From Alphaproteobacteria bacterium (GTDB lineage Bacteria > Pseudomonadota > Alphaproteobacteria > Micropepsales > Micropepsaceae): a stretch of DNA of 44,917 nt. Both the position numbers and the translations under genes were made by a program. The notes below the pieces were generated by a model. It was not told the DNA's origin, made no database searches, and saw nothing but the letters and a program-made list of their open reading frames with translations. The DNA lies in contig JAFAVP010000007.1 in NCBI GenBank assembly GCA_019242395.1, positions 1 through 44,917 on the forward strand. Reading direction: 5' to 3'. Numbering within the stretch: the stretch's first letter is position 1; every line of letters starts with the position of its first letter. Below are positions 1 to 44,917 of this stretch, piece after piece.

Positions 1-1992
1 GAGGCCCAACGTCCAGGCATAGGCTTCCATGTTCTTCGAGTTGATGAAGATCTCGAACGGCCGCCTGCGGCCATCCGCCTGGATGTCGTTGATGGTGATG
101 TAGAAGGCGTGGTCGGAGTCTGCCCATTTGATCTTGTAGGTCTGCCCCAACAGCACTTCGGGGCGGTCCAGCGGCTGCGTCATGTAAACGACGCCGCCTT
201 CCTGCCGCGGCCTGGGCGGCGGCAGCGGAAGCGGCAGCGATGGTTCGATCGGATTTTCGATGGGTGCCGGAATTGCGCCGCCGGTCTGCACCGGCAGTTC
301 ATCGCGCACCTCCAGGACCGCGCCACGCACTGCGCTCGGCCGGTAGGTCGTGCAGCCTTTGCATCCGAGCGCATAGGCATTCAGGTAGATGTTCTCGAAC
401 GCCTCGAAAGAAATATCACGTGGCACGTTGATGGTTTTGGAGATTGAGCTGTCGACACACTTCTGCGCCACCGCCTGCACCGCGAGATGATCGTCGGCCG
501 ATAAAGTCTGCGCGCTGACGAAATAGTCCGGCAGCGCCGCGTCGGCGCCGAACCTGGCGCGAAATGCGCGCAGCGCGAAATCTTCTACCTCCGCGCTGCT
601 GCTACTTCCGTCCGGCTTCAGCACCTTGCGCGTGTGGCTGTAGGCGAACACCGGCTCAATGCCGCTCGACACATTGCCCGCGAACAGCGAGATGGTGCCG
701 GTCGGCGCGATGGAAGTGAGCAATCCGTTGCGAATGCCATGCGCGGCAATACCGTCGCGAATATCCTGCGGCAGAAGCTGAATGTTCGGCCGCGCCAGAT
801 ATTCATCGCGGTCGAACAGCGGGAACGCCCCCTTCTCCTTCGCAAGCTCCACCGAGGCGCGGTATGCCGCATCGCGCAACCGCGACAGCCAGCGCTCGAT
901 TAGTCCCATGCTTTCCGGCGCACCGTAACGCGCGCGGCAGAAGATCAGCGCGTCCGCCAAGCCGGTGACGCCGAGCCCAATGCGGCGTTTGGCCATAGCT
1001 TCCGCGCGCTGTTCCAGCAGCGGAAAGCGTGAGACATCGATCACGTTGTCGAGCAGGCGGACGGCCGTGCGCGTCAGCCGCGCCAGTTCTGCTTCGTCGA
1101 GTGCCGCATCGTCCTCGAAGGGCTGCTTCACCAGCCGCGCCAGGTTGATCGAGCCCAGCAAGCACGCGCCATAAGGCGGCAGCGGTTGCTCGCCGCACGG
1201 ATTGGTCGCGCGAATGGTTTCGCAATAGGCGAGGTTGTTCTCGGCATTGATACGGTCGATGAAGATGACGCCGGGCTCCGCCGTCTCGTAGGTCGAGCGC
1301 ATGATGCGGTCCCACAGCCCGCGCGCGCGCACCGTGCGGTATACGCGGCCGCCGAACGTGAGCGGCCATTCGCCATCGGCCTTCATCGCGTCCATGAAGG
1401 CACCGCTCACCAGCACCGACAGGTTGAACATGGTGAGGCGGCCGGGCGTGCGCTTGGCGTCCACAAAGGCTTCGATATCGGGGTGATCGCACGCCAGCGT
1501 CGCCATCATGGCGCCGCGGCGGCTGCCTGCGCTCATGATGGTGCGGCACATCGCGTCCCACACCTCCATGAAGGAGACGGGGCCGGAAGCGTCCGCGCCC
1601 ACGCCGCGCACCTCGGCGCCTTGCGGGCGCAAGGTAGAGAAGTCGTACCCGATGCCGCCGCCCTGCTGCAGCGTCAGCGCCGCTTCGCGCAAGTGCGAGA
1701 AGATGCCATCCATCGAATCCGGAATCGCGCCCATGACGAAGCAGTTGAAGAGGGTGACGTTCCGCTCGGTGCCGGCCCCGGCGAGAATGCGCCCGGCGGG
1801 AAGGAACTTGTGGCCGGCCAGAGCGCCTGCAAATTCACCCGCCCAGTGCGCGCGAAGATCAGGCACTTCGGCCTGCGAAGCGGCGAGCGCAACGCGCGCG
1901 AGCGTATCCCCCGGCTCGCTATCAATGGGCGTACCGTCGGCCGCTTTGAAGCGGTACTTCATGTCCCAGATCTGGCGCGAAATATCGCTCAT
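1..1992 (-). CDS. nrdJ: Adenosylcobalamin-dependent (class II) ribonucleotide reductase, C-terminus cut by window edge
   Basis: Reduces ribonucleotides to deoxyribonucleotides with a B12-derived thiyl radical, giving oxygen-independent dNTP supply. 664 codons are visible with no stop before the left edge, so the protein continues outside. It opens MSDISRQIWDMKYRF, has an early Cys in LFNCF (residue 84) and the barrel finger-loop motif NPCGE with the radical-bearing Cys at about 266. The reading 'GAMMATLACDHPDIEAF' and 'ASGPVSFMEVWD' stretches are typical of the NrdJ family. The ATG at 1992 was chosen because the family starts close to here. No partner nrdA/nrdB is seen. A LexA-type box and a promoter-like pair lie just upstream. 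Family assignment is confident; the zinc-binding C-terminal tail cannot be inspected. Confidence 0.93.
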   Translation of the reverse strand, partial: MSDISRQIWDMKYRFKAADGTPIDSEPGDTLARVALAASQAEVPDLRAHWAGEFAGALAGHKFLPAGRILAGAGTERNVTLFNCFVMGAIPDSMDGIFSHLREAALTLQQGGGIGYDFSTLRPQGAEVRGVGADASGPVSFMEVWDAMCRTIMSAGSRRGAMMATLACDHPDIEAFVDAKRTPGRLTMFNLSVLVSGAFMDAMKADGEWPLTFGGRVYRTVRARGLWDRIMRSTYETAEPGVIFIDRINAENNLAYCETIRATNPCGEQPLPPYGACLLGSINLARLVKQPFEDDAALDEAELARLTRTAVRLLDNVIDVSRFPLLEQRAEAMAKRRIGLGVTGLADALIFCRARYGAPESMGLIERWLSRLRDAAYRASVELAKEKGAFPLFDRDEYLARPNIQLLPQDIRDGIAAHGIRNGLLTSIAPTGTISLFAGNVSSGIEPVFAYSHTRKVLKPDGSSSSAEVEDFALRAFRARFGADAALPDYFVSAQTLSADDHLAVQAVAQKCVDSSISKTINVPRDISFEAFENIYLNAYALGCKGCTTYRPSAVRGAVLEVRDELPVQTGGAIPAPIENPIEPSLPLPLPPPRPRQEGGVVYMTQPLDRPEVLLGQTYKIKWADSDHAFYITINDIQADGRRRPFEIFINSKNMEAYAWTLGL

Positions 1993-2027
1993 GGGGTGTG
2001 CCTCCGCCCTCCCTCGAGCGGACGCGA

Positions 2028-2056
2028 GAAGTATCAGCAACAGCCCTTAACGTCAA
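2028..2056 (-). promoter_or_regulatory. Putative nrdJ promoter
   Basis: Reading the minus strand, a TTGACG -35 (2056-2051) is followed after 17 nt by TACTTC (2033-2028), or GATACT shifted by two bases, as a weak -10. It lies 36 nt from the nrdJ ATG and directly downstream of the LexA-type box. This is inferred from sequence alone. Confidence 0.4.
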
Positions 2057-2061
2057 GGAAT

Positions 2062-2076
2062 GTTCTTGTACTGTTC
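2062..2076 (-). promoter_or_regulatory. LexA (SOS) operator GTTC-N7-GTTC upstream of nrdJ
   Basis: The plus strand reads GTTC-TTGTACT-GTTC, an exact match to the alphaproteobacterial LexA direct repeat GTTC-N7-GTTC. It ends 5 nt before the TTGACG -35 element on the minus strand and lies 70 nt upstream of the nrdJ start. By established knowledge this motif is the LexA target in Rhodobacter and Caulobacter. DNA-damage control of nrdJ is inferred. Confidence 0.7.
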
Positions 2077-2149
2077 TGAGCCACCTCACTGTAAGTCGCA
2101 CCAATTTCTGATCGTTGTGGGCCAGAGTGCGGCGGCCTAGTTTGGCCGC

Positions 2150-2410
2150 GTGCGGAAGTTCGCCGTTGGATTGGGAGTAGCCATGATGGTGGCCGCTGGG
2201 GCGGCCGGCATATGGCTTGGTATTATCGAAGCGTTCGCGAACTACCCGGGCCTGACATATTCGCTCCTCGGCTGCCAACACTTTTTCTGTAAGTTGGTAT
2301 TCGGAGGCGGCCGCGGCGACTGGTTCTTGGTTATGGCACTTGGAATGCCGGGCTTTGCTCTTTACCAATGGGGTAGAAGCGTGCGACCGCGGACTGCAAC
2401 CAGGTTATAG
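2150..2410 (+). CDS. Small hypothetical membrane protein
   Basis: Unrecognised 86-residue protein starting at GTG. It begins MRKFAVGLGVAMMV with a positively charged N-terminus and a hydrophobic stretch (residues 4-30), then two Cys (LLGCQHFFCK), and a second hydrophobic segment around residues 58-73 ending in a basic tail (RSVRPRTATRL). This suggests two membrane passes, or a signal anchor plus one pass. It stands alone, divergent from nrdJ and tail-to-tail with plsC. No clear Shine-Dalgarno sequence precedes the GTG, so both start and coding status are uncertain. Confidence 0.4.
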   Translation: MRKFAVGLGVAMMVAAGAAGIWLGIIEAFANYPGLTYSLLGCQHFFCKLVFGGGRGDWFLVMALGMPGFALYQWGRSVRPRTATRL

Positions 2411-2423
2411 AGCTGCAAAGCTC

Positions 2424-3149
2424 TCACATCTGTAGGAGCTGCCGCCCCTCTACGACAAGTTGCTTGGTTGCGGCTTCAATCCGCGCCTGCAGCGTGTGCA
2501 TGAAGTCGCTGCGTTTGAGGCCGGCCGGAATGGGTTCGAGGAATTCGAGCACGACGCGACCGGGTTTTTTGATGAAGCCCATCGGCCCCGTCCAGAACAG
2601 GCCGGAGTTCAGCGCCACCGGCACGCACGGCACATCGAGTATGCCGTACAAGCCGGCGACGCCCGGCTTGTAATCGGGCGGCGCGCCGGGTTTCTTCCGC
2701 GTGCCTTCGGGGAAAATCAGGATCGAGCGGCCGCTCGCCAGCGCCGTCTTTGCTTCCGCCGTCATCTTGCGTAGCGCCGACGCTTGGCCGCCGCGGTCGA
2801 TGGAAATCACGCCGGCCTTCTTGATGTACCAGCCGTAGAACGGAATGCGCGTCAGCTCGCGCTTCAGCACCGCGCACGGATCCCACACGCTGAGATAGAG
2901 TCCCATCGTGTCCCACATGCTCATGTGCTTGGAGGCGATCAGCACCGGCGTTTGCGGCACAGCTCCGCGCACTTCATACGTCAGCCCGCAAATCCATTTG
3001 AGGCCGAAGAACACGGCGCGCGACCACAGGCGGGAGGCATGCACCATCACCTTGCGCGGCAGCAGCAGCGCCGGCAGGACAGCGATGTAGATAGCGACGG
3101 TGATGATCGCGAACCAAACCAGAAAAACGGTTGAGCGGAAGACAACCAT
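2424..3149 (-). CDS. plsC: 1-acyl-sn-glycerol-3-phosphate acyltransferase (PlsC/LPLAT family)
   Basis: Transfers an acyl chain to lysophosphatidic acid to form phosphatidic acid at the inner membrane. 241 residues. An N-terminal membrane segment (about residues 5-30) is followed by the catalytic HX4D motif HMSMWD (His75, Asp80) and the substrate motif FPEGTR (146-151). The ATG at 3149 overlaps the ydcF stop (TGATG), which decides the start over upstream in-frame codons inside ydcF and indicates translational coupling. It is the last gene of the ftsE-ftsX-ydcF-plsC run, an order common in alphaproteobacteria. The exact acyl acceptor is not provable from sequence. Confidence 0.9.
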   Translation of the reverse strand: MVVFRSTVFLVWFAIITVAIYIAVLPALLLPRKVMVHASRLWSRAVFFGLKWICGLTYEVRGAVPQTPVLIASKHMSMWDTMGLYLSVWDPCAVLKRELTRIPFYGWYIKKAGVISIDRGGQASALRKMTAEAKTALASGRSILIFPEGTRKKPGAPPDYKPGVAGLYGILDVPCVPVALNSGLFWTGPMGFIKKPGRVVLEFLEPIPAGLKRSDFMHTLQARIEAATKQLVVEGRQLLQM

Positions 3150-3751
3150 CAGCTGGTGCTGCGCCCGGATTTGGCAGAGATGAACCGGTCGAGCACCAGG
3201 CTCGCCAGATATTTGGTATACTCCACCTGCAGCAGCCGCACCGTGTGCGGGTTGCGCCACCAATGCTCCCAGTTCGCCCCTTTCGGCTCCACGGGATACG
3301 GAGTCAGCTTCACTTTCGGCATGGTGGCGTGAAATTCAGAAAGGCTGCGCGGCATGTGATAATTTGCCGTCACAAGAATGAGACTTGCGAAGTGGTGGAG
3401 TTGCATCCAGTTGGCCGCTTGCACGGCATTCTCGCGTGTGTCTTCTGCCGCAAAGTCGAGATCGGCGCAGCAATCGAACCGCGCTCCTCCACGGGCGACC
3501 GCTTTCAGCTCCGGCTTGGTGATGGAGGGATGCACCCCGGTGATAAGAAGGCGCTTGGCCTTGCCCTGTTCGAGCAGGCGCACCGCCGTGTCCAGCCGGT
3601 CATCCCCGCCGGTAAGCGTCACGAGCGCATCGGCCGGAGCCACAGCTGCGGGCCGGTGCGGCAAGGTCGTCGCGAAAAGAAGGAAACCCAGAACATAGGC
3701 GAGGACCGCGACCAGCACGATCCGCCCCATATAGGCGAGGGATCTTCTCAC
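3149..3751 (-). CDS. YdcF family (DUF218) membrane-anchored protein
   Basis: About 200 residues with one N-terminal membrane helix (GRIVLVAVLAYVLGFLLFA) followed by a DUF218/YdcF domain: ALVTLTGGDDRLDTAVRLL, then KRLLITG and the ENAVQAANW / LILVTANYHMPRS region. Family members such as SanA, ElyC and YdcF act at the envelope, often in peptidoglycan precursor handling or barrier function, but the reaction is undefined. The start is uncertain: GTG at 3751 gives an Arg-rich cytoplasmic tail, ATG at 3730 lies just before the helix, and an in-frame GTG occurs at 3814. It sits between ftsX and plsC and overlaps the plsC start by one base. Confidence 0.82.
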   Translation of the reverse strand: MRRSLAYMGRIVLVAVLAYVLGFLLFATTLPHRPAAVAPADALVTLTGGDDRLDTAVRLLEQGKAKRLLITGVHPSITKPELKAVARGGARFDCCADLDFAAEDTRENAVQAANWMQLHHFASLILVTANYHMPRSLSEFHATMPKVKLTPYPVEPKGANWEHWWRNPHTVRLLQVEYTKYLASLVLDRFISAKSGRSTS

Positions 3752-3829
3752 CGTTTCCAACTGCCCCTCACGTGCGGTGCAAGCTCTCCAACTAGAACCT
3801 AGCCCAGAATGCACCCGGCCCGGTAACCT

Positions 3830-4711
3830 TCAGTAGATGCGGGCGAGAACGCCCAGAACCGAAAACCTTGCAGTGGCAAGCGCAATCCAGCTTGCCGCGA
3901 CGGGGATGACCAGAAACCAAGCCAGTTCGCTCAGGTGCAACCCCACTGGAGGCAGAAACGGTACAGCTTCAAGCCCAACCGCTTCGAGGCCGGTCCCCGC
4001 GGAATAAAGCCCAGCGGCGAGCGCGGTGCCGATGGCGCCAGCAATCAACGCAGCGAAAAAATAGTGCCACTCGAAGGCCCGCGCGATGAAGCTCGAATGC
4101 GCCCCCATCTGGTGCAGCAACTCCACAATCTCCCGATGCGCCTGCAAGCCGGCGCGGATAGCAAAGGAAACTGTAGCCGCGGTCGCCAGGGCAATGAGCA
4201 GCAGAACCCCGTAGGCAGACCACAGCACTCCCCTCGCCAAGCTCCGGAGCCGTGCGAGCCAACGGGTGTGATCGTCGATTATCGCATCCGGGGCGGCAGC
4301 CCTTATCTGCCGCCGTAGATTATCGATATCCACCCCTTCCCCTGGAGCGATCTTCGCATCGATGAGTTTCGGGAGCGGGAGTTCCGAGACGAGGGCATCA
4401 GCTCCGAGCCAAGGCCGCACCAATTCTGCAGTTTCGCGCTCCGAGAGTTGCGCGGCGTGAGCGATACCGGATGTGTGGCGCAGGACGTCCAATGCTGCTC
4501 GAACCTCATGATCGGGATCGCCGGCTTTCTCGGAAGGCAATATCTGAACTGTGATGCGGCCGACCAATCCTGTTCGCCAGCTTACGGCTGCGCGCTCCGC
4601 GATCAGCGCAGCACCCAGCGCCAGGGCTGCCAGGAAGGCCATCACCACAATGACAACATCGAGCGAAGCGGCGCCCCTATCGCGCGGCATGATGCGTCCA
4701 TAGTCGTTCAC
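3830..4711 (-). CDS. ftsX: Cell division protein FtsX (permease subunit)
   Basis: Membrane partner of FtsE. The FtsEX complex couples ATP hydrolysis to activation of septal peptidoglycan hydrolases. 293 residues: one N-terminal membrane helix (about 17-40), a periplasmic domain (about 45-155), then three helices in the C-terminal FtsX domain (around 160-185, 215-240 and 262-285). The start ATG overlaps the ftsE stop by four bases (ATGA), so the two are translationally coupled. The HQMGAHSSFIARAFEW stretch between helices fits the FtsX cytoplasmic coupling loop. Confidence 0.92.
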   Translation of the reverse strand: MNDYGRIMPRDRGAASLDVVIVVMAFLAALALGAALIAERAAVSWRTGLVGRITVQILPSEKAGDPDHEVRAALDVLRHTSGIAHAAQLSERETAELVRPWLGADALVSELPLPKLIDAKIAPGEGVDIDNLRRQIRAAAPDAIIDDHTRWLARLRSLARGVLWSAYGVLLLIALATAATVSFAIRAGLQAHREIVELLHQMGAHSSFIARAFEWHYFFAALIAGAIGTALAAGLYSAGTGLEAVGLEAVPFLPPVGLHLSELAWFLVIPVAASWIALATARFSVLGVLARIY

Positions 4712-5379
4712 GGCTGCGGCCCCCTTAGTTCAACAAGCCGTCCATCGACCAATCGCATTTCGCGGGCGCGCGCGCTTTCGATCAGAGTACGGTCGTGCGT
4801 CGCGATCAGAACGGTGGTGCCCAGCTTGTTCAATTCCTCGAAGAGGCGAATGAGCCGCTTGCCCATGTCCGGGTCAACATTGCCAGTCGGCTCGTCGGCC
4901 AGCAGCACGTCCGGACGTGCCACGACGGCCCGGGCAATCGCAATGCGCTGCTGTTCCCCGCCGGAGAGCGTCCGCGGCTTCGCCTTCAACCGCTCGCCAA
5001 GTCCCACCCATGACAACAGTTCCTCGACATCCTGCCGGTAATCTGTGGCGTCCTGACCCGCGATACGCAGCGGCAAGGCTACGTTCTCGTAGGCAGTCAG
5101 GTGATCCAGCAATCGGAAATCTTGAAAGACAACTCCGATGCGACGGCGCAGGGCGGGGAACTGCGAACGGTGGGTTCGCGAAACATCCTGCCCGAACATC
5201 GTTATCAGGCCGCGCGAAGGCGGTTCGGCAAGGTACATGAGCTTCAGCAAGGTCGATTTCCCGGCACCGGACGGTCCCGTCAGGAATGAAAAAGAGCCGG
5301 GGTCCAGGGTGAACGTTACATCGCGCAGAACCTCTGGCCCCGCGCCATATCGCATTCCAACGTTTTCAAATCGAACCAT
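4708..5379 (-). CDS. ftsE: Cell division ATP-binding protein FtsE
   Basis: ABC ATPase subunit of FtsEX, 223 residues. Visible motifs are Walker A GPSGAGKST (35-43), the Q-loop region VVFQDFRLL, signature LSGGEQQR (138-145), Walker B VLLADEP (158-164) and the H-loop histidine in IATHDR (195). The start MVRFENVGMRYG at 5379 matches the usual FtsE N-terminus; in-frame ATGs at 5391 and 5433 would add an uncharacteristic extension. The gene is transcribed away from the zinc-ribbon gene across an 89-base gap and is coupled to ftsX by a four-base overlap. Confidence 0.94.
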   Translation of the reverse strand: MVRFENVGMRYGAGPEVLRDVTFTLDPGSFSFLTGPSGAGKSTLLKLMYLAEPPSRGLITMFGQDVSRTHRSQFPALRRRIGVVFQDFRLLDHLTAYENVALPLRIAGQDATDYRQDVEELLSWVGLGERLKAKPRTLSGGEQQRIAIARAVVARPDVLLADEPTGNVDPDMGKRLIRLFEELNKLGTTVLIATHDRTLIESARAREMRLVDGRLVELRGPQP

Positions 5380-5468
5380 CGCGGTAACCATAATGACAGG
5401 AGGGATGGTCACACATGCTTGCGGTTTGGCCACCTCCCTCTATTTTGTGGGTGAATCGGACGTGCCGC

Positions 5469-6242
5469 ATGATCCTGACCTGCCCGCAATGCGCAACCCG
5501 CTACCACGCGGGGGACCACAGCTTCACACCCGCAGGGCGCAAAGTGCGTTGCGCGAAGTGCGGCCATGTCTGGCTCCAGGAAGCGGCGGCGGCTGGCATC
5601 GCACCCGCTCTGGATAGCCTCAGCCAACCCGAACCACCGCCGCCTCCACCTCGTGTACCATCCCCGCCGCCGCCCAGCCCGCCGCAAGAATTGCATGAGA
5701 CGGTGTTCTCACCGCCCCCGCCCCCGCCCCCGCCCCCGCCACCATCTCCTCCTCCACCACCTTCACGGCCTGGGGCAGATGGGAATGGGGGAAACGCTCG
5801 CGGGGAGAGAGCGCGGATGCTTGCGGGCCTGGTCGCGCTGCTTGCAGTCGCGGCACTTCTTGTCTGGGGCGGCGTTCGTTACCGCGACGACATTGCCGGC
5901 GCGTGGCCGCAATCTGCAACTGTGTATGCCGCACTCGGAATTCCTGTGAATGCGCATGGGCTGACCTTCACAGGCGTAAACTATCGCCGCGACACCCAGG
6001 CCGGGCAATTGGTGCTCACGGTTGAGGGAAATCTGGTCAATATCGGTGCGCGCGAGCTCGCTGTACCGGCAGTCGAAGTGAAGCTGACGGACGGACGGCA
6101 CCGCCAGGTGGATCGTTGGACCTTCACTCCTACCACCAACCGCCTTAAGCCCGGCGAGCAGATTGCGTTCACGACCCATCGCACCAATCCGCCAGCGGAG
6201 GCTCGCCACTTAGAAATGACTCTGGCTGAGGCTGCGGATTAG
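5469..6242 (+). CDS. MJ0042-type zinc-ribbon, proline-rich, single-TM protein (DUF3426-like)
   Basis: 257 residues starting MILTCPQCATRY. The N-terminal zinc ribbon has two CxxC pairs (CPQC and CAKC, about residues 5-8 and 28-31). It is followed by a linker very rich in proline (about 55-105), a membrane helix (around 120-140) and a C-terminal periplasmic domain with beta-rich sequence ending in THRTNPPAEARHLEM. This architecture is a recurrent neighbour of ftsEX in alphaproteobacteria, but its role is unknown. It is divergent from ftsE, so the two could share a regulatory region. The poly-Pro linker is encoded by near-tandem CGCCCC repeats. Confidence 0.85.
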   Translation: MILTCPQCATRYHAGDHSFTPAGRKVRCAKCGHVWLQEAAAAGIAPALDSLSQPEPPPPPPRVPSPPPPSPPQELHETVFSPPPPPPPPPPPSPPPPPSRPGADGNGGNARGERARMLAGLVALLAVAALLVWGGVRYRDDIAGAWPQSATVYAALGIPVNAHGLTFTGVNYRRDTQAGQLVLTVEGNLVNIGARELAVPAVEVKLTDGRHRQVDRWTFTPTTNRLKPGEQIAFTTHRTNPPAEARHLEMTLAEAAD

Positions 6243-6397
6243 GTAGCTGTGTAATCGCCCGGCCGAGGTAACCTTTCGGGGGCGCAACCGTTACTGCGAT
6301 CAGGGCGAAGGAGACGCCACTACTCGAAATTCTCGATGCCCGGACCGGCGCAAGCTATCCGGCTATCGGGCCCACACTGCTGAGCAAGCAGCTCTGA

Positions 6398-8776
6398 TCA
6401 GAACTGCTTCAGCAGGCGGTCGATATAGTCCAGCTCTTCTTTTGGACGGCCCCGCTCCTCCGCCCGGCGGCGCAGTTCTTTAAGGATACTGCGCGCACGC
6501 TCGAGGGCAGATTTGCTCGGTAGCTTCGTCTGATCCCCAAAGCTTGCGCCTCGCCCGCCGTTGTCGCGGCCCAGGGGATCTTCATTGCCGGCTTCGCCCT
6601 GCTTGCCGTCGCCCTGCCGCATAAGTTCCTGCGCGAGTTGTCCAGCGCCTTTGCGGAGGGCATCCAGTGCCTTGCGTTCGGCATCGGCCGCGTTGTCGAG
6701 AGCGCGCTCGCCCAGCTTGCCTTGGGCCTCGCCCATCTGCTTGCCCGCTTCACCAAGATGTTTTCCGCCAGCCTTCGGCCCTAGTCCCTGCACTAGCTTG
6801 TCGAGCTGTTCACGCAGATTTCCCTGCTCTTGGGAAAGCCCTTTGGGTCCGCCCTCGTTCGGGTTGGGATTCCCTTGCTGCTCACGAAAAGTCTTGTCCA
6901 GCAGCTGCCGTTGCTTTCCCATAAGGTCGCCCAGACCCTTCAGCGCATCGCTTAGAGATTTGTCGCCCTGCTGACCGCCACCGGAACCGGCGGTCATGTG
7001 TAAGTTCTCAAGCAGGCCCTGCAACATGGCCAGCATCTGCTGCGCTTGCGCCCGGGCGCCGGTTTGCGCAAGCTGCTGAATGGCATTGAGCAACGCCTGC
7101 AAATCCTGCGGCCTCAACGTTTTCGCGTTCTTCGGCGGCGGCGGTGCGTTCGGTGGCGGCGGATTTTTCGCCAGCATCTCAAGATAACGGTTGAGCGCCT
7201 GTTTGTATCGTTGCAACAGCGAATCGATGACCGGTTGCGGCGCGCCCTGTGCGAGGGCTTGAGAAAGGAGTTCTTGCAAGCGGCGCAACTCCTGGGCCGC
7301 GGAGGACAGACCTCCGCGCTCCAATGCAATTGCCGTTTGCCACAGCAGATCCTGCACATGCACAAGATCCCGCGTGTTGCGGGCCTGCTTCAGCGCCCAG
7401 AACGCGGCACGTATCGCAAGGTACACCGATGATTGGTTCGGGTAGAATGCGTCCGGCGCGAGCGCAAGCGCATCCAGGGCCAAAGCCGCCGTATTGCGCG
7501 ATGGAAGATCGCCCATGGACAGGTTCTGCCGCTGCTCAATGAGAGCGCGCGAAAGGAGATTCGTGAACACGCGCGATGGCAGCGTGAAATCTACAGGTAC
7601 GCTGCGTCCAACGTGGCCTACAGCATCCTTGACTTCCAGCGTAGCGGTCACGGGAAGCCCAGCATAGGGGTCGGCCGTCAAGTCGCGATAGACAGTGTCA
7701 CTGATGGTTTTCGAGACGGAGGAAAGTGGCAGCTCGAGGACCAGTGCGCGCTGTCCCTTCCTTGCACTAAGCGGGTGAATGATGACCCTGGCGGAGGTCA
7801 CGCCGTAGTCGTCCCCAGCCGTGAAGGCGAACTTGACTGCGTCACGCTCCGTGCGGCTCGGAGGCTGCGCAAACGCGGCGGATGGCGGCTCGTCCGGAAC
7901 GGCCCTAATGCGCCACGACCCAAGCGACTGCCCCCCGGCCGTTACGCTAACGCTTTCGTCCCGCGTGATCTTGGCATTCGCGGAATAGTCCTCCGCCTGT
8001 TCCAAAAACGCCGCCTTGTGCTGCAACCGGGGTACGAGGCTGAGCTGCGGCACAACTCGGCCATGCACCCGCAACCCGAGCATCGATCCTGCAGGAACTG
8101 ACAACGTGGTGCTGCGGTCTCCACGGGGCAAATAGACCGGAGCCTCTCCCGTGTAAGCTGGCGGATCGATCCATGCATCCAAGGCTGCAAGTGGCATGGC
8201 TCGCTCAAGCGAGAATGCCAGACCAAGCCTCCGCCCGGCATCCGCGCCCGAGGCAAGCAAACCTGCCACGAGAACGACAAGAACCGCGTAGCGGAGAAAA
8301 CATGGATCCTGCGCCGCAAGGGAAACGCCGGGTCGCGCGAAGCGAAGCCGGTCATGCCGCGCCAGAAGGGCGCGCATGTGAGTGCGCCATAGCGCCTCGG
8401 CGAACGGATCTCTCTGCCCGGCAACCAGGCGGTCGTAACGCTCCGTTATCGGCCGGTGAAGAACTGTGCTTTCGCGCTCCACGCGGCGCGCGCCCTCCCT
8501 CCATTCCGGCCAACGAAGTCCGTGAAGGTTGGTGACAAGAAAATACCCTGCGCTCCCAAAGCAAGCGATCAGTGCGCAGGCGTGCAAAACCAATGGCAAG
8601 TGGGGAAGAACGTCGAGCAGCGCCAGCGCGAGCAGCACTCCGAAAATTCCGCTTGCTGGCCACAACCTTGGCCACAGTCGCTCCCAAAAGACAATGGCGC
8701 GTGCGAATGCTACCCGCCGCTCGATGCGGCTATTCAAGCCAGGTTGGGATTCGATCGAGACGGAGACGTTCATCAT
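6398..8776 (-). CDS. DUF4175 (TIGR02302-type) large membrane protein
   Basis: 792 residues, a family found in alphaproteobacteria next to lysA. Hydrophobic N-terminal segments (about 40-80 and 160-180) precede a long periplasmic region with an Ig-like beta domain (around 190-400). The C-terminal half is low-complexity, Gln/Gly/Lys-rich and helical (LGDLMGKQRQLLDKTF, KHLGEAGKQMGEAQGKLGE), ending KEELDYIDRLLKQF. The function is unknown; large size and surface location suggest an envelope role. The start overlaps the 3' end of lysA by 47 bases. ATG at 8773 and TTG at 8737 are alternative starts. Confidence 0.88.
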   Translation of the reverse strand: MMNVSVSIESQPGLNSRIERRVAFARAIVFWERLWPRLWPASGIFGVLLALALLDVLPHLPLVLHACALIACFGSAGYFLVTNLHGLRWPEWREGARRVERESTVLHRPITERYDRLVAGQRDPFAEALWRTHMRALLARHDRLRFARPGVSLAAQDPCFLRYAVLVVLVAGLLASGADAGRRLGLAFSLERAMPLAALDAWIDPPAYTGEAPVYLPRGDRSTTLSVPAGSMLGLRVHGRVVPQLSLVPRLQHKAAFLEQAEDYSANAKITRDESVSVTAGGQSLGSWRIRAVPDEPPSAAFAQPPSRTERDAVKFAFTAGDDYGVTSARVIIHPLSARKGQRALVLELPLSSVSKTISDTVYRDLTADPYAGLPVTATLEVKDAVGHVGRSVPVDFTLPSRVFTNLLSRALIEQRQNLSMGDLPSRNTAALALDALALAPDAFYPNQSSVYLAIRAAFWALKQARNTRDLVHVQDLLWQTAIALERGGLSSAAQELRRLQELLSQALAQGAPQPVIDSLLQRYKQALNRYLEMLAKNPPPPNAPPPPKNAKTLRPQDLQALLNAIQQLAQTGARAQAQQMLAMLQGLLENLHMTAGSGGGQQGDKSLSDALKGLGDLMGKQRQLLDKTFREQQGNPNPNEGGPKGLSQEQGNLREQLDKLVQGLGPKAGGKHLGEAGKQMGEAQGKLGERALDNAADAERKALDALRKGAGQLAQELMRQGDGKQGEAGNEDPLGRDNGGRGASFGDQTKLPSKSALERARSILKELRRRAEERGRPKEELDYIDRLLKQF

Positions 8777-9974
8777 CGTTCATTCGGGGACGCACAAGGC
8801 TCCACTGCGAGTCTCGCACGAGCACCTCGGCTGCGGGGCTGCGTTCATTGTAAGCCGAAGCCATCGCGGCGCCATAGGCACCCACCATCAAGATGGCAAC
8901 GAGATCGCCAGCATGCAAAGGCGGAAGACGGTAAGTGCCAAAAGTGTCGGAGGTTTCGCAGACCGGGCCAACCACATCATAGGTTTCCATGGAACCTTCG
9001 TCGGATTGGCGCAAGGACACGATCTCGTGATGGGCTCCATAGAGCGCGGGACGCAGCAGGTCGTTCATGCCGGCATCGATCACGGCGAACCGCTTGCGCC
9101 ATCCTTCCTTCACGTAGAGGACGCGAGCAATCAGCACACCTGCGTTCGCAGCAATGACGCGTCCAGGTTCGAGAACAAGCGAGACACGGTGTTCGCGGGC
9201 GAAGCGTTCCACCAGCCCGCCATATGCAACAATATCGGGTGCTGCCGTTCCCGCGCCGATCCCCCCACCGAGATCGGCGCGCTCAATTCGATGGCCAGCC
9301 TTCCTCAACACGGGGATGAGATCACCGATTCGCCTAAAAGCGCGTTCGAAAGGCTCCAGAGAAGTTAGCTGGCTCCCGAGATGGACATGGATCGCTGCCA
9401 CTTCGATCCCCGCCAGCCGTGCCGCGGCCGCGTATGCCTCTGGCGCGCGCTCCAAAGGAATCCCAAACTTCGTTTCAGCTGTGCCGGTGGAAATCTTTGC
9501 GTGCGTCTGCGCGTCAACATCCGGGTTTATGCGAAGGGCGACGGGTGCAGTAAGGCGTGCGCTCGTCGCAAGCTTGGCAAGCAGCTCCAACTCAGCTTCG
9601 CTTTCCACATTGAACTGGAAGATCTGCTCGCGCAGGCCGAGGGACAGCTCCGCAGCGCTCTTGCCTACCCCCGAAAAAACTATCTTGTTGGGCGGGATTC
9701 CGGCGGCAAGAGCCTTCTTCAACTCTCCGCCTGATACAACATCCGCGCCCGCGCCAAGTTTCGCGAGAGTTCTTAGCACCGCAAGATTGCCGTTGGCCTT
9801 CACCGCATAGGCAACCAGCGTGCCTGTCGGCACCGCACTCGCGAAGGTCCGGAAATTACCTTCCAGCACTGCGGTAGAGTAGCAGTAGAAGGGCGTCCCA
9901 ACGTGTTCCGCAAGGCTGGCGAGATCCACATCTTCGGCGAACAACCTGCTGCCGCGGAACACAATAGGATTCAT
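8730..9974 (-). CDS. lysA: Diaminopimelate decarboxylase
   Basis: Decarboxylates meso-diaminopimelate to L-lysine, the last step of lysine synthesis, using PLP. 414 residues. The PLP lysine is in YAVKAN (Lys59). Family motifs include HVHLGSQ, the glycine-rich DLGGGIG phosphate loop, EPGR, and GPVCETSD, which carries the active-site cysteine from the partner subunit. ATG at 9974 overlaps the lptM stop (ATGA). It is part of the block lptM-lysA-DUF4175. In many alphaproteobacteria argH precedes this block; here it does not. Confidence 0.95.
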   Translation of the reverse strand: MNPIVFRGSRLFAEDVDLASLAEHVGTPFYCYSTAVLEGNFRTFASAVPTGTLVAYAVKANGNLAVLRTLAKLGAGADVVSGGELKKALAAGIPPNKIVFSGVGKSAAELSLGLREQIFQFNVESEAELELLAKLATSARLTAPVALRINPDVDAQTHAKISTGTAETKFGIPLERAPEAYAAAARLAGIEVAAIHVHLGSQLTSLEPFERAFRRIGDLIPVLRKAGHRIERADLGGGIGAGTAAPDIVAYGGLVERFAREHRVSLVLEPGRVIAANAGVLIARVLYVKEGWRKRFAVIDAGMNDLLRPALYGAHHEIVSLRQSDEGSMETYDVVGPVCETSDTFGTYRLPPLHAGDLVAILMVGAYGAAMASAYNERSPAAEVLVRDSQWSLVRPRMNDDERLRLDRIPTWLE

Positions 9975-10114
9975 CGGCCGATCGGCTGCGGCGGTCGCGA
10001 AGGGTCTCTCTGGCTTTTCGGAGTGGCTTTGCCGTCCGGCATCAGCAGGTCGCTCTTGATGCCGCAACCTGACACTGCCAACATCATGGCGGCGATCAGG
10101 GCGAGCCTTGGCAC
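9971..10114 (-). CDS. lptM: LptM (YifL)-type small lipoprotein
   Basis: 47-residue lipoprotein. A short signal peptide (MPRLALIAAMMLAVSG) is followed by the lipobox Cys17 and CGIKSDLLMPDG, which resembles the CG-K-PL--P signature of LptM/YifL. In E. coli LptM helps mature the LPS translocon protein LptD at the outer membrane. The start is GTG, preceded by AGAAAGG at suitable spacing. The stop overlaps the lysA start (ATGA), so the pair is translationally coupled. LptM next to lysA is a conserved arrangement in proteobacteria. Confidence 0.85.
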   Translation of the reverse strand: MPRLALIAAMMLAVSGCGIKSDLLMPDGKATPKSQRDPSRPPQPIGR

Positions 10115-10193
10115 GGCGCGGCCTTTCTGAACCAAACCATTAATCGTCACATTATCACCGGATCCTTGTTATGGGCCTATTCGCATTCACCGC

Positions 10194-10763
10194 ATGAAAC
10201 AAGCCCTCTCGCGGTCCGCCCTGGTGTCCGTCGCACTCGCGGTGAGCATATTATCGAGTTGCGGTCCGGCCGGTGACCACAGCAGGGCTGTTGCCAGCGT
10301 GTTGGCCAAGCTTAAACCGGAGCCGACCGCCAAGGCCGCGCCCAACGTCGCGTTCGCGGATGCGAGCGGCACCCTCCACACACTCGCTCAATTCCGCGGA
10401 CGATACGTGCTGCTGAATCTTTGGGCGACATGGTGCGGGCCCTGCGTGCGTGAACTGCCAGCGCTTGGACATTTGCAGTCCGCGTTGGGCTCTCAAGGAT
10501 TGAAGGTGGTGCCGGTAAATGTCGGCCGCGGTACGGCCAGCGAGACGGCCTCGTTTCTGAAGGAACATCGCGCGGATTTGCCCGTCTATATGGATCGCAA
10601 GAATTCTTTCCTGCACGCGTTTGGAGCCTTCGGCCTCCCGCTGAGTGTAATCATTGATCCGCAGGGCCGGCAGGTAGCGAGGGCCCTCGGCGCCGTCCGC
10701 TGGGATGCGCCAGAATCGATCGCGTACTTCAAGTCCTTGGCCAAACGGGCGCCGCTGTCGTGA
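10194..10763 (+). CDS. TlpA/ResA-like thioredoxin-fold lipoprotein
   Basis: 189-residue thiol:disulfide oxidoreductase acting in the periplasm. Lipoprotein signal with lipobox ILSSC (Cys23), then a thioredoxin fold with the redox motif WCGPC (Cys81, Cys84) inside LLNLWATWCGPCVREL and the cis-Pro region FGLPLSVIID. By family knowledge such proteins reduce apocytochrome c or copper-site cysteines; the target here is unknown. It is divergent from lptM-lysA (79-base gap) and tail-to-tail with the K+ channel gene. The symbol tlpA is plausible but orthology is not proven. Confidence 0.9.
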   Translation: MKQALSRSALVSVALAVSILSSCGPAGDHSRAVASVLAKLKPEPTAKAAPNVAFADASGTLHTLAQFRGRYVLLNLWATWCGPCVRELPALGHLQSALGSQGLKVVPVNVGRGTASETASFLKEHRADLPVYMDRKNSFLHAFGAFGLPLSVIIDPQGRQVARALGAVRWDAPESIAYFKSLAKRAPLS

Positions 10764-10790
10764 GCGCAGGGCCTTCAGCAACTGCGATTC

Positions 10791-12092
10791 TCAATCAAGG
10801 TCCGCGGGCGCTTCCAAAGCGAGATCCGGCATCTCGATCTCAGCCTCCGCAGGGGAACGGCCCTCCGCCTGCCGGCGGGCGCGAGCCTCAAGCTTGCGGC
10901 CCCTCTGCGCAATTACGGCTTCGAAACGCCGCTTCAACTTCGTGTGCTTCCGGGTAAGCTGGTTGAAGTCGGTCCCGGAGAGCGTGAGCAGCCGCATGGT
11001 GGAACGCGCGATCACCGTGCAATCATATGGGGTGTTGGAGAGCACCGCCGTTTCACCGAAGAAATCCCCGGGGCCGAGCGGGATCGTACCGCGGCCGTAT
11101 TCCGCTTTAGCTGTACCGGAGATGATAAAGAACATCTCTGTACCTTCCATGCCTGCGATGGTGAGCTGCGCGTCCTCGCGCACCATTCGCGAGCGCAGCA
11201 CATTCATCACGTCGCTGACCGCTGCGGCACTGAATCCCTCGAACAATGGCAAGTGCGAGATCATGCTCCAAGTGACAACGAAATCGCGCCGGTGAATTTC
11301 CGTGACGAAATTCGTCGCAACGATGCCAACTGGCAATGCGAACAGCGCCAAACCGAACATCATCGTAACGCCGGCGACCATCTTGCCAATCATCGTGACC
11401 GGCGTGATGTCGCCGTAGCCGGTCGTCGTCAGCGTAGTCACGGCCCAATACAGAGCTGTCGGGAGTGAGCCGAACTTGTCGGGCTGGATCGGTCCTTCCA
11501 CCACATACATGGTGTAAGCCGAAATCACCATGATGCACACGATGAGCAGCAAGGTTCCCAGCAATGCTCGCCGCTCGGCCTTGATGACTTCGATCAATGT
11601 GCTCAGCGCCGGGGAATAACGTGCGATCTTCATCAAGCGGAGCAATCGGAACAGCCGCAAAATGCGCAGATCCAGCGCGCTGGGGATGAAGATGCCCGCG
11701 ATGCTGGGTGCGAAGGATAGAAAGTCAACGATCATTACCGGCGTTACCGCATAGCGAACACGGCCCCAGAACGGGCCGGAAATTCCGTAGCGCGGGTCTT
11801 CGATTGCGACCCAAAGGCGAACAGCATATTCGCCGGCGAAGATGAGAACCGAAATTGTTTCGAACCAGTAGAAGACTAAGAAATATCGGGCGTTGAGTTC
11901 TTTGACGCTGTCCAGCATCACCGCCAATACGTTGGCCAGAATCAGGCTAATAAGCAGCGTTTCGAACACCAGGACACGCCAGTTGAAGATGTGTCCCGCT
12001 TCAATCGTCCGGTAAACCTTGTGCCGGAGGGTGTCAGGCGCATTGGCAGGAAGCCGCTTTGCCTTCTTCCGAGAACGATCGGTCCGCACCAT
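10791..12092 (-). CDS. Six-TM voltage-gated-like K+ channel with degenerate cyclic-nucleotide-binding domain
   Basis: 433-residue inner-membrane channel. It has helices S1-S4 with an Arg-rich S4 (LRILRLFRLLRLMKIAR, about 142-158), a pore loop with selectivity filter TTGYGD (223-228), S6, then a C-terminal CNBD (about 275-390). The phosphate-binding cassette reads GETAVLSNTPYDCTV (346-360). Cyclic-nucleotide-binding members such as MloK1 have an Arg where Tyr356 sits here, so ligand binding is doubtful. The start ATG overlaps the alaS stop (ATGA), indicating translational coupling to alanyl-tRNA synthetase. The tail is charged and low-complexity. Confidence 0.9.
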   Translation of the reverse strand: MVRTDRSRKKAKRLPANAPDTLRHKVYRTIEAGHIFNWRVLVFETLLISLILANVLAVMLDSVKELNARYFLVFYWFETISVLIFAGEYAVRLWVAIEDPRYGISGPFWGRVRYAVTPVMIVDFLSFAPSIAGIFIPSALDLRILRLFRLLRLMKIARYSPALSTLIEVIKAERRALLGTLLLIVCIMVISAYTMYVVEGPIQPDKFGSLPTALYWAVTTLTTTGYGDITPVTMIGKMVAGVTMMFGLALFALPVGIVATNFVTEIHRRDFVVTWSMISHLPLFEGFSAAAVSDVMNVLRSRMVREDAQLTIAGMEGTEMFFIISGTAKAEYGRGTIPLGPGDFFGETAVLSNTPYDCTVIARSTMRLLTLSGTDFNQLTRKHTKLKRRFEAVIAQRGRKLEARARRQAEGRSPAEAEIEMPDLALEAPADLD

Positions 12093-14791
12093 CAGCCTAC
12101 CGGCTCGAGCGAGACCAACCGCTGCTCAATCTTCTGCAACGCCTCGGCGGCGCGGGAAAGGTCCGGGCCGCCCGCTTGCGCCATGTCCGGACGGCCGCCG
12201 CCGCCTTTGCCGCCCAGAACTTCCGCGCCAAGCCGCACCAGATCGACGGCATTGATGCGTTTGGTGAGATCGTTCGTCACACCCACCACAATGGACGCCT
12301 TGTCGTCAGCGGTGCCAACCAGCACCACCACTCCAGAACCGAGCCGGGCTTTTTCTTCGTCTGCAAGACCCTTCAGTTCTTTCGCAGCGACCCCTTCGAC
12401 CAGCCGCATGGCTGTCTTGATACCTGCGACCTCCTTTGTCGAAGATCTGCCATCGCCGCGCGACGGCCCGGCGAGAGCCAACGCTTTCTTCGTTTCCGTG
12501 AGTTCCCGATCAAGCCTGCGCCGTTCATCCGCGAGTTGCTGTACGCGCAAGACTAGATCGGAGGGTGAGGTCTTCAGCGCCGCGGCCGCCTCCCGCGCCA
12601 GATTCGCCTGATCGGAGAGATATCGGCGGGCGCCTTCGCTGGTTAAGGCTTCGATGCGGCGCACGCCGGCAGCCACTGCGCTCTCCGACAATATGGTGAG
12701 AAGCCCGATATCGCCCAGGCGCCGCACATGGGTGCCACCGCAAAGCTCCACAGAATACGGTTTGTGATGGGCAAGGTCCTCTCCCATTGTCAGTACACGG
12801 ACTTCAGCGCCGTACTTCTCGCCAAACAAAGCTTCCGCACCGGCTTCGATCGCCTTGTCCGTTGCCATCAGACACGTGCTGACATCGCTGTTCTGGCGAA
12901 TCACGGCGTTTACATCGTTCTCGATGCGCTCGATCTCTTCCGGCGTCAGTGCCTTAGGATGCGAGAAATCAAAGCGCAGGCGATCCGGCGCCACGAGGGA
13001 ACCTTTCTGACTCACATGCGGGCCGAGAACCCGTTTCAACGCTGCATGCAGCAGATGTGTTGCGGAGTGATTGGCGCGCGTGGCGCGCCGGCGTTCGCCG
13101 TCTACCTTCAGGTCGGCCGTGTCGCCAACCTTGAAGATGCCTTGCGTAATCCGCACCACATGCACGTGCAGGCTGCCGAGCTTTTTTTCGGTATCGATGA
13201 CCGCGCCAATAGCACCGGCGCGCGAGAATATCGCGCCCTGGTCCCCGATCTGACCGCCGGACTCCGCGTAGAACGGGGTTTGGTTCGTGAGAACCCGAAC
13301 GGTATCACCCTTCCCCGCTTCCTCTATGCGGTCGCGCTCCTTCAGGATCCCAACAATGACGCCTTCGGCTTCTTCCGCGTCGTAGCCAAGGAACTCCGTG
13401 GCCCCCGCTTCTTCCTTGATCGCGAACCACTGGCCTTCATCGCTGGCTTCCCCCGAGCCAGCCCATGCCTTGCGCGCTTCCTCGCGCTGGCGCTTCATGG
13501 CGGCATTAAAGCCATCGAGGTCGACTGCAATCCCGCGCGCTTTCAGCGCATCCTGCGTGAGATCGAGCGGGAAACCGTACGTGTCGTACAACTTGAATGC
13601 CGTCTCCCCCGAAAGCCTATCGCCCTTGCTTAAATTCACGGTTGCTTCGTCGAGCAGCTTGATGCCGCGCGCAAGGGTTTCGCGGAAGCGCAATTCTTCC
13701 AGCCGCAAAGTTTCGATGATCAGCGGTTCCGCGCGCTTCAACTCAAGATAGGCGGTTCCCATTTGCGCGACCAAGGGCGGCACCAGCCGGTGCATCAGCG
13801 GCTCTTTCGCGCCGATCAGATGCGCGTGCCGCATGGCACGGCGCATAATGCGGCGGAGCACATAACCGCGGCCCTCGTTGGACGGCAGCACACCATCGGC
13901 GATGAGGAACGCGCTGGCCCGCAGATGATCGGCGATCACCCGGTGCGAGAACTTCGCCTCGCCTTCCGCCCTTGCACCGCTGGCGTCGACGGACACTTGA
14001 ATCAGGTGGCGGAAAAGATCGGTGTCGTAGTTGTCGGTGACGCCCTGCAGAATCCCTGCGATGCGCTCCAGCCCCATACCGGTGTCGATAGAGGGCTTGG
14101 GCAGATCGAGACGGGTGTTCTCGTCCACCTGCTCGAACTGCATGAAAACCAGATTCCAGAATTCGAGAAAGCGATCGCCGTCCTCGTCTGGGCTACCGGG
14201 TGGGCCGCCCGCAACTTGATCGCCCTGATCGTAAAAAATTTCTGAGCAATAGCCGCAGGGGCCAACCGCCCCCATCGCCCAGAGGTTTGACTCGTGCCCA
14301 ATGATGCGGTTGTCCGGCAGACTGGCGATCTTCTTCCACAGGCTGCGCGCCTGGTCGTCGGTTGGATAGACGGTCACCCACAGGCGCTCGGCCGAAAGCC
14401 CGGCAACATTGCGCACCCAATCCCAGGCGAAGCCGATCGCCTCTTCCTTGAAGTAGTCGCCGAACGAAAAATTCCCCAGCATCTCGAAGAAGGTGTGGTG
14501 GCGGGCCGTGTAGCCGACATTGTCGAGATCGTTGTGCTTGCCGCCGGCACGCACACATTTCTGCACGCTGGCGGCGCGGGTGTAGGGCCGCTTCTCGGTC
14601 CCGGTGAAGACGTTCTTGAACTGCACCATTCCCGCGTTGGTGAAGAGCAGGGTGGGATCGTTGCGGGGCACGAGTGGTGAGGATGGCACCACCTCATGGC
14701 CGCGGTCGCGGAAGAATTCGACGAAACTGGAACGGACATCGGCCAAACTGGTCATGGGAATCGTTGTAGCGGGAGGGGTCGAATCTGTCAT
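12092..14791 (-). CDS. alaS: Alanyl-tRNA synthetase
   Basis: Charges tRNA-Ala and edits mischarged Ser/Gly. About 899 residues, a normal length. The N-terminal class II catalytic core has [14 protein letters not shown] and the [20 protein letters not shown] region. The editing domain carries [11 protein letters not shown] and the zinc-ligand CGGTH motif. A C-terminal C-Ala domain ends with [16 protein letters not shown] at 14755 ([11 protein letters not shown]) fits the family start better than ATG at 14791; neither has a strong Shine-Dalgarno sequence. It lies downstream of recA, separated by a terminator-like hairpin, an order common in alphaproteobacteria. Confidence 0.96.
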
Positions 14792-14861
14792 CCGGACAGT
14801 TCCGGCCAGCGCGCACCGGAATAGCTCGTGTTGTTCGGCAGAAACGATTACCCCCTTCCCC

Positions 14862-14908
14862 CTCCGGAATTAAGAAGGGGCGGCCCTTTCGAACCGCCCC
14901 TTCCGGAG
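14862..14908 (-). terminator. Hairpin terminator downstream of recA
   Basis: Perfect 9-bp stem AAGGGGCGG (14875-14883) / CCGCCCCTT (14894-14902) with a 10-nt loop, extended outward by CTCCGG/CCGGAG across a bulge. On the minus strand the stem is followed by CTTAATT, a weak T-tract. It lies 44 bases past the recA stop and before alaS, so it probably ends or attenuates recA transcription. Confidence 0.6.
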
Positions 14909-14951
14909 TCGTTCCCCATGCCAGAAGGGAACAACAGCTTGTACAGCGCCA

Positions 14952-16028
<1,077 letters not shown>

Positions 16029-16086
16029 CGTTCCTCTCCTTATTTCACGAGCCGCCCCCTTCGAAAAGGAGAACCGCAGGGGTGCG

Positions 16087-16114
16087 ACTGTACATGCTTT
16101 GTTCCAGAAGGCAA
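16087..16114 (-). promoter_or_regulatory. Putative recA promoter
   Basis: On the minus strand TTGCCT (-35, 16114-16109) and TACAGT (-10, 16092-16087) are separated by 16 nt. The LexA-like box fills the spacer and enters the -10, the geometry expected for steric repression. The elements lie 59-86 nt upstream of the recA start. Inferred from sequence. Confidence 0.5.
16090..16104 (-). promoter_or_regulatory. LexA-like (SOS) box upstream of recA
   Basis: The plus strand reads GTAC-ATGCTTT-GTTC, one mismatch from the alphaproteobacterial LexA repeat GTTC-N7-GTTC. It is 62 nt upstream of the recA start and overlaps the predicted promoter. recA is a standard LexA target, so position and function agree. 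Confidence 0.6.
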
Positions 16115-16230
16115 GAGGATAACGTGCAACGTAGTCGCTTGAATTGTATCGGAAATTCCAACGGCGTCCCTACTGTATCGCGGCCGTGCCCGTTGGGTCT
16201 GCTTGTAAACGACTAGTAAGCCTTCGATAA

Positions 16231-16250
16231 CCAACCTCCCCAGAGGTTGG
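16231..16250 (-). terminator. Hairpin downstream of the small ORF at 16345
   Basis: Perfect 8-bp stem CCAACCTC/GAGGTTGG with a 4-nt loop. On the minus strand it is followed by TTATCG, so the T-tract is poor. The 316-base gap 16029-16344 holds this hairpin and the recA promoter/LexA box; I see no credible gene in it. Confidence 0.4.
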
Positions 16251-16344
16251 GTCCAAGCGGCCTCCCGTGACACCGCGGCTACCGGCAAATCAGCTTGCCC
16301 ACACTGCGATCCAAGAGATTGGCAGTGCTCATCGGCGCCAGAAC

Positions 16345-16545
16345 CTAATCAGACCGGGTCACGCCGGCAGCCATGCTGTCATAGCTAAGCGCGATGCGCA
16401 GCAGCATCTCTCTCGCTTCCGGTGAATCCTCTGCGATAATCCGCAACTCCTCTGCCCTATTCATGTACTGAGCCACCCGCTGCACAGCATTTTGCCCCTG
16501 CAGCGGCTTGATCGTGATTGGCATGAAGCCCTCCGGACGAAGCAT
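16345..16545 (-). CDS. Small cytosolic hypothetical protein
   Basis: 66 residues starting MLRPEGFMPITIKPL. The very strong Shine-Dalgarno GGGAGGAGGTG about 6-8 nt ahead supports ATG 16545 over in-frame codons upstream. The second half is helical and charged (AEELRIIAEDSPEAREMLLRIALSYDSMA). It resembles short alphaproteobacterial proteins with an RAEELR-(x)n-A-SYD-MA helical pattern, whose function is unknown. It follows the DUF486 gene on the same strand. Confidence 0.65.
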   Translation of the reverse strand: MLRPEGFMPITIKPLQGQNAVQRVAQYMNRAEELRIIAEDSPEAREMLLRIALSYDSMAAGVTRSD

Positions 16546-16602
16546 TCTACACCTCCTCCCGGTGCTGTGATACCCGCGCAAATCGGCGGAGCGCTGACCA
16601 GC

Positions 16603-16947
16603 CTAAAATTTCCGAAAAGCAAAATAAGCCGCCAGCACCAGCAGCCCGAATGACACGCCGTGATTCCACCGGAGCGGCTCGCCTAAATAGAGCACCGAAA
16701 ATCCTGCGAACACTACGAGAGTGATGACCTCCTGCATGGTCTTCAGTTGCGCGGCCGAATAGACGCGGTGCCCGATGTGATTGGCGGGCACGGCAAGGCA
16801 GTATTCGAAAAAAGCGATGCCCCAACACACCGGGACGAGCAGCCAAAGCGGCGCGCCCGGATATTTGAGCTGCCCGTACCAAGCAAAGGTCATGAAAATG
16901 TTGGACAGGCAAAGTAGCGCAACCGGCGCGGCAAACGTCCAGGTCAT
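16603..16947 (-). CDS. DUF486 (DMT-like) four-helix membrane protein
   Basis: 114 residues with four hydrophobic helices, matching the DUF486 family: start MTWTFAAPVALLCLSNIFMTFAWYGQLKY, then WGIAFFEYCLAVPANHIG, AQLKTMQEVITL and GLLVLAAYFAFRKF. The family is related to small multidrug-resistance/DMT transporters; the substrate is unknown. ATG 16947 preceded by GAGGT supports the start; a TTG one codon upstream is also in frame. Confidence 0.88.
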   Translation of the reverse strand: MTWTFAAPVALLCLSNIFMTFAWYGQLKYPGAPLWLLVPVCWGIAFFEYCLAVPANHIGHRVYSAAQLKTMQEVITLVVFAGFSVLYLGEPLRWNHGVSFGLLVLAAYFAFRKF

Positions 16948-17032
16948 CAACCACCTCTATAAGCTGGCCTTATTGCCCGGTCCGGTGCTGGCCGGGCTAG
17001 TTCCGCCTGCGGCGCGGCAACCATCGCGAGCG

Positions 17033-17263
17033 TCACTTCTGCAAGTCTGCCGGAAGTTCCTCGCCTGGCTTCAGGCAGGCTCCTTTGACTGTGACATCTT
17101 TTCGATCCAGGTTCACTGAATCCTTCAGCAAAACAAATCGCCGTCCGTCGTGCTCGCACTCTTCTTTGGCTGTTTGCAGCGCGCGGGCCTTGGCCCCCTC
17201 GTAATCGTACACGCACCCGCCCAGCCAGAGCGCCAGCAGTCCACATTCCAACAAAATGCGCAT
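17033..17263 (-). CDS. Small lipoprotein, unknown function
   Basis: 76 residues. The signal peptide MRILLECGLLALWLGG is followed by Cys17 (lipobox LGGC), so it is probably lipid-anchored. The mature part is short and charged with two more Cys (KEECEHDGRR, KGACLKPGEELPADLQK) that may form a disulfide. A good AGGGGG Shine-Dalgarno sequence lies ahead of the ATG. Not recognised as a named family. Confidence 0.7.
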   Translation of the reverse strand: MRILLECGLLALWLGGCVYDYEGAKARALQTAKEECEHDGRRFVLLKDSVNLDRKDVTVKGACLKPGEELPADLQK

Positions 17264-17363
17264 GAATCCCCCTTGGTGTGGCAGGATCCTAAGTGACCCA
17301 CCAGAATAAGAAAGGCAGGGGACACCGCTGATCCTGCCTGCAGGTTGCCGCGAGATGTGCTCT

Positions 17364-18098
17364 TCAGGGCTTCCGGAATTTCAGGATGAACTGGTCGGTT
17401 TTGTAGTGGAGATCGAAAACCTTCTTGGTATGGTTGTCGCTGGTGTTGTGCAGCGCATCGCTCTCGCTCACGAGCTTGAAACCCGCGGCGGTCACCTCAT
17501 CGACCACCGTCCTCTTCTCGATGCGGTGCAGCGTGGGTGAATCCCTGGCCCCGCTTCCCTCGGCCGCAGCATGATCCACGATGATGTAAGTGCCGCCGGA
17601 CTTCAGCGATTCGAACACGTGCTTGTTGAACGCGGTGATATCCACATTCGCGTACTTCGGCACATGCAGGTCGTGATAGTTGTCGGTGGTCCAGAACACA
17701 TCCACCTTCGCCGGTAGATTGAATTGGCCCAGTGGCGAGATATCAAGCGCGACGTTCTTCAGGCCTGCAATCGCCTTCTTGGTACCCTCTATATTGTCCT
17801 TGCCCCAGGTGCTGGTTTCGAGTGCGTAAACCTTCCCCTTCGGCCCAGCGACCTCGCTCAAGGTGCGTGTGTAATAGCCGCCGCCGGGCAAGTACTCGGC
17901 GACGGATTGCCCCGGCTTCACGCCCGCGAACGCGATGATTTCTCCTGGCTTGCGAACGTCGTCGAGCTTGCGCTCATCGGCCGGCCGCGACGCATCGCTG
18001 ATCGCCTTGCTGACATAGTCCGGCACCGCGGCCGAGCTGGCGACAGGCGCCAGCAATGCGGCACCCAGGCCGCAGGCCGCGAGCAGCGATAGTTTCAT
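17364..18098 (-). CDS. Exported class I SAM-dependent methyltransferase-like protein (COG4798 type)
   Basis: 244 residues. A cleavable signal peptide (MKLSLLAACGLGAALLAPVASSA) precedes a Rossmann methyltransferase fold: KPGQSVAEYLPGGGYYTRTLSE resembles the SAM-binding motif I, followed by KVYALET (motif II) and GGTYIIVDHAA (motif IV/V). It belongs with predicted exported methyltransferases that sit in the periplasm, where SAM is not known to be available; the substrate and even the activity are unknown. It is downstream of cckA on the same strand (66-base gap). Confidence 0.82.
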   Translation of the reverse strand: MKLSLLAACGLGAALLAPVASSAAVPDYVSKAISDASRPADERKLDDVRKPGEIIAFAGVKPGQSVAEYLPGGGYYTRTLSEVAGPKGKVYALETSTWGKDNIEGTKKAIAGLKNVALDISPLGQFNLPAKVDVFWTTDNYHDLHVPKYANVDITAFNKHVFESLKSGGTYIIVDHAAAEGSGARDSPTLHRIEKRTVVDEVTAAGFKLVSESDALHNTSDNHTKKVFDLHYKTDQFILKFRKP

Positions 18099-18164
18099 GG
18101 AAGCCTCCCATCGAAGTTTCTAGATTAGGCCAAGAGCCGGTGGCGGGCAGATACACAATCGCGT

Positions 18165-20225
18165 TTAGTGAATGGTCGTGCCGGAGAGCACATCCTTCAC
18201 CTTTGCGGCGAGCTGTTTGAGTCCGAAGGGTTTTGGCAGGAAGTGCAGGTCTTCAGGCTTTTCATCATTGCGGCGGAAAGCTTCCTCTGCATAACCCGAC
18301 ATAAAGATAACCTGCAGGTCGGGCCTGATCTGCCTCACGGCGCGCACGAGGGTTGGACCGTCCATCGCCGGCATCACAACGTCGGTGATGAGCAGCTGGA
18401 TGTCGTCCTTGCGGGCCTGCATGATGTCCAGCGCCTGCTCGCCTCCCGCGGCCTCCAGCACCTGATAGCCGCGCTGTTTGAGCGCGCGGGCGGCAAAACT
18501 TCGTACGGCATCTTCGTCTTCCACGAGCAGAATGGTTTCGTGTCCGGTGATATCGCGCGCGGGCACGCTTTCCGCGCGGGAATCCGGTTCTCCATGGCTG
18601 CGGGGCAAATAGATGCTGAACGTCGTGCCTTTGCCGACCTCGCTGTTGACGCCGATGAAGCCGCCCGTCTGCTTCACGATGCCGTAGACCGTCGCGAGCC
18701 CAAGACCGGTCCCCTCGCCAACCGGTTTTGTGGTGAAGAAGGGATCGAAGATCTTGCCAATGTACTGGCTGGGGATACCCGAACCGGTATCCGAAACATC
18801 CAGCCGCACGTAATCGCCGGGCGGCATGTGGGCGCTGCCAACGGTCGCGTCCTGATCAACATGCTCGTTGCAGGTGCGGATAGTGATGCACCCATCGCCG
18901 GCCATTGCGTCGCGGGCGTTCACGACAAGGTTGATGATCGCGTTGTTGATCTGCGCTTCGTCCGCATGCACAGCCCATAGGCCGGCGCCGTGTTCGATTT
19001 TGAGCGCGATGCCTTCGCGCAGCAAACGCCTCAACAGTTCGCCGAGTTCGGTGATTGTGACGCTCAGATCCAGCACCCGGGGCTGCAACGTCTGCTGCCG
19101 GGAAAAAGCAAGCAGCTGCCGCACCAGGTTCGCGGCCCTAACGGCATTCTGGTGGATATCGTTGATTTCGCGGAAGGATGGATCGCCTGCCTGATGCCGC
19201 ATCAGCAGGAATTCAGAATTGCCGATGATGACCGTGAGCAGATTGTTGAAATCGTGCGCCACGCCGCCGGCGAGTTGGCCAACGGCCTGCATCTTCTGCG
19301 ACTGCGCAAACTTCGTCTCCAGCGCTTTTTGCTCAGAGATATCGATCAGGTAGACGGCCCGAAAATCGCCGCCAGCCCGGCTGGCATAAAGCTCCGCCAT
19401 CGCGTCCTGCCGGCCTAGCGCCCGGATCTCCATTTGCGAGGCCGAACCGCACGTAGCCCCGAGAAGTGTCTCCCGGAGCGACCGGCGGTCCGCCGGTTCG
19501 ATCAAATCGGCAAGGGCCTGCCCAGCGAGAGAACCGGAAGCCTTGAAGAAGGCAGCAAAGGCCTTGTTGTGGGTAGCAATGCGTCCATCGGTCTTTACCG
19601 TAGCAACACCGATCGGCGCCTCGTCGAGCGCCTGAACCGGCAGGCCGTCCCCGGCCGCGGCACCTTTTCGCAGCGCCTGATCCCGCGGGAGGACCGGAGC
19701 GAACCACCACACCGACTCGCCCCGCTTGAGGGGCCGCACCGAGACCGCCACTTCGACCCCGGCGGATAACTCGACCGTCTCCTCGTGCGCCTGACCCGCC
19801 GCGGCGCTCCGGGCAAGACGGTAAAGCATTCCGGCCGCTGCTTCGCCTGGGAGCGCCAGTTCCGGCTGTGGTGGCGCGTCGCCTGCCTTTACACCGGCGA
19901 TCCGGCGATAAGCTTCGTTACAATCGACAATCGCACCTTGCGCATTCGTGATGGCCCAGCCGAGATGGCTTCGAGCAGCGGCTTCCGAAATGCGCCAGGC
20001 GCTCACAGACATCTGCTGCCGAGGCCAGAGCGCCACCAGGAATAGGGAACCTACAACGGCAATCCCCAGGAGGAGAGTGAACCCAGGCCAACCAGCTTCC
20101 GCCGGCGCCCCAACGGCCACAAGACCTGCGCAACAGGCCAAGGCGGCGAACGCTGCCGTCGCCCAGCGCCAGGGATCTTGCGCGATATTTGAAGGTGGCA
20201 TGCGGAGACTGGCTTCCATCCCCAC
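18165..20225 (-). CDS. cckA: Hybrid sensor histidine kinase CckA
   Basis: Cell-cycle kinase that phosphorylates CtrA through ChpT in alphaproteobacteria. 686 residues: two N-terminal TM helices (about 22-40 and 48-68), PAS-like regions (about 80-180 and 195-300), HisKA with His324 in GGVAHDFNNLL, an HATPase domain (NLVVNARDAM; DTGSGIPSQYIGKIFDPFFTTK) and a C-terminal receiver with phospho-acceptor Asp615 (ITDVVMPAMDG). The FAQSQKMQAVGQLAGGVAHD stretch and the domain order match CckA. The start is GTG at 20225 or ATG at 20219. Two GANTC sites lie just upstream. Confidence 0.9.
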   Translation of the reverse strand: MGMEASLRMPPSNIAQDPWRWATAAFAALACCAGLVAVGAPAEAGWPGFTLLLGIAVVGSLFLVALWPRQQMSVSAWRISEAAARSHLGWAITNAQGAIVDCNEAYRRIAGVKAGDAPPQPELALPGEAAAGMLYRLARSAAAGQAHEETVELSAGVEVAVSVRPLKRGESVWWFAPVLPRDQALRKGAAAGDGLPVQALDEAPIGVATVKTDGRIATHNKAFAAFFKASGSLAGQALADLIEPADRRSLRETLLGATCGSASQMEIRALGRQDAMAELYASRAGGDFRAVYLIDISEQKALETKFAQSQKMQAVGQLAGGVAHDFNNLLTVIIGNSEFLLMRHQAGDPSFREINDIHQNAVRAANLVRQLLAFSRQQTLQPRVLDLSVTITELGELLRRLLREGIALKIEHGAGLWAVHADEAQINNAIINLVVNARDAMAGDGCITIRTCNEHVDQDATVGSAHMPPGDYVRLDVSDTGSGIPSQYIGKIFDPFFTTKPVGEGTGLGLATVYGIVKQTGGFIGVNSEVGKGTTFSIYLPRSHGEPDSRAESVPARDITGHETILLVEDEDAVRSFAARALKQRGYQVLEAAGGEQALDIMQARKDDIQLLITDVVMPAMDGPTLVRAVRQIRPDLQVIFMSGYAEEAFRRNDEKPEDLHFLPKPFGLKQLAAKVKDVLSGTTIH

Positions 20226-20372
20226 AACAATAGCCGAGTCGGTAAACGAATCGTTGATTTTGCTAATCAGCGATCGAGAGAAGCAGACTAGCCGCTGTCA
20301 GGCGGTGGTGCGGGTTGAAGCGCACTGGCAATAATGGGTGCGAAGGTCTGCGCCAAAAAGCGCCATACGGGA

Positions 20373-21248
20373 TCACTCCGCGGCGAGTTTGAGGCGGGCG
20401 CGGTTGAACGGCTTGTCGCCCAAAATTGTCACCCGGTGCATCAGGCGCTTGTGCGGCTGATAATCGTCCACGGTGTAATGTTGCGTCACGCGATTATCCC
20501 AGAAGGCCAATGTGTTCGGTTTCCATCGCCAGCGGATGACAAATTCCGGCCGCTGAATGTGCTCCGACAATAGCTCCAAAATTTTCGCACTCTCTGCCTT
20601 GGTGAGGCCCAGAATGCGGGTTGTGAAGCCGGAGTTCACAAAGAGTCCTTCGCGGCCGGTTTCGGGGTGTGTTCGCACCAGCGGATGGACCACCGGGGGA
20701 TATTCCCGCCGTGCCCAGGTGTAGCGCTCGATCCCCACGTTCATGGCGGTCAGATGGTCCGGCGGGAAAGACCGGGTGAAATCGTGCTCCGCATCCAGAG
20801 GTTGCAAGAAAGCGCGCAGGCTGGGGGACAGTGCAGCATGGGCCGCGCGCATGCTGGACCACAGCGTGTCTCCACCCTCCTGCGGAACATGGCGCGCATA
20901 CAGCATCGACCCCATCGGCGGCGTCTCAATAAAGGTGACATCCGCCCGCCAGGCGCCTGTATCGGTATCGCTGGCTGGCTGGTTGTCGAGTACCAGCACC
21001 TCGGGGAGCCCTGGTACGCTGGGGCGGATAGGGTGCAAGTGCAGTGGGCCGAACTGCGCGGCGAACTCTTTCTGCTGCTGCGGGGTGATGTCCTGATCTT
21101 CGAAAAAGAGCACCTCGTGCGTCAGGAGCGCCTGCCGGATCTCGGCAATGCCCTCGGCGCTGACCGGCTCGCCGAGATTTATCCCGGAAACCCGCGCCCC
21201 CAAGGTGGGCGACAAAGGGATGATCTGGAGCGGTGGGGCTGCAGGCAT
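20373..21248 (-). CDS. TauD/TfdA family dioxygenase with altered iron-binding triad
   Basis: 291 residues starting MPAAPPLQIIPLSP, the usual TauD-like N-terminus. The family uses Fe(II) and 2-oxoglutarate to oxidise sulfonates, alkylsulfates and similar compounds. The overall match is strong (GARVSGINL, VLFFEDQDITPQQQKEFAAQFGPLHLHP, MHRVTILGDKPFNR). However, the first iron-ligand motif, normally WHTD, reads WRAD: Arg101 replaces His while Asp103 and the distal His271 remain. It may be inactive or use another chemistry. No sulfonate transporter is nearby. It is divergent from the inhibitor-like gene. Confidence 0.85.
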   Translation of the reverse strand: MPAAPPLQIIPLSPTLGARVSGINLGEPVSAEGIAEIRQALLTHEVLFFEDQDITPQQQKEFAAQFGPLHLHPIRPSVPGLPEVLVLDNQPASDTDTGAWRADVTFIETPPMGSMLYARHVPQEGGDTLWSSMRAAHAALSPSLRAFLQPLDAEHDFTRSFPPDHLTAMNVGIERYTWARREYPPVVHPLVRTHPETGREGLFVNSGFTTRILGLTKAESAKILELLSEHIQRPEFVIRWRWKPNTLAFWDNRVTQHYTVDDYQPHKRLMHRVTILGDKPFNRARLKLAAE

Positions 21249-21429
21249 GACCGCGTCTCCTGGTTTCGGCTCATAAAACACTACCGATTTTGTAGAGTAA
21301 ATCCTTTTCTCATGCGAATGAGCCTGTCCGGCACCTGCGGCACCTGCATCTGCACCATGCAAAAAATGCAGTTCTCCGGCTCCCTCAGTCACCTATATGT
21401 TGAACACTGAATTCTGAAGGAGATATTCA

Positions 21430-21771
21430 ATGGGCAGATTCTATTCCATAGCTGTTGGAGCGGCGGTCGCTCTGGTTTCGATCAGCCTAGCCCATGCAGA
21501 CCCCGTCACGGGGGCCTGGAAGCTTAGCGTCGGGGTCAATGACGACCCCTGTGTTGTTACGCTGGCGGCGGATCAGGGCAGTGACAGCGCGGGATCCGCA
21601 CGCGCGACGGGCGATTGCAACGGCGTCAGCTTCGAGCACTGGAGGTCCGTCGGCGACCGGCTGCAGTTGCAGCAGGCAAACGGCGCCCTTGTAGCCTTCC
21701 TCCACGCCAAGGAGGGCGGCTTCGAGGGCAAACGAGTCTCCGACGGAAAGCTGGTCGCGCTGAACCGCTGA
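21430..21771 (+). CDS. Secreted AprI/Inh-type metalloprotease-inhibitor-like protein
   Basis: 113 residues. A signal peptide (MGRFYSIAVGAAVALVSISLAHA) precedes a small beta-barrel-like domain: VTGAWKL, a Cys in CVVTL, a second Cys in GDCNG, then W (EHWRSVGDRLQLQQANG), LVAFL and a C-terminal strand. This is the pattern of the Inh/AprI/Omp19 fold, which binds secreted zinc proteases. No target protease is adjacent, so the inhibitory role is inferred. Good Shine-Dalgarno AAGGAG; a strong terminator follows the stop. Confidence 0.72.
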   Translation: MGRFYSIAVGAAVALVSISLAHADPVTGAWKLSVGVNDDPCVVTLAADQGSDSAGSARATGDCNGVSFEHWRSVGDRLQLQQANGALVAFLHAKEGGFEGKRVSDGKLVALNR

Positions 21772-21802
21772 GCTACTGAATCCTTGACGCTCCCTGACTT
21801 GA

Positions 21803-21830
21803 GGGCCGCTATAAAGCGGCCCTTCTTTTT
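21803..21830 (+). terminator. Rho-independent terminator
   Basis: Perfect 8-bp stem GGGCCGCT/AGCGGCCC with loop ATAA, followed by TTCTTTTT. It lies 31 bases past the stop of the inhibitor-like gene and before mmsA. Confidence 0.92.
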
Positions 21831-21931
21831 GGGTACCGGGTTGAGGCGCGTTGCTCGGACGTGGCGGCTTGGCTAAACAGCCCGGCTTCGGGCCGGTGGG
21901 GACGGTCCTTCCACAACCAGGGAAGAAGCCC

Positions 21932-23431
21932 ATGAAAGAGCTCGACCATTTCATTGCCGGCCAGCACGTGAGAGGCACCTCCGGCCGGTACGGCGACGTG
22001 TTCAATCCGGCAACAGGGGAGATTCAGGCGAAGGTGGCGTTCGCCTCCCGCGTGGAAGTCCGCAATGCCGTGGATGCCGCGCTGAAGGCCTTCCCCGAAT
22101 GGTCGAGCGTCAATCCGCAGCGCCGCGCCCGGGTGATGTTCAATTTCAAGGCGCTGGTCGAAAAGAACATGGACGAGCTTGCGCACATGCTCTCGTCCGA
22201 GCACGGCAAGGTACTGGCGGATGCCCGCGGCGACATACAACGCGGGCTTGAGGTGATCGAATTCGCTTGCGGCATCCCGCATCTGCAGAAGGGCGAATAC
22301 ACGGAAGGCGCTGGTCCCGGGATCGATATCTATTCCATGCGCCAGCCCTTGGGCGTTGTGGCCGGCATCACGCCGTTCAACTTTCCCGCCATGATCCCGA
22401 TGTGGATGTTCGGCGTCGCCATCGCCTGCGGCAACTGTTTCATCAACAAGCCGAGCGAAAAAGACCCGTCCGTTCCGCTGCGCCTTGCCGAGTTGATGAT
22501 GGAAGCGGGCGCTCCGGCCGGCGTGCTGAATGTGGTGAACGGCGACAAGGAAGCCGTCGACGCCATTCTCGAAGATCCGGATATCAAGGCGGTGAGCTTC
22601 GTGGGATCGACCGCCATCGCAGAATACGTATACACGGGCGGCACCGCGCACGGGAAGCGGGTGCAGGCGATGGGTGGCGCGAAGAACCACGCCATCATCA
22701 TGCCGGATGCCGACCTCGATCAGGTGACGAACGAACTGATTGGGGCAGGATACGGCTCGGCCGGCGAGCGCTGCATGGCGATTTCGGTTGCTGTCCCGGT
22801 CGGCAAAAAGGTCGCTGACGCGCTGGTGGAGCGGCTCAAGCCCCGCGTGGAAGCCCTGCGCGTCGGCATCCCAACCGATCCTGAATCCGATTACGGGCCG
22901 ATGGTCACCGCTGCCCAACGCGATAAGGTGAAGGACTACATCGATCTCGGCGTGAAGGAAGGCGCCGAGCTCGTGGTCGATGGCCGCGGCTTCAAGATGC
23001 AGGGATACGAGAACGGGTTCTATCTCGGCGGCTCGCTGTTCGATCGCGTCACGCCGAACATGCGCACCTATCAGGAAGAAATCTTCGGACCCGTACTCCA
23101 GATTGCCCGCGCCCATGATTTTGATGAGGCGATCTCACTTCCGTCAACCCACCACTACGGCAACGGCGTCGCCATCTTCACGCGTGACGGCGACGCGGCG
23201 CGCGAATTCGCCGCGAGAGTCAATGTGGGCATGGTAGGCATCAACATCCCGATCCCCGTACCGCTCGCCTATCACACCTTCGGCGGCTGGAAGCGCTCCG
23301 CCTTCGGCGACGTTAACCAGCATGGCACGGAGGGCGTGCGCTTCTGGACGAAAATCAAGACGGTGACGCAGCGTTGGCCCAAAGGCGGCGTGCGCGAAAA
23401 CCCGGACTTCAATATTCCGACAATGAAGTAG
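21932..23431 (+). CDS. mmsA: CoA-acylating methylmalonate-semialdehyde dehydrogenase
   Basis: Converts methylmalonate or malonate semialdehyde to propanoyl- or acetyl-CoA in valine and beta-alanine breakdown. 499 residues, the usual family length. Motifs: ITPFNFPAMIPMWM (NAD site), FVGSTAIAEYVY, and the catalytic Cys281 in GSAGERCMAIS. The C-terminus has YHTFGGWKRSAFGD, typical of MmsA. ATG at 21932 has GGAAGAAG upstream. A branched-chain-type E1 gene starts at the right window edge, which fits valine catabolism but lies 21 kb away. Confidence 0.95.
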   Translation: MKELDHFIAGQHVRGTSGRYGDVFNPATGEIQAKVAFASRVEVRNAVDAALKAFPEWSSVNPQRRARVMFNFKALVEKNMDELAHMLSSEHGKVLADARGDIQRGLEVIEFACGIPHLQKGEYTEGAGPGIDIYSMRQPLGVVAGITPFNFPAMIPMWMFGVAIACGNCFINKPSEKDPSVPLRLAELMMEAGAPAGVLNVVNGDKEAVDAILEDPDIKAVSFVGSTAIAEYVYTGGTAHGKRVQAMGGAKNHAIIMPDADLDQVTNELIGAGYGSAGERCMAISVAVPVGKKVADALVERLKPRVEALRVGIPTDPESDYGPMVTAAQRDKVKDYIDLGVKEGAELVVDGRGFKMQGYENGFYLGGSLFDRVTPNMRTYQEEIFGPVLQIARAHDFDEAISLPSTHHYGNGVAIFTRDGDAAREFAARVNVGMVGINIPIPVPLAYHTFGGWKRSAFGDVNQHGTEGVRFWTKIKTVTQRWPKGGVRENPDFNIPTMK

Positions 23432-23448
23432 AGTTACAGGGGCGATTC

Positions 23449-23883
23449 ATGGCGCAAACTTTGGAACCGCGCACGCGGGCGTGGTTGAAATGGGAGTGGC
23501 GCGCCGCGCTGATCACGGTCGTCGGCGGCATGCTGATCGTGGCCGCTGTCTTCGCCTATTTCACCTTCCGCCCACAACGGCTGTCGCCGGGGGCCTTGAC
23601 CGCCCGCCAAGTACAAACAGCGGCCTTGGCCCAGATCGTCTGTGTGCAAGCGCTCGCCGGAGCCAAAGAGTTCGGCATCGTTCCGAATTATGCTCAGCTC
23701 GCGAATCCCTATCCGAACGAAACGAAAGTGAGGGGGCGGTATGAGTGCGCGAGTGGAACCAACGTGGCGAAGTACACCATCGCTGTCGATCTCGTTTGCA
23801 AACAGATCGGTCAGCGGCGTTGCGTTGTACTTCACAGCGTCACGCAGCAGGACGGCACGGTACTCTACCGCCGCCAAGGTTGA
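23449..23883 (+). CDS. Hypothetical single-TM protein
   Basis: 144 residues, not recognised. A basic N-terminal tail (EPRTRAWLKWEWR) leads into one helix (AALITVVGGMLIVAAVFAYFTF, about 20-41), followed by a periplasmic domain with four Cys (IVCVQAL, YECASG, LVCKQIG, RCVVLHS) that may pair as disulfides. It follows mmsA by 17 bases and is probably co-transcribed. It ends tail-to-tail with the EVE gene. Confidence 0.7.
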   Translation: MAQTLEPRTRAWLKWEWRAALITVVGGMLIVAAVFAYFTFRPQRLSPGALTARQVQTAALAQIVCVQALAGAKEFGIVPNYAQLANPYPNETKVRGRYECASGTNVAKYTIAVDLVCKQIGQRRCVVLHSVTQQDGTVLYRRQG

Positions 23884-23913
23884 TCCTGACGTCTTGCAGT
23901 TCCTGACGGAGGT

Positions 23914-24327
23914 TCAGCCCTCGCCAAGGCTGCAGATGTGGTTCCATTCGGCCTCGGTGACAGGCTGCACCGAAAGCCGCGAATATTTCACCAGCACCAT
24001 GTCCTTCAGCTTCGGATCGGCCTTGCATTCCGCGAGCGTCACGGGTTTCGGCAGTTCGCGCAGTGCCTTCACATCCACAAGGCCGAAGCGGCCGGTTTCA
24101 TCGGTCGGGTCCTTCCGGTATTCGCCGATGACCTCGACCACCCCGACGATCCGCTTCTCTTCGCCCGTATGATAGAAGAAGCCGAGATCGCCCTTCTTCA
24201 TCTGCTTCATGTTGCGGGCGGCTTGCCAGTTGCGCACGCCGCTCCAGGGTTCGCCTTTGCTGCCGCGTACCTTCTGCATCTCCCATGAGAATGCTTCCGG
24301 CTCCGTTTTGAACAGCCAGTATGCCAT
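23914..24327 (-). CDS. EVE domain protein
   Basis: 137 residues, a full EVE domain: MAYWLFKTEPEAFSWE, WSGVRNWQAARNMKQMKKGDLGFFYHTG, VDVKALRELPKPVTL and YSRLSVQPVTEAEWNHI. EVE folds resemble PUA/YTH and bind modified bases in DNA or RNA. The start ATG at 24327 gives the classical N-terminus and removes a long upstream extension that lies inside yciI. It is the third gene of gpsA-yciI-EVE, a common alphaproteobacterial arrangement. Confidence 0.9.
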   Translation of the reverse strand: MAYWLFKTEPEAFSWEMQKVRGSKGEPWSGVRNWQAARNMKQMKKGDLGFFYHTGEEKRIVGVVEVIGEYRKDPTDETGRFGLVDVKALRELPKPVTLAECKADPKLKDMVLVKYSRLSVQPVTEAEWNHICSLGEG

Positions 24328-24338
24328 GGCCGCGCCGC

Positions 24339-24629
24339 TCAGAAGTGCGCATTCATCGGATTGAAGGTGGGCTTCCACGGCCGCACCTCCGAATGCGCGA
24401 ACAGCCCCGCCTTCACGTAGGGATCGCTGGCGTGCCACGCGCGCGCCGCTTCGATATCCGTCGCCTCGAAGATGATGAGGCTGCCGCACATTTCCCCGGC
24501 TTCGTTGAGGAAAGGACCACCCAGCTTGATCACCCCAGTTTCCTGCGCATAGGCAAAATGGGCCTCCCGTGTTTGCAAGCGAAGGTTAAGCGAATCCAGT
24601 TTATCGGTGGCAATCACAACGAACAGCAT
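24339..24629 (-). CDS. YciI family protein
   Basis: 96 residues with the ferredoxin-like YciI fold: MLFVVIATDK, REAHFAYA (conserved His), GPFL, GSLIIFEATDIEAARAWHASDPYVKAGLF, ending VRPWKPTFN. The conserved His-Asp pair (His in the REAH motif, Asp in SDPY) suggests a small-molecule enzyme of the EthD/YciI type, but the reaction is unknown. It starts 9 bases after the gpsA stop. Confidence 0.9.
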   Translation of the reverse strand: MLFVVIATDKLDSLNLRLQTREAHFAYAQETGVIKLGGPFLNEAGEMCGSLIIFEATDIEAARAWHASDPYVKAGLFAHSEVRPWKPTFNPMNAHF

Positions 24630-24638
24630 GGTACCTCC

Positions 24639-25637
24639 TCATTCCGCCTTTAACGGACGTTCCATCAGCCGCGCCATTGCTGCATCCAGCGGCAACGAGC
24701 CATCGAGGATGGCCGCGGCGGTTTCGGCAATGGGCAGTTCGATGCCCTGACGCGCAGCGCGGGCGACGAGCGCCGGCGCGGTTTCGACGCCTTCGGCCAA
24801 CGGATGACCTTGGGCATCCAGCTCTGCGCGGGTGCGCCCCTTTCCGATGGCAAACCCGAAGGAAAAGTTGCGCGAGGTGGAGCTGCTGGCCGTCAGCACC
24901 AGATCGCCGAGCCCAGAAAGCCCCATCAGGGTTTCCGGCTTGGCGCCGAGCGCTTCTCCCAAGCGCCGCAATTCGGCGAAGCTGCGCGCCAGAAGCGCGG
25001 CGCGCGCGCTTTCGCCCAAGCCCATTCCCGCAACGATGCCACATGCGATGGCATACACGTTCTTTGCCGCTCCACCGAGTGCCACGCCCACCACGTCGTC
25101 ACTCGCATAGGGCCGAAACGTCGTAGACCCGAGCGCCCACTGCAACCGCTGCGCTGTTTGCCCCGGAGCAGCAACCGTCACAGCCGTGGGCAAACCCAGC
25201 GCAACATCTCGCGCAAACGAAGGACCGGAGAGAATGCCGATCCGGTCCTCGCCTACGAACTCACCCACCACTTCGGTCATCAGCTTGCCGGAGCTGCGTT
25301 CTAAGCCCTTGGCGCAGACGATTAAGGGAATTTGCTCACCAAGCACCGGCCGTAGAGCAGACAGGATGCTGCGGATGTGCTGCGCCGGAACAACCAACAG
25401 AAGCGCATCGGCGGACGCCGCTTCCCGAAGACCGGCGGGAACAGCGATAGCGTCCGGCATTTTAATGCCCGGGAGATACCGGATGTTTTCTCTCTGTGTC
25501 CGAAGCGACTGCACCGCTTCGGTGCCCCGCGCCCACAACGACACGTGGCGCCCCGCGCGAGCCGCAGCCAAGGCAAGCGCCGTGCCCCAGGCACCTCCCC
25601 CGATCACGCCGATATGCTCGTAAGCGCCTTGTCTCAC
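24639..25637 (-). CDS. gpsA: NAD(P)H-dependent glycerol-3-phosphate dehydrogenase
   Basis: Reduces dihydroxyacetone phosphate to sn-glycerol-3-phosphate for phospholipid synthesis, upstream of PlsC-type acyltransferases. About 332 residues: Rossmann motif IGVIGGGAWGTALA, PAQHIRSIL, the GPSFARDVA motif, catalytic Lys in VALGGAAKNVYAI, and GLSGLGDLVLT. GTG at 25637 gives the usual short N-terminus and has AGGG upstream; ATG at 25667 is an alternative start. It faces the TetR gene across a shared intergenic region. Confidence 0.93.
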   Translation of the reverse strand: MRQGAYEHIGVIGGGAWGTALALAAARAGRHVSLWARGTEAVQSLRTQRENIRYLPGIKMPDAIAVPAGLREAASADALLLVVPAQHIRSILSALRPVLGEQIPLIVCAKGLERSSGKLMTEVVGEFVGEDRIGILSGPSFARDVALGLPTAVTVAAPGQTAQRLQWALGSTTFRPYASDDVVGVALGGAAKNVYAIACGIVAGMGLGESARAALLARSFAELRRLGEALGAKPETLMGLSGLGDLVLTASSSTSRNFSFGFAIGKGRTRAELDAQGHPLAEGVETAPALVARAARQGIELPIAETAAAILDGSLPLDAAMARLMERPLKAE

Positions 25638-25693
25638 TCCGAATTCCCTGACCGCAATCCCCAGCATCGCCGCTGCGAGAACTGAATATTTCG

Positions 25694-25721
25694 TTGATTG
25701 TTCAGAAAACCCCTCTATATC
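25694..25721 (+). promoter_or_regulatory. Putative promoter of the TetR gene
   Basis: TTGATT (25694-25699) and TATATC (25716-25721) are separated by 16 nt and lie about 40 nt before the TetR start. The surrounding AT-rich gap between gpsA and tetR would also be the expected place for a TetR operator, but I see no clear palindrome. Confidence 0.4.
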
Positions 25722-25762
25722 GTAGGGACAATAAGAAGACGATCAGGAAGGAAACAGGCGGG

Positions 25763-26377
25763 ATGATCAAGGATGTGCGAGAGCGCATCATTGAAGCGGC
25801 GAAGGGCCGTTTCTCCCATTTCGGCTATGGCAAGACGACTATGGCCGAAGTGGCCGGTGACTGCCACATGTCCCCGGGCAACCTGTACCGGTTTTTCCCC
25901 GGCAAGCTCGACATTGCCGAAGCTATCGCCACTGCCGATTACGAGAATCACCTCGCGCATCTCCGTAAGCTGGCGCTGGCCCAGAATCGCAATCTGCGCG
26001 AGCGGTTGCGCGATCTCCTGTTCGAGGAATTGCGCCGTACGTACAACAAGCTGGAGCGTGACCCCCGCGCGCTGGAAATGGCGCAAGTCATTGCCCACCA
26101 GCGGCCACACTTCGCCAACTGGATGCTGGCCAACGAGCGCAAGATTATCGTCGAATTGATGGAAGAGGCGGCGCGCCGCGGAGAATTTCTGCCGCCGATG
26201 AACAAGGAAGAAACCGCGGAGATGATTCAGTCCGCCACCATGAAATTCCGCTACCCGCAATTGTGGTCGAAGCTCACCTTGCCCAAGCTTGAGCGAGAAC
26301 TCGAAGGGGTGCTGAAGCTTCTGCTCGATGGGCTCTGCCCCAGGCAACCCGAGCGGAACGAAGAACACGCGGCTTAA
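25763..26377 (+). CDS. TetR family transcriptional regulator
   Basis: 204 residues. The N-terminal HTH (about 5-50) reads RERIIEAAKGRFSHFGYGKTTMAEVAGDCHMSPGNLYRFFPGKLDI, with the classical YRFF in the recognition helix. The C-terminal helical ligand domain has no recognised subfamily marker. ATG 25763 lies behind purine-rich sequence and gives the usual start; an in-frame upstream ATG would add a basic, atypical tail. It is followed after 37 bases by the LolA-like gene, so it may control the outer-membrane lipoprotein pathway or itself. Confidence 0.9.
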   Translation: MIKDVRERIIEAAKGRFSHFGYGKTTMAEVAGDCHMSPGNLYRFFPGKLDIAEAIATADYENHLAHLRKLALAQNRNLRERLRDLLFEELRRTYNKLERDPRALEMAQVIAHQRPHFANWMLANERKIIVELMEEAARRGEFLPPMNKEETAEMIQSATMKFRYPQLWSKLTLPKLERELEGVLKLLLDGLCPRQPERNEEHAA

Positions 26378-26414
26378 TCTTCAATTTGCCGCAAACGGTG
26401 GATAGGCACGCATC

Positions 26415-27002
26415 ATGCGAACGATGCTGATTGTTGGAGCCTTGGTATTCTCGGCCACGGCAGTATGCGCGGATTACAGCGCCAAGGATGCGGCCGCCGA
26501 TCTTGATCGCATCAGCGCATCCCTCAACGCGATCCATACACTGAAAGGCGAATTCGTCCAGCAGGATCCAAACGGCGCGGTAGAGCAAGGGACGGTATAC
26601 ATCCAGAAGCCGGGTAAGATGCGCTTTGAGTACAAGCCGCCGAGCACTGTACTGGTGGTGAGCGATGGGATCGATGTGGCCGTGTTCAATAAGAAGCTGA
26701 ATACGGCTGATCGTTATCCGCTGGCGAGCACGCCTCTCAATCTCCTGCTCTCCGATCATGTGAACCTGCAGAAGAGCACGTATGTGGTCGCCATCGAGCA
26801 CCAGAGCGGGGCAATCGTGGTGCACGCCCGTTCCAACGACCGCCGCACGACGGGGAACATCACCATCACCTTTTCCGATCCGGGCCTTGAGCTCCGTCAG
26901 TGGACGGTGGTGGACGCGCAGGGACTTGCTACAACCGTCACGCTCCGGAACATGCAATCAGGCGTGACCTTGCAACCGGAGTTGTTCCTGACGCATGGCT
27001 GA
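26415..27002 (+). CDS. LolA-like outer-membrane lipoprotein carrier
   Basis: 195 residues. Signal peptide MRTMLIVGALVFSATAVCA, then a LolA/LolB half-barrel: LDRISASLNAIHTLKGEFVQQDPNG, GTVYIQKPGKMRFEYKPP (the conserved K/PGrmRFeY pattern) and SDGIDVAVFNKKLNTADRYPL. In the Lol system LolA carries lipoproteins across the periplasm. This may be the canonical LolA or a paralogue; a LolB is not seen. The start is supported by the immediate signal peptide. Confidence 0.85.
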   Translation: MRTMLIVGALVFSATAVCADYSAKDAAADLDRISASLNAIHTLKGEFVQQDPNGAVEQGTVYIQKPGKMRFEYKPPSTVLVVSDGIDVAVFNKKLNTADRYPLASTPLNLLLSDHVNLQKSTYVVAIEHQSGAIVVHARSNDRRTTGNITITFSDPGLELRQWTVVDAQGLATTVTLRNMQSGVTLQPELFLTHG

Positions 27003-27072
27003 GCAGCCCTTGCCGCAGATTGCCACGATCAACGTGCTCACTTCATAGTCCGCTGCCCAAGAAAGTTTCTGA

Positions 27073-27828
27073 ATGCGTCCGCCTGTCGTTGGCATTCCTT
27101 GCGATCACCGGATGGTCGGCTTGCATCCGTTCCATCTGGCGGGCGAGAAATACATCCGGGCCGTACGCGAAAGCTCCGGTGCAGTGCCGCTGCTGATCCC
27201 GTCGCTGCCGTCGCCCATTCCGCCAGACGAGATTTTGGCGGCCGTCGATGGGCTGCTGTTCACCGGCTCACCCTCGAATGTTTCGCCACGGCACTACGGG
27301 GGTCCTGCTCCACGCGCAGGCATTTTGCAGGATGAGCACCGCGACTCCACGACGCTCCCGCTGTTGGAAGCCGCAATCGCTGCCGGCACGCCAACCATTT
27401 GCCTCTGCCGCGGATTCCAGGAACTGAACGTGGCACTTGGGGGAAGCCTGCACCAGCATGTGCATGAGATTAAGGGGCGGCTGGATCACCGCGAAGATCA
27501 CGACGCGCCGCTCGATAACCAGTACGGGCCCGTCCACGAGGTGCGCGTGAGGGAGGGCGGCCTCCTCGCGCAGATCGTGGGTGAGCGGCGCTTTCACGTG
27601 AACTCGCTGCACGCCCAAGGGATTGATCGACTCGCCGCTCCGCTGCACGCCGACGCCTTGGCCCCTGACGAAACCGTGGAAGCTGTGTCGATGCCGGGCG
27701 CAAAAGGCTTCGTGCTGGGGCTGCAATGGCACCCCGAGTGGCGCTGGAGCGAAAATCCTGTCAGCCGGCAAATCTTCGGCGCCTTCGCCGAAGCTGTTCA
27801 GGCTTACGCGCGCAAGCAGAGGCCATAG
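27073..27828 (+). CDS. Class I glutamine amidotransferase, PuuD/peptidase C26 type
   Basis: 251 residues. The family hydrolyses gamma-glutamyl amides such as gamma-glutamyl-GABA. Start MRPPVVGIPCDHR; the oxyanion/nucleophile region is ICLCRGFQELNVALGGSLHQ with catalytic Cys112 (CRG), and the His-Glu pair is in QWHPEW (His220, Glu222). GLLFTGSPSNVSP matches the C26 pattern. No puu or gab genes flank it, so the substrate is open. Confidence 0.9.
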   Translation: MRPPVVGIPCDHRMVGLHPFHLAGEKYIRAVRESSGAVPLLIPSLPSPIPPDEILAAVDGLLFTGSPSNVSPRHYGGPAPRAGILQDEHRDSTTLPLLEAAIAAGTPTICLCRGFQELNVALGGSLHQHVHEIKGRLDHREDHDAPLDNQYGPVHEVRVREGGLLAQIVGERRFHVNSLHAQGIDRLAAPLHADALAPDETVEAVSMPGAKGFVLGLQWHPEWRWSENPVSRQIFGAFAEAVQAYARKQRP

Positions 27829-27838
27829 CCGTTCTTGC

Positions 27839-29296
27839 ATGGATTTCACACGCACGCCGCTTACTGCCGGGCTAAAACACACCATGCGCTGCCCGCGGCT
27901 CGTCATTGTTGCAAGTTTCTGGGTGCTGCTCTGCGCCTTTGAGGCGCCGGCTCCACAGCGCACACCGCCGCCGGTCCCGCCCAAACCACCTCTCTCCTTT
28001 GTGTCTGCTACGCTCCGCCTGCCAGCCGATGCGGTCATCGCGATGCTGAATGAGCGCACCCGTTCCAGGCTCGCCATCATCGAGGGCGAGGAGGTCAACT
28101 GCTTGATCCAGAAATGCCGGCTGGACCTCACAGCTACCCGCACCGGCGAAATTACCGGCGAAGCCATAGGCTCCGGGCTGCGGATCAAGTTGCCGTTCGC
28201 GCTGCACGCGCATCTCGGCCTAGATGCGAATTATCTGAAGACCGACGGCGAAGCTACCGCGCAAGGTGTGATGGATGCAGACACGCAGTTGAAGCTGCAA
28301 CCGGACTGGCGGTTGGAATCGCACACCGCAGGACAGGTGCACCTGTCAAACGCCAAGCTGAAGCTGGGCCCGCTGAAGATGAGCGTCACGCAGCTATGGA
28401 ACAGCAATGGGGACCGTCTCTCCGGTCCCATTTTCCGGTTGATCGACAAACGCATGATGTCAGCGTTGAAGCTGCGAGGCCAGGTGGAGCGGCTGTGGCG
28501 CAAGCTGCAGCAGCCCATCCGCATCGGGAAGAACCCGGACACCTGGCTGGTGCTAGCGCCTGAGAACGTGCGCGTGACGCCACTTCAGGCGCAGGGCGGC
28601 GCGCTGATCATCTCGCTTGGCGCTGCAGTTCGCGCCCATGCGATCATCGGCAGCCTGCCCGTCTCGCCGCCGAATGGGGCGAAGCTCCCCGCACCCGCGA
28701 CCTTGGAGAGTGCTTCGAACACGTTCGAAGCCTCTGTTCCGGTTACCTTGAGCTATGGCGATGCAGCGCGCTTGGCCATACAGCGTCTCAGGAAGAAGCC
28801 CCTGCGTGCCGCCGGCGTCGAACTCGACTTCAAAAAGATCACGATACTCCCCTCACGCGACGATTTGGTGGTGCAGGCGCGTTTCTGTGCCGGCCGGAAT
28901 TGGGACTTCACGCACCTGCTAGATTCCTGCGGGACGGTATATCTACGCGGCGTTCCCCGCTTCGATGGCCGCACCGGCAAGCTGGAGATCGACAATCTCC
29001 GCTATGACATCGGGAGCGAGAATTTGATGCTACGCCTGATGCGCGCGCTTGCCGGAGACGCTCTCAGCAGAGCGCTTCAACCGCATCTTGTGTTCGACGA
29101 ATCCCGTGTAATCGCAAAGCTGAAGCGCGACATTTCTGCTGCGCTAGCAACTCCGCAGGGACGCGGAGTGGCGCTCACCGGGAAGATCGCCAGCTTCGGC
29201 GAGCCAAGACTCACCTGGACGAAGGACGGATTTCTCGCTCTCCTAACCGCGAAGGGCACAGTCAGCGCGGCACTGAACCTGAAGCCACCCAGCTGA
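27839..29296 (+). CDS. DUF4403 family secreted protein
   Basis: 485 residues from ATG 27839; ATG at 27884 (MRCPRLVIVASFWVLLCAF) would put the signal peptide directly at the N-terminus and may be the true start. The mature part begins with a Pro-rich segment (APAPQRTPPPVPPKPP), then a long beta-rich repeat protein with LRLPADAVIAMLNE, and ends VSAALNLKPPS. This is the DUF4403 pattern, a lipid-transfer-like fold, probably periplasmic or outer-membrane associated; function unknown. Its stop is one base from the stop of the convergent sugar dehydrogenase. Confidence 0.82.
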   Translation: MDFTRTPLTAGLKHTMRCPRLVIVASFWVLLCAFEAPAPQRTPPPVPPKPPLSFVSATLRLPADAVIAMLNERTRSRLAIIEGEEVNCLIQKCRLDLTATRTGEITGEAIGSGLRIKLPFALHAHLGLDANYLKTDGEATAQGVMDADTQLKLQPDWRLESHTAGQVHLSNAKLKLGPLKMSVTQLWNSNGDRLSGPIFRLIDKRMMSALKLRGQVERLWRKLQQPIRIGKNPDTWLVLAPENVRVTPLQAQGGALIISLGAAVRAHAIIGSLPVSPPNGAKLPAPATLESASNTFEASVPVTLSYGDAARLAIQRLRKKPLRAAGVELDFKKITILPSRDDLVVQARFCAGRNWDFTHLLDSCGTVYLRGVPRFDGRTGKLEIDNLRYDIGSENLMLRLMRALAGDALSRALQPHLVFDESRVIAKLKRDISAALATPQGRGVALTGKIASFGEPRLTWTKDGFLALLTAKGTVSAALNLKPPS

Positions 29297-29297
29297 G

Positions 29298-30638
29298 CTA
29301 CGCGAGAACTACTTTCGCACGGTTCTCTCGCACGTCCTTGGTCGCGTTACGCGTGTCGACCACCAGCTTCGACCAAGCGACAAGAGCCTCGTAATCGAAG
29401 CAGTCATGGTCGGTAGCAATCAAGACCGCATCAAATTGGGATATAGTCTGCCGGTCGAAGGCAACGCTCCTCATTCCGCAGAGCTTTCCATGCTCCCGTG
29501 TGCGTGGAATTTCTGGGAAATAGGGGTCAAGGTAAGCGACATCGGCACCGAGGCTTTGCAGGATTTCGATTATGCGCAGCGCAGGGCTTTCGCGCAGGTC
29601 GTCCACGTTCTTCTTGTACGCAACACCGGCCACCAGAACCTTCGCGCCTTTCAGGGCACGCGCGAAACGCTCATTCAGGGCATCCTGCAGGGTGTTAACA
29701 ACCGCGCGCGGCATGGCGCGGTTCACCTCGCCGGCCAACTCGATGAACTTCGTATCGAACTCGAAGGCGCGCGCTCGCCAAGAAAGATAGAACGGGTCGA
29801 TGGGGATGCAGTGCCCGCCGAGCCCTGGACCGGGATAAAAGGGCATGTAACCAAACGGCTTGGTCTTCGCCGCCTCGATCACATCCCAGATGTTGATCCC
29901 CATCCGGGCATAGGCGAGCTTGAGTTCGTTCACGAGTGCGATGTTCACGGCGCGGAAAATGTTTTCGGTGATCTTCACCGCCTCCGCAGTTTGCGTGTCC
30001 TTCACCGTGTGAACGCGCTCGAAGGCAAGGCGGTAGAGCGTTGCCGCCAACGAGCCGGAACGCGCATCCCAGCCGCCGACGATTTTCGGAATCGTGTGAG
30101 TCTCTACCTTGCTCCCCGGATCTTCCCGCTCAGGCGAGAACGCCAGGTAGAAATCGCGGCCCGCCTTAAGCCTGCTGGTTTCCAGGATCGGCAGCACCAC
30201 TTCCGACGTGGTGCCCGGATAGGTCGTCGATTCCAGCACAATGAGCTGATCTGGCCGAAGATACGCGGCGATCGTCTCGCAAGTGGAGATCACAGCCTGC
30301 AGATCTGGCTCACGAGTCGCGTTCAGGGGCGTGGGGACGCATATAAGAATGGCATCGGCTGCGGGCAATTCGCTGAAGTCAGCTGTGGCGCGGAACCGGC
30401 CTGAGGCCGTCATAGCGCGTACTCTGTCAGGAGAAAAGTGGTTGATGTAGCTGGCGCCAGCCGAGAGCCTCTCTACCTTAGAGGCGTCGATATCGAAGCC
30501 CAGAACCTTAACGCCGACCTGCCAGAAGGCGTGGGTTAACGGCAGCCCAACATAGCCCAAACCGATCACGCCGATGGTGAGAGTCTTGGACTGAAGCTTC
30601 GTCCCGAGATCGGACGCGGGAGCAACACGAATATTCAT
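29298..30638 (-). CDS. Nucleotide-sugar dehydrogenase (UDP-GlcNAc/ManNAc 6-dehydrogenase type)
   Basis: NAD-dependent four-electron oxidation of a UDP-sugar C6 alcohol to the uronic acid. 446 residues: Rossmann motif IGVIGLGYVGLPL, CVPTPLN, ESTTYPGTT, FSPEREDPG, and the catalytic Cys277 in GPGLGGHCIPIDPFYL. The SPEREDPG and IPIDPFYL forms place it with the WbpA/TviB branch (UDP-N-acetyl sugars) rather than UDP-glucose dehydrogenase. It probably supplies an aminouronic acid to the polysaccharide made by the genes on the right, from which it is divergently transcribed. Confidence 0.9.
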   Translation of the reverse strand: MNIRVAPASDLGTKLQSKTLTIGVIGLGYVGLPLTHAFWQVGVKVLGFDIDASKVERLSAGASYINHFSPDRVRAMTASGRFRATADFSELPAADAILICVPTPLNATREPDLQAVISTCETIAAYLRPDQLIVLESTTYPGTTSEVVLPILETSRLKAGRDFYLAFSPEREDPGSKVETHTIPKIVGGWDARSGSLAATLYRLAFERVHTVKDTQTAEAVKITENIFRAVNIALVNELKLAYARMGINIWDVIEAAKTKPFGYMPFYPGPGLGGHCIPIDPFYLSWRARAFEFDTKFIELAGEVNRAMPRAVVNTLQDALNERFARALKGAKVLVAGVAYKKNVDDLRESPALRIIEILQSLGADVAYLDPYFPEIPRTREHGKLCGMRSVAFDRQTISQFDAVLIATDHDCFDYEALVAWSKLVVDTRNATKDVRENRAKVVLA

Positions 30639-30708
30639 CTATCGACCTGTTAACCCGGCGTTGCCCCTTCACGAGGCAGCCTGACCCCAGCGCAGCAAGA
30701 CGCGGACC

Positions 30709-31809
30709 ATGCTGTGGCCGCCTTTGTGCATCCCGCAATGCATTGCGCCAGATCGCGCGTCAGGACGCGGAAAAGAGAGTGGTAAACGCTTGAGTTTGCA
30801 GGGCCGGCTCTTTCGTGAGGTGAGCGCGGCTCTTCCGGCCGCGCTCACGCGGCCGCTCGGGGCACCGGCAGCCGTATTTTTCCATGGCGTCGAACACGTT
30901 ATTTCGAATCCGTTGCTTCAGGAGAACCATCACGCGCTCGACGCATTTTATGCCATCGCCCGGGCGCTGAAGCGGGATTTCGAGATCGCGCCGCTCAGTG
31001 AGTTGCCCGATGTGCTCAGGTCGCCGAAGAAGCATCGGCGTACCGTGTTCCTGATGTCGGATGATGGCTATGCCAACACACTAAGCACGGCCGCTGGCGT
31101 GCTGGAGAGCTTCGGATTGCCTTGGGCGCTGTTTATCAGCACACAGCACATCGATTCGGGCGAATTAAACCCCATGTTCATCGCCCGCTTATTCTCCCAA
31201 TACGCCCCGGCGGGAGAGTACGCGTTTCCGGGCTTTCCCACTCCGGTGCGCTTTGGGGGCACTGAGCGAACCGAACGTCATTCGTTTCGAGAACGTCTTC
31301 GTTCTCTGCCCGCCGAACGCGCCCGTGCCGTCATTTCTGAGATGCGCCGGATACTGGAGAACAGTCGCGGCGCGGAGCTTATGGACCGGTATGCGTCCGA
31401 GCGATTTCTCGGCTGGGATGAGGTCCGCGCACTTGCGCAGCGCGGCGTGACGATTGGCGCGCACGCCGACTGGCATTGGCCCATGCATGGCGGGGAGGAT
31501 CCCAAGTTCCTGAAATTGCAGACGGAACTGCCGAAGCGGCGAATTGAAGCGGAAGTCGGCACCTGCCGCTATTTCGCGTACCCCTTCGGGAACGAAAAAG
31601 ATGTGTCTGGCCCCGCCTGGCGCGCAGTCCGCGACGCAGGCTACGATTATGCGTTTACCACCATGAGCGGCACCCTCTGCACCCAGCTCAATCCTTGGCT
31701 GCTGCCCCGATATGGGCTGGCATTGGAGGAGCCCAACCTGACAAGCCGGATTTCCTTGTTGCGCTTCGGAAATCGCCGCCTCTCACACTGGCAACGCAGA
31801 CTTCATTAA
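30709..31809 (+). CDS. Polysaccharide deacetylase (CE4/NodB-like)
   Basis: 366 residues from ATG 30709. The first 27 residues are unlike the family, and TTG at 30790 (LSLQGRLFREVSAALP) after GAGAGTGG is a reasonable alternative start. The deacetylase core has the metal Asp motif MSDDGYANT, the zinc-binding HxxxH (GAHADWHWPM) and YFAYPFGNEKDV. No signal peptide is clear, so it may act in the cytosol on a lipid-linked glycan, as suggested for HfsH in the holdfast pathway. It probably removes N-acetyl groups from the polymer or its repeat unit. Confidence 0.85.
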   Translation: MLWPPLCIPQCIAPDRASGRGKESGKRLSLQGRLFREVSAALPAALTRPLGAPAAVFFHGVEHVISNPLLQENHHALDAFYAIARALKRDFEIAPLSELPDVLRSPKKHRRTVFLMSDDGYANTLSTAAGVLESFGLPWALFISTQHIDSGELNPMFIARLFSQYAPAGEYAFPGFPTPVRFGGTERTERHSFRERLRSLPAERARAVISEMRRILENSRGAELMDRYASERFLGWDEVRALAQRGVTIGAHADWHWPMHGGEDPKFLKLQTELPKRRIEAEVGTCRYFAYPFGNEKDVSGPAWRAVRDAGYDYAFTTMSGTLCTQLNPWLLPRYGLALEEPNLTSRISLLRFGNRRLSHWQRRLH

Positions 31810-31999
31810 CGCTGTCGGAAGGAGGAACTCGCGCGTCCCGCTATGAGACGGCCCTTTGCCGATTTAGGATACCGCTCTTCCCATGGCTTAGAAACCGCAA
31901 TCCGCCCACGTTTCCCTCCCGGCCTGATACAGCGCCTTAGAAGTTCGATGGCGCATCTTCTGCAACAGCCATTTCCGCGGAAATGCGCGGAAGCCAGCT

Positions 32000-32674
32000 G
32001 TGGGACTCGAGCAACCTTTTCTGGACGCATTCGACGCTATCCCGCTCGACTTCCCGCGGGACGAGACTCTTCCGCTGGCGCGCGGGGACCTGGTGCTCAA
32101 GCGCGCCTTCGATGTGACGCTCGCAGCCGGTCTGCTTTGTCTGCTTGCCCCGCTTCTGGTTGCCCTCGCTGTTCTGGTGCGGCTGGATTCGGTAGGGCCG
32201 GCACTGTTCCGGCAGACCCGCCTGGGGCGCGGCGGCAAGACCTTCGAAATCCTCAAATTCCGCACGATGACGGTCATGGAAAACGGCGCCCGCGTTGTCC
32301 AGGCCCGGAAGAACGACCCGCGCATCACGCGGATCGGCCGCCTCTTGCGTAGGACCAGCCTGGATGAGCTGCCGCAACTCATCAACGTATTGAAAGGCGA
32401 GATGTCGCTCGTCGGGCCGCGGCCGCACGCGGCAGCACACGACGCGTACTACTCGCAGCTGATAGAGAATTACTGCGCGCGCCAAGCAGTCCGGCCCGGT
32501 ATCACCGGCTGGGCCCAGGTGAATGGGTATCGCGGCGAGACCCCAACTGTCGCGTCCATGTGTGAGCGGGTCAGGCATGATGTCTGGTACGTGCGCCATT
32601 TCAGTATCGGCCTCGACCTGAAAATCATCGCTCGCACCGTGGTGGAAGTGCTGCGGCCCAGGAATGCGCATTAA
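32000..32674 (+). CDS. Initiating sugar-phosphate transferase (undecaprenyl-P acceptor; WcaJ/ExoY/HfsE type)
   Basis: 224 residues, starting at GTG. One N-terminal membrane segment (KRAFDVTLAAGLLCLLAPLLV, about 34-54) is followed by the conserved catalytic domain: GPALFRQTRLGRGGKTFEILKFRTM, DPRITRIGRLLRRTSLDELPQLINVLKGEMSLVGPRP, and RPGITGWAQVNGYRGET. It attaches the first sugar-1-phosphate to undecaprenyl phosphate. This is the short form without the four extra N-terminal helices. The 190-base gap before it holds no convincing gene. Its stop overlaps the next ATG (TAATG). Confidence 0.93.
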   Translation: MGLEQPFLDAFDAIPLDFPRDETLPLARGDLVLKRAFDVTLAAGLLCLLAPLLVALAVLVRLDSVGPALFRQTRLGRGGKTFEILKFRTMTVMENGARVVQARKNDPRITRIGRLLRRTSLDELPQLINVLKGEMSLVGPRPHAAAHDAYYSQLIENYCARQAVRPGITGWAQVNGYRGETPTVASMCERVRHDVWYVRHFSIGLDLKIIARTVVEVLRPRNAH

Positions 32675-33537
32675 TGCTTGCTCAGGCACAGGCCACCGCC
32701 CTGCGCGCAATCCCAGTGACGCGCGAGCGGCGTGGTTCACACCGAACATATCGCGAAGTACTGGTCGGAGGCATTCGAACCGCCTGCCTTTCGCGCGCGC
32801 AACTCACTGCGCTCATGGTGGGCGATTGCCTCGCGGCGCGGGGCGGCAGGAGGCGCCCAAAACTGGTCTTCGCTTCCAACGGTCATGCCATTGCCCTTGC
32901 CGCCAGCGATGCGCAATTTCGCCAGTATTTCGAAGCGGCTAGTCTAATCCACGCCGATGGTCAGCCTGTCGTGATCGCGTCGAAATTGCTGACACGGCAT
33001 CCCATTCCCGAGCGCAGCGCCACCACCGATTTCATTCACGACGCTGCCACCGCGGCTGCCGCAAATGGCTTGAGCTTCTTTCTGCTGGGAGGAAGCGAAA
33101 GGGTGAACGGCCGCTGTGCCGCCGCATTGATGGAACCATACCGGGAACTACGAATCGCCGGCCGCCACGATGGATTCTTTCGTCGCGAGGATGAAGAGGC
33201 AATCTGCCAGGCGATCAACGCTTCCAGCGCCCATGTCCTCTGGGTAGGACTTGGCGTGCCGCTGGAATACGAATTCTGCGTTCGCAACCGGCACCGGTTG
33301 AACGTGGGCTGGATCGTCACGTGCGGGGGGTGCTTTAACTTTATCGTAGGTGACTACAGGCGCGCACCAGGCTGGATGCAAGCGTGCTCCCTCGAATGGT
33401 TGTACCGTCTGCTGCGAGAGCCGCGCCGGCTGTTCTGGCGGTACGCAGTGACAAACCCGCTGGCACTGTTCGCATTGCTGACGAGAACCGCATCGTCTCC
33501 GGTTGCCCACCGCCTCCCCGCGAGCGTCGCAAGATGA
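32674..33537 (+). CDS. WecG/TagA/CpsF family glycosyltransferase
   Basis: 287 residues. Core motifs: VFASNGHAIALAASD, LIHADGQPVVIASKLL (the family's ADG region), FFLLGGSERVNG and VLWVGLGVPLEYEFC...GGCFNFIVGDYRRAPGWMQ...LEWLYRLLREPRRLFWRY. These enzymes transfer an N-acetylmannosamine-type or related sugar to a lipid-linked acceptor. HfsJ of the holdfast pathway belongs to this family. The start overlaps the upstream stop by one base and the end overlaps the flippase ATG by four bases (ATGA). Confidence 0.92.
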   Translation: MLAQAQATALRAIPVTRERRGSHRTYREVLVGGIRTACLSRAQLTALMVGDCLAARGGRRRPKLVFASNGHAIALAASDAQFRQYFEAASLIHADGQPVVIASKLLTRHPIPERSATTDFIHDAATAAAANGLSFFLLGGSERVNGRCAAALMEPYRELRIAGRHDGFFRREDEEAICQAINASSAHVLWVGLGVPLEYEFCVRNRHRLNVGWIVTCGGCFNFIVGDYRRAPGWMQACSLEWLYRLLREPRRLFWRYAVTNPLALFALLTRTASSPVAHRLPASVAR

Positions 33538-34844
33538 CGGCACTTGCTCTCGTGTTAGTGACCCTTGCAGGCGTCCCAGATACCGAGCGGGAGAGTGCCG
33601 CGGCACGCCTCGTTTCCGCCGGTACACGCTACGCGCTTTCAGCCCTCGGACCGGTCACGGTTTCGGCAGCGCACTTTATCGCGGCCTTGATCTTCCTGCA
33701 CACGCTGCCCCGTGCGGCTTTCGGTGAGTTCTCGTTCCTGATCATCGTATCCGCGTTCTGCCTCAGCTTCTGCGGTGCGCTCTTTGCGCCACCGATCGCG
33801 CGCGATGCCGGGCGTCCCGACGGAATGGCCGAGGCAGAGCGGCACACCTTGTTCAAGGCCAATGCAGCCTTCACCGCTGTGGCAGCGGTGGCGGTGAGCC
33901 TGCTGCTGTTTTTCGGAGGCGCCGATCCACTTCTTGCCAGCATCTTCGGATTATACGGCGGCACAATGAGTGCGCGGTGGTTCGCGCGGTGCTGGACCTA
34001 TGCGGACGGGGGGGCCGCCCGCGTGCTCGCCTCGGACTTGGCCTACAGCGGCACTGTGACGGTCGGTCTGTTCGGGCTTCTGTTCCTGCATCGCGTCACC
34101 GTGTGGTCCGCGGCGGTGGCGTTGCTGATCGCTTCATCCGCGGGCCTGGCGGCATTTCACCGTGCATTTTGGCGGCAGCAGTTGCAGGGAATCATTGTCG
34201 GGCGGCTTAAGCCGTTCCTTTTGACTTGGCGCGAGCTTTCAAGTTGGGCCGTGCTCGGCGTGGCGATGAGCGAAGCCACTGTGAACGCGCATGCCTATCT
34301 CGTCACATTTATCTCCGGCCCCCACGCCTTTGCACTCTTGGCTATCGGAACGCTCCTGATGCGCCCCGTTTCGCTTGTTCTTGCGGCTCTTCCTGACATG
34401 GAACGCCCATTGATGAGCCGGATGATCCGCGAGGGAAAAACCGCAGGCGCCTTCCGGATCGTTAAGGAATTTCGAACCGCGGCGGGTGCAATTTGGCTCG
34501 GTGCTGTCCTGCTTGCCGGCGTACTCCTGCTATGGTTCCCCAGCCTTATCGTGAAACGCGAGTACCCGCTGGCCGAGGTGGCGGTCGTGGTTTCCATCTC
34601 GGCAGCAATCATGGCCCTGCGCGCAGTCCGCACCCCCGAAGCCGTGCTACTGCAAGCCGCCAGCGAATTCCGCAAGCTTGCCGGCGTGGGCATTTGGTCG
34701 GGGTTCATCTCGCTTGGCATGACGTTCATGCTGTTGATGATGTTTGGTCCGCTCGCTGCCTTGTGCGGCATCCTGACCGGCGACATCGTAGCGACCGAGC
34801 GCACCTTCGCCCTGTGGCGCATCTGGAAGGCGGAGCATGCCTGA
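33534..34844 (+). CDS. Wzx-type polysaccharide flippase
   Basis: 436 residues with about 12 hydrophobic helices, e.g. FIAALIFLHTLPRAAFGEFSFLIIVSAFCLSFC and FAIGTLLMRP-like stretches. It belongs to the MATE/MOP-like polysaccharide biosynthesis group that flips lipid-linked repeat units. Detailed motifs are weak, as usual for this family, so the call rests on topology and neighbours. ATG 33534 overlaps the upstream stop (ATGA); an upstream in-frame extension would run into the wecG-like gene. The end overlaps the GT2 start by 8 bases. Confidence 0.78.
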   Translation: MTALALVLVTLAGVPDTERESAAARLVSAGTRYALSALGPVTVSAAHFIAALIFLHTLPRAAFGEFSFLIIVSAFCLSFCGALFAPPIARDAGRPDGMAEAERHTLFKANAAFTAVAAVAVSLLLFFGGADPLLASIFGLYGGTMSARWFARCWTYADGGAARVLASDLAYSGTVTVGLFGLLFLHRVTVWSAAVALLIASSAGLAAFHRAFWRQQLQGIIVGRLKPFLLTWRELSSWAVLGVAMSEATVNAHAYLVTFISGPHAFALLAIGTLLMRPVSLVLAALPDMERPLMSRMIREGKTAGAFRIVKEFRTAAGAIWLGAVLLAGVLLLWFPSLIVKREYPLAEVAVVVSISAAIMALRAVRTPEAVLLQAASEFRKLAGVGIWSGFISLGMTFMLLMMFGPLAALCGILTGDIVATERTFALWRIWKAEHA

Positions 34845-35763
34845 AGTGATCGTCGCCATCCCAAGCTTCCGGCGCCCGCAGGGCCTTGAGCGCCTGCTGC
34901 GCGCCCTGGAGCAACTGCACACAGACGCGCCCGTTTCGGTCTTGGTGGCCGACAACGATGCGGACCGCCTGGAGGCGCGCAGGCTGTGCGAACGTTTGCA
35001 GAAGCAGTACCGATGGCCATTGACATGCATCGTGGCGCAGGAGCGCGGCATCGCACAGGCGCGCAACGCCCTCGTTGAACACATCCTAACGCACTCGCAT
35101 GCCGAATTCGTCGCGATGCTTGACGACGATGAATGGCCAGAGACGGGATGGCTGGACGCCTTTCTGCATGTGCAGCGGGTCACAGGCGCCGATGCTTTGC
35201 ACGGTGCTGTGGTGCACGCGTTCGAAAACAGGCCCGGACGATGGGCCGGCGATTGCCACGGCTTCGCACCCATGCGCCGCCGAAGTGGGCCCATTGCCGC
35301 GATCGAAGGTACAAGCAATGTGCTGATCAGCCGCGCATGCTTTGAAGCCCTGTCCAAACCTTGCTTCGATCCGGCCTTTGCGCTCACTGGCGGAGAAGAT
35401 AGGGATTTTTTCGAGCGTCTCCGCCGGCAGGGACGACACTTTGCGTGGGCTGACGATGCTATTGTGCATGCATGGGTGCCTTCGTCCCGGGCGCGTCCTT
35501 GGTGGGCTCTCCAACGCGCCTACCGCACCGGAAATTCCGATATGCGCGTCTTTCTAAAACACCGGGACAGTGAAGTCGCGTTGGTGCGGGAATTGGCGAA
35601 GATCGCCGGCGCGACGCTGATATACCTCCCGGTGCTGTTGGCTTCGGCGTTGCTCGTGCGCCAGCGGATGGGCGCCCTGTGCAAACTTTGCCGTGCTGCC
35701 GGGAAAACCGCTGCATTGTTCGGTCATGCCTATAATGAATACGCGACCGTTCATGGCGCGTGA
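34837..35763 (+). CDS. Family 2 glycosyltransferase
   Basis: 308 residues. GT2 fold: MPEVIVAIPSFRRPQGLERLLRAL, VLVADNDADR, QERGIAQARNALVEH, the DXD-like DDDE in FVAMLDDDEWPE, and GGEDRDFFERLRRQG (acceptor/catalytic ED motif). A hydrophobic C-terminal segment (ATLIYLPVLLASALLV, about 255-270) may anchor it at the membrane. It overlaps the flippase gene by 8 bases and the polymerase gene by about 11, indicating tight coupling in one operon. Donor sugar unknown. Confidence 0.9.
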   Translation: MPEVIVAIPSFRRPQGLERLLRALEQLHTDAPVSVLVADNDADRLEARRLCERLQKQYRWPLTCIVAQERGIAQARNALVEHILTHSHAEFVAMLDDDEWPETGWLDAFLHVQRVTGADALHGAVVHAFENRPGRWAGDCHGFAPMRRRSGPIAAIEGTSNVLISRACFEALSKPCFDPAFALTGGEDRDFFERLRRQGRHFAWADDAIVHAWVPSSRARPWWALQRAYRTGNSDMRVFLKHRDSEVALVRELAKIAGATLIYLPVLLASALLVRQRMGALCKLCRAAGKTAALFGHAYNEYATVHGA

Positions 35764-37078
35764 GGCAACCCTTGGCGCTGGCCCGACGCGGACTCAGGCC
35801 GGCAGCTTCTGCGAGTTCGGCTTTGTCGTCTTCCTTCTGCTGATCTTCGTGACGCTCAGGCCATTCGCCTTGCGAAACATGTCCATCTTGCCGCTGGGCG
35901 ACAGCGGCAACGGTGAAGCCAATATCTGGAGGCAGGTTTGTTATCTCGGGACCTTTGCCTTGATCGCCTTGTCCTCTTGGCAAGCAACAGGCGCCCGCAT
36001 GCTGCAGGCCGTGCCCGCTACTCTGGCTATTCTCCTGGGGTGGTGCTTTCTGAGCGCGGCGTGGGCCCCAGCACCGGACATCGCAATGCGCCGGGCTGTC
36101 CTTGAGATTGTGATTGCGCTATCGGCCGTGTTCGCTGTCACGACAATCGGGTCCGAGCGGGCGTTCACCTTACTGGGTTATGTTCTGACCGGTATTCTGC
36201 TCGTGAACTTTGCGTCGATTGCCTTGGTGCACCAGGCAGTGCATCTGGGCGATGAGACGGACCGGCAGCTGATCGGAGACTGGCGCGGTCTCTACTACCA
36301 CAAGAATATCGCTGGCGCGGTAACCGCCATCACTGCGCTACTCTTCGCGTTCCGCGCACTGGAGACAAGGCAGCTGCTTCACTGGCTGGTGTTCGCAGCC
36401 GCCGTCGCGTTTACGATCATGACGCGGTCGAAGACTTCTCTGGCGTTGCTGCCGGTCGCACTATCGGCAGGACTGCTCTTTCGCTACACGCGCCGGAACA
36501 GCCTGGAGCGGTGGATCGTGGCAGCAACGGCAGCCTCGGCGCTCACGCTGGCGGCTATCGCGATCACCGTTGATTTTCACGCAATCGAGCGCTTCCTCAC
36601 CGATCCAACCGAGCTGACAGGCCGCGTGGCAATCTGGCGAGGCGAACTTGCATTTATCCGCGATCACCCGCTGCTTGGCTCAGGATTCGGTTCATTCGCC
36701 GACACGGGCCAACTCTCCCCGCTTTACAATTACGTCGCAGACAAGTGGGTGCAGGGCGAGGCGCACGGGCACAATGCTTATTTGCAGCTGTGTGTCACCA
36801 TCGGTGGCATCGGGTTCCTCCTCGCCATGGTTGCCTTCCTCCTGCGGCCGCTGGCGATCTTCGCCCGCATGGAAAGGCAAGAGGACGTTCAGTTCTACGC
36901 GCCGCTCTTCGCGGTGTTTGTTTTCGGGATATTGCACAACTTCGCTGAATCCGACTTCCTGGAAGGGGATGGCCCGGCATGGATTGCATTCCTCCTGGTG
37001 CTCGCGTCCATCCACGGCCGCCCTCAGCCGGCAAGCCAGCACATTGTGGCGCAGACTGTGCAGTGGACTGCGCCATGA
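35753..37078 (+). CDS. Wzy/O-antigen-ligase family polymerase
   Basis: About 441 residues and 10 or more membrane helices. The Wzy_C/WaaL signature region is visible: RGLYYHKNIAGAV, TRSKTSLALLPVALS, GRVAIWRGELAFIRDHPLLGSGFGSF and AHGHNAYLQLCVTIGGIGFLLAM. This layout is typical of O-antigen polymerases/ligases and of HfsC-like proteins. It probably polymerises the lipid-linked repeat in the periplasm. ATG choices are 35753 (used), 35735 and 35726; none has a strong Shine-Dalgarno sequence. The end overlaps the next GT2 start (ATGA). Confidence 0.87.
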   Translation: MAREATLGAGPTRTQAGSFCEFGFVVFLLLIFVTLRPFALRNMSILPLGDSGNGEANIWRQVCYLGTFALIALSSWQATGARMLQAVPATLAILLGWCFLSAAWAPAPDIAMRRAVLEIVIALSAVFAVTTIGSERAFTLLGYVLTGILLVNFASIALVHQAVHLGDETDRQLIGDWRGLYYHKNIAGAVTAITALLFAFRALETRQLLHWLVFAAAVAFTIMTRSKTSLALLPVALSAGLLFRYTRRNSLERWIVAATAASALTLAAIAITVDFHAIERFLTDPTELTGRVAIWRGELAFIRDHPLLGSGFGSFADTGQLSPLYNYVADKWVQGEAHGHNAYLQLCVTIGGIGFLLAMVAFLLRPLAIFARMERQEDVQFYAPLFAVFVFGILHNFAESDFLEGDGPAWIAFLLVLASIHGRPQPASQHIVAQTVQWTAP

Positions 37079-38025
37079 CCCCGTTCTTCTCCGTGATCAT
37101 CCCGGTTTACAATCGCGCCAGTATCCTCGGCCGCGCACTTGGTTCAATTCTGGCGCAAAGCTGTGCTGATTTCGAAGTCATTGTGGTGGACGACGGGTCG
37201 ACGGATGATCCCGCCTCTGTAATCGCGCAATTTGACGATCCGCGCATCCTTTATATCCGGCAGCGAAATCGCGGCGGAGGCGCGGCGCGGAATGCCGGCA
37301 TCGACGCAGCGCGCGGACGGTACATCGCCCCGCTCGATAGCGATGACGAATTCCTGCCCGGCCACTTGGAGCGCATGAAGCAACTCCTGCATAACGGCAG
37401 CGGCATGGTAGGTTACGCGCGGGTGCTGGTTGACCGTGGCCGCGGCCGGGTGCTCCTCAAGCCGCCGCGCGCGATCCGCGCCGGCGAGCACATGGCCACT
37501 TACCTGCTGTGTACGCGTGGCTTCGTGCCGACGATCACAGTAACGGTTGAAACGGCTGTTGCGAGGCGTGTCCGATACTCCGAATATCTGCGGTTCGGCG
37601 AGGATACTGATTTTGCAATCCGGCTGTACCTGGAAGGCTGCGGGTTTGCGATGCTGCAAGAGGCGGGCGCTATCTGGCACGACTTACCAGATTCCACTCG
37701 CGCCTCTGCCAATCGCAAGGGTGCTCGCCTTGCAGGTTGGATCGAAGAGTTGCGGCCTCGCATCCCACCCCGCGCGTACTATGGGTGCCGGGGCTGGAGT
37801 ATTGCAAAAGGGATCGTAACGCAGGACCGACTGCAAGCGCTGCGCCTCTATCTGTCGGCCGCACTGCGCGGCTGTTACAGTCCACGGCTAGCGGCCATCA
37901 TCTTCTTGCAGATATTCCTGCCGGATGGATTGTACCGGCGGCTGGCCGACATTGCCGTGGGGTTTCTGCAGCGGGTGCGAGGCGTGGTGAAAGGAAAACG
38001 CGCTTTGGCGCCGGCGGCGGCTTAG
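37075..38025 (+). CDS. Family 2 glycosyltransferase
   Basis: 316 residues. Classical GT2 start: MTPFFSVIIPVYNRASILGRALGSILAQ, IVVDDGSTDDP, RNRGGGAARNAGIDAARGRYIAPLDSDDEF (DSDD metal motif) and FGEDTDFAIRLYLEG (ED motif). A basic C-terminal tail with a hydrophobic helix (AAIIFLQIFLPDGLYRRLADIAVGF) suggests membrane attachment. It overlaps the polymerase stop by four bases and is followed 2 bases later by the GH10 gene. Donor and acceptor unknown. Confidence 0.92.
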   Translation: MTPFFSVIIPVYNRASILGRALGSILAQSCADFEVIVVDDGSTDDPASVIAQFDDPRILYIRQRNRGGGAARNAGIDAARGRYIAPLDSDDEFLPGHLERMKQLLHNGSGMVGYARVLVDRGRGRVLLKPPRAIRAGEHMATYLLCTRGFVPTITVTVETAVARRVRYSEYLRFGEDTDFAIRLYLEGCGFAMLQEAGAIWHDLPDSTRASANRKGARLAGWIEELRPRIPPRAYYGCRGWSIAKGIVTQDRLQALRLYLSAALRGCYSPRLAAIIFLQIFLPDGLYRRLADIAVGFLQRVRGVVKGKRALAPAAA

Positions 38026-38027
38026 CC

Positions 38028-39131
38028 ATGCTGTCGCGGCGCGCTGCACTGGCTTCGCTCGCGTTGGGAGCGGCCACTCTGTCCCCGGGCGCCTTAGCTT
38101 CGGCAGAGATCGACGATTTAGATACCCGTCCCGGCCTGGCGGCTCTCGCCGCCCAACGCCGGATTCTATACGGCTGCGCCGCGTCGACCTTCGAGCTGCA
38201 GAATGATCGATTCGTTGCCGTTCTCACGCACGAGGCGAAGCTCATCGTACCAGAGTACGAAATGAAGCGTGCTGCTCTGGAGCCGCAACCGGGCCGCTAT
38301 GCGTTTGCTCCCGGTGATGCCCTTGTTCGCTTTGCGCATGAGCGCGGGCTGGCAATCCGTGGCCACACCTTGGTGTGGCACAAGGCCAATCCCCCTTGGC
38401 TCGAGCAAGCGCTCTCGACGCCTCGTAAGGAGCAGATTCTCACCTCCTTCATCACCGATGTAGTGTCCCGTTATCGCGGGCAGATGCACTCCTGGGACGT
38501 CGTCAACGAAGCGCTTTCGCCTAGCGACGGGCGCGGAGATCATCTACGCCAGACGCTTTGGTTGAAAGCTCTGGGCTCCGGATACATCGACCTCGCTTTT
38601 CACGCAGCACGCGCCGCTGACCCGCACGCGCTTCTCGTTTACAACGATTGGGGTTGCGAGGGAGCCGGCCCCCAACATGACCGTTTCCGCGCTGCCACCC
38701 TCGATTTTCTCGAGCGAGCGAAGACGCGAGGTGTTCCGATCGGCGCCTATGGGATGCAGGGTCATCTGAGCGCCTTCGGCCCTCCGATCGACCAGCGAAA
38801 GCTTCGGGAGTTCCTCAGCCGCGTACAGAGTCTTGGCTTGCGCATTTTGATCACGGAGCACGATGTGGACGACGCGGGAGGCATCTCTGATTTGGCGGTG
38901 CGAGACCAGGCAGTGGCGGACGCCAGCCGCCGTTTCCTGGACGTCGTGCTCGAAAACAACGCCACCATCGGCGTGCTCACCTGGGGGTTGTCGGATCGCT
39001 TTCTAGACCCCCCTGGCTTCCAGGCCAAACTTATGGGTTACAGCCCTCGCATGCTGCCGCTCGACGACAACTTCAGGCGCAAGCCCATGTGGAGAGGAAT
39101 GGCGGAGGCTTTCTCACTTCGCGGGCATTAA
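38028..39131 (+). CDS. GH10 family endo-glycanase (xylanase fold) with Tat-like signal
   Basis: 367 residues. N-terminus MLSRRAALASLALGAATLSP carries a twin-arginine-like SRRAAL followed by a hydrophobic stretch, suggesting export. The GH10 core has RGHTLVWHKANPPWL, acid/base Glu161 in WDVVNEAL, YGMQGHLS, and nucleophile Glu277 in ITEHDVDD (usually ITELDV). LTWGLSDR matches the family. It is the only hydrolase in an otherwise biosynthetic locus, 2 bases after a GT2 gene, so it probably acts on the polymer made here (length control or release) rather than on plant xylan. That role is inferred. Confidence 0.92.
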   Translation: MLSRRAALASLALGAATLSPGALASAEIDDLDTRPGLAALAAQRRILYGCAASTFELQNDRFVAVLTHEAKLIVPEYEMKRAALEPQPGRYAFAPGDALVRFAHERGLAIRGHTLVWHKANPPWLEQALSTPRKEQILTSFITDVVSRYRGQMHSWDVVNEALSPSDGRGDHLRQTLWLKALGSGYIDLAFHAARAADPHALLVYNDWGCEGAGPQHDRFRAATLDFLERAKTRGVPIGAYGMQGHLSAFGPPIDQRKLREFLSRVQSLGLRILITEHDVDDAGGISDLAVRDQAVADASRRFLDVVLENNATIGVLTWGLSDRFLDPPGFQAKLMGYSPRMLPLDDNFRRKPMWRGMAEAFSLRGH

Positions 39132-39142
39132 TCCGCGGTTAA
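39128..39142 (+). promoter_or_regulatory. CtrA-type site TTAA-N7-TTAA before the co-polymerase gene
   Basis: TTAA-TCCGCGG-TTAAC, a full match to the CtrA consensus TTAA-N7-TTAA(C). It overlaps the GH10 stop codon and lies 95 nt before the co-polymerase start, so it would act on that gene. It is the only full site I found by eye in this window, which also encodes cckA, the kinase that feeds CtrA. Binding is inferred. Confidence 0.55.
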
Positions 39143-39236
39143 CCACAATGAGGGGGACGGGCTGTCCCGGTACTATATTGGCAAAGGATTAAACCAACGG
39201 CCTGTATTTTGCGCAACCCAGCGGAAGGCGAAGTCG

Positions 39237-41315
39237 ATGAGTATCGCGCAGGCCACCATATCGCCCGGCTTACCGGCGAACGGTGATGCGCGGCAGCTGA
39301 ACGATGCGCGTTTCGGATGGTCCGATGTCGTCCGCATGGCCGACAGGCGGCGCAGGCTTATCTTAACAGTGGCCGGGCTGGTCATTGCGCTTACCGCCGC
39401 GGTTCTTCTGCTGTTGCCGACCCTCTATTCGGCGTCGGCAGTGGTCATGCTGGAGCAGCGCAAGAACAACGTCGCGGACGCCTCTTCTGTTCTGTCGTCC
39501 CTGCCCACCGATGCGGCGTCCGTTCAAAACCAGATTCAGATTCTGACATCACGGGATCTCGCGGCGCAGGTCGTTGACAAGCTAGAGCTTCAGAGCGATC
39601 CCGAGTTCAACGGCCGCGGCGGTTTTCTATCAACCTTCTCATCACCTCCAACTCCGGAAACGACGCATGAGCGCGTGATCAACGCCTTCCTCAGCCGTCT
39701 CTTGGTGGAAAACGAAGGGCTTTCGACGGCCATCACCATAAGCTTCAAAGCGCGAACGGCGGAGAAGGCAGCCAGAATAGCCAATGCTGTGGCTGAAACC
39801 TATGTGCACTCGCAGCTCGAAACGAAGTTTGCCGCGACCCGGGAAGCTACCGACTGGCTGGAAAACCGCGTTCGGGTTTTGGCGCGCCAGGTACAGAGTG
39901 CCGATGCGGCAGTGGAGCGCTATAAGGCGGAGCACAATCTCAGCGAGTCCACGGGCGGTGTGCCGCTGGTGGAACAGCAGATCAGCGGAGTCAGCGCTCA
40001 ACTCGTGCAGGCAAAAGCGGATCTGGCGCAGAGACAAGCGACCTTCGCCCGCGTTGATTCCTTAAGCAAAGCCGGTCAGGCGGCCGATATTTCCCAGGCC
40101 GTAGCTTCGCCTCTGATTATACAATTGCGGTCCCAGGAAGCCGATCTGATCCGGTCAGAAGCGGACTTGCAGACGCGTTACGGTCCCAAGCACCCCAAGT
40201 ACATTGCGGTCGAATCCCAAAAGCACGACCTGGAGCAGAAGATTTCGCAGGAGGTGACCAGGATTACGGGGTCGCTCTCCAACGACGTTTCGGTGGCACG
40301 ATCCCAAGTCGCTTCCTTAGAAAACAGTCTTGCGCTGGCGGAACAGCAGGCTCACGCGCAGAACTTGCTTCGGGTTAAGCTGCAGTCACTGGAAGCGAAT
40401 GCGGCCTCTACACGCTCCATCTACGAAGCTTTCCTTGCGCGATTGCGCGCTATTCAGGATCAGAGCGCGATCGAAGCCTCAGACGCTCGGGTAATCTCCC
40501 ATGCCGCAGCCCCCAGCGCGCCGAGTTCTCCACGGCGCACCCTGATCTTCGCAGCCTCTCTTCCGGCTTCCCTGATGCTAGGGGTTCTCGCAGCTCTATT
40601 GGCGGAGCGCATTGCGCCAATCTCGCAGGTGCAATCGTCCGATCCGGCGCGCGGATTGCCGGTGGTCGCCGAGATCGCCGGAGTGACAAACACGCGCGCG
40701 GCCGATTTGGTACTCGATTATCCAACATCAGCTTACGCGCAATCGATCGGCGAGATAGCCCGGCAGATAACGCATTCAACGGCACCGGGACGAAGCTGTA
40801 CGATTCTGGTGACCTCGCCACAAATGGGTGAGGGTGCCAGTACAATCGCAGTTAGTGTTGCACGGGCGGCCGCCATTTTGGGCCGCCGCGTCGTTCTTCT
40901 GGACGCGAATGTATGGTCGCCGTCGGTTCTACCCATCACGGGGATACGCAATCTCAAGTGCGGGCTTCTGGAACTCCTTTCAGGCCGCGCTGCATTGAGT
41001 CGTGCCGTGGCGCGAGATCCGCGCTCGTCGGCGCTGCTGCTCTCTGTATCGCGACCCCAAAGCCAGAGAAATCGAACGATTGCATCCGCGCAGTTCCGGC
41101 GTCTCATTGCTCATTTAAGCAAGACCTGCGATCTTTTGCTGATCCTTGCACCGCCGGTCGTGGCGCAACCCGGGGCGGCTGTACTGGCGCGACAAGCGGA
41201 TGCGGTGATGCTGGTAGCTCGCGGCCCGGGAGCGACGCAGCCGGCCGTCGCTCAGGCGGCTGAAACCCTGGCGCGCGTGCCTGCACCGCCCATTGGGCTG
41301 ATCCTCGCAAGCTAA
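39237..41315 (+). CDS. Wzc/GumC-like polysaccharide co-polymerase with degenerate kinase domain
   Basis: 692 residues. First TM about 42-60 (LILTVAGLVIALTAAVLLLL), a Wzz-like periplasmic domain, long coiled coils (about 180-390), a Pro-rich second TM region (about 425-460: APSAPSSPRRTLIFAASLPAS), then a cytosolic BY-kinase-like domain. The kinase is degenerate: Walker A reads GEGAST (531-536), with Ala534 where Lys is required, Walker A' is LLDANVW, and there is no C-terminal Tyr cluster (it ends GLILAS). It probably controls chain length or export without tyrosine kinase activity. Shine-Dalgarno GGAAGG precedes ATG 39237. Confidence 0.9.
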   Translation: MSIAQATISPGLPANGDARQLNDARFGWSDVVRMADRRRRLILTVAGLVIALTAAVLLLLPTLYSASAVVMLEQRKNNVADASSVLSSLPTDAASVQNQIQILTSRDLAAQVVDKLELQSDPEFNGRGGFLSTFSSPPTPETTHERVINAFLSRLLVENEGLSTAITISFKARTAEKAARIANAVAETYVHSQLETKFAATREATDWLENRVRVLARQVQSADAAVERYKAEHNLSESTGGVPLVEQQISGVSAQLVQAKADLAQRQATFARVDSLSKAGQAADISQAVASPLIIQLRSQEADLIRSEADLQTRYGPKHPKYIAVESQKHDLEQKISQEVTRITGSLSNDVSVARSQVASLENSLALAEQQAHAQNLLRVKLQSLEANAASTRSIYEAFLARLRAIQDQSAIEASDARVISHAAAPSAPSSPRRTLIFAASLPASLMLGVLAALLAERIAPISQVQSSDPARGLPVVAEIAGVTNTRAADLVLDYPTSAYAQSIGEIARQITHSTAPGRSCTILVTSPQMGEGASTIAVSVARAAAILGRRVVLLDANVWSPSVLPITGIRNLKCGLLELLSGRAALSRAVARDPRSSALLLSVSRPQSQRNRTIASAQFRRLIAHLSKTCDLLLILAPPVVAQPGAAVLARQADAVMLVARGPGATQPAVAQAAETLARVPAPPIGLILAS

Positions 41316-41851
41316 AACAACTGCGGCTGCTTCGGGGGATAAATCACTTTCCCATTCTCTTGCGCCACCGCTCCGGAAGTGAGGCTTCCAGGTTTCGGCT
41401 CCGCTTCGCTCACGATATGGTAGACGGGGCGGCCACGCGTTACGAGATAATCGGTGACGATGCGGCGGTGGCAACGCCACCACACCGCTTCGGCACACAT
41501 CATCGCTGTGCGCCTTAGATCCGCGATCTGCACCAGACGGGCGAAGCCTGCTTCGAACTCGTCGGTCAAAGCGTAATCGGCGTAGGCACGGAAAGCAGAA
41601 TGCTCCCACAAACCGTTCGGCGACCGGGGAAGTTTGGAGCTGCGGCGCCCGCCGAGCTCAGCCAGATGTTCATAGGCGATCCCGTTGCTCTGGAGTGCCG
41701 GGGAGAAGGTCTCCGCATTGAAGTGGGGATTCGCACGTGACCGCGTGAATTGCCGGATATCCACAATGCCTTCGATATTGTTCGCGTGGAGCAGATCAAC
41801 AAATCCTGCAAGGGTCCGGTTGGAATGACCTATGGAGTAGACTGGGCTCAT
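41312..41851 (-). CDS. DUF488 family protein
   Basis: 179 residues with the DUF488 hallmarks: MSPVYSIGHSNRTLAGFVDLL, IVDIRQFTRSRANPHFN, YEHLAELGGRR, FRAYADYAL and the Cys/His cluster MMCAEAVWWRCHRRIVTDYL. The family is conserved in bacteria but the function is unknown. The stop overlaps the stop of the convergent co-polymerase gene by a few bases. No strong Shine-Dalgarno sequence precedes ATG 41851, and the reading frame stays open upstream to 42277, so a longer form cannot be excluded, but the family starts here. Confidence 0.88.
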   Translation of the reverse strand: MSPVYSIGHSNRTLAGFVDLLHANNIEGIVDIRQFTRSRANPHFNAETFSPALQSNGIAYEHLAELGGRRSSKLPRSPNGLWEHSAFRAYADYALTDEFEAGFARLVQIADLRRTAMMCAEAVWWRCHRRIVTDYLVTRGRPVYHIVSEAEPKPGSLTSGAVAQENGKVIYPPKQPQLF

Positions 41852-41901
41852 ACTGTTGGAGGCATTCGGAAGGCTGGCAGGAGTCCGCCGCTTTAAGGAC
41901 G

Positions 41902-41930
41902 AAGGGCCGCTCCCGAGGAGAGCGGCCCTT
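41902..41930 (-). terminator. Strong hairpin at the end of the small-ORF unit
   Basis: Perfect 11-bp stem AAGGGCCGCTC/GAGCGGCCCTT with a 7-nt loop. On the minus strand it comes 43 nt after the stop of the 25-codon ORF and 50 nt before DUF488. The T-tract is poor (CGTCCTT). The core GGGCCGCT/AGCGGCCC is the same as in the terminator at 21803. It may be a terminator or an attenuator ahead of DUF488. Confidence 0.6.
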
Positions 41931-41973
41931 CCATTGTCGGCTGCGGGCCCGAAGGCACCGCCAGAAATCTGGC

Positions 41974-42051
41974 CTAAGCCACCCGGACCTCGCCAGAGGC
42001 AACGATCCGGATCGCGGCGCCACTCAGCCGCAGGCCACAACAATGAGACAC
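41974..42051 (-). CDS. 25-codon small ORF with exceptional ribosome-binding site
   Basis: GTG-initiated ORF of 25 residues beginning MSHCCGLRLSGAAIRI and ending GEVRVA, then TAG. It is preceded by a Shine-Dalgarno sequence that can pair with 15 consecutive bases of the 16S 3' end, 7 nt from the GTG. A promoter-like pair lies about 36 nt further up and a strong hairpin follows the stop, so it looks like a discrete short transcription unit. A second small hairpin, GCCAGA-TT-TCTGGC, sits between stop and main hairpin. It could be a leader peptide for DUF488, a stand-alone small protein, or an RNA that uses the anti-SD as target. Confidence 0.55.
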   Translation of the reverse strand: MSHCCGLRLSGAAIRIVASGEVRVA

Positions 42052-42052
42052 C

Positions 42053-42067
42053 GGACCACCTCCTTTC
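42053..42067 (-). promoter_or_regulatory. Extended (15-nt) Shine-Dalgarno sequence
   Basis: The minus strand reads GAAAGGAGGTGGTCC. Against the standard 16S 3' end GGATCACCTCCTTTC this gives 15 contiguous pairs with one G-U wobble. Ordinary sites in this window use 4-7 pairs. Confidence 0.75.
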
Positions 42068-42086
42068 GAAAAACTGTTCGCAGACA

Positions 42087-42115
42087 CATGTAGTCTTCGG
42101 CGCCCTCCGGTTCAA
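42087..42115 (-). promoter_or_regulatory. Putative promoter of the small-ORF unit
   Basis: Minus strand: TTGAAC (42115-42110), 17-nt spacer, TACATG (42092-42087). It lies between the stop of the secreted-protein gene at 42144 and the extended Shine-Dalgarno sequence, giving a predicted 5' leader of about 15 nt before it. Confidence 0.5.
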
Positions 42116-42143
42116 TTCCTTCAGGCGCGCTCCGCGCCACTCG

Positions 42144-42407
42144 CTAGGGAATCGCGATCCAGACGCCGTTACGCCAGTAGCCGCGGCCCGGATGCTCGCG
42201 CCATACAAAGCGCTCCCGCGCACCCCAACGCCAATTATTGGGATGAACCACCACGCCGTACTCCGGCCGGGCGACAAACCCCCGTGGAGCGTGCCAGCAC
42301 TCGCCGTGGCGGTTGCAGACGATCGCTGCCGAAGAGGTGGTGGCCGTGACGGCTACGGCACTCATCCCTAGGGCCGCCGCTGCTGCCCATTTCGCAAGTC
42401 TTTTCAT
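42144..42407 (-). CDS. Small secreted protein with RGYWRNGVWI C-terminus
   Basis: 87 residues. Signal peptide MKRLAKWAAAAALGMSAVAVTATTSSA, then a short mature domain with a Cys pair (VCNRHGECWH), an aromatic/His-rich middle (YGVVVHPNNWRWGA) and the C-terminus EHPGRGYWRNGVWIAIP. I recognise this as a pattern seen in small alphaproteobacterial periplasmic proteins of unknown function. ATG 42407 has GGGAGAA upstream, better than the in-frame ATG at 42422. A GGCGCG-CTC-CGCGCC hairpin (42124-42138) follows the stop. Confidence 0.75.
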   Translation of the reverse strand: MKRLAKWAAAAALGMSAVAVTATTSSAAIVCNRHGECWHAPRGFVARPEYGVVVHPNNWRWGARERFVWREHPGRGYWRNGVWIAIP

Positions 42408-42640
42408 GCCAAATTCTCCCATGATGATTCATGCGCCCTCTGCGCGGGGGAACGGACAAGGCGCAGACAGGTTCCGCGCGGAAGGAGATGCCGCAGACTA
42501 TCATTTGGCCAGATCTCTACAAGACGCATCGAACTGTCTGAAAAAAAGTTCATTCCGGTTTGGAGCGGCTTCATTGCAAACCGGCTCTCTCGTCGACTTT
42601 CGCCACAGTCGGGTCACAATCGTCCCGGGTCAGAAGGGCG

Positions 42641-42931
42641 ATGACGATGTATCGCAGAATGGCGATGGTAACGGCGGTGGCCGCGATCTGGGCAGCAACA
42701 GAGGCAGCATCGGCACAGGAACTGGCATCGTATCAGCCGGACAGCTGCCAACATTTCGCGCCCGGAAGAGGTTCAGCGGAGAGTCGCGAGGCGCTCTATG
42801 CGAGGGCTGCTTGCGTTGCCGCGCGGGCTGGCGTGGCCTCCCCGGCGAACGGACCTCTATCCCGTGAAGAGCTTCTCAGCATCCTCATGCTGATGACGCT
42901 CCAGCAGGGCTCAGGTACCCACTCCTCGTAA
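42641..42931 (+). CDS. Small secreted protein, unknown
   Basis: 96 residues starting MTMYRRMAMVTAVAAIWAATEAASA, a signal peptide. The mature part has two Cys (DSCQHF, RAACVAARAG) and a helical C-terminus LSREELLSILMLMTLQQG. AGAAGGG precedes ATG 42641. Not recognised. It is followed after 16 bases by the 389-residue secreted protein, probably in one operon. The 233-base gap upstream is a divergent promoter region in which I see no other gene. Confidence 0.65.
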   Translation: MTMYRRMAMVTAVAAIWAATEAASAQELASYQPDSCQHFAPGRGSAESREALYARAACVAARAGVASPANGPLSREELLSILMLMTLQQGSGTHSS

Positions 42932-42947
42932 GGGAGAGGCTAAGCCC

Positions 42948-44117
42948 ATGGGCTTGAAAGAGTGTGCCCTTCTCGTCGGCCTCTCGTTGAGCCTCGACCA
43001 ACCTGCAGCGGCCGAAAGTGCTGCTTCTTCAAAGGTGTTGGCAACCCGAGACTCTGCCGTGGTGAAAGCCATTCCGGCCCTCGCCAAGCCAGAACACATC
43101 GGGGTTCCTCAATCGGGATGGCTGGACGGCCTGGCAGGGCGGCGGATGGTTGCCGTGGACGGCTCCACCTTGGTCTTGACTGCCACTGAGGATGGCGTCC
43201 TCCGCGAAACAGCAGTACCCGGCGCCGCTCCCTTGCGCGCTCATCTCAGCTTCCTGAACAATCGGCAGGGAACAGTCTCAGATGGAACCGATGAACATGT
43301 CGTCGGCGTATTCCGACTTACTCGCGCTGGATTGGTCATCGATTACGCGGATGATACGGCCGAAAGCTGGACGGGAATCGCGGATGGCGGGGTCGCCGTC
43401 AATCAAACCTCCGGCGATAGTGCCCTCTGCACCGCGTGGTATCCGGAAGGTCACAATTTCAGCATGGCTGACCGCCAACGGGCGCTGGCTGCTTACGCCT
43501 CACGCTTGGGGGTTTCCTATACGCCTCCGGCGGGAAGTTCCGGATGCCCGGGGCGGCCAACAGTGGCAGATCAGCCAGGCCCCACCAAGCTAGGTAGCGG
43601 GGATCGTAAGCCCACCGCGGCACCACTTCTGCCTATCCCAAGCACAGTTTTAAAACAGGCTGCCTTGGACGGAACTCAGCTCCGGCCGGCAGAGCCGATC
43701 CTGGTGCGCACAGCGGCGGTCCGCCCCATCGATGACCCAGCTTTGGCCGCCGAGGGCATTGCAGAGGCGCCAGCAGTGTGGCGGGCGAACGTAAAAGAGG
43801 ATGTGCAGAGCCCTTCCGGGTGCTTGAGTGTCGAAGCCGATGGCGCCAGCTGGGGCTTCCGCAATCGATGCAATTATCCCGTCGCGTTCGCATACTGTGT
43901 GAACGATATGACGGGAACGGAGAACTCCTGCAATGCAGGCGCAGTTTCCGGGAGTGTCCCGCCCAACAGCTTCGGTGCCTTGTTCGCATCAAAGAGCATA
44001 AAGGATTCGGAGCACGACTTCCGCTGGATCGGCTGCAAGGGTGAAGACGGCCGGGTGACAGCCCGGCTCGTCCGCAGCGATCCTCCCGCGGGACAATGCC
44101 TGAGGGTCAGGAGCTAA
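42948..44117 (+). CDS. Exported protein with Cys-rich C-terminal domain, unknown
   Basis: 389 residues. A weak signal peptide (MGLKECALLVGLSLSLDQPAAA) is followed by a beta-rich N-terminal half (SGWLDGLAGRRMVAVDGSTLVLT), a short helical part around a conserved-looking ALCTAWYPEGH, a Pro/Ala linker (about 200-285) and a C-terminal domain with many Cys: SGCLSVEADG, WGFRNRCNYPVAFAYC, SCNAGA, IGCKGEDG, GQCLRV. The last domain looks like a disulfide-bonded secreted module. No known family is recognised. GGGAGAGG precedes ATG 42948. Confidence 0.72.
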   Translation: MGLKECALLVGLSLSLDQPAAAESAASSKVLATRDSAVVKAIPALAKPEHIGVPQSGWLDGLAGRRMVAVDGSTLVLTATEDGVLRETAVPGAAPLRAHLSFLNNRQGTVSDGTDEHVVGVFRLTRAGLVIDYADDTAESWTGIADGGVAVNQTSGDSALCTAWYPEGHNFSMADRQRALAAYASRLGVSYTPPAGSSGCPGRPTVADQPGPTKLGSGDRKPTAAPLLPIPSTVLKQAALDGTQLRPAEPILVRTAAVRPIDDPALAAEGIAEAPAVWRANVKEDVQSPSGCLSVEADGASWGFRNRCNYPVAFAYCVNDMTGTENSCNAGAVSGSVPPNSFGALFASKSIKDSEHDFRWIGCKGEDGRVTARLVRSDPPAGQCLRVRS

Positions 44118-44146
44118 CAACCAAAGACTGTCGAAGGGGTGTAACG

Positions 44147-44662
44147 ATGTTGGGAAGCGTAAAGATCGTCATCGCAGCTGCTGCCGTGTTCGCTGCAGCT
44201 CAGACTGGGGCGGCCGCAGACAACTGCGTCCGTCATCGAGACATGATGGCCCTGAAGGTGGCCGCCCTCCAGCAGCAACTCATGGTCGCTGCGCTCACTT
44301 GCCATGCCGTTCCACGGTACAACCAATTCGTGGTGGGCTATCGCAAGCAGCTTTTCAACTCCGACAACGCCCTGAAGGCATTCTTCATTCGAAGGGGCAG
44401 CGTCGCCGGCTATCACGCGTATAAGACCAAGCTTGCCAACAATGCCTCCCTGACCAGCATCGCCGATATGGACTCTTATTGCCGCGCGGCATTCGCAGCT
44501 TACGATTCCGCCGCGAACGCGCCGTCGCTCGCCGCGTTCGTTGAGCTTCAGCCCATTATTGTGGAGGGAGATTTCACCTCCTGTTCCGAGACGAGGCTTG
44601 CGGCCCGCGAGGATCGCCGAGAACGCCGCCACGCGCTCGCTGAAGCGGAGGCTACGCGCTGA
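44147..44662 (+). CDS. Exported helical protein, unknown
   Basis: 171 residues. Signal peptide MLGSVKIVIAAAAVFAAAQTGAAA, then a helical domain with three conserved-looking Cys (DNCVRHRDMMALKVAALQQQL, ALTCHAVPRYNQFV, DSYCRAAFAAYDSA) and a charged C-terminal tail (REDRRERRHALAEAEA). ATG 44147 with AAGGGG upstream is preferred over an in-frame ATG inside the previous gene. It lies 29 bases after the 389-residue protein and is probably in the same operon. Not recognised as a named family. Confidence 0.72.
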   Translation: MLGSVKIVIAAAAVFAAAQTGAAADNCVRHRDMMALKVAALQQQLMVAALTCHAVPRYNQFVVGYRKQLFNSDNALKAFFIRRGSVAGYHAYKTKLANNASLTSIADMDSYCRAAFAAYDSAANAPSLAAFVELQPIIVEGDFTSCSETRLAAREDRRERRHALAEAEATR

Positions 44663-44786
44663 TCCTCGGGCACAGCTTGGCTGCAGGCGAAGGGACCCGC
44701 GGGCGCTCTGCTGCCCAGTGCCTGCACGGTTGAAAACGGGGTTGGCGTCCGGCTAAGTCGTGCGGACGCTCCCGTGCAAGGTCCGC

Positions 44787-44917
44787 TTGTCTGCCGCTGT
44801 TCACACCGATGTGCTTGCCAGCCGGAACGCGCCCGATTCCCAGATCGATTGGCGGCGCGTTGCGTATCTGCTGCACGTCTCTCGCGCGCTCGATGCGCTG
44901 GAAGAAAGCAGGCTCGT
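44787..44917 (+). CDS. 2-oxoacid dehydrogenase E1 component, N-terminus (cut by window edge)
   Basis: Only 43 codons are visible. From TTG 44787 (AAGG upstream) the frame reads LSAAVHTDVLASRNAPDSQ, then IDWRRVAYLLHVSRALDALEE. The IDWRR-VAYLL-x-SRALD-x-LEE pattern is typical of the N-terminus of thiamine-diphosphate E1 subunits of 2-oxoisovalerate/pyruvate-type dehydrogenases. The start codon and the exact substrate class are uncertain because the ThDP motif is outside the window. The 124 bases before it hold no other gene that I can support. Confidence 0.55.
   Translation, partial: MSAAVHTDVLASRNAPDSQIDWRRVAYLLHVSRALDALEESRL

Follow-up and report, generated by a model that had tools for sequence, protein, structure and literature searches.

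Fe/2-oxoglutarate (2OG) oxygenases are considered a superfamily defined by one iron site, the 2-His-1-carboxylate triad. A TauD-like gene in the window (the whole stretch of DNA analysed, 44,917 nucleotides) raises the question of what such a protein does when the first histidine of this triad is an arginine.

Family assignment and the iron site

The minus-strand ORF at 20373-21248 starts with ATG at 21248, encodes 291 amino acids and is open throughout. Its product, hereafter the WR protein, scored 374 bits against NF007104, the NCBIfam equivalog model of taurine dioxygenase (curated cut-off 313), and 235 bits against PF02668, and displays 48-54% identity to TauD from E. coli (1OS7/1GY9) and P. 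putida (3PVJ). An AlphaFold2 model (pLDDT 80, pTM 0.82) is predicted to adopt the TauD double-stranded beta-helix fold. Its best Foldseek and VIA matches are TauD crystal structures, VIA superposing it on the E. coli and P. putida enzymes with Z 35.6-36.8 and rmsd 1.6-1.8 Å over 272-276 residues; for the E. coli structures the values are Z 36 and 1.6-1.7 Å. The protein is thus a member of the TauD family by sequence and fold, as its first description as a TauD-like dioxygenase had it, and its gene is the sole PF02668 gene of the window genome, which is 99.6% complete.

Alignment to the E. coli and P. putida enzymes placed Arg101 of the translated motif G-A-W-R-A-D-V-T-F at iron ligand His99, Asp103 at Asp101 and His257 at His255, in agreement with the initial reading of WHTD changed to WRAD at Arg101 and Asp103. 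The gene and the residues of its iron and 2OG sites are as follows.

20373..21248, minus strand: WRxD TauD-subfamily gene (profile scores, alignment, TauD crystal structures as best Foldseek/VIA matches)
20946..20948, minus strand: Arg101, codon CGG, aligned with iron ligand His99 of E. coli TauD (alignment; codons)
20940..20942, minus strand: Asp103, kept iron ligand (E. coli D101; 8/8 of the WR clade, 51/51 canonical)
20478..20480, minus strand: His257, codon CAT, kept distal (axial) iron ligand (E. coli H255; 8/8 of the clade)
20865..20867, minus strand: Thr128, 2OG site (E. coli T126; 8/8 of the clade)
20445..20447, minus strand: Arg268, 2OG-binding arginine (E. coli R266; 8/8 of the clade)
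20433..20435, minus strand: Arg272, 2OG/sulfonate arginine (E. coli R270; 8/8 of the clade)

The His-x-Asp...His triad is incomplete in all eight members of the clade described below: the first ligand position is arginine in 8/8, with the aspartate and the distal histidine kept, and histidine in 51/51 canonical relatives (arginine in 0/51). The distal ligand had been assigned to His271, which aligns with the variable E. coli residue H269; the true counterpart, His257, is intact. The 2OG-binding region was correctly predicted to be intact, Thr126, Arg266 and Arg270 (E. coli numbering) each being present in 8/8. In window numbering, D103, H257, T128, R268, R272, H72, D96 and F208 are all invariant in the clade, compared with 44% of columns overall (hypergeometric P = 0.0013; the eight residues were preselected as functional, so that the value gauges retention and not discovery). 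When a substitute ligand was sought in the clade alignment, no His or Cys was found to be gained; the conserved His72 is shared with canonical TauD, where its counterpart holds the substrate sulfonate (PMC9304159). The sole clade-fixed new acid, Glu45 (window 21116-21114; Gln/Lys in canonical proteins), is distant from the motif in sequence.

The confidence of the model is low at the motif (block means 49-52; residues 102-105 below 50), and the motif block of the canonical paralogue L036 from genome G008, modelled with the same alignment, also has a low mean of 53. Because this canonical control is equally low, the low confidence is not diagnostic of the WR change; with the motif poorly predicted in both proteins, the direction of Arg101 is not given by the model.

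Distribution, descent and selection of the WR clade

A tblastn survey of fetched relatives, covering 69 species, revealed eight species with W-R-[A/S]-D. These all belong to this one genus, probably Rhizomicrobium (Micropepsales), and pattern searches confirmed the same eight. Homologues therefore do not uniformly carry histidine at this position. In a maximum-likelihood tree of 62 sequences, computed with the trait columns removed, the WR members were monophyletic (support 96/98) and a single H-to-R change was found, with identities among the members down to 58%. Outside the genus, exact-pattern scans, which diverged members could escape, found W-R-x-D in none of 96 genomes of the order and in none of 385 evenly drawn class genomes or 398 phylum genomes. 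An extra match in G477 (W-R-S-D-I-C-F) was judged to be chance. No relative was found in the viral contigs searched, and a plasmid search returned relatives only at <60% identity. Judged by these sequences, the WR subfamily appears to be of single origin and genus-restricted, with the first (equatorial) histidine replaced by a fixed arginine. The clade bears out the original suggestion that the protein might define a subfamily, and it is very probable that this subfamily is functional.

The codons of Arg101 are synonymous across the clade (CGG or CGC), and dN/dS between the window gene and its two closest genomes is 0.05-0.06; in measurable WR pairs it is at most 0.38, comparable to canonical TauDs. 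The synonymous codons and the dN/dS of ~0.05 indicate that the gene is under purifying selection. Errors in sequencing or assembly, or decay of the gene copy, can therefore be dismissed as having next to no likelihood: the window assembly is fragmented (295 contigs), but the same arginine occurs in eight independent assemblies, with synonymous codon differences and low dN/dS. A read error had been considered unlikely on the ground that two base changes are needed, which is true of CGG but not of CGC, the codon of 6/8 members and one base step from CAC; what truly argues against error is the existence of the clade, not the base-change count.

A canonical WHTD TauD is encoded alongside the WR gene in 5/8 species, and no second TauD was found in the window species or in G027. 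Most canonical TauDs of the genus group with Phenylobacterium/Caulobacteraceae in the tree, apart from the WR clade, which suggests an old duplication or transfer. One TauD relative, L022 (G007, contig 56), was matched as two overlapping pieces in different frames, suggestive of a frameshifted copy.

Substrate pocket and genomic neighbourhood

In E. coli TauD, His70 and Arg270 grip the sulfonate of taurine, Asp94, Asn95 and Ser158 form the amine network, and Tyr73 lines the pocket (PMC9304159). Two positions of this pocket deserve attention in the WR protein.

21033..21035, minus strand: His72, kept sulfonate-binding residue (E. coli His70; 8/8 of the clade; role from PMC9304159)
21024..21026, minus strand: Arg75, clade-fixed replacement of taurine-pocket Tyr73 (Arg in 8/8, Tyr in 51/51)

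Comparison with the 51 canonical proteins revealed the clade-fixed changes Tyr73 to Arg, Asp96 to Gly, His99 to Arg, Ala257 to Thr, Ile14 to Leu and Ala220 to Lys (E. coli numbering), and Thr100 to Ala/Ser also sets the clade apart. Y73R, D96G and T100A/S, which accompany H99R, lie in or beside the taurine pocket. The lysine is Lys222 of the window protein (20585-20583), where canonical proteins have Ala. Among the taurine-pocket residues His70, Tyr73, Asp94, Asn95, Ser158, Phe159, Phe206 and Arg270, three are altered and the rest kept: besides Tyr73, the taurine-amine contact Asn95 is Ser/Thr in 7/8 members and Phe159 is Tyr in 4/8. Since Tyr73 to Arg and Asp96 to Gly are clade-fixed too, the iron ligand and the substrate pocket changed together. 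The sulfonate end (His72/Arg272) is kept and the amine end altered, with Arg75 adding a positive charge. Because neither the iron triad nor the taurine pocket is intact, the WR protein should not be named taurine dioxygenase; curated models confidently give such proteins that label despite the absent catalytic ligand.

The window gene is surrounded by genes for a histidine kinase, an Inh-type protein and a methylmalonate-semialdehyde dehydrogenase, the first two of which help to place the locus.

18165..20225, minus strand: PAS histidine kinase with receiver domain (the L090 homologue borders a flagellar block next to canonical tauD)
21430..21771, plus strand: Inh-family (PF02974) small protein, divergent neighbour and landmark of the genus's ancestral tauD locus (tauD has similar neighbours in L084 and L090)

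The gene order is histidine kinase, flagellar block, canonical tauD and Inh in G033; flagellar block, WR tauD and Inh in G008; and histidine kinase, WR tauD and Inh in the window, with flagellar genes absent. These orders show that the locus is old and that the WR gene occupies the ancestral tauD position of the genus. The absence from the window of the block that separates histidine kinase and tauD in G033 suggests an apparent loss of flagella in the lineage; G000, G027 and G041 all lack fliR.

G030 and G033 both carry the WR gene in divergent orientation to a Porin_O_P gene, after which come genes for sulfate transport and one of the TauE sulfite exporter family. The transport genes of G033 encode a sulfate-binding protein, CysT, CysW and an ATP-binding protein. 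For G030 the identities of the binding protein and of CysW were confirmed, and the TauE-type genes were assigned by similarity only. The two genomes are closely related, and this sulfate-cluster context counts as one event. No sulfur genes lie beside the WR gene in the window, nor did a search of the window genome turn up any strong alkanesulfonate-binding protein.

Possible functions and comparison with known systems

We slightly favour a neofunctionalised, active Fe/2OG enzyme with a 1-His-1-Asp site (probability about 0.45) over a metal-free pseudoenzyme. The WR protein would still bind 2OG, and probably Fe(II) through Asp103, His257 and bidentate 2OG, with a metal affinity that is probably weaker. 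Arg101 would be redirected to the substrate and, together with Arg75, reshape the pocket. Instead of taurine, the substrate may be another organosulfur acid, such as one in which a second negative charge replaces the amine, and the reaction a hydroxylation next to sulfur with release of sulfite or sulfate in sulfur scavenging. In favour of this reading, the remaining ligands and the 2OG residues are fixed, whereas drift would be anticipated in a dead site, the sole copy is under selection, and two sister species provide a sulfur context. Counting against it, that context is a single event, the window gene has no sulfur neighbours, and the genome yielded no strong alkanesulfonate-binding protein.

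If the protein is instead a metal-free pseudoenzyme, the guanidinium of Arg101 may replace Fe(II) and bridge Asp103 to 2OG or another dicarboxylate or sulfonate, and the protein, performing no oxygen chemistry, would be a binding or regulatory partner that senses, for instance, 2OG or a sulfonate. We regard this as a serious contender, if a somewhat less probable one. All members (8/8) have a cation where an iron ligand is required, and none has gained a substitute His or Cys; an arginine side chain, when extended, should by general side-chain geometry span the distance to the metal position, where it would exclude iron, which counts against an iron-binding enzyme. In the five species that keep a canonical WHTD TauD, the paralogue could cover catalysis; however, the window species and G027 have no other TauD that we could find, and neither Asp103 nor His257 varies, even between members that share only 58% identity. 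TauD and phytanoyl-CoA hydroxylase are also partly tolerant of changes in the triad: TauD H255Q keeps 81% and H255E 33%, and imidazole rescues phytanoyl-CoA hydroxylase that has lost one iron histidine, whereas prolyl 4-hydroxylase is intolerant (PMC2767507). The tolerance of the first two enzymes counts for the active 1-His-1-Asp enzyme.

An enzyme that fills its open equatorial iron site with an exogenous ligand, either water or an anion held by Arg101 (the sulfonate or carboxylate of the substrate, or chloride), could alter the reaction outcome, by analogy with halogenases that recruit chloride on loss of the aspartate. The fixed residue is an arginine and not merely small or neutral, the pocket gains a second positive charge from Arg75, and loss of the aspartate in SyrB2 creates a chloride site (PMC2767507). 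Unlike the halogenases, however, the WR protein keeps its aspartate, and the genes recognised next to its own include none for halogenation or secondary metabolism; we consider such an enzyme quite improbable. The broader proposal of a catalytically active natural Fe/2OG oxygenase working on one His and one Asp, in which the arginine would position either an anionic substrate or an exogenous ligand, we judge unlikely, though not to that degree.

The WR protein resembles TauD in its fold, its aspartate and distal histidine ligands, its 2OG residues, the sulfonate-binding His70 and Arg270, and Asp94 and Phe206, and differs from it in His99 to Arg, Tyr73 to Arg, Asp96 to Gly, Thr100 to Ala/Ser and Ala257 to Thr, with Asn95 mostly Ser/Thr. 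Like the 2-His halogenases SyrB2 and CytC3, it is a natural Fe/2OG-family protein lacking one residue of the facial triad, but these enzymes lose the carboxylate and keep both histidines (PMC2767507). The halogenase pattern (Asp/Glu to Ala/Gly with both His kept) is therefore absent from the WR protein, in which Asp103 is kept and the first histidine lost. AspH, the aspartate/asparagine beta-hydroxylase, belongs to a different subfamily; only the acid of its triad is missing and two histidines are kept, whereas the WR protein lacks the first histidine. What AspH has in common with the WR protein is a deviation from the customary iron triad, as reported for this Fe/2OG oxygenase (PMC13168262). 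In the open-access papers searched we found no natural family member with arginine at the first histidine, which is weak evidence of absence. The natural exceptions in the literature searched lose the acid and not the first histidine, and the WR triad variant thus differs from those found there, the 2-His halogenases and AspH. As a selected clade within TauD, the best-studied member family, with everything else kept, it allows a clean decision on whether a single His and a single Asp are enough or a cation can stand in for the metal.
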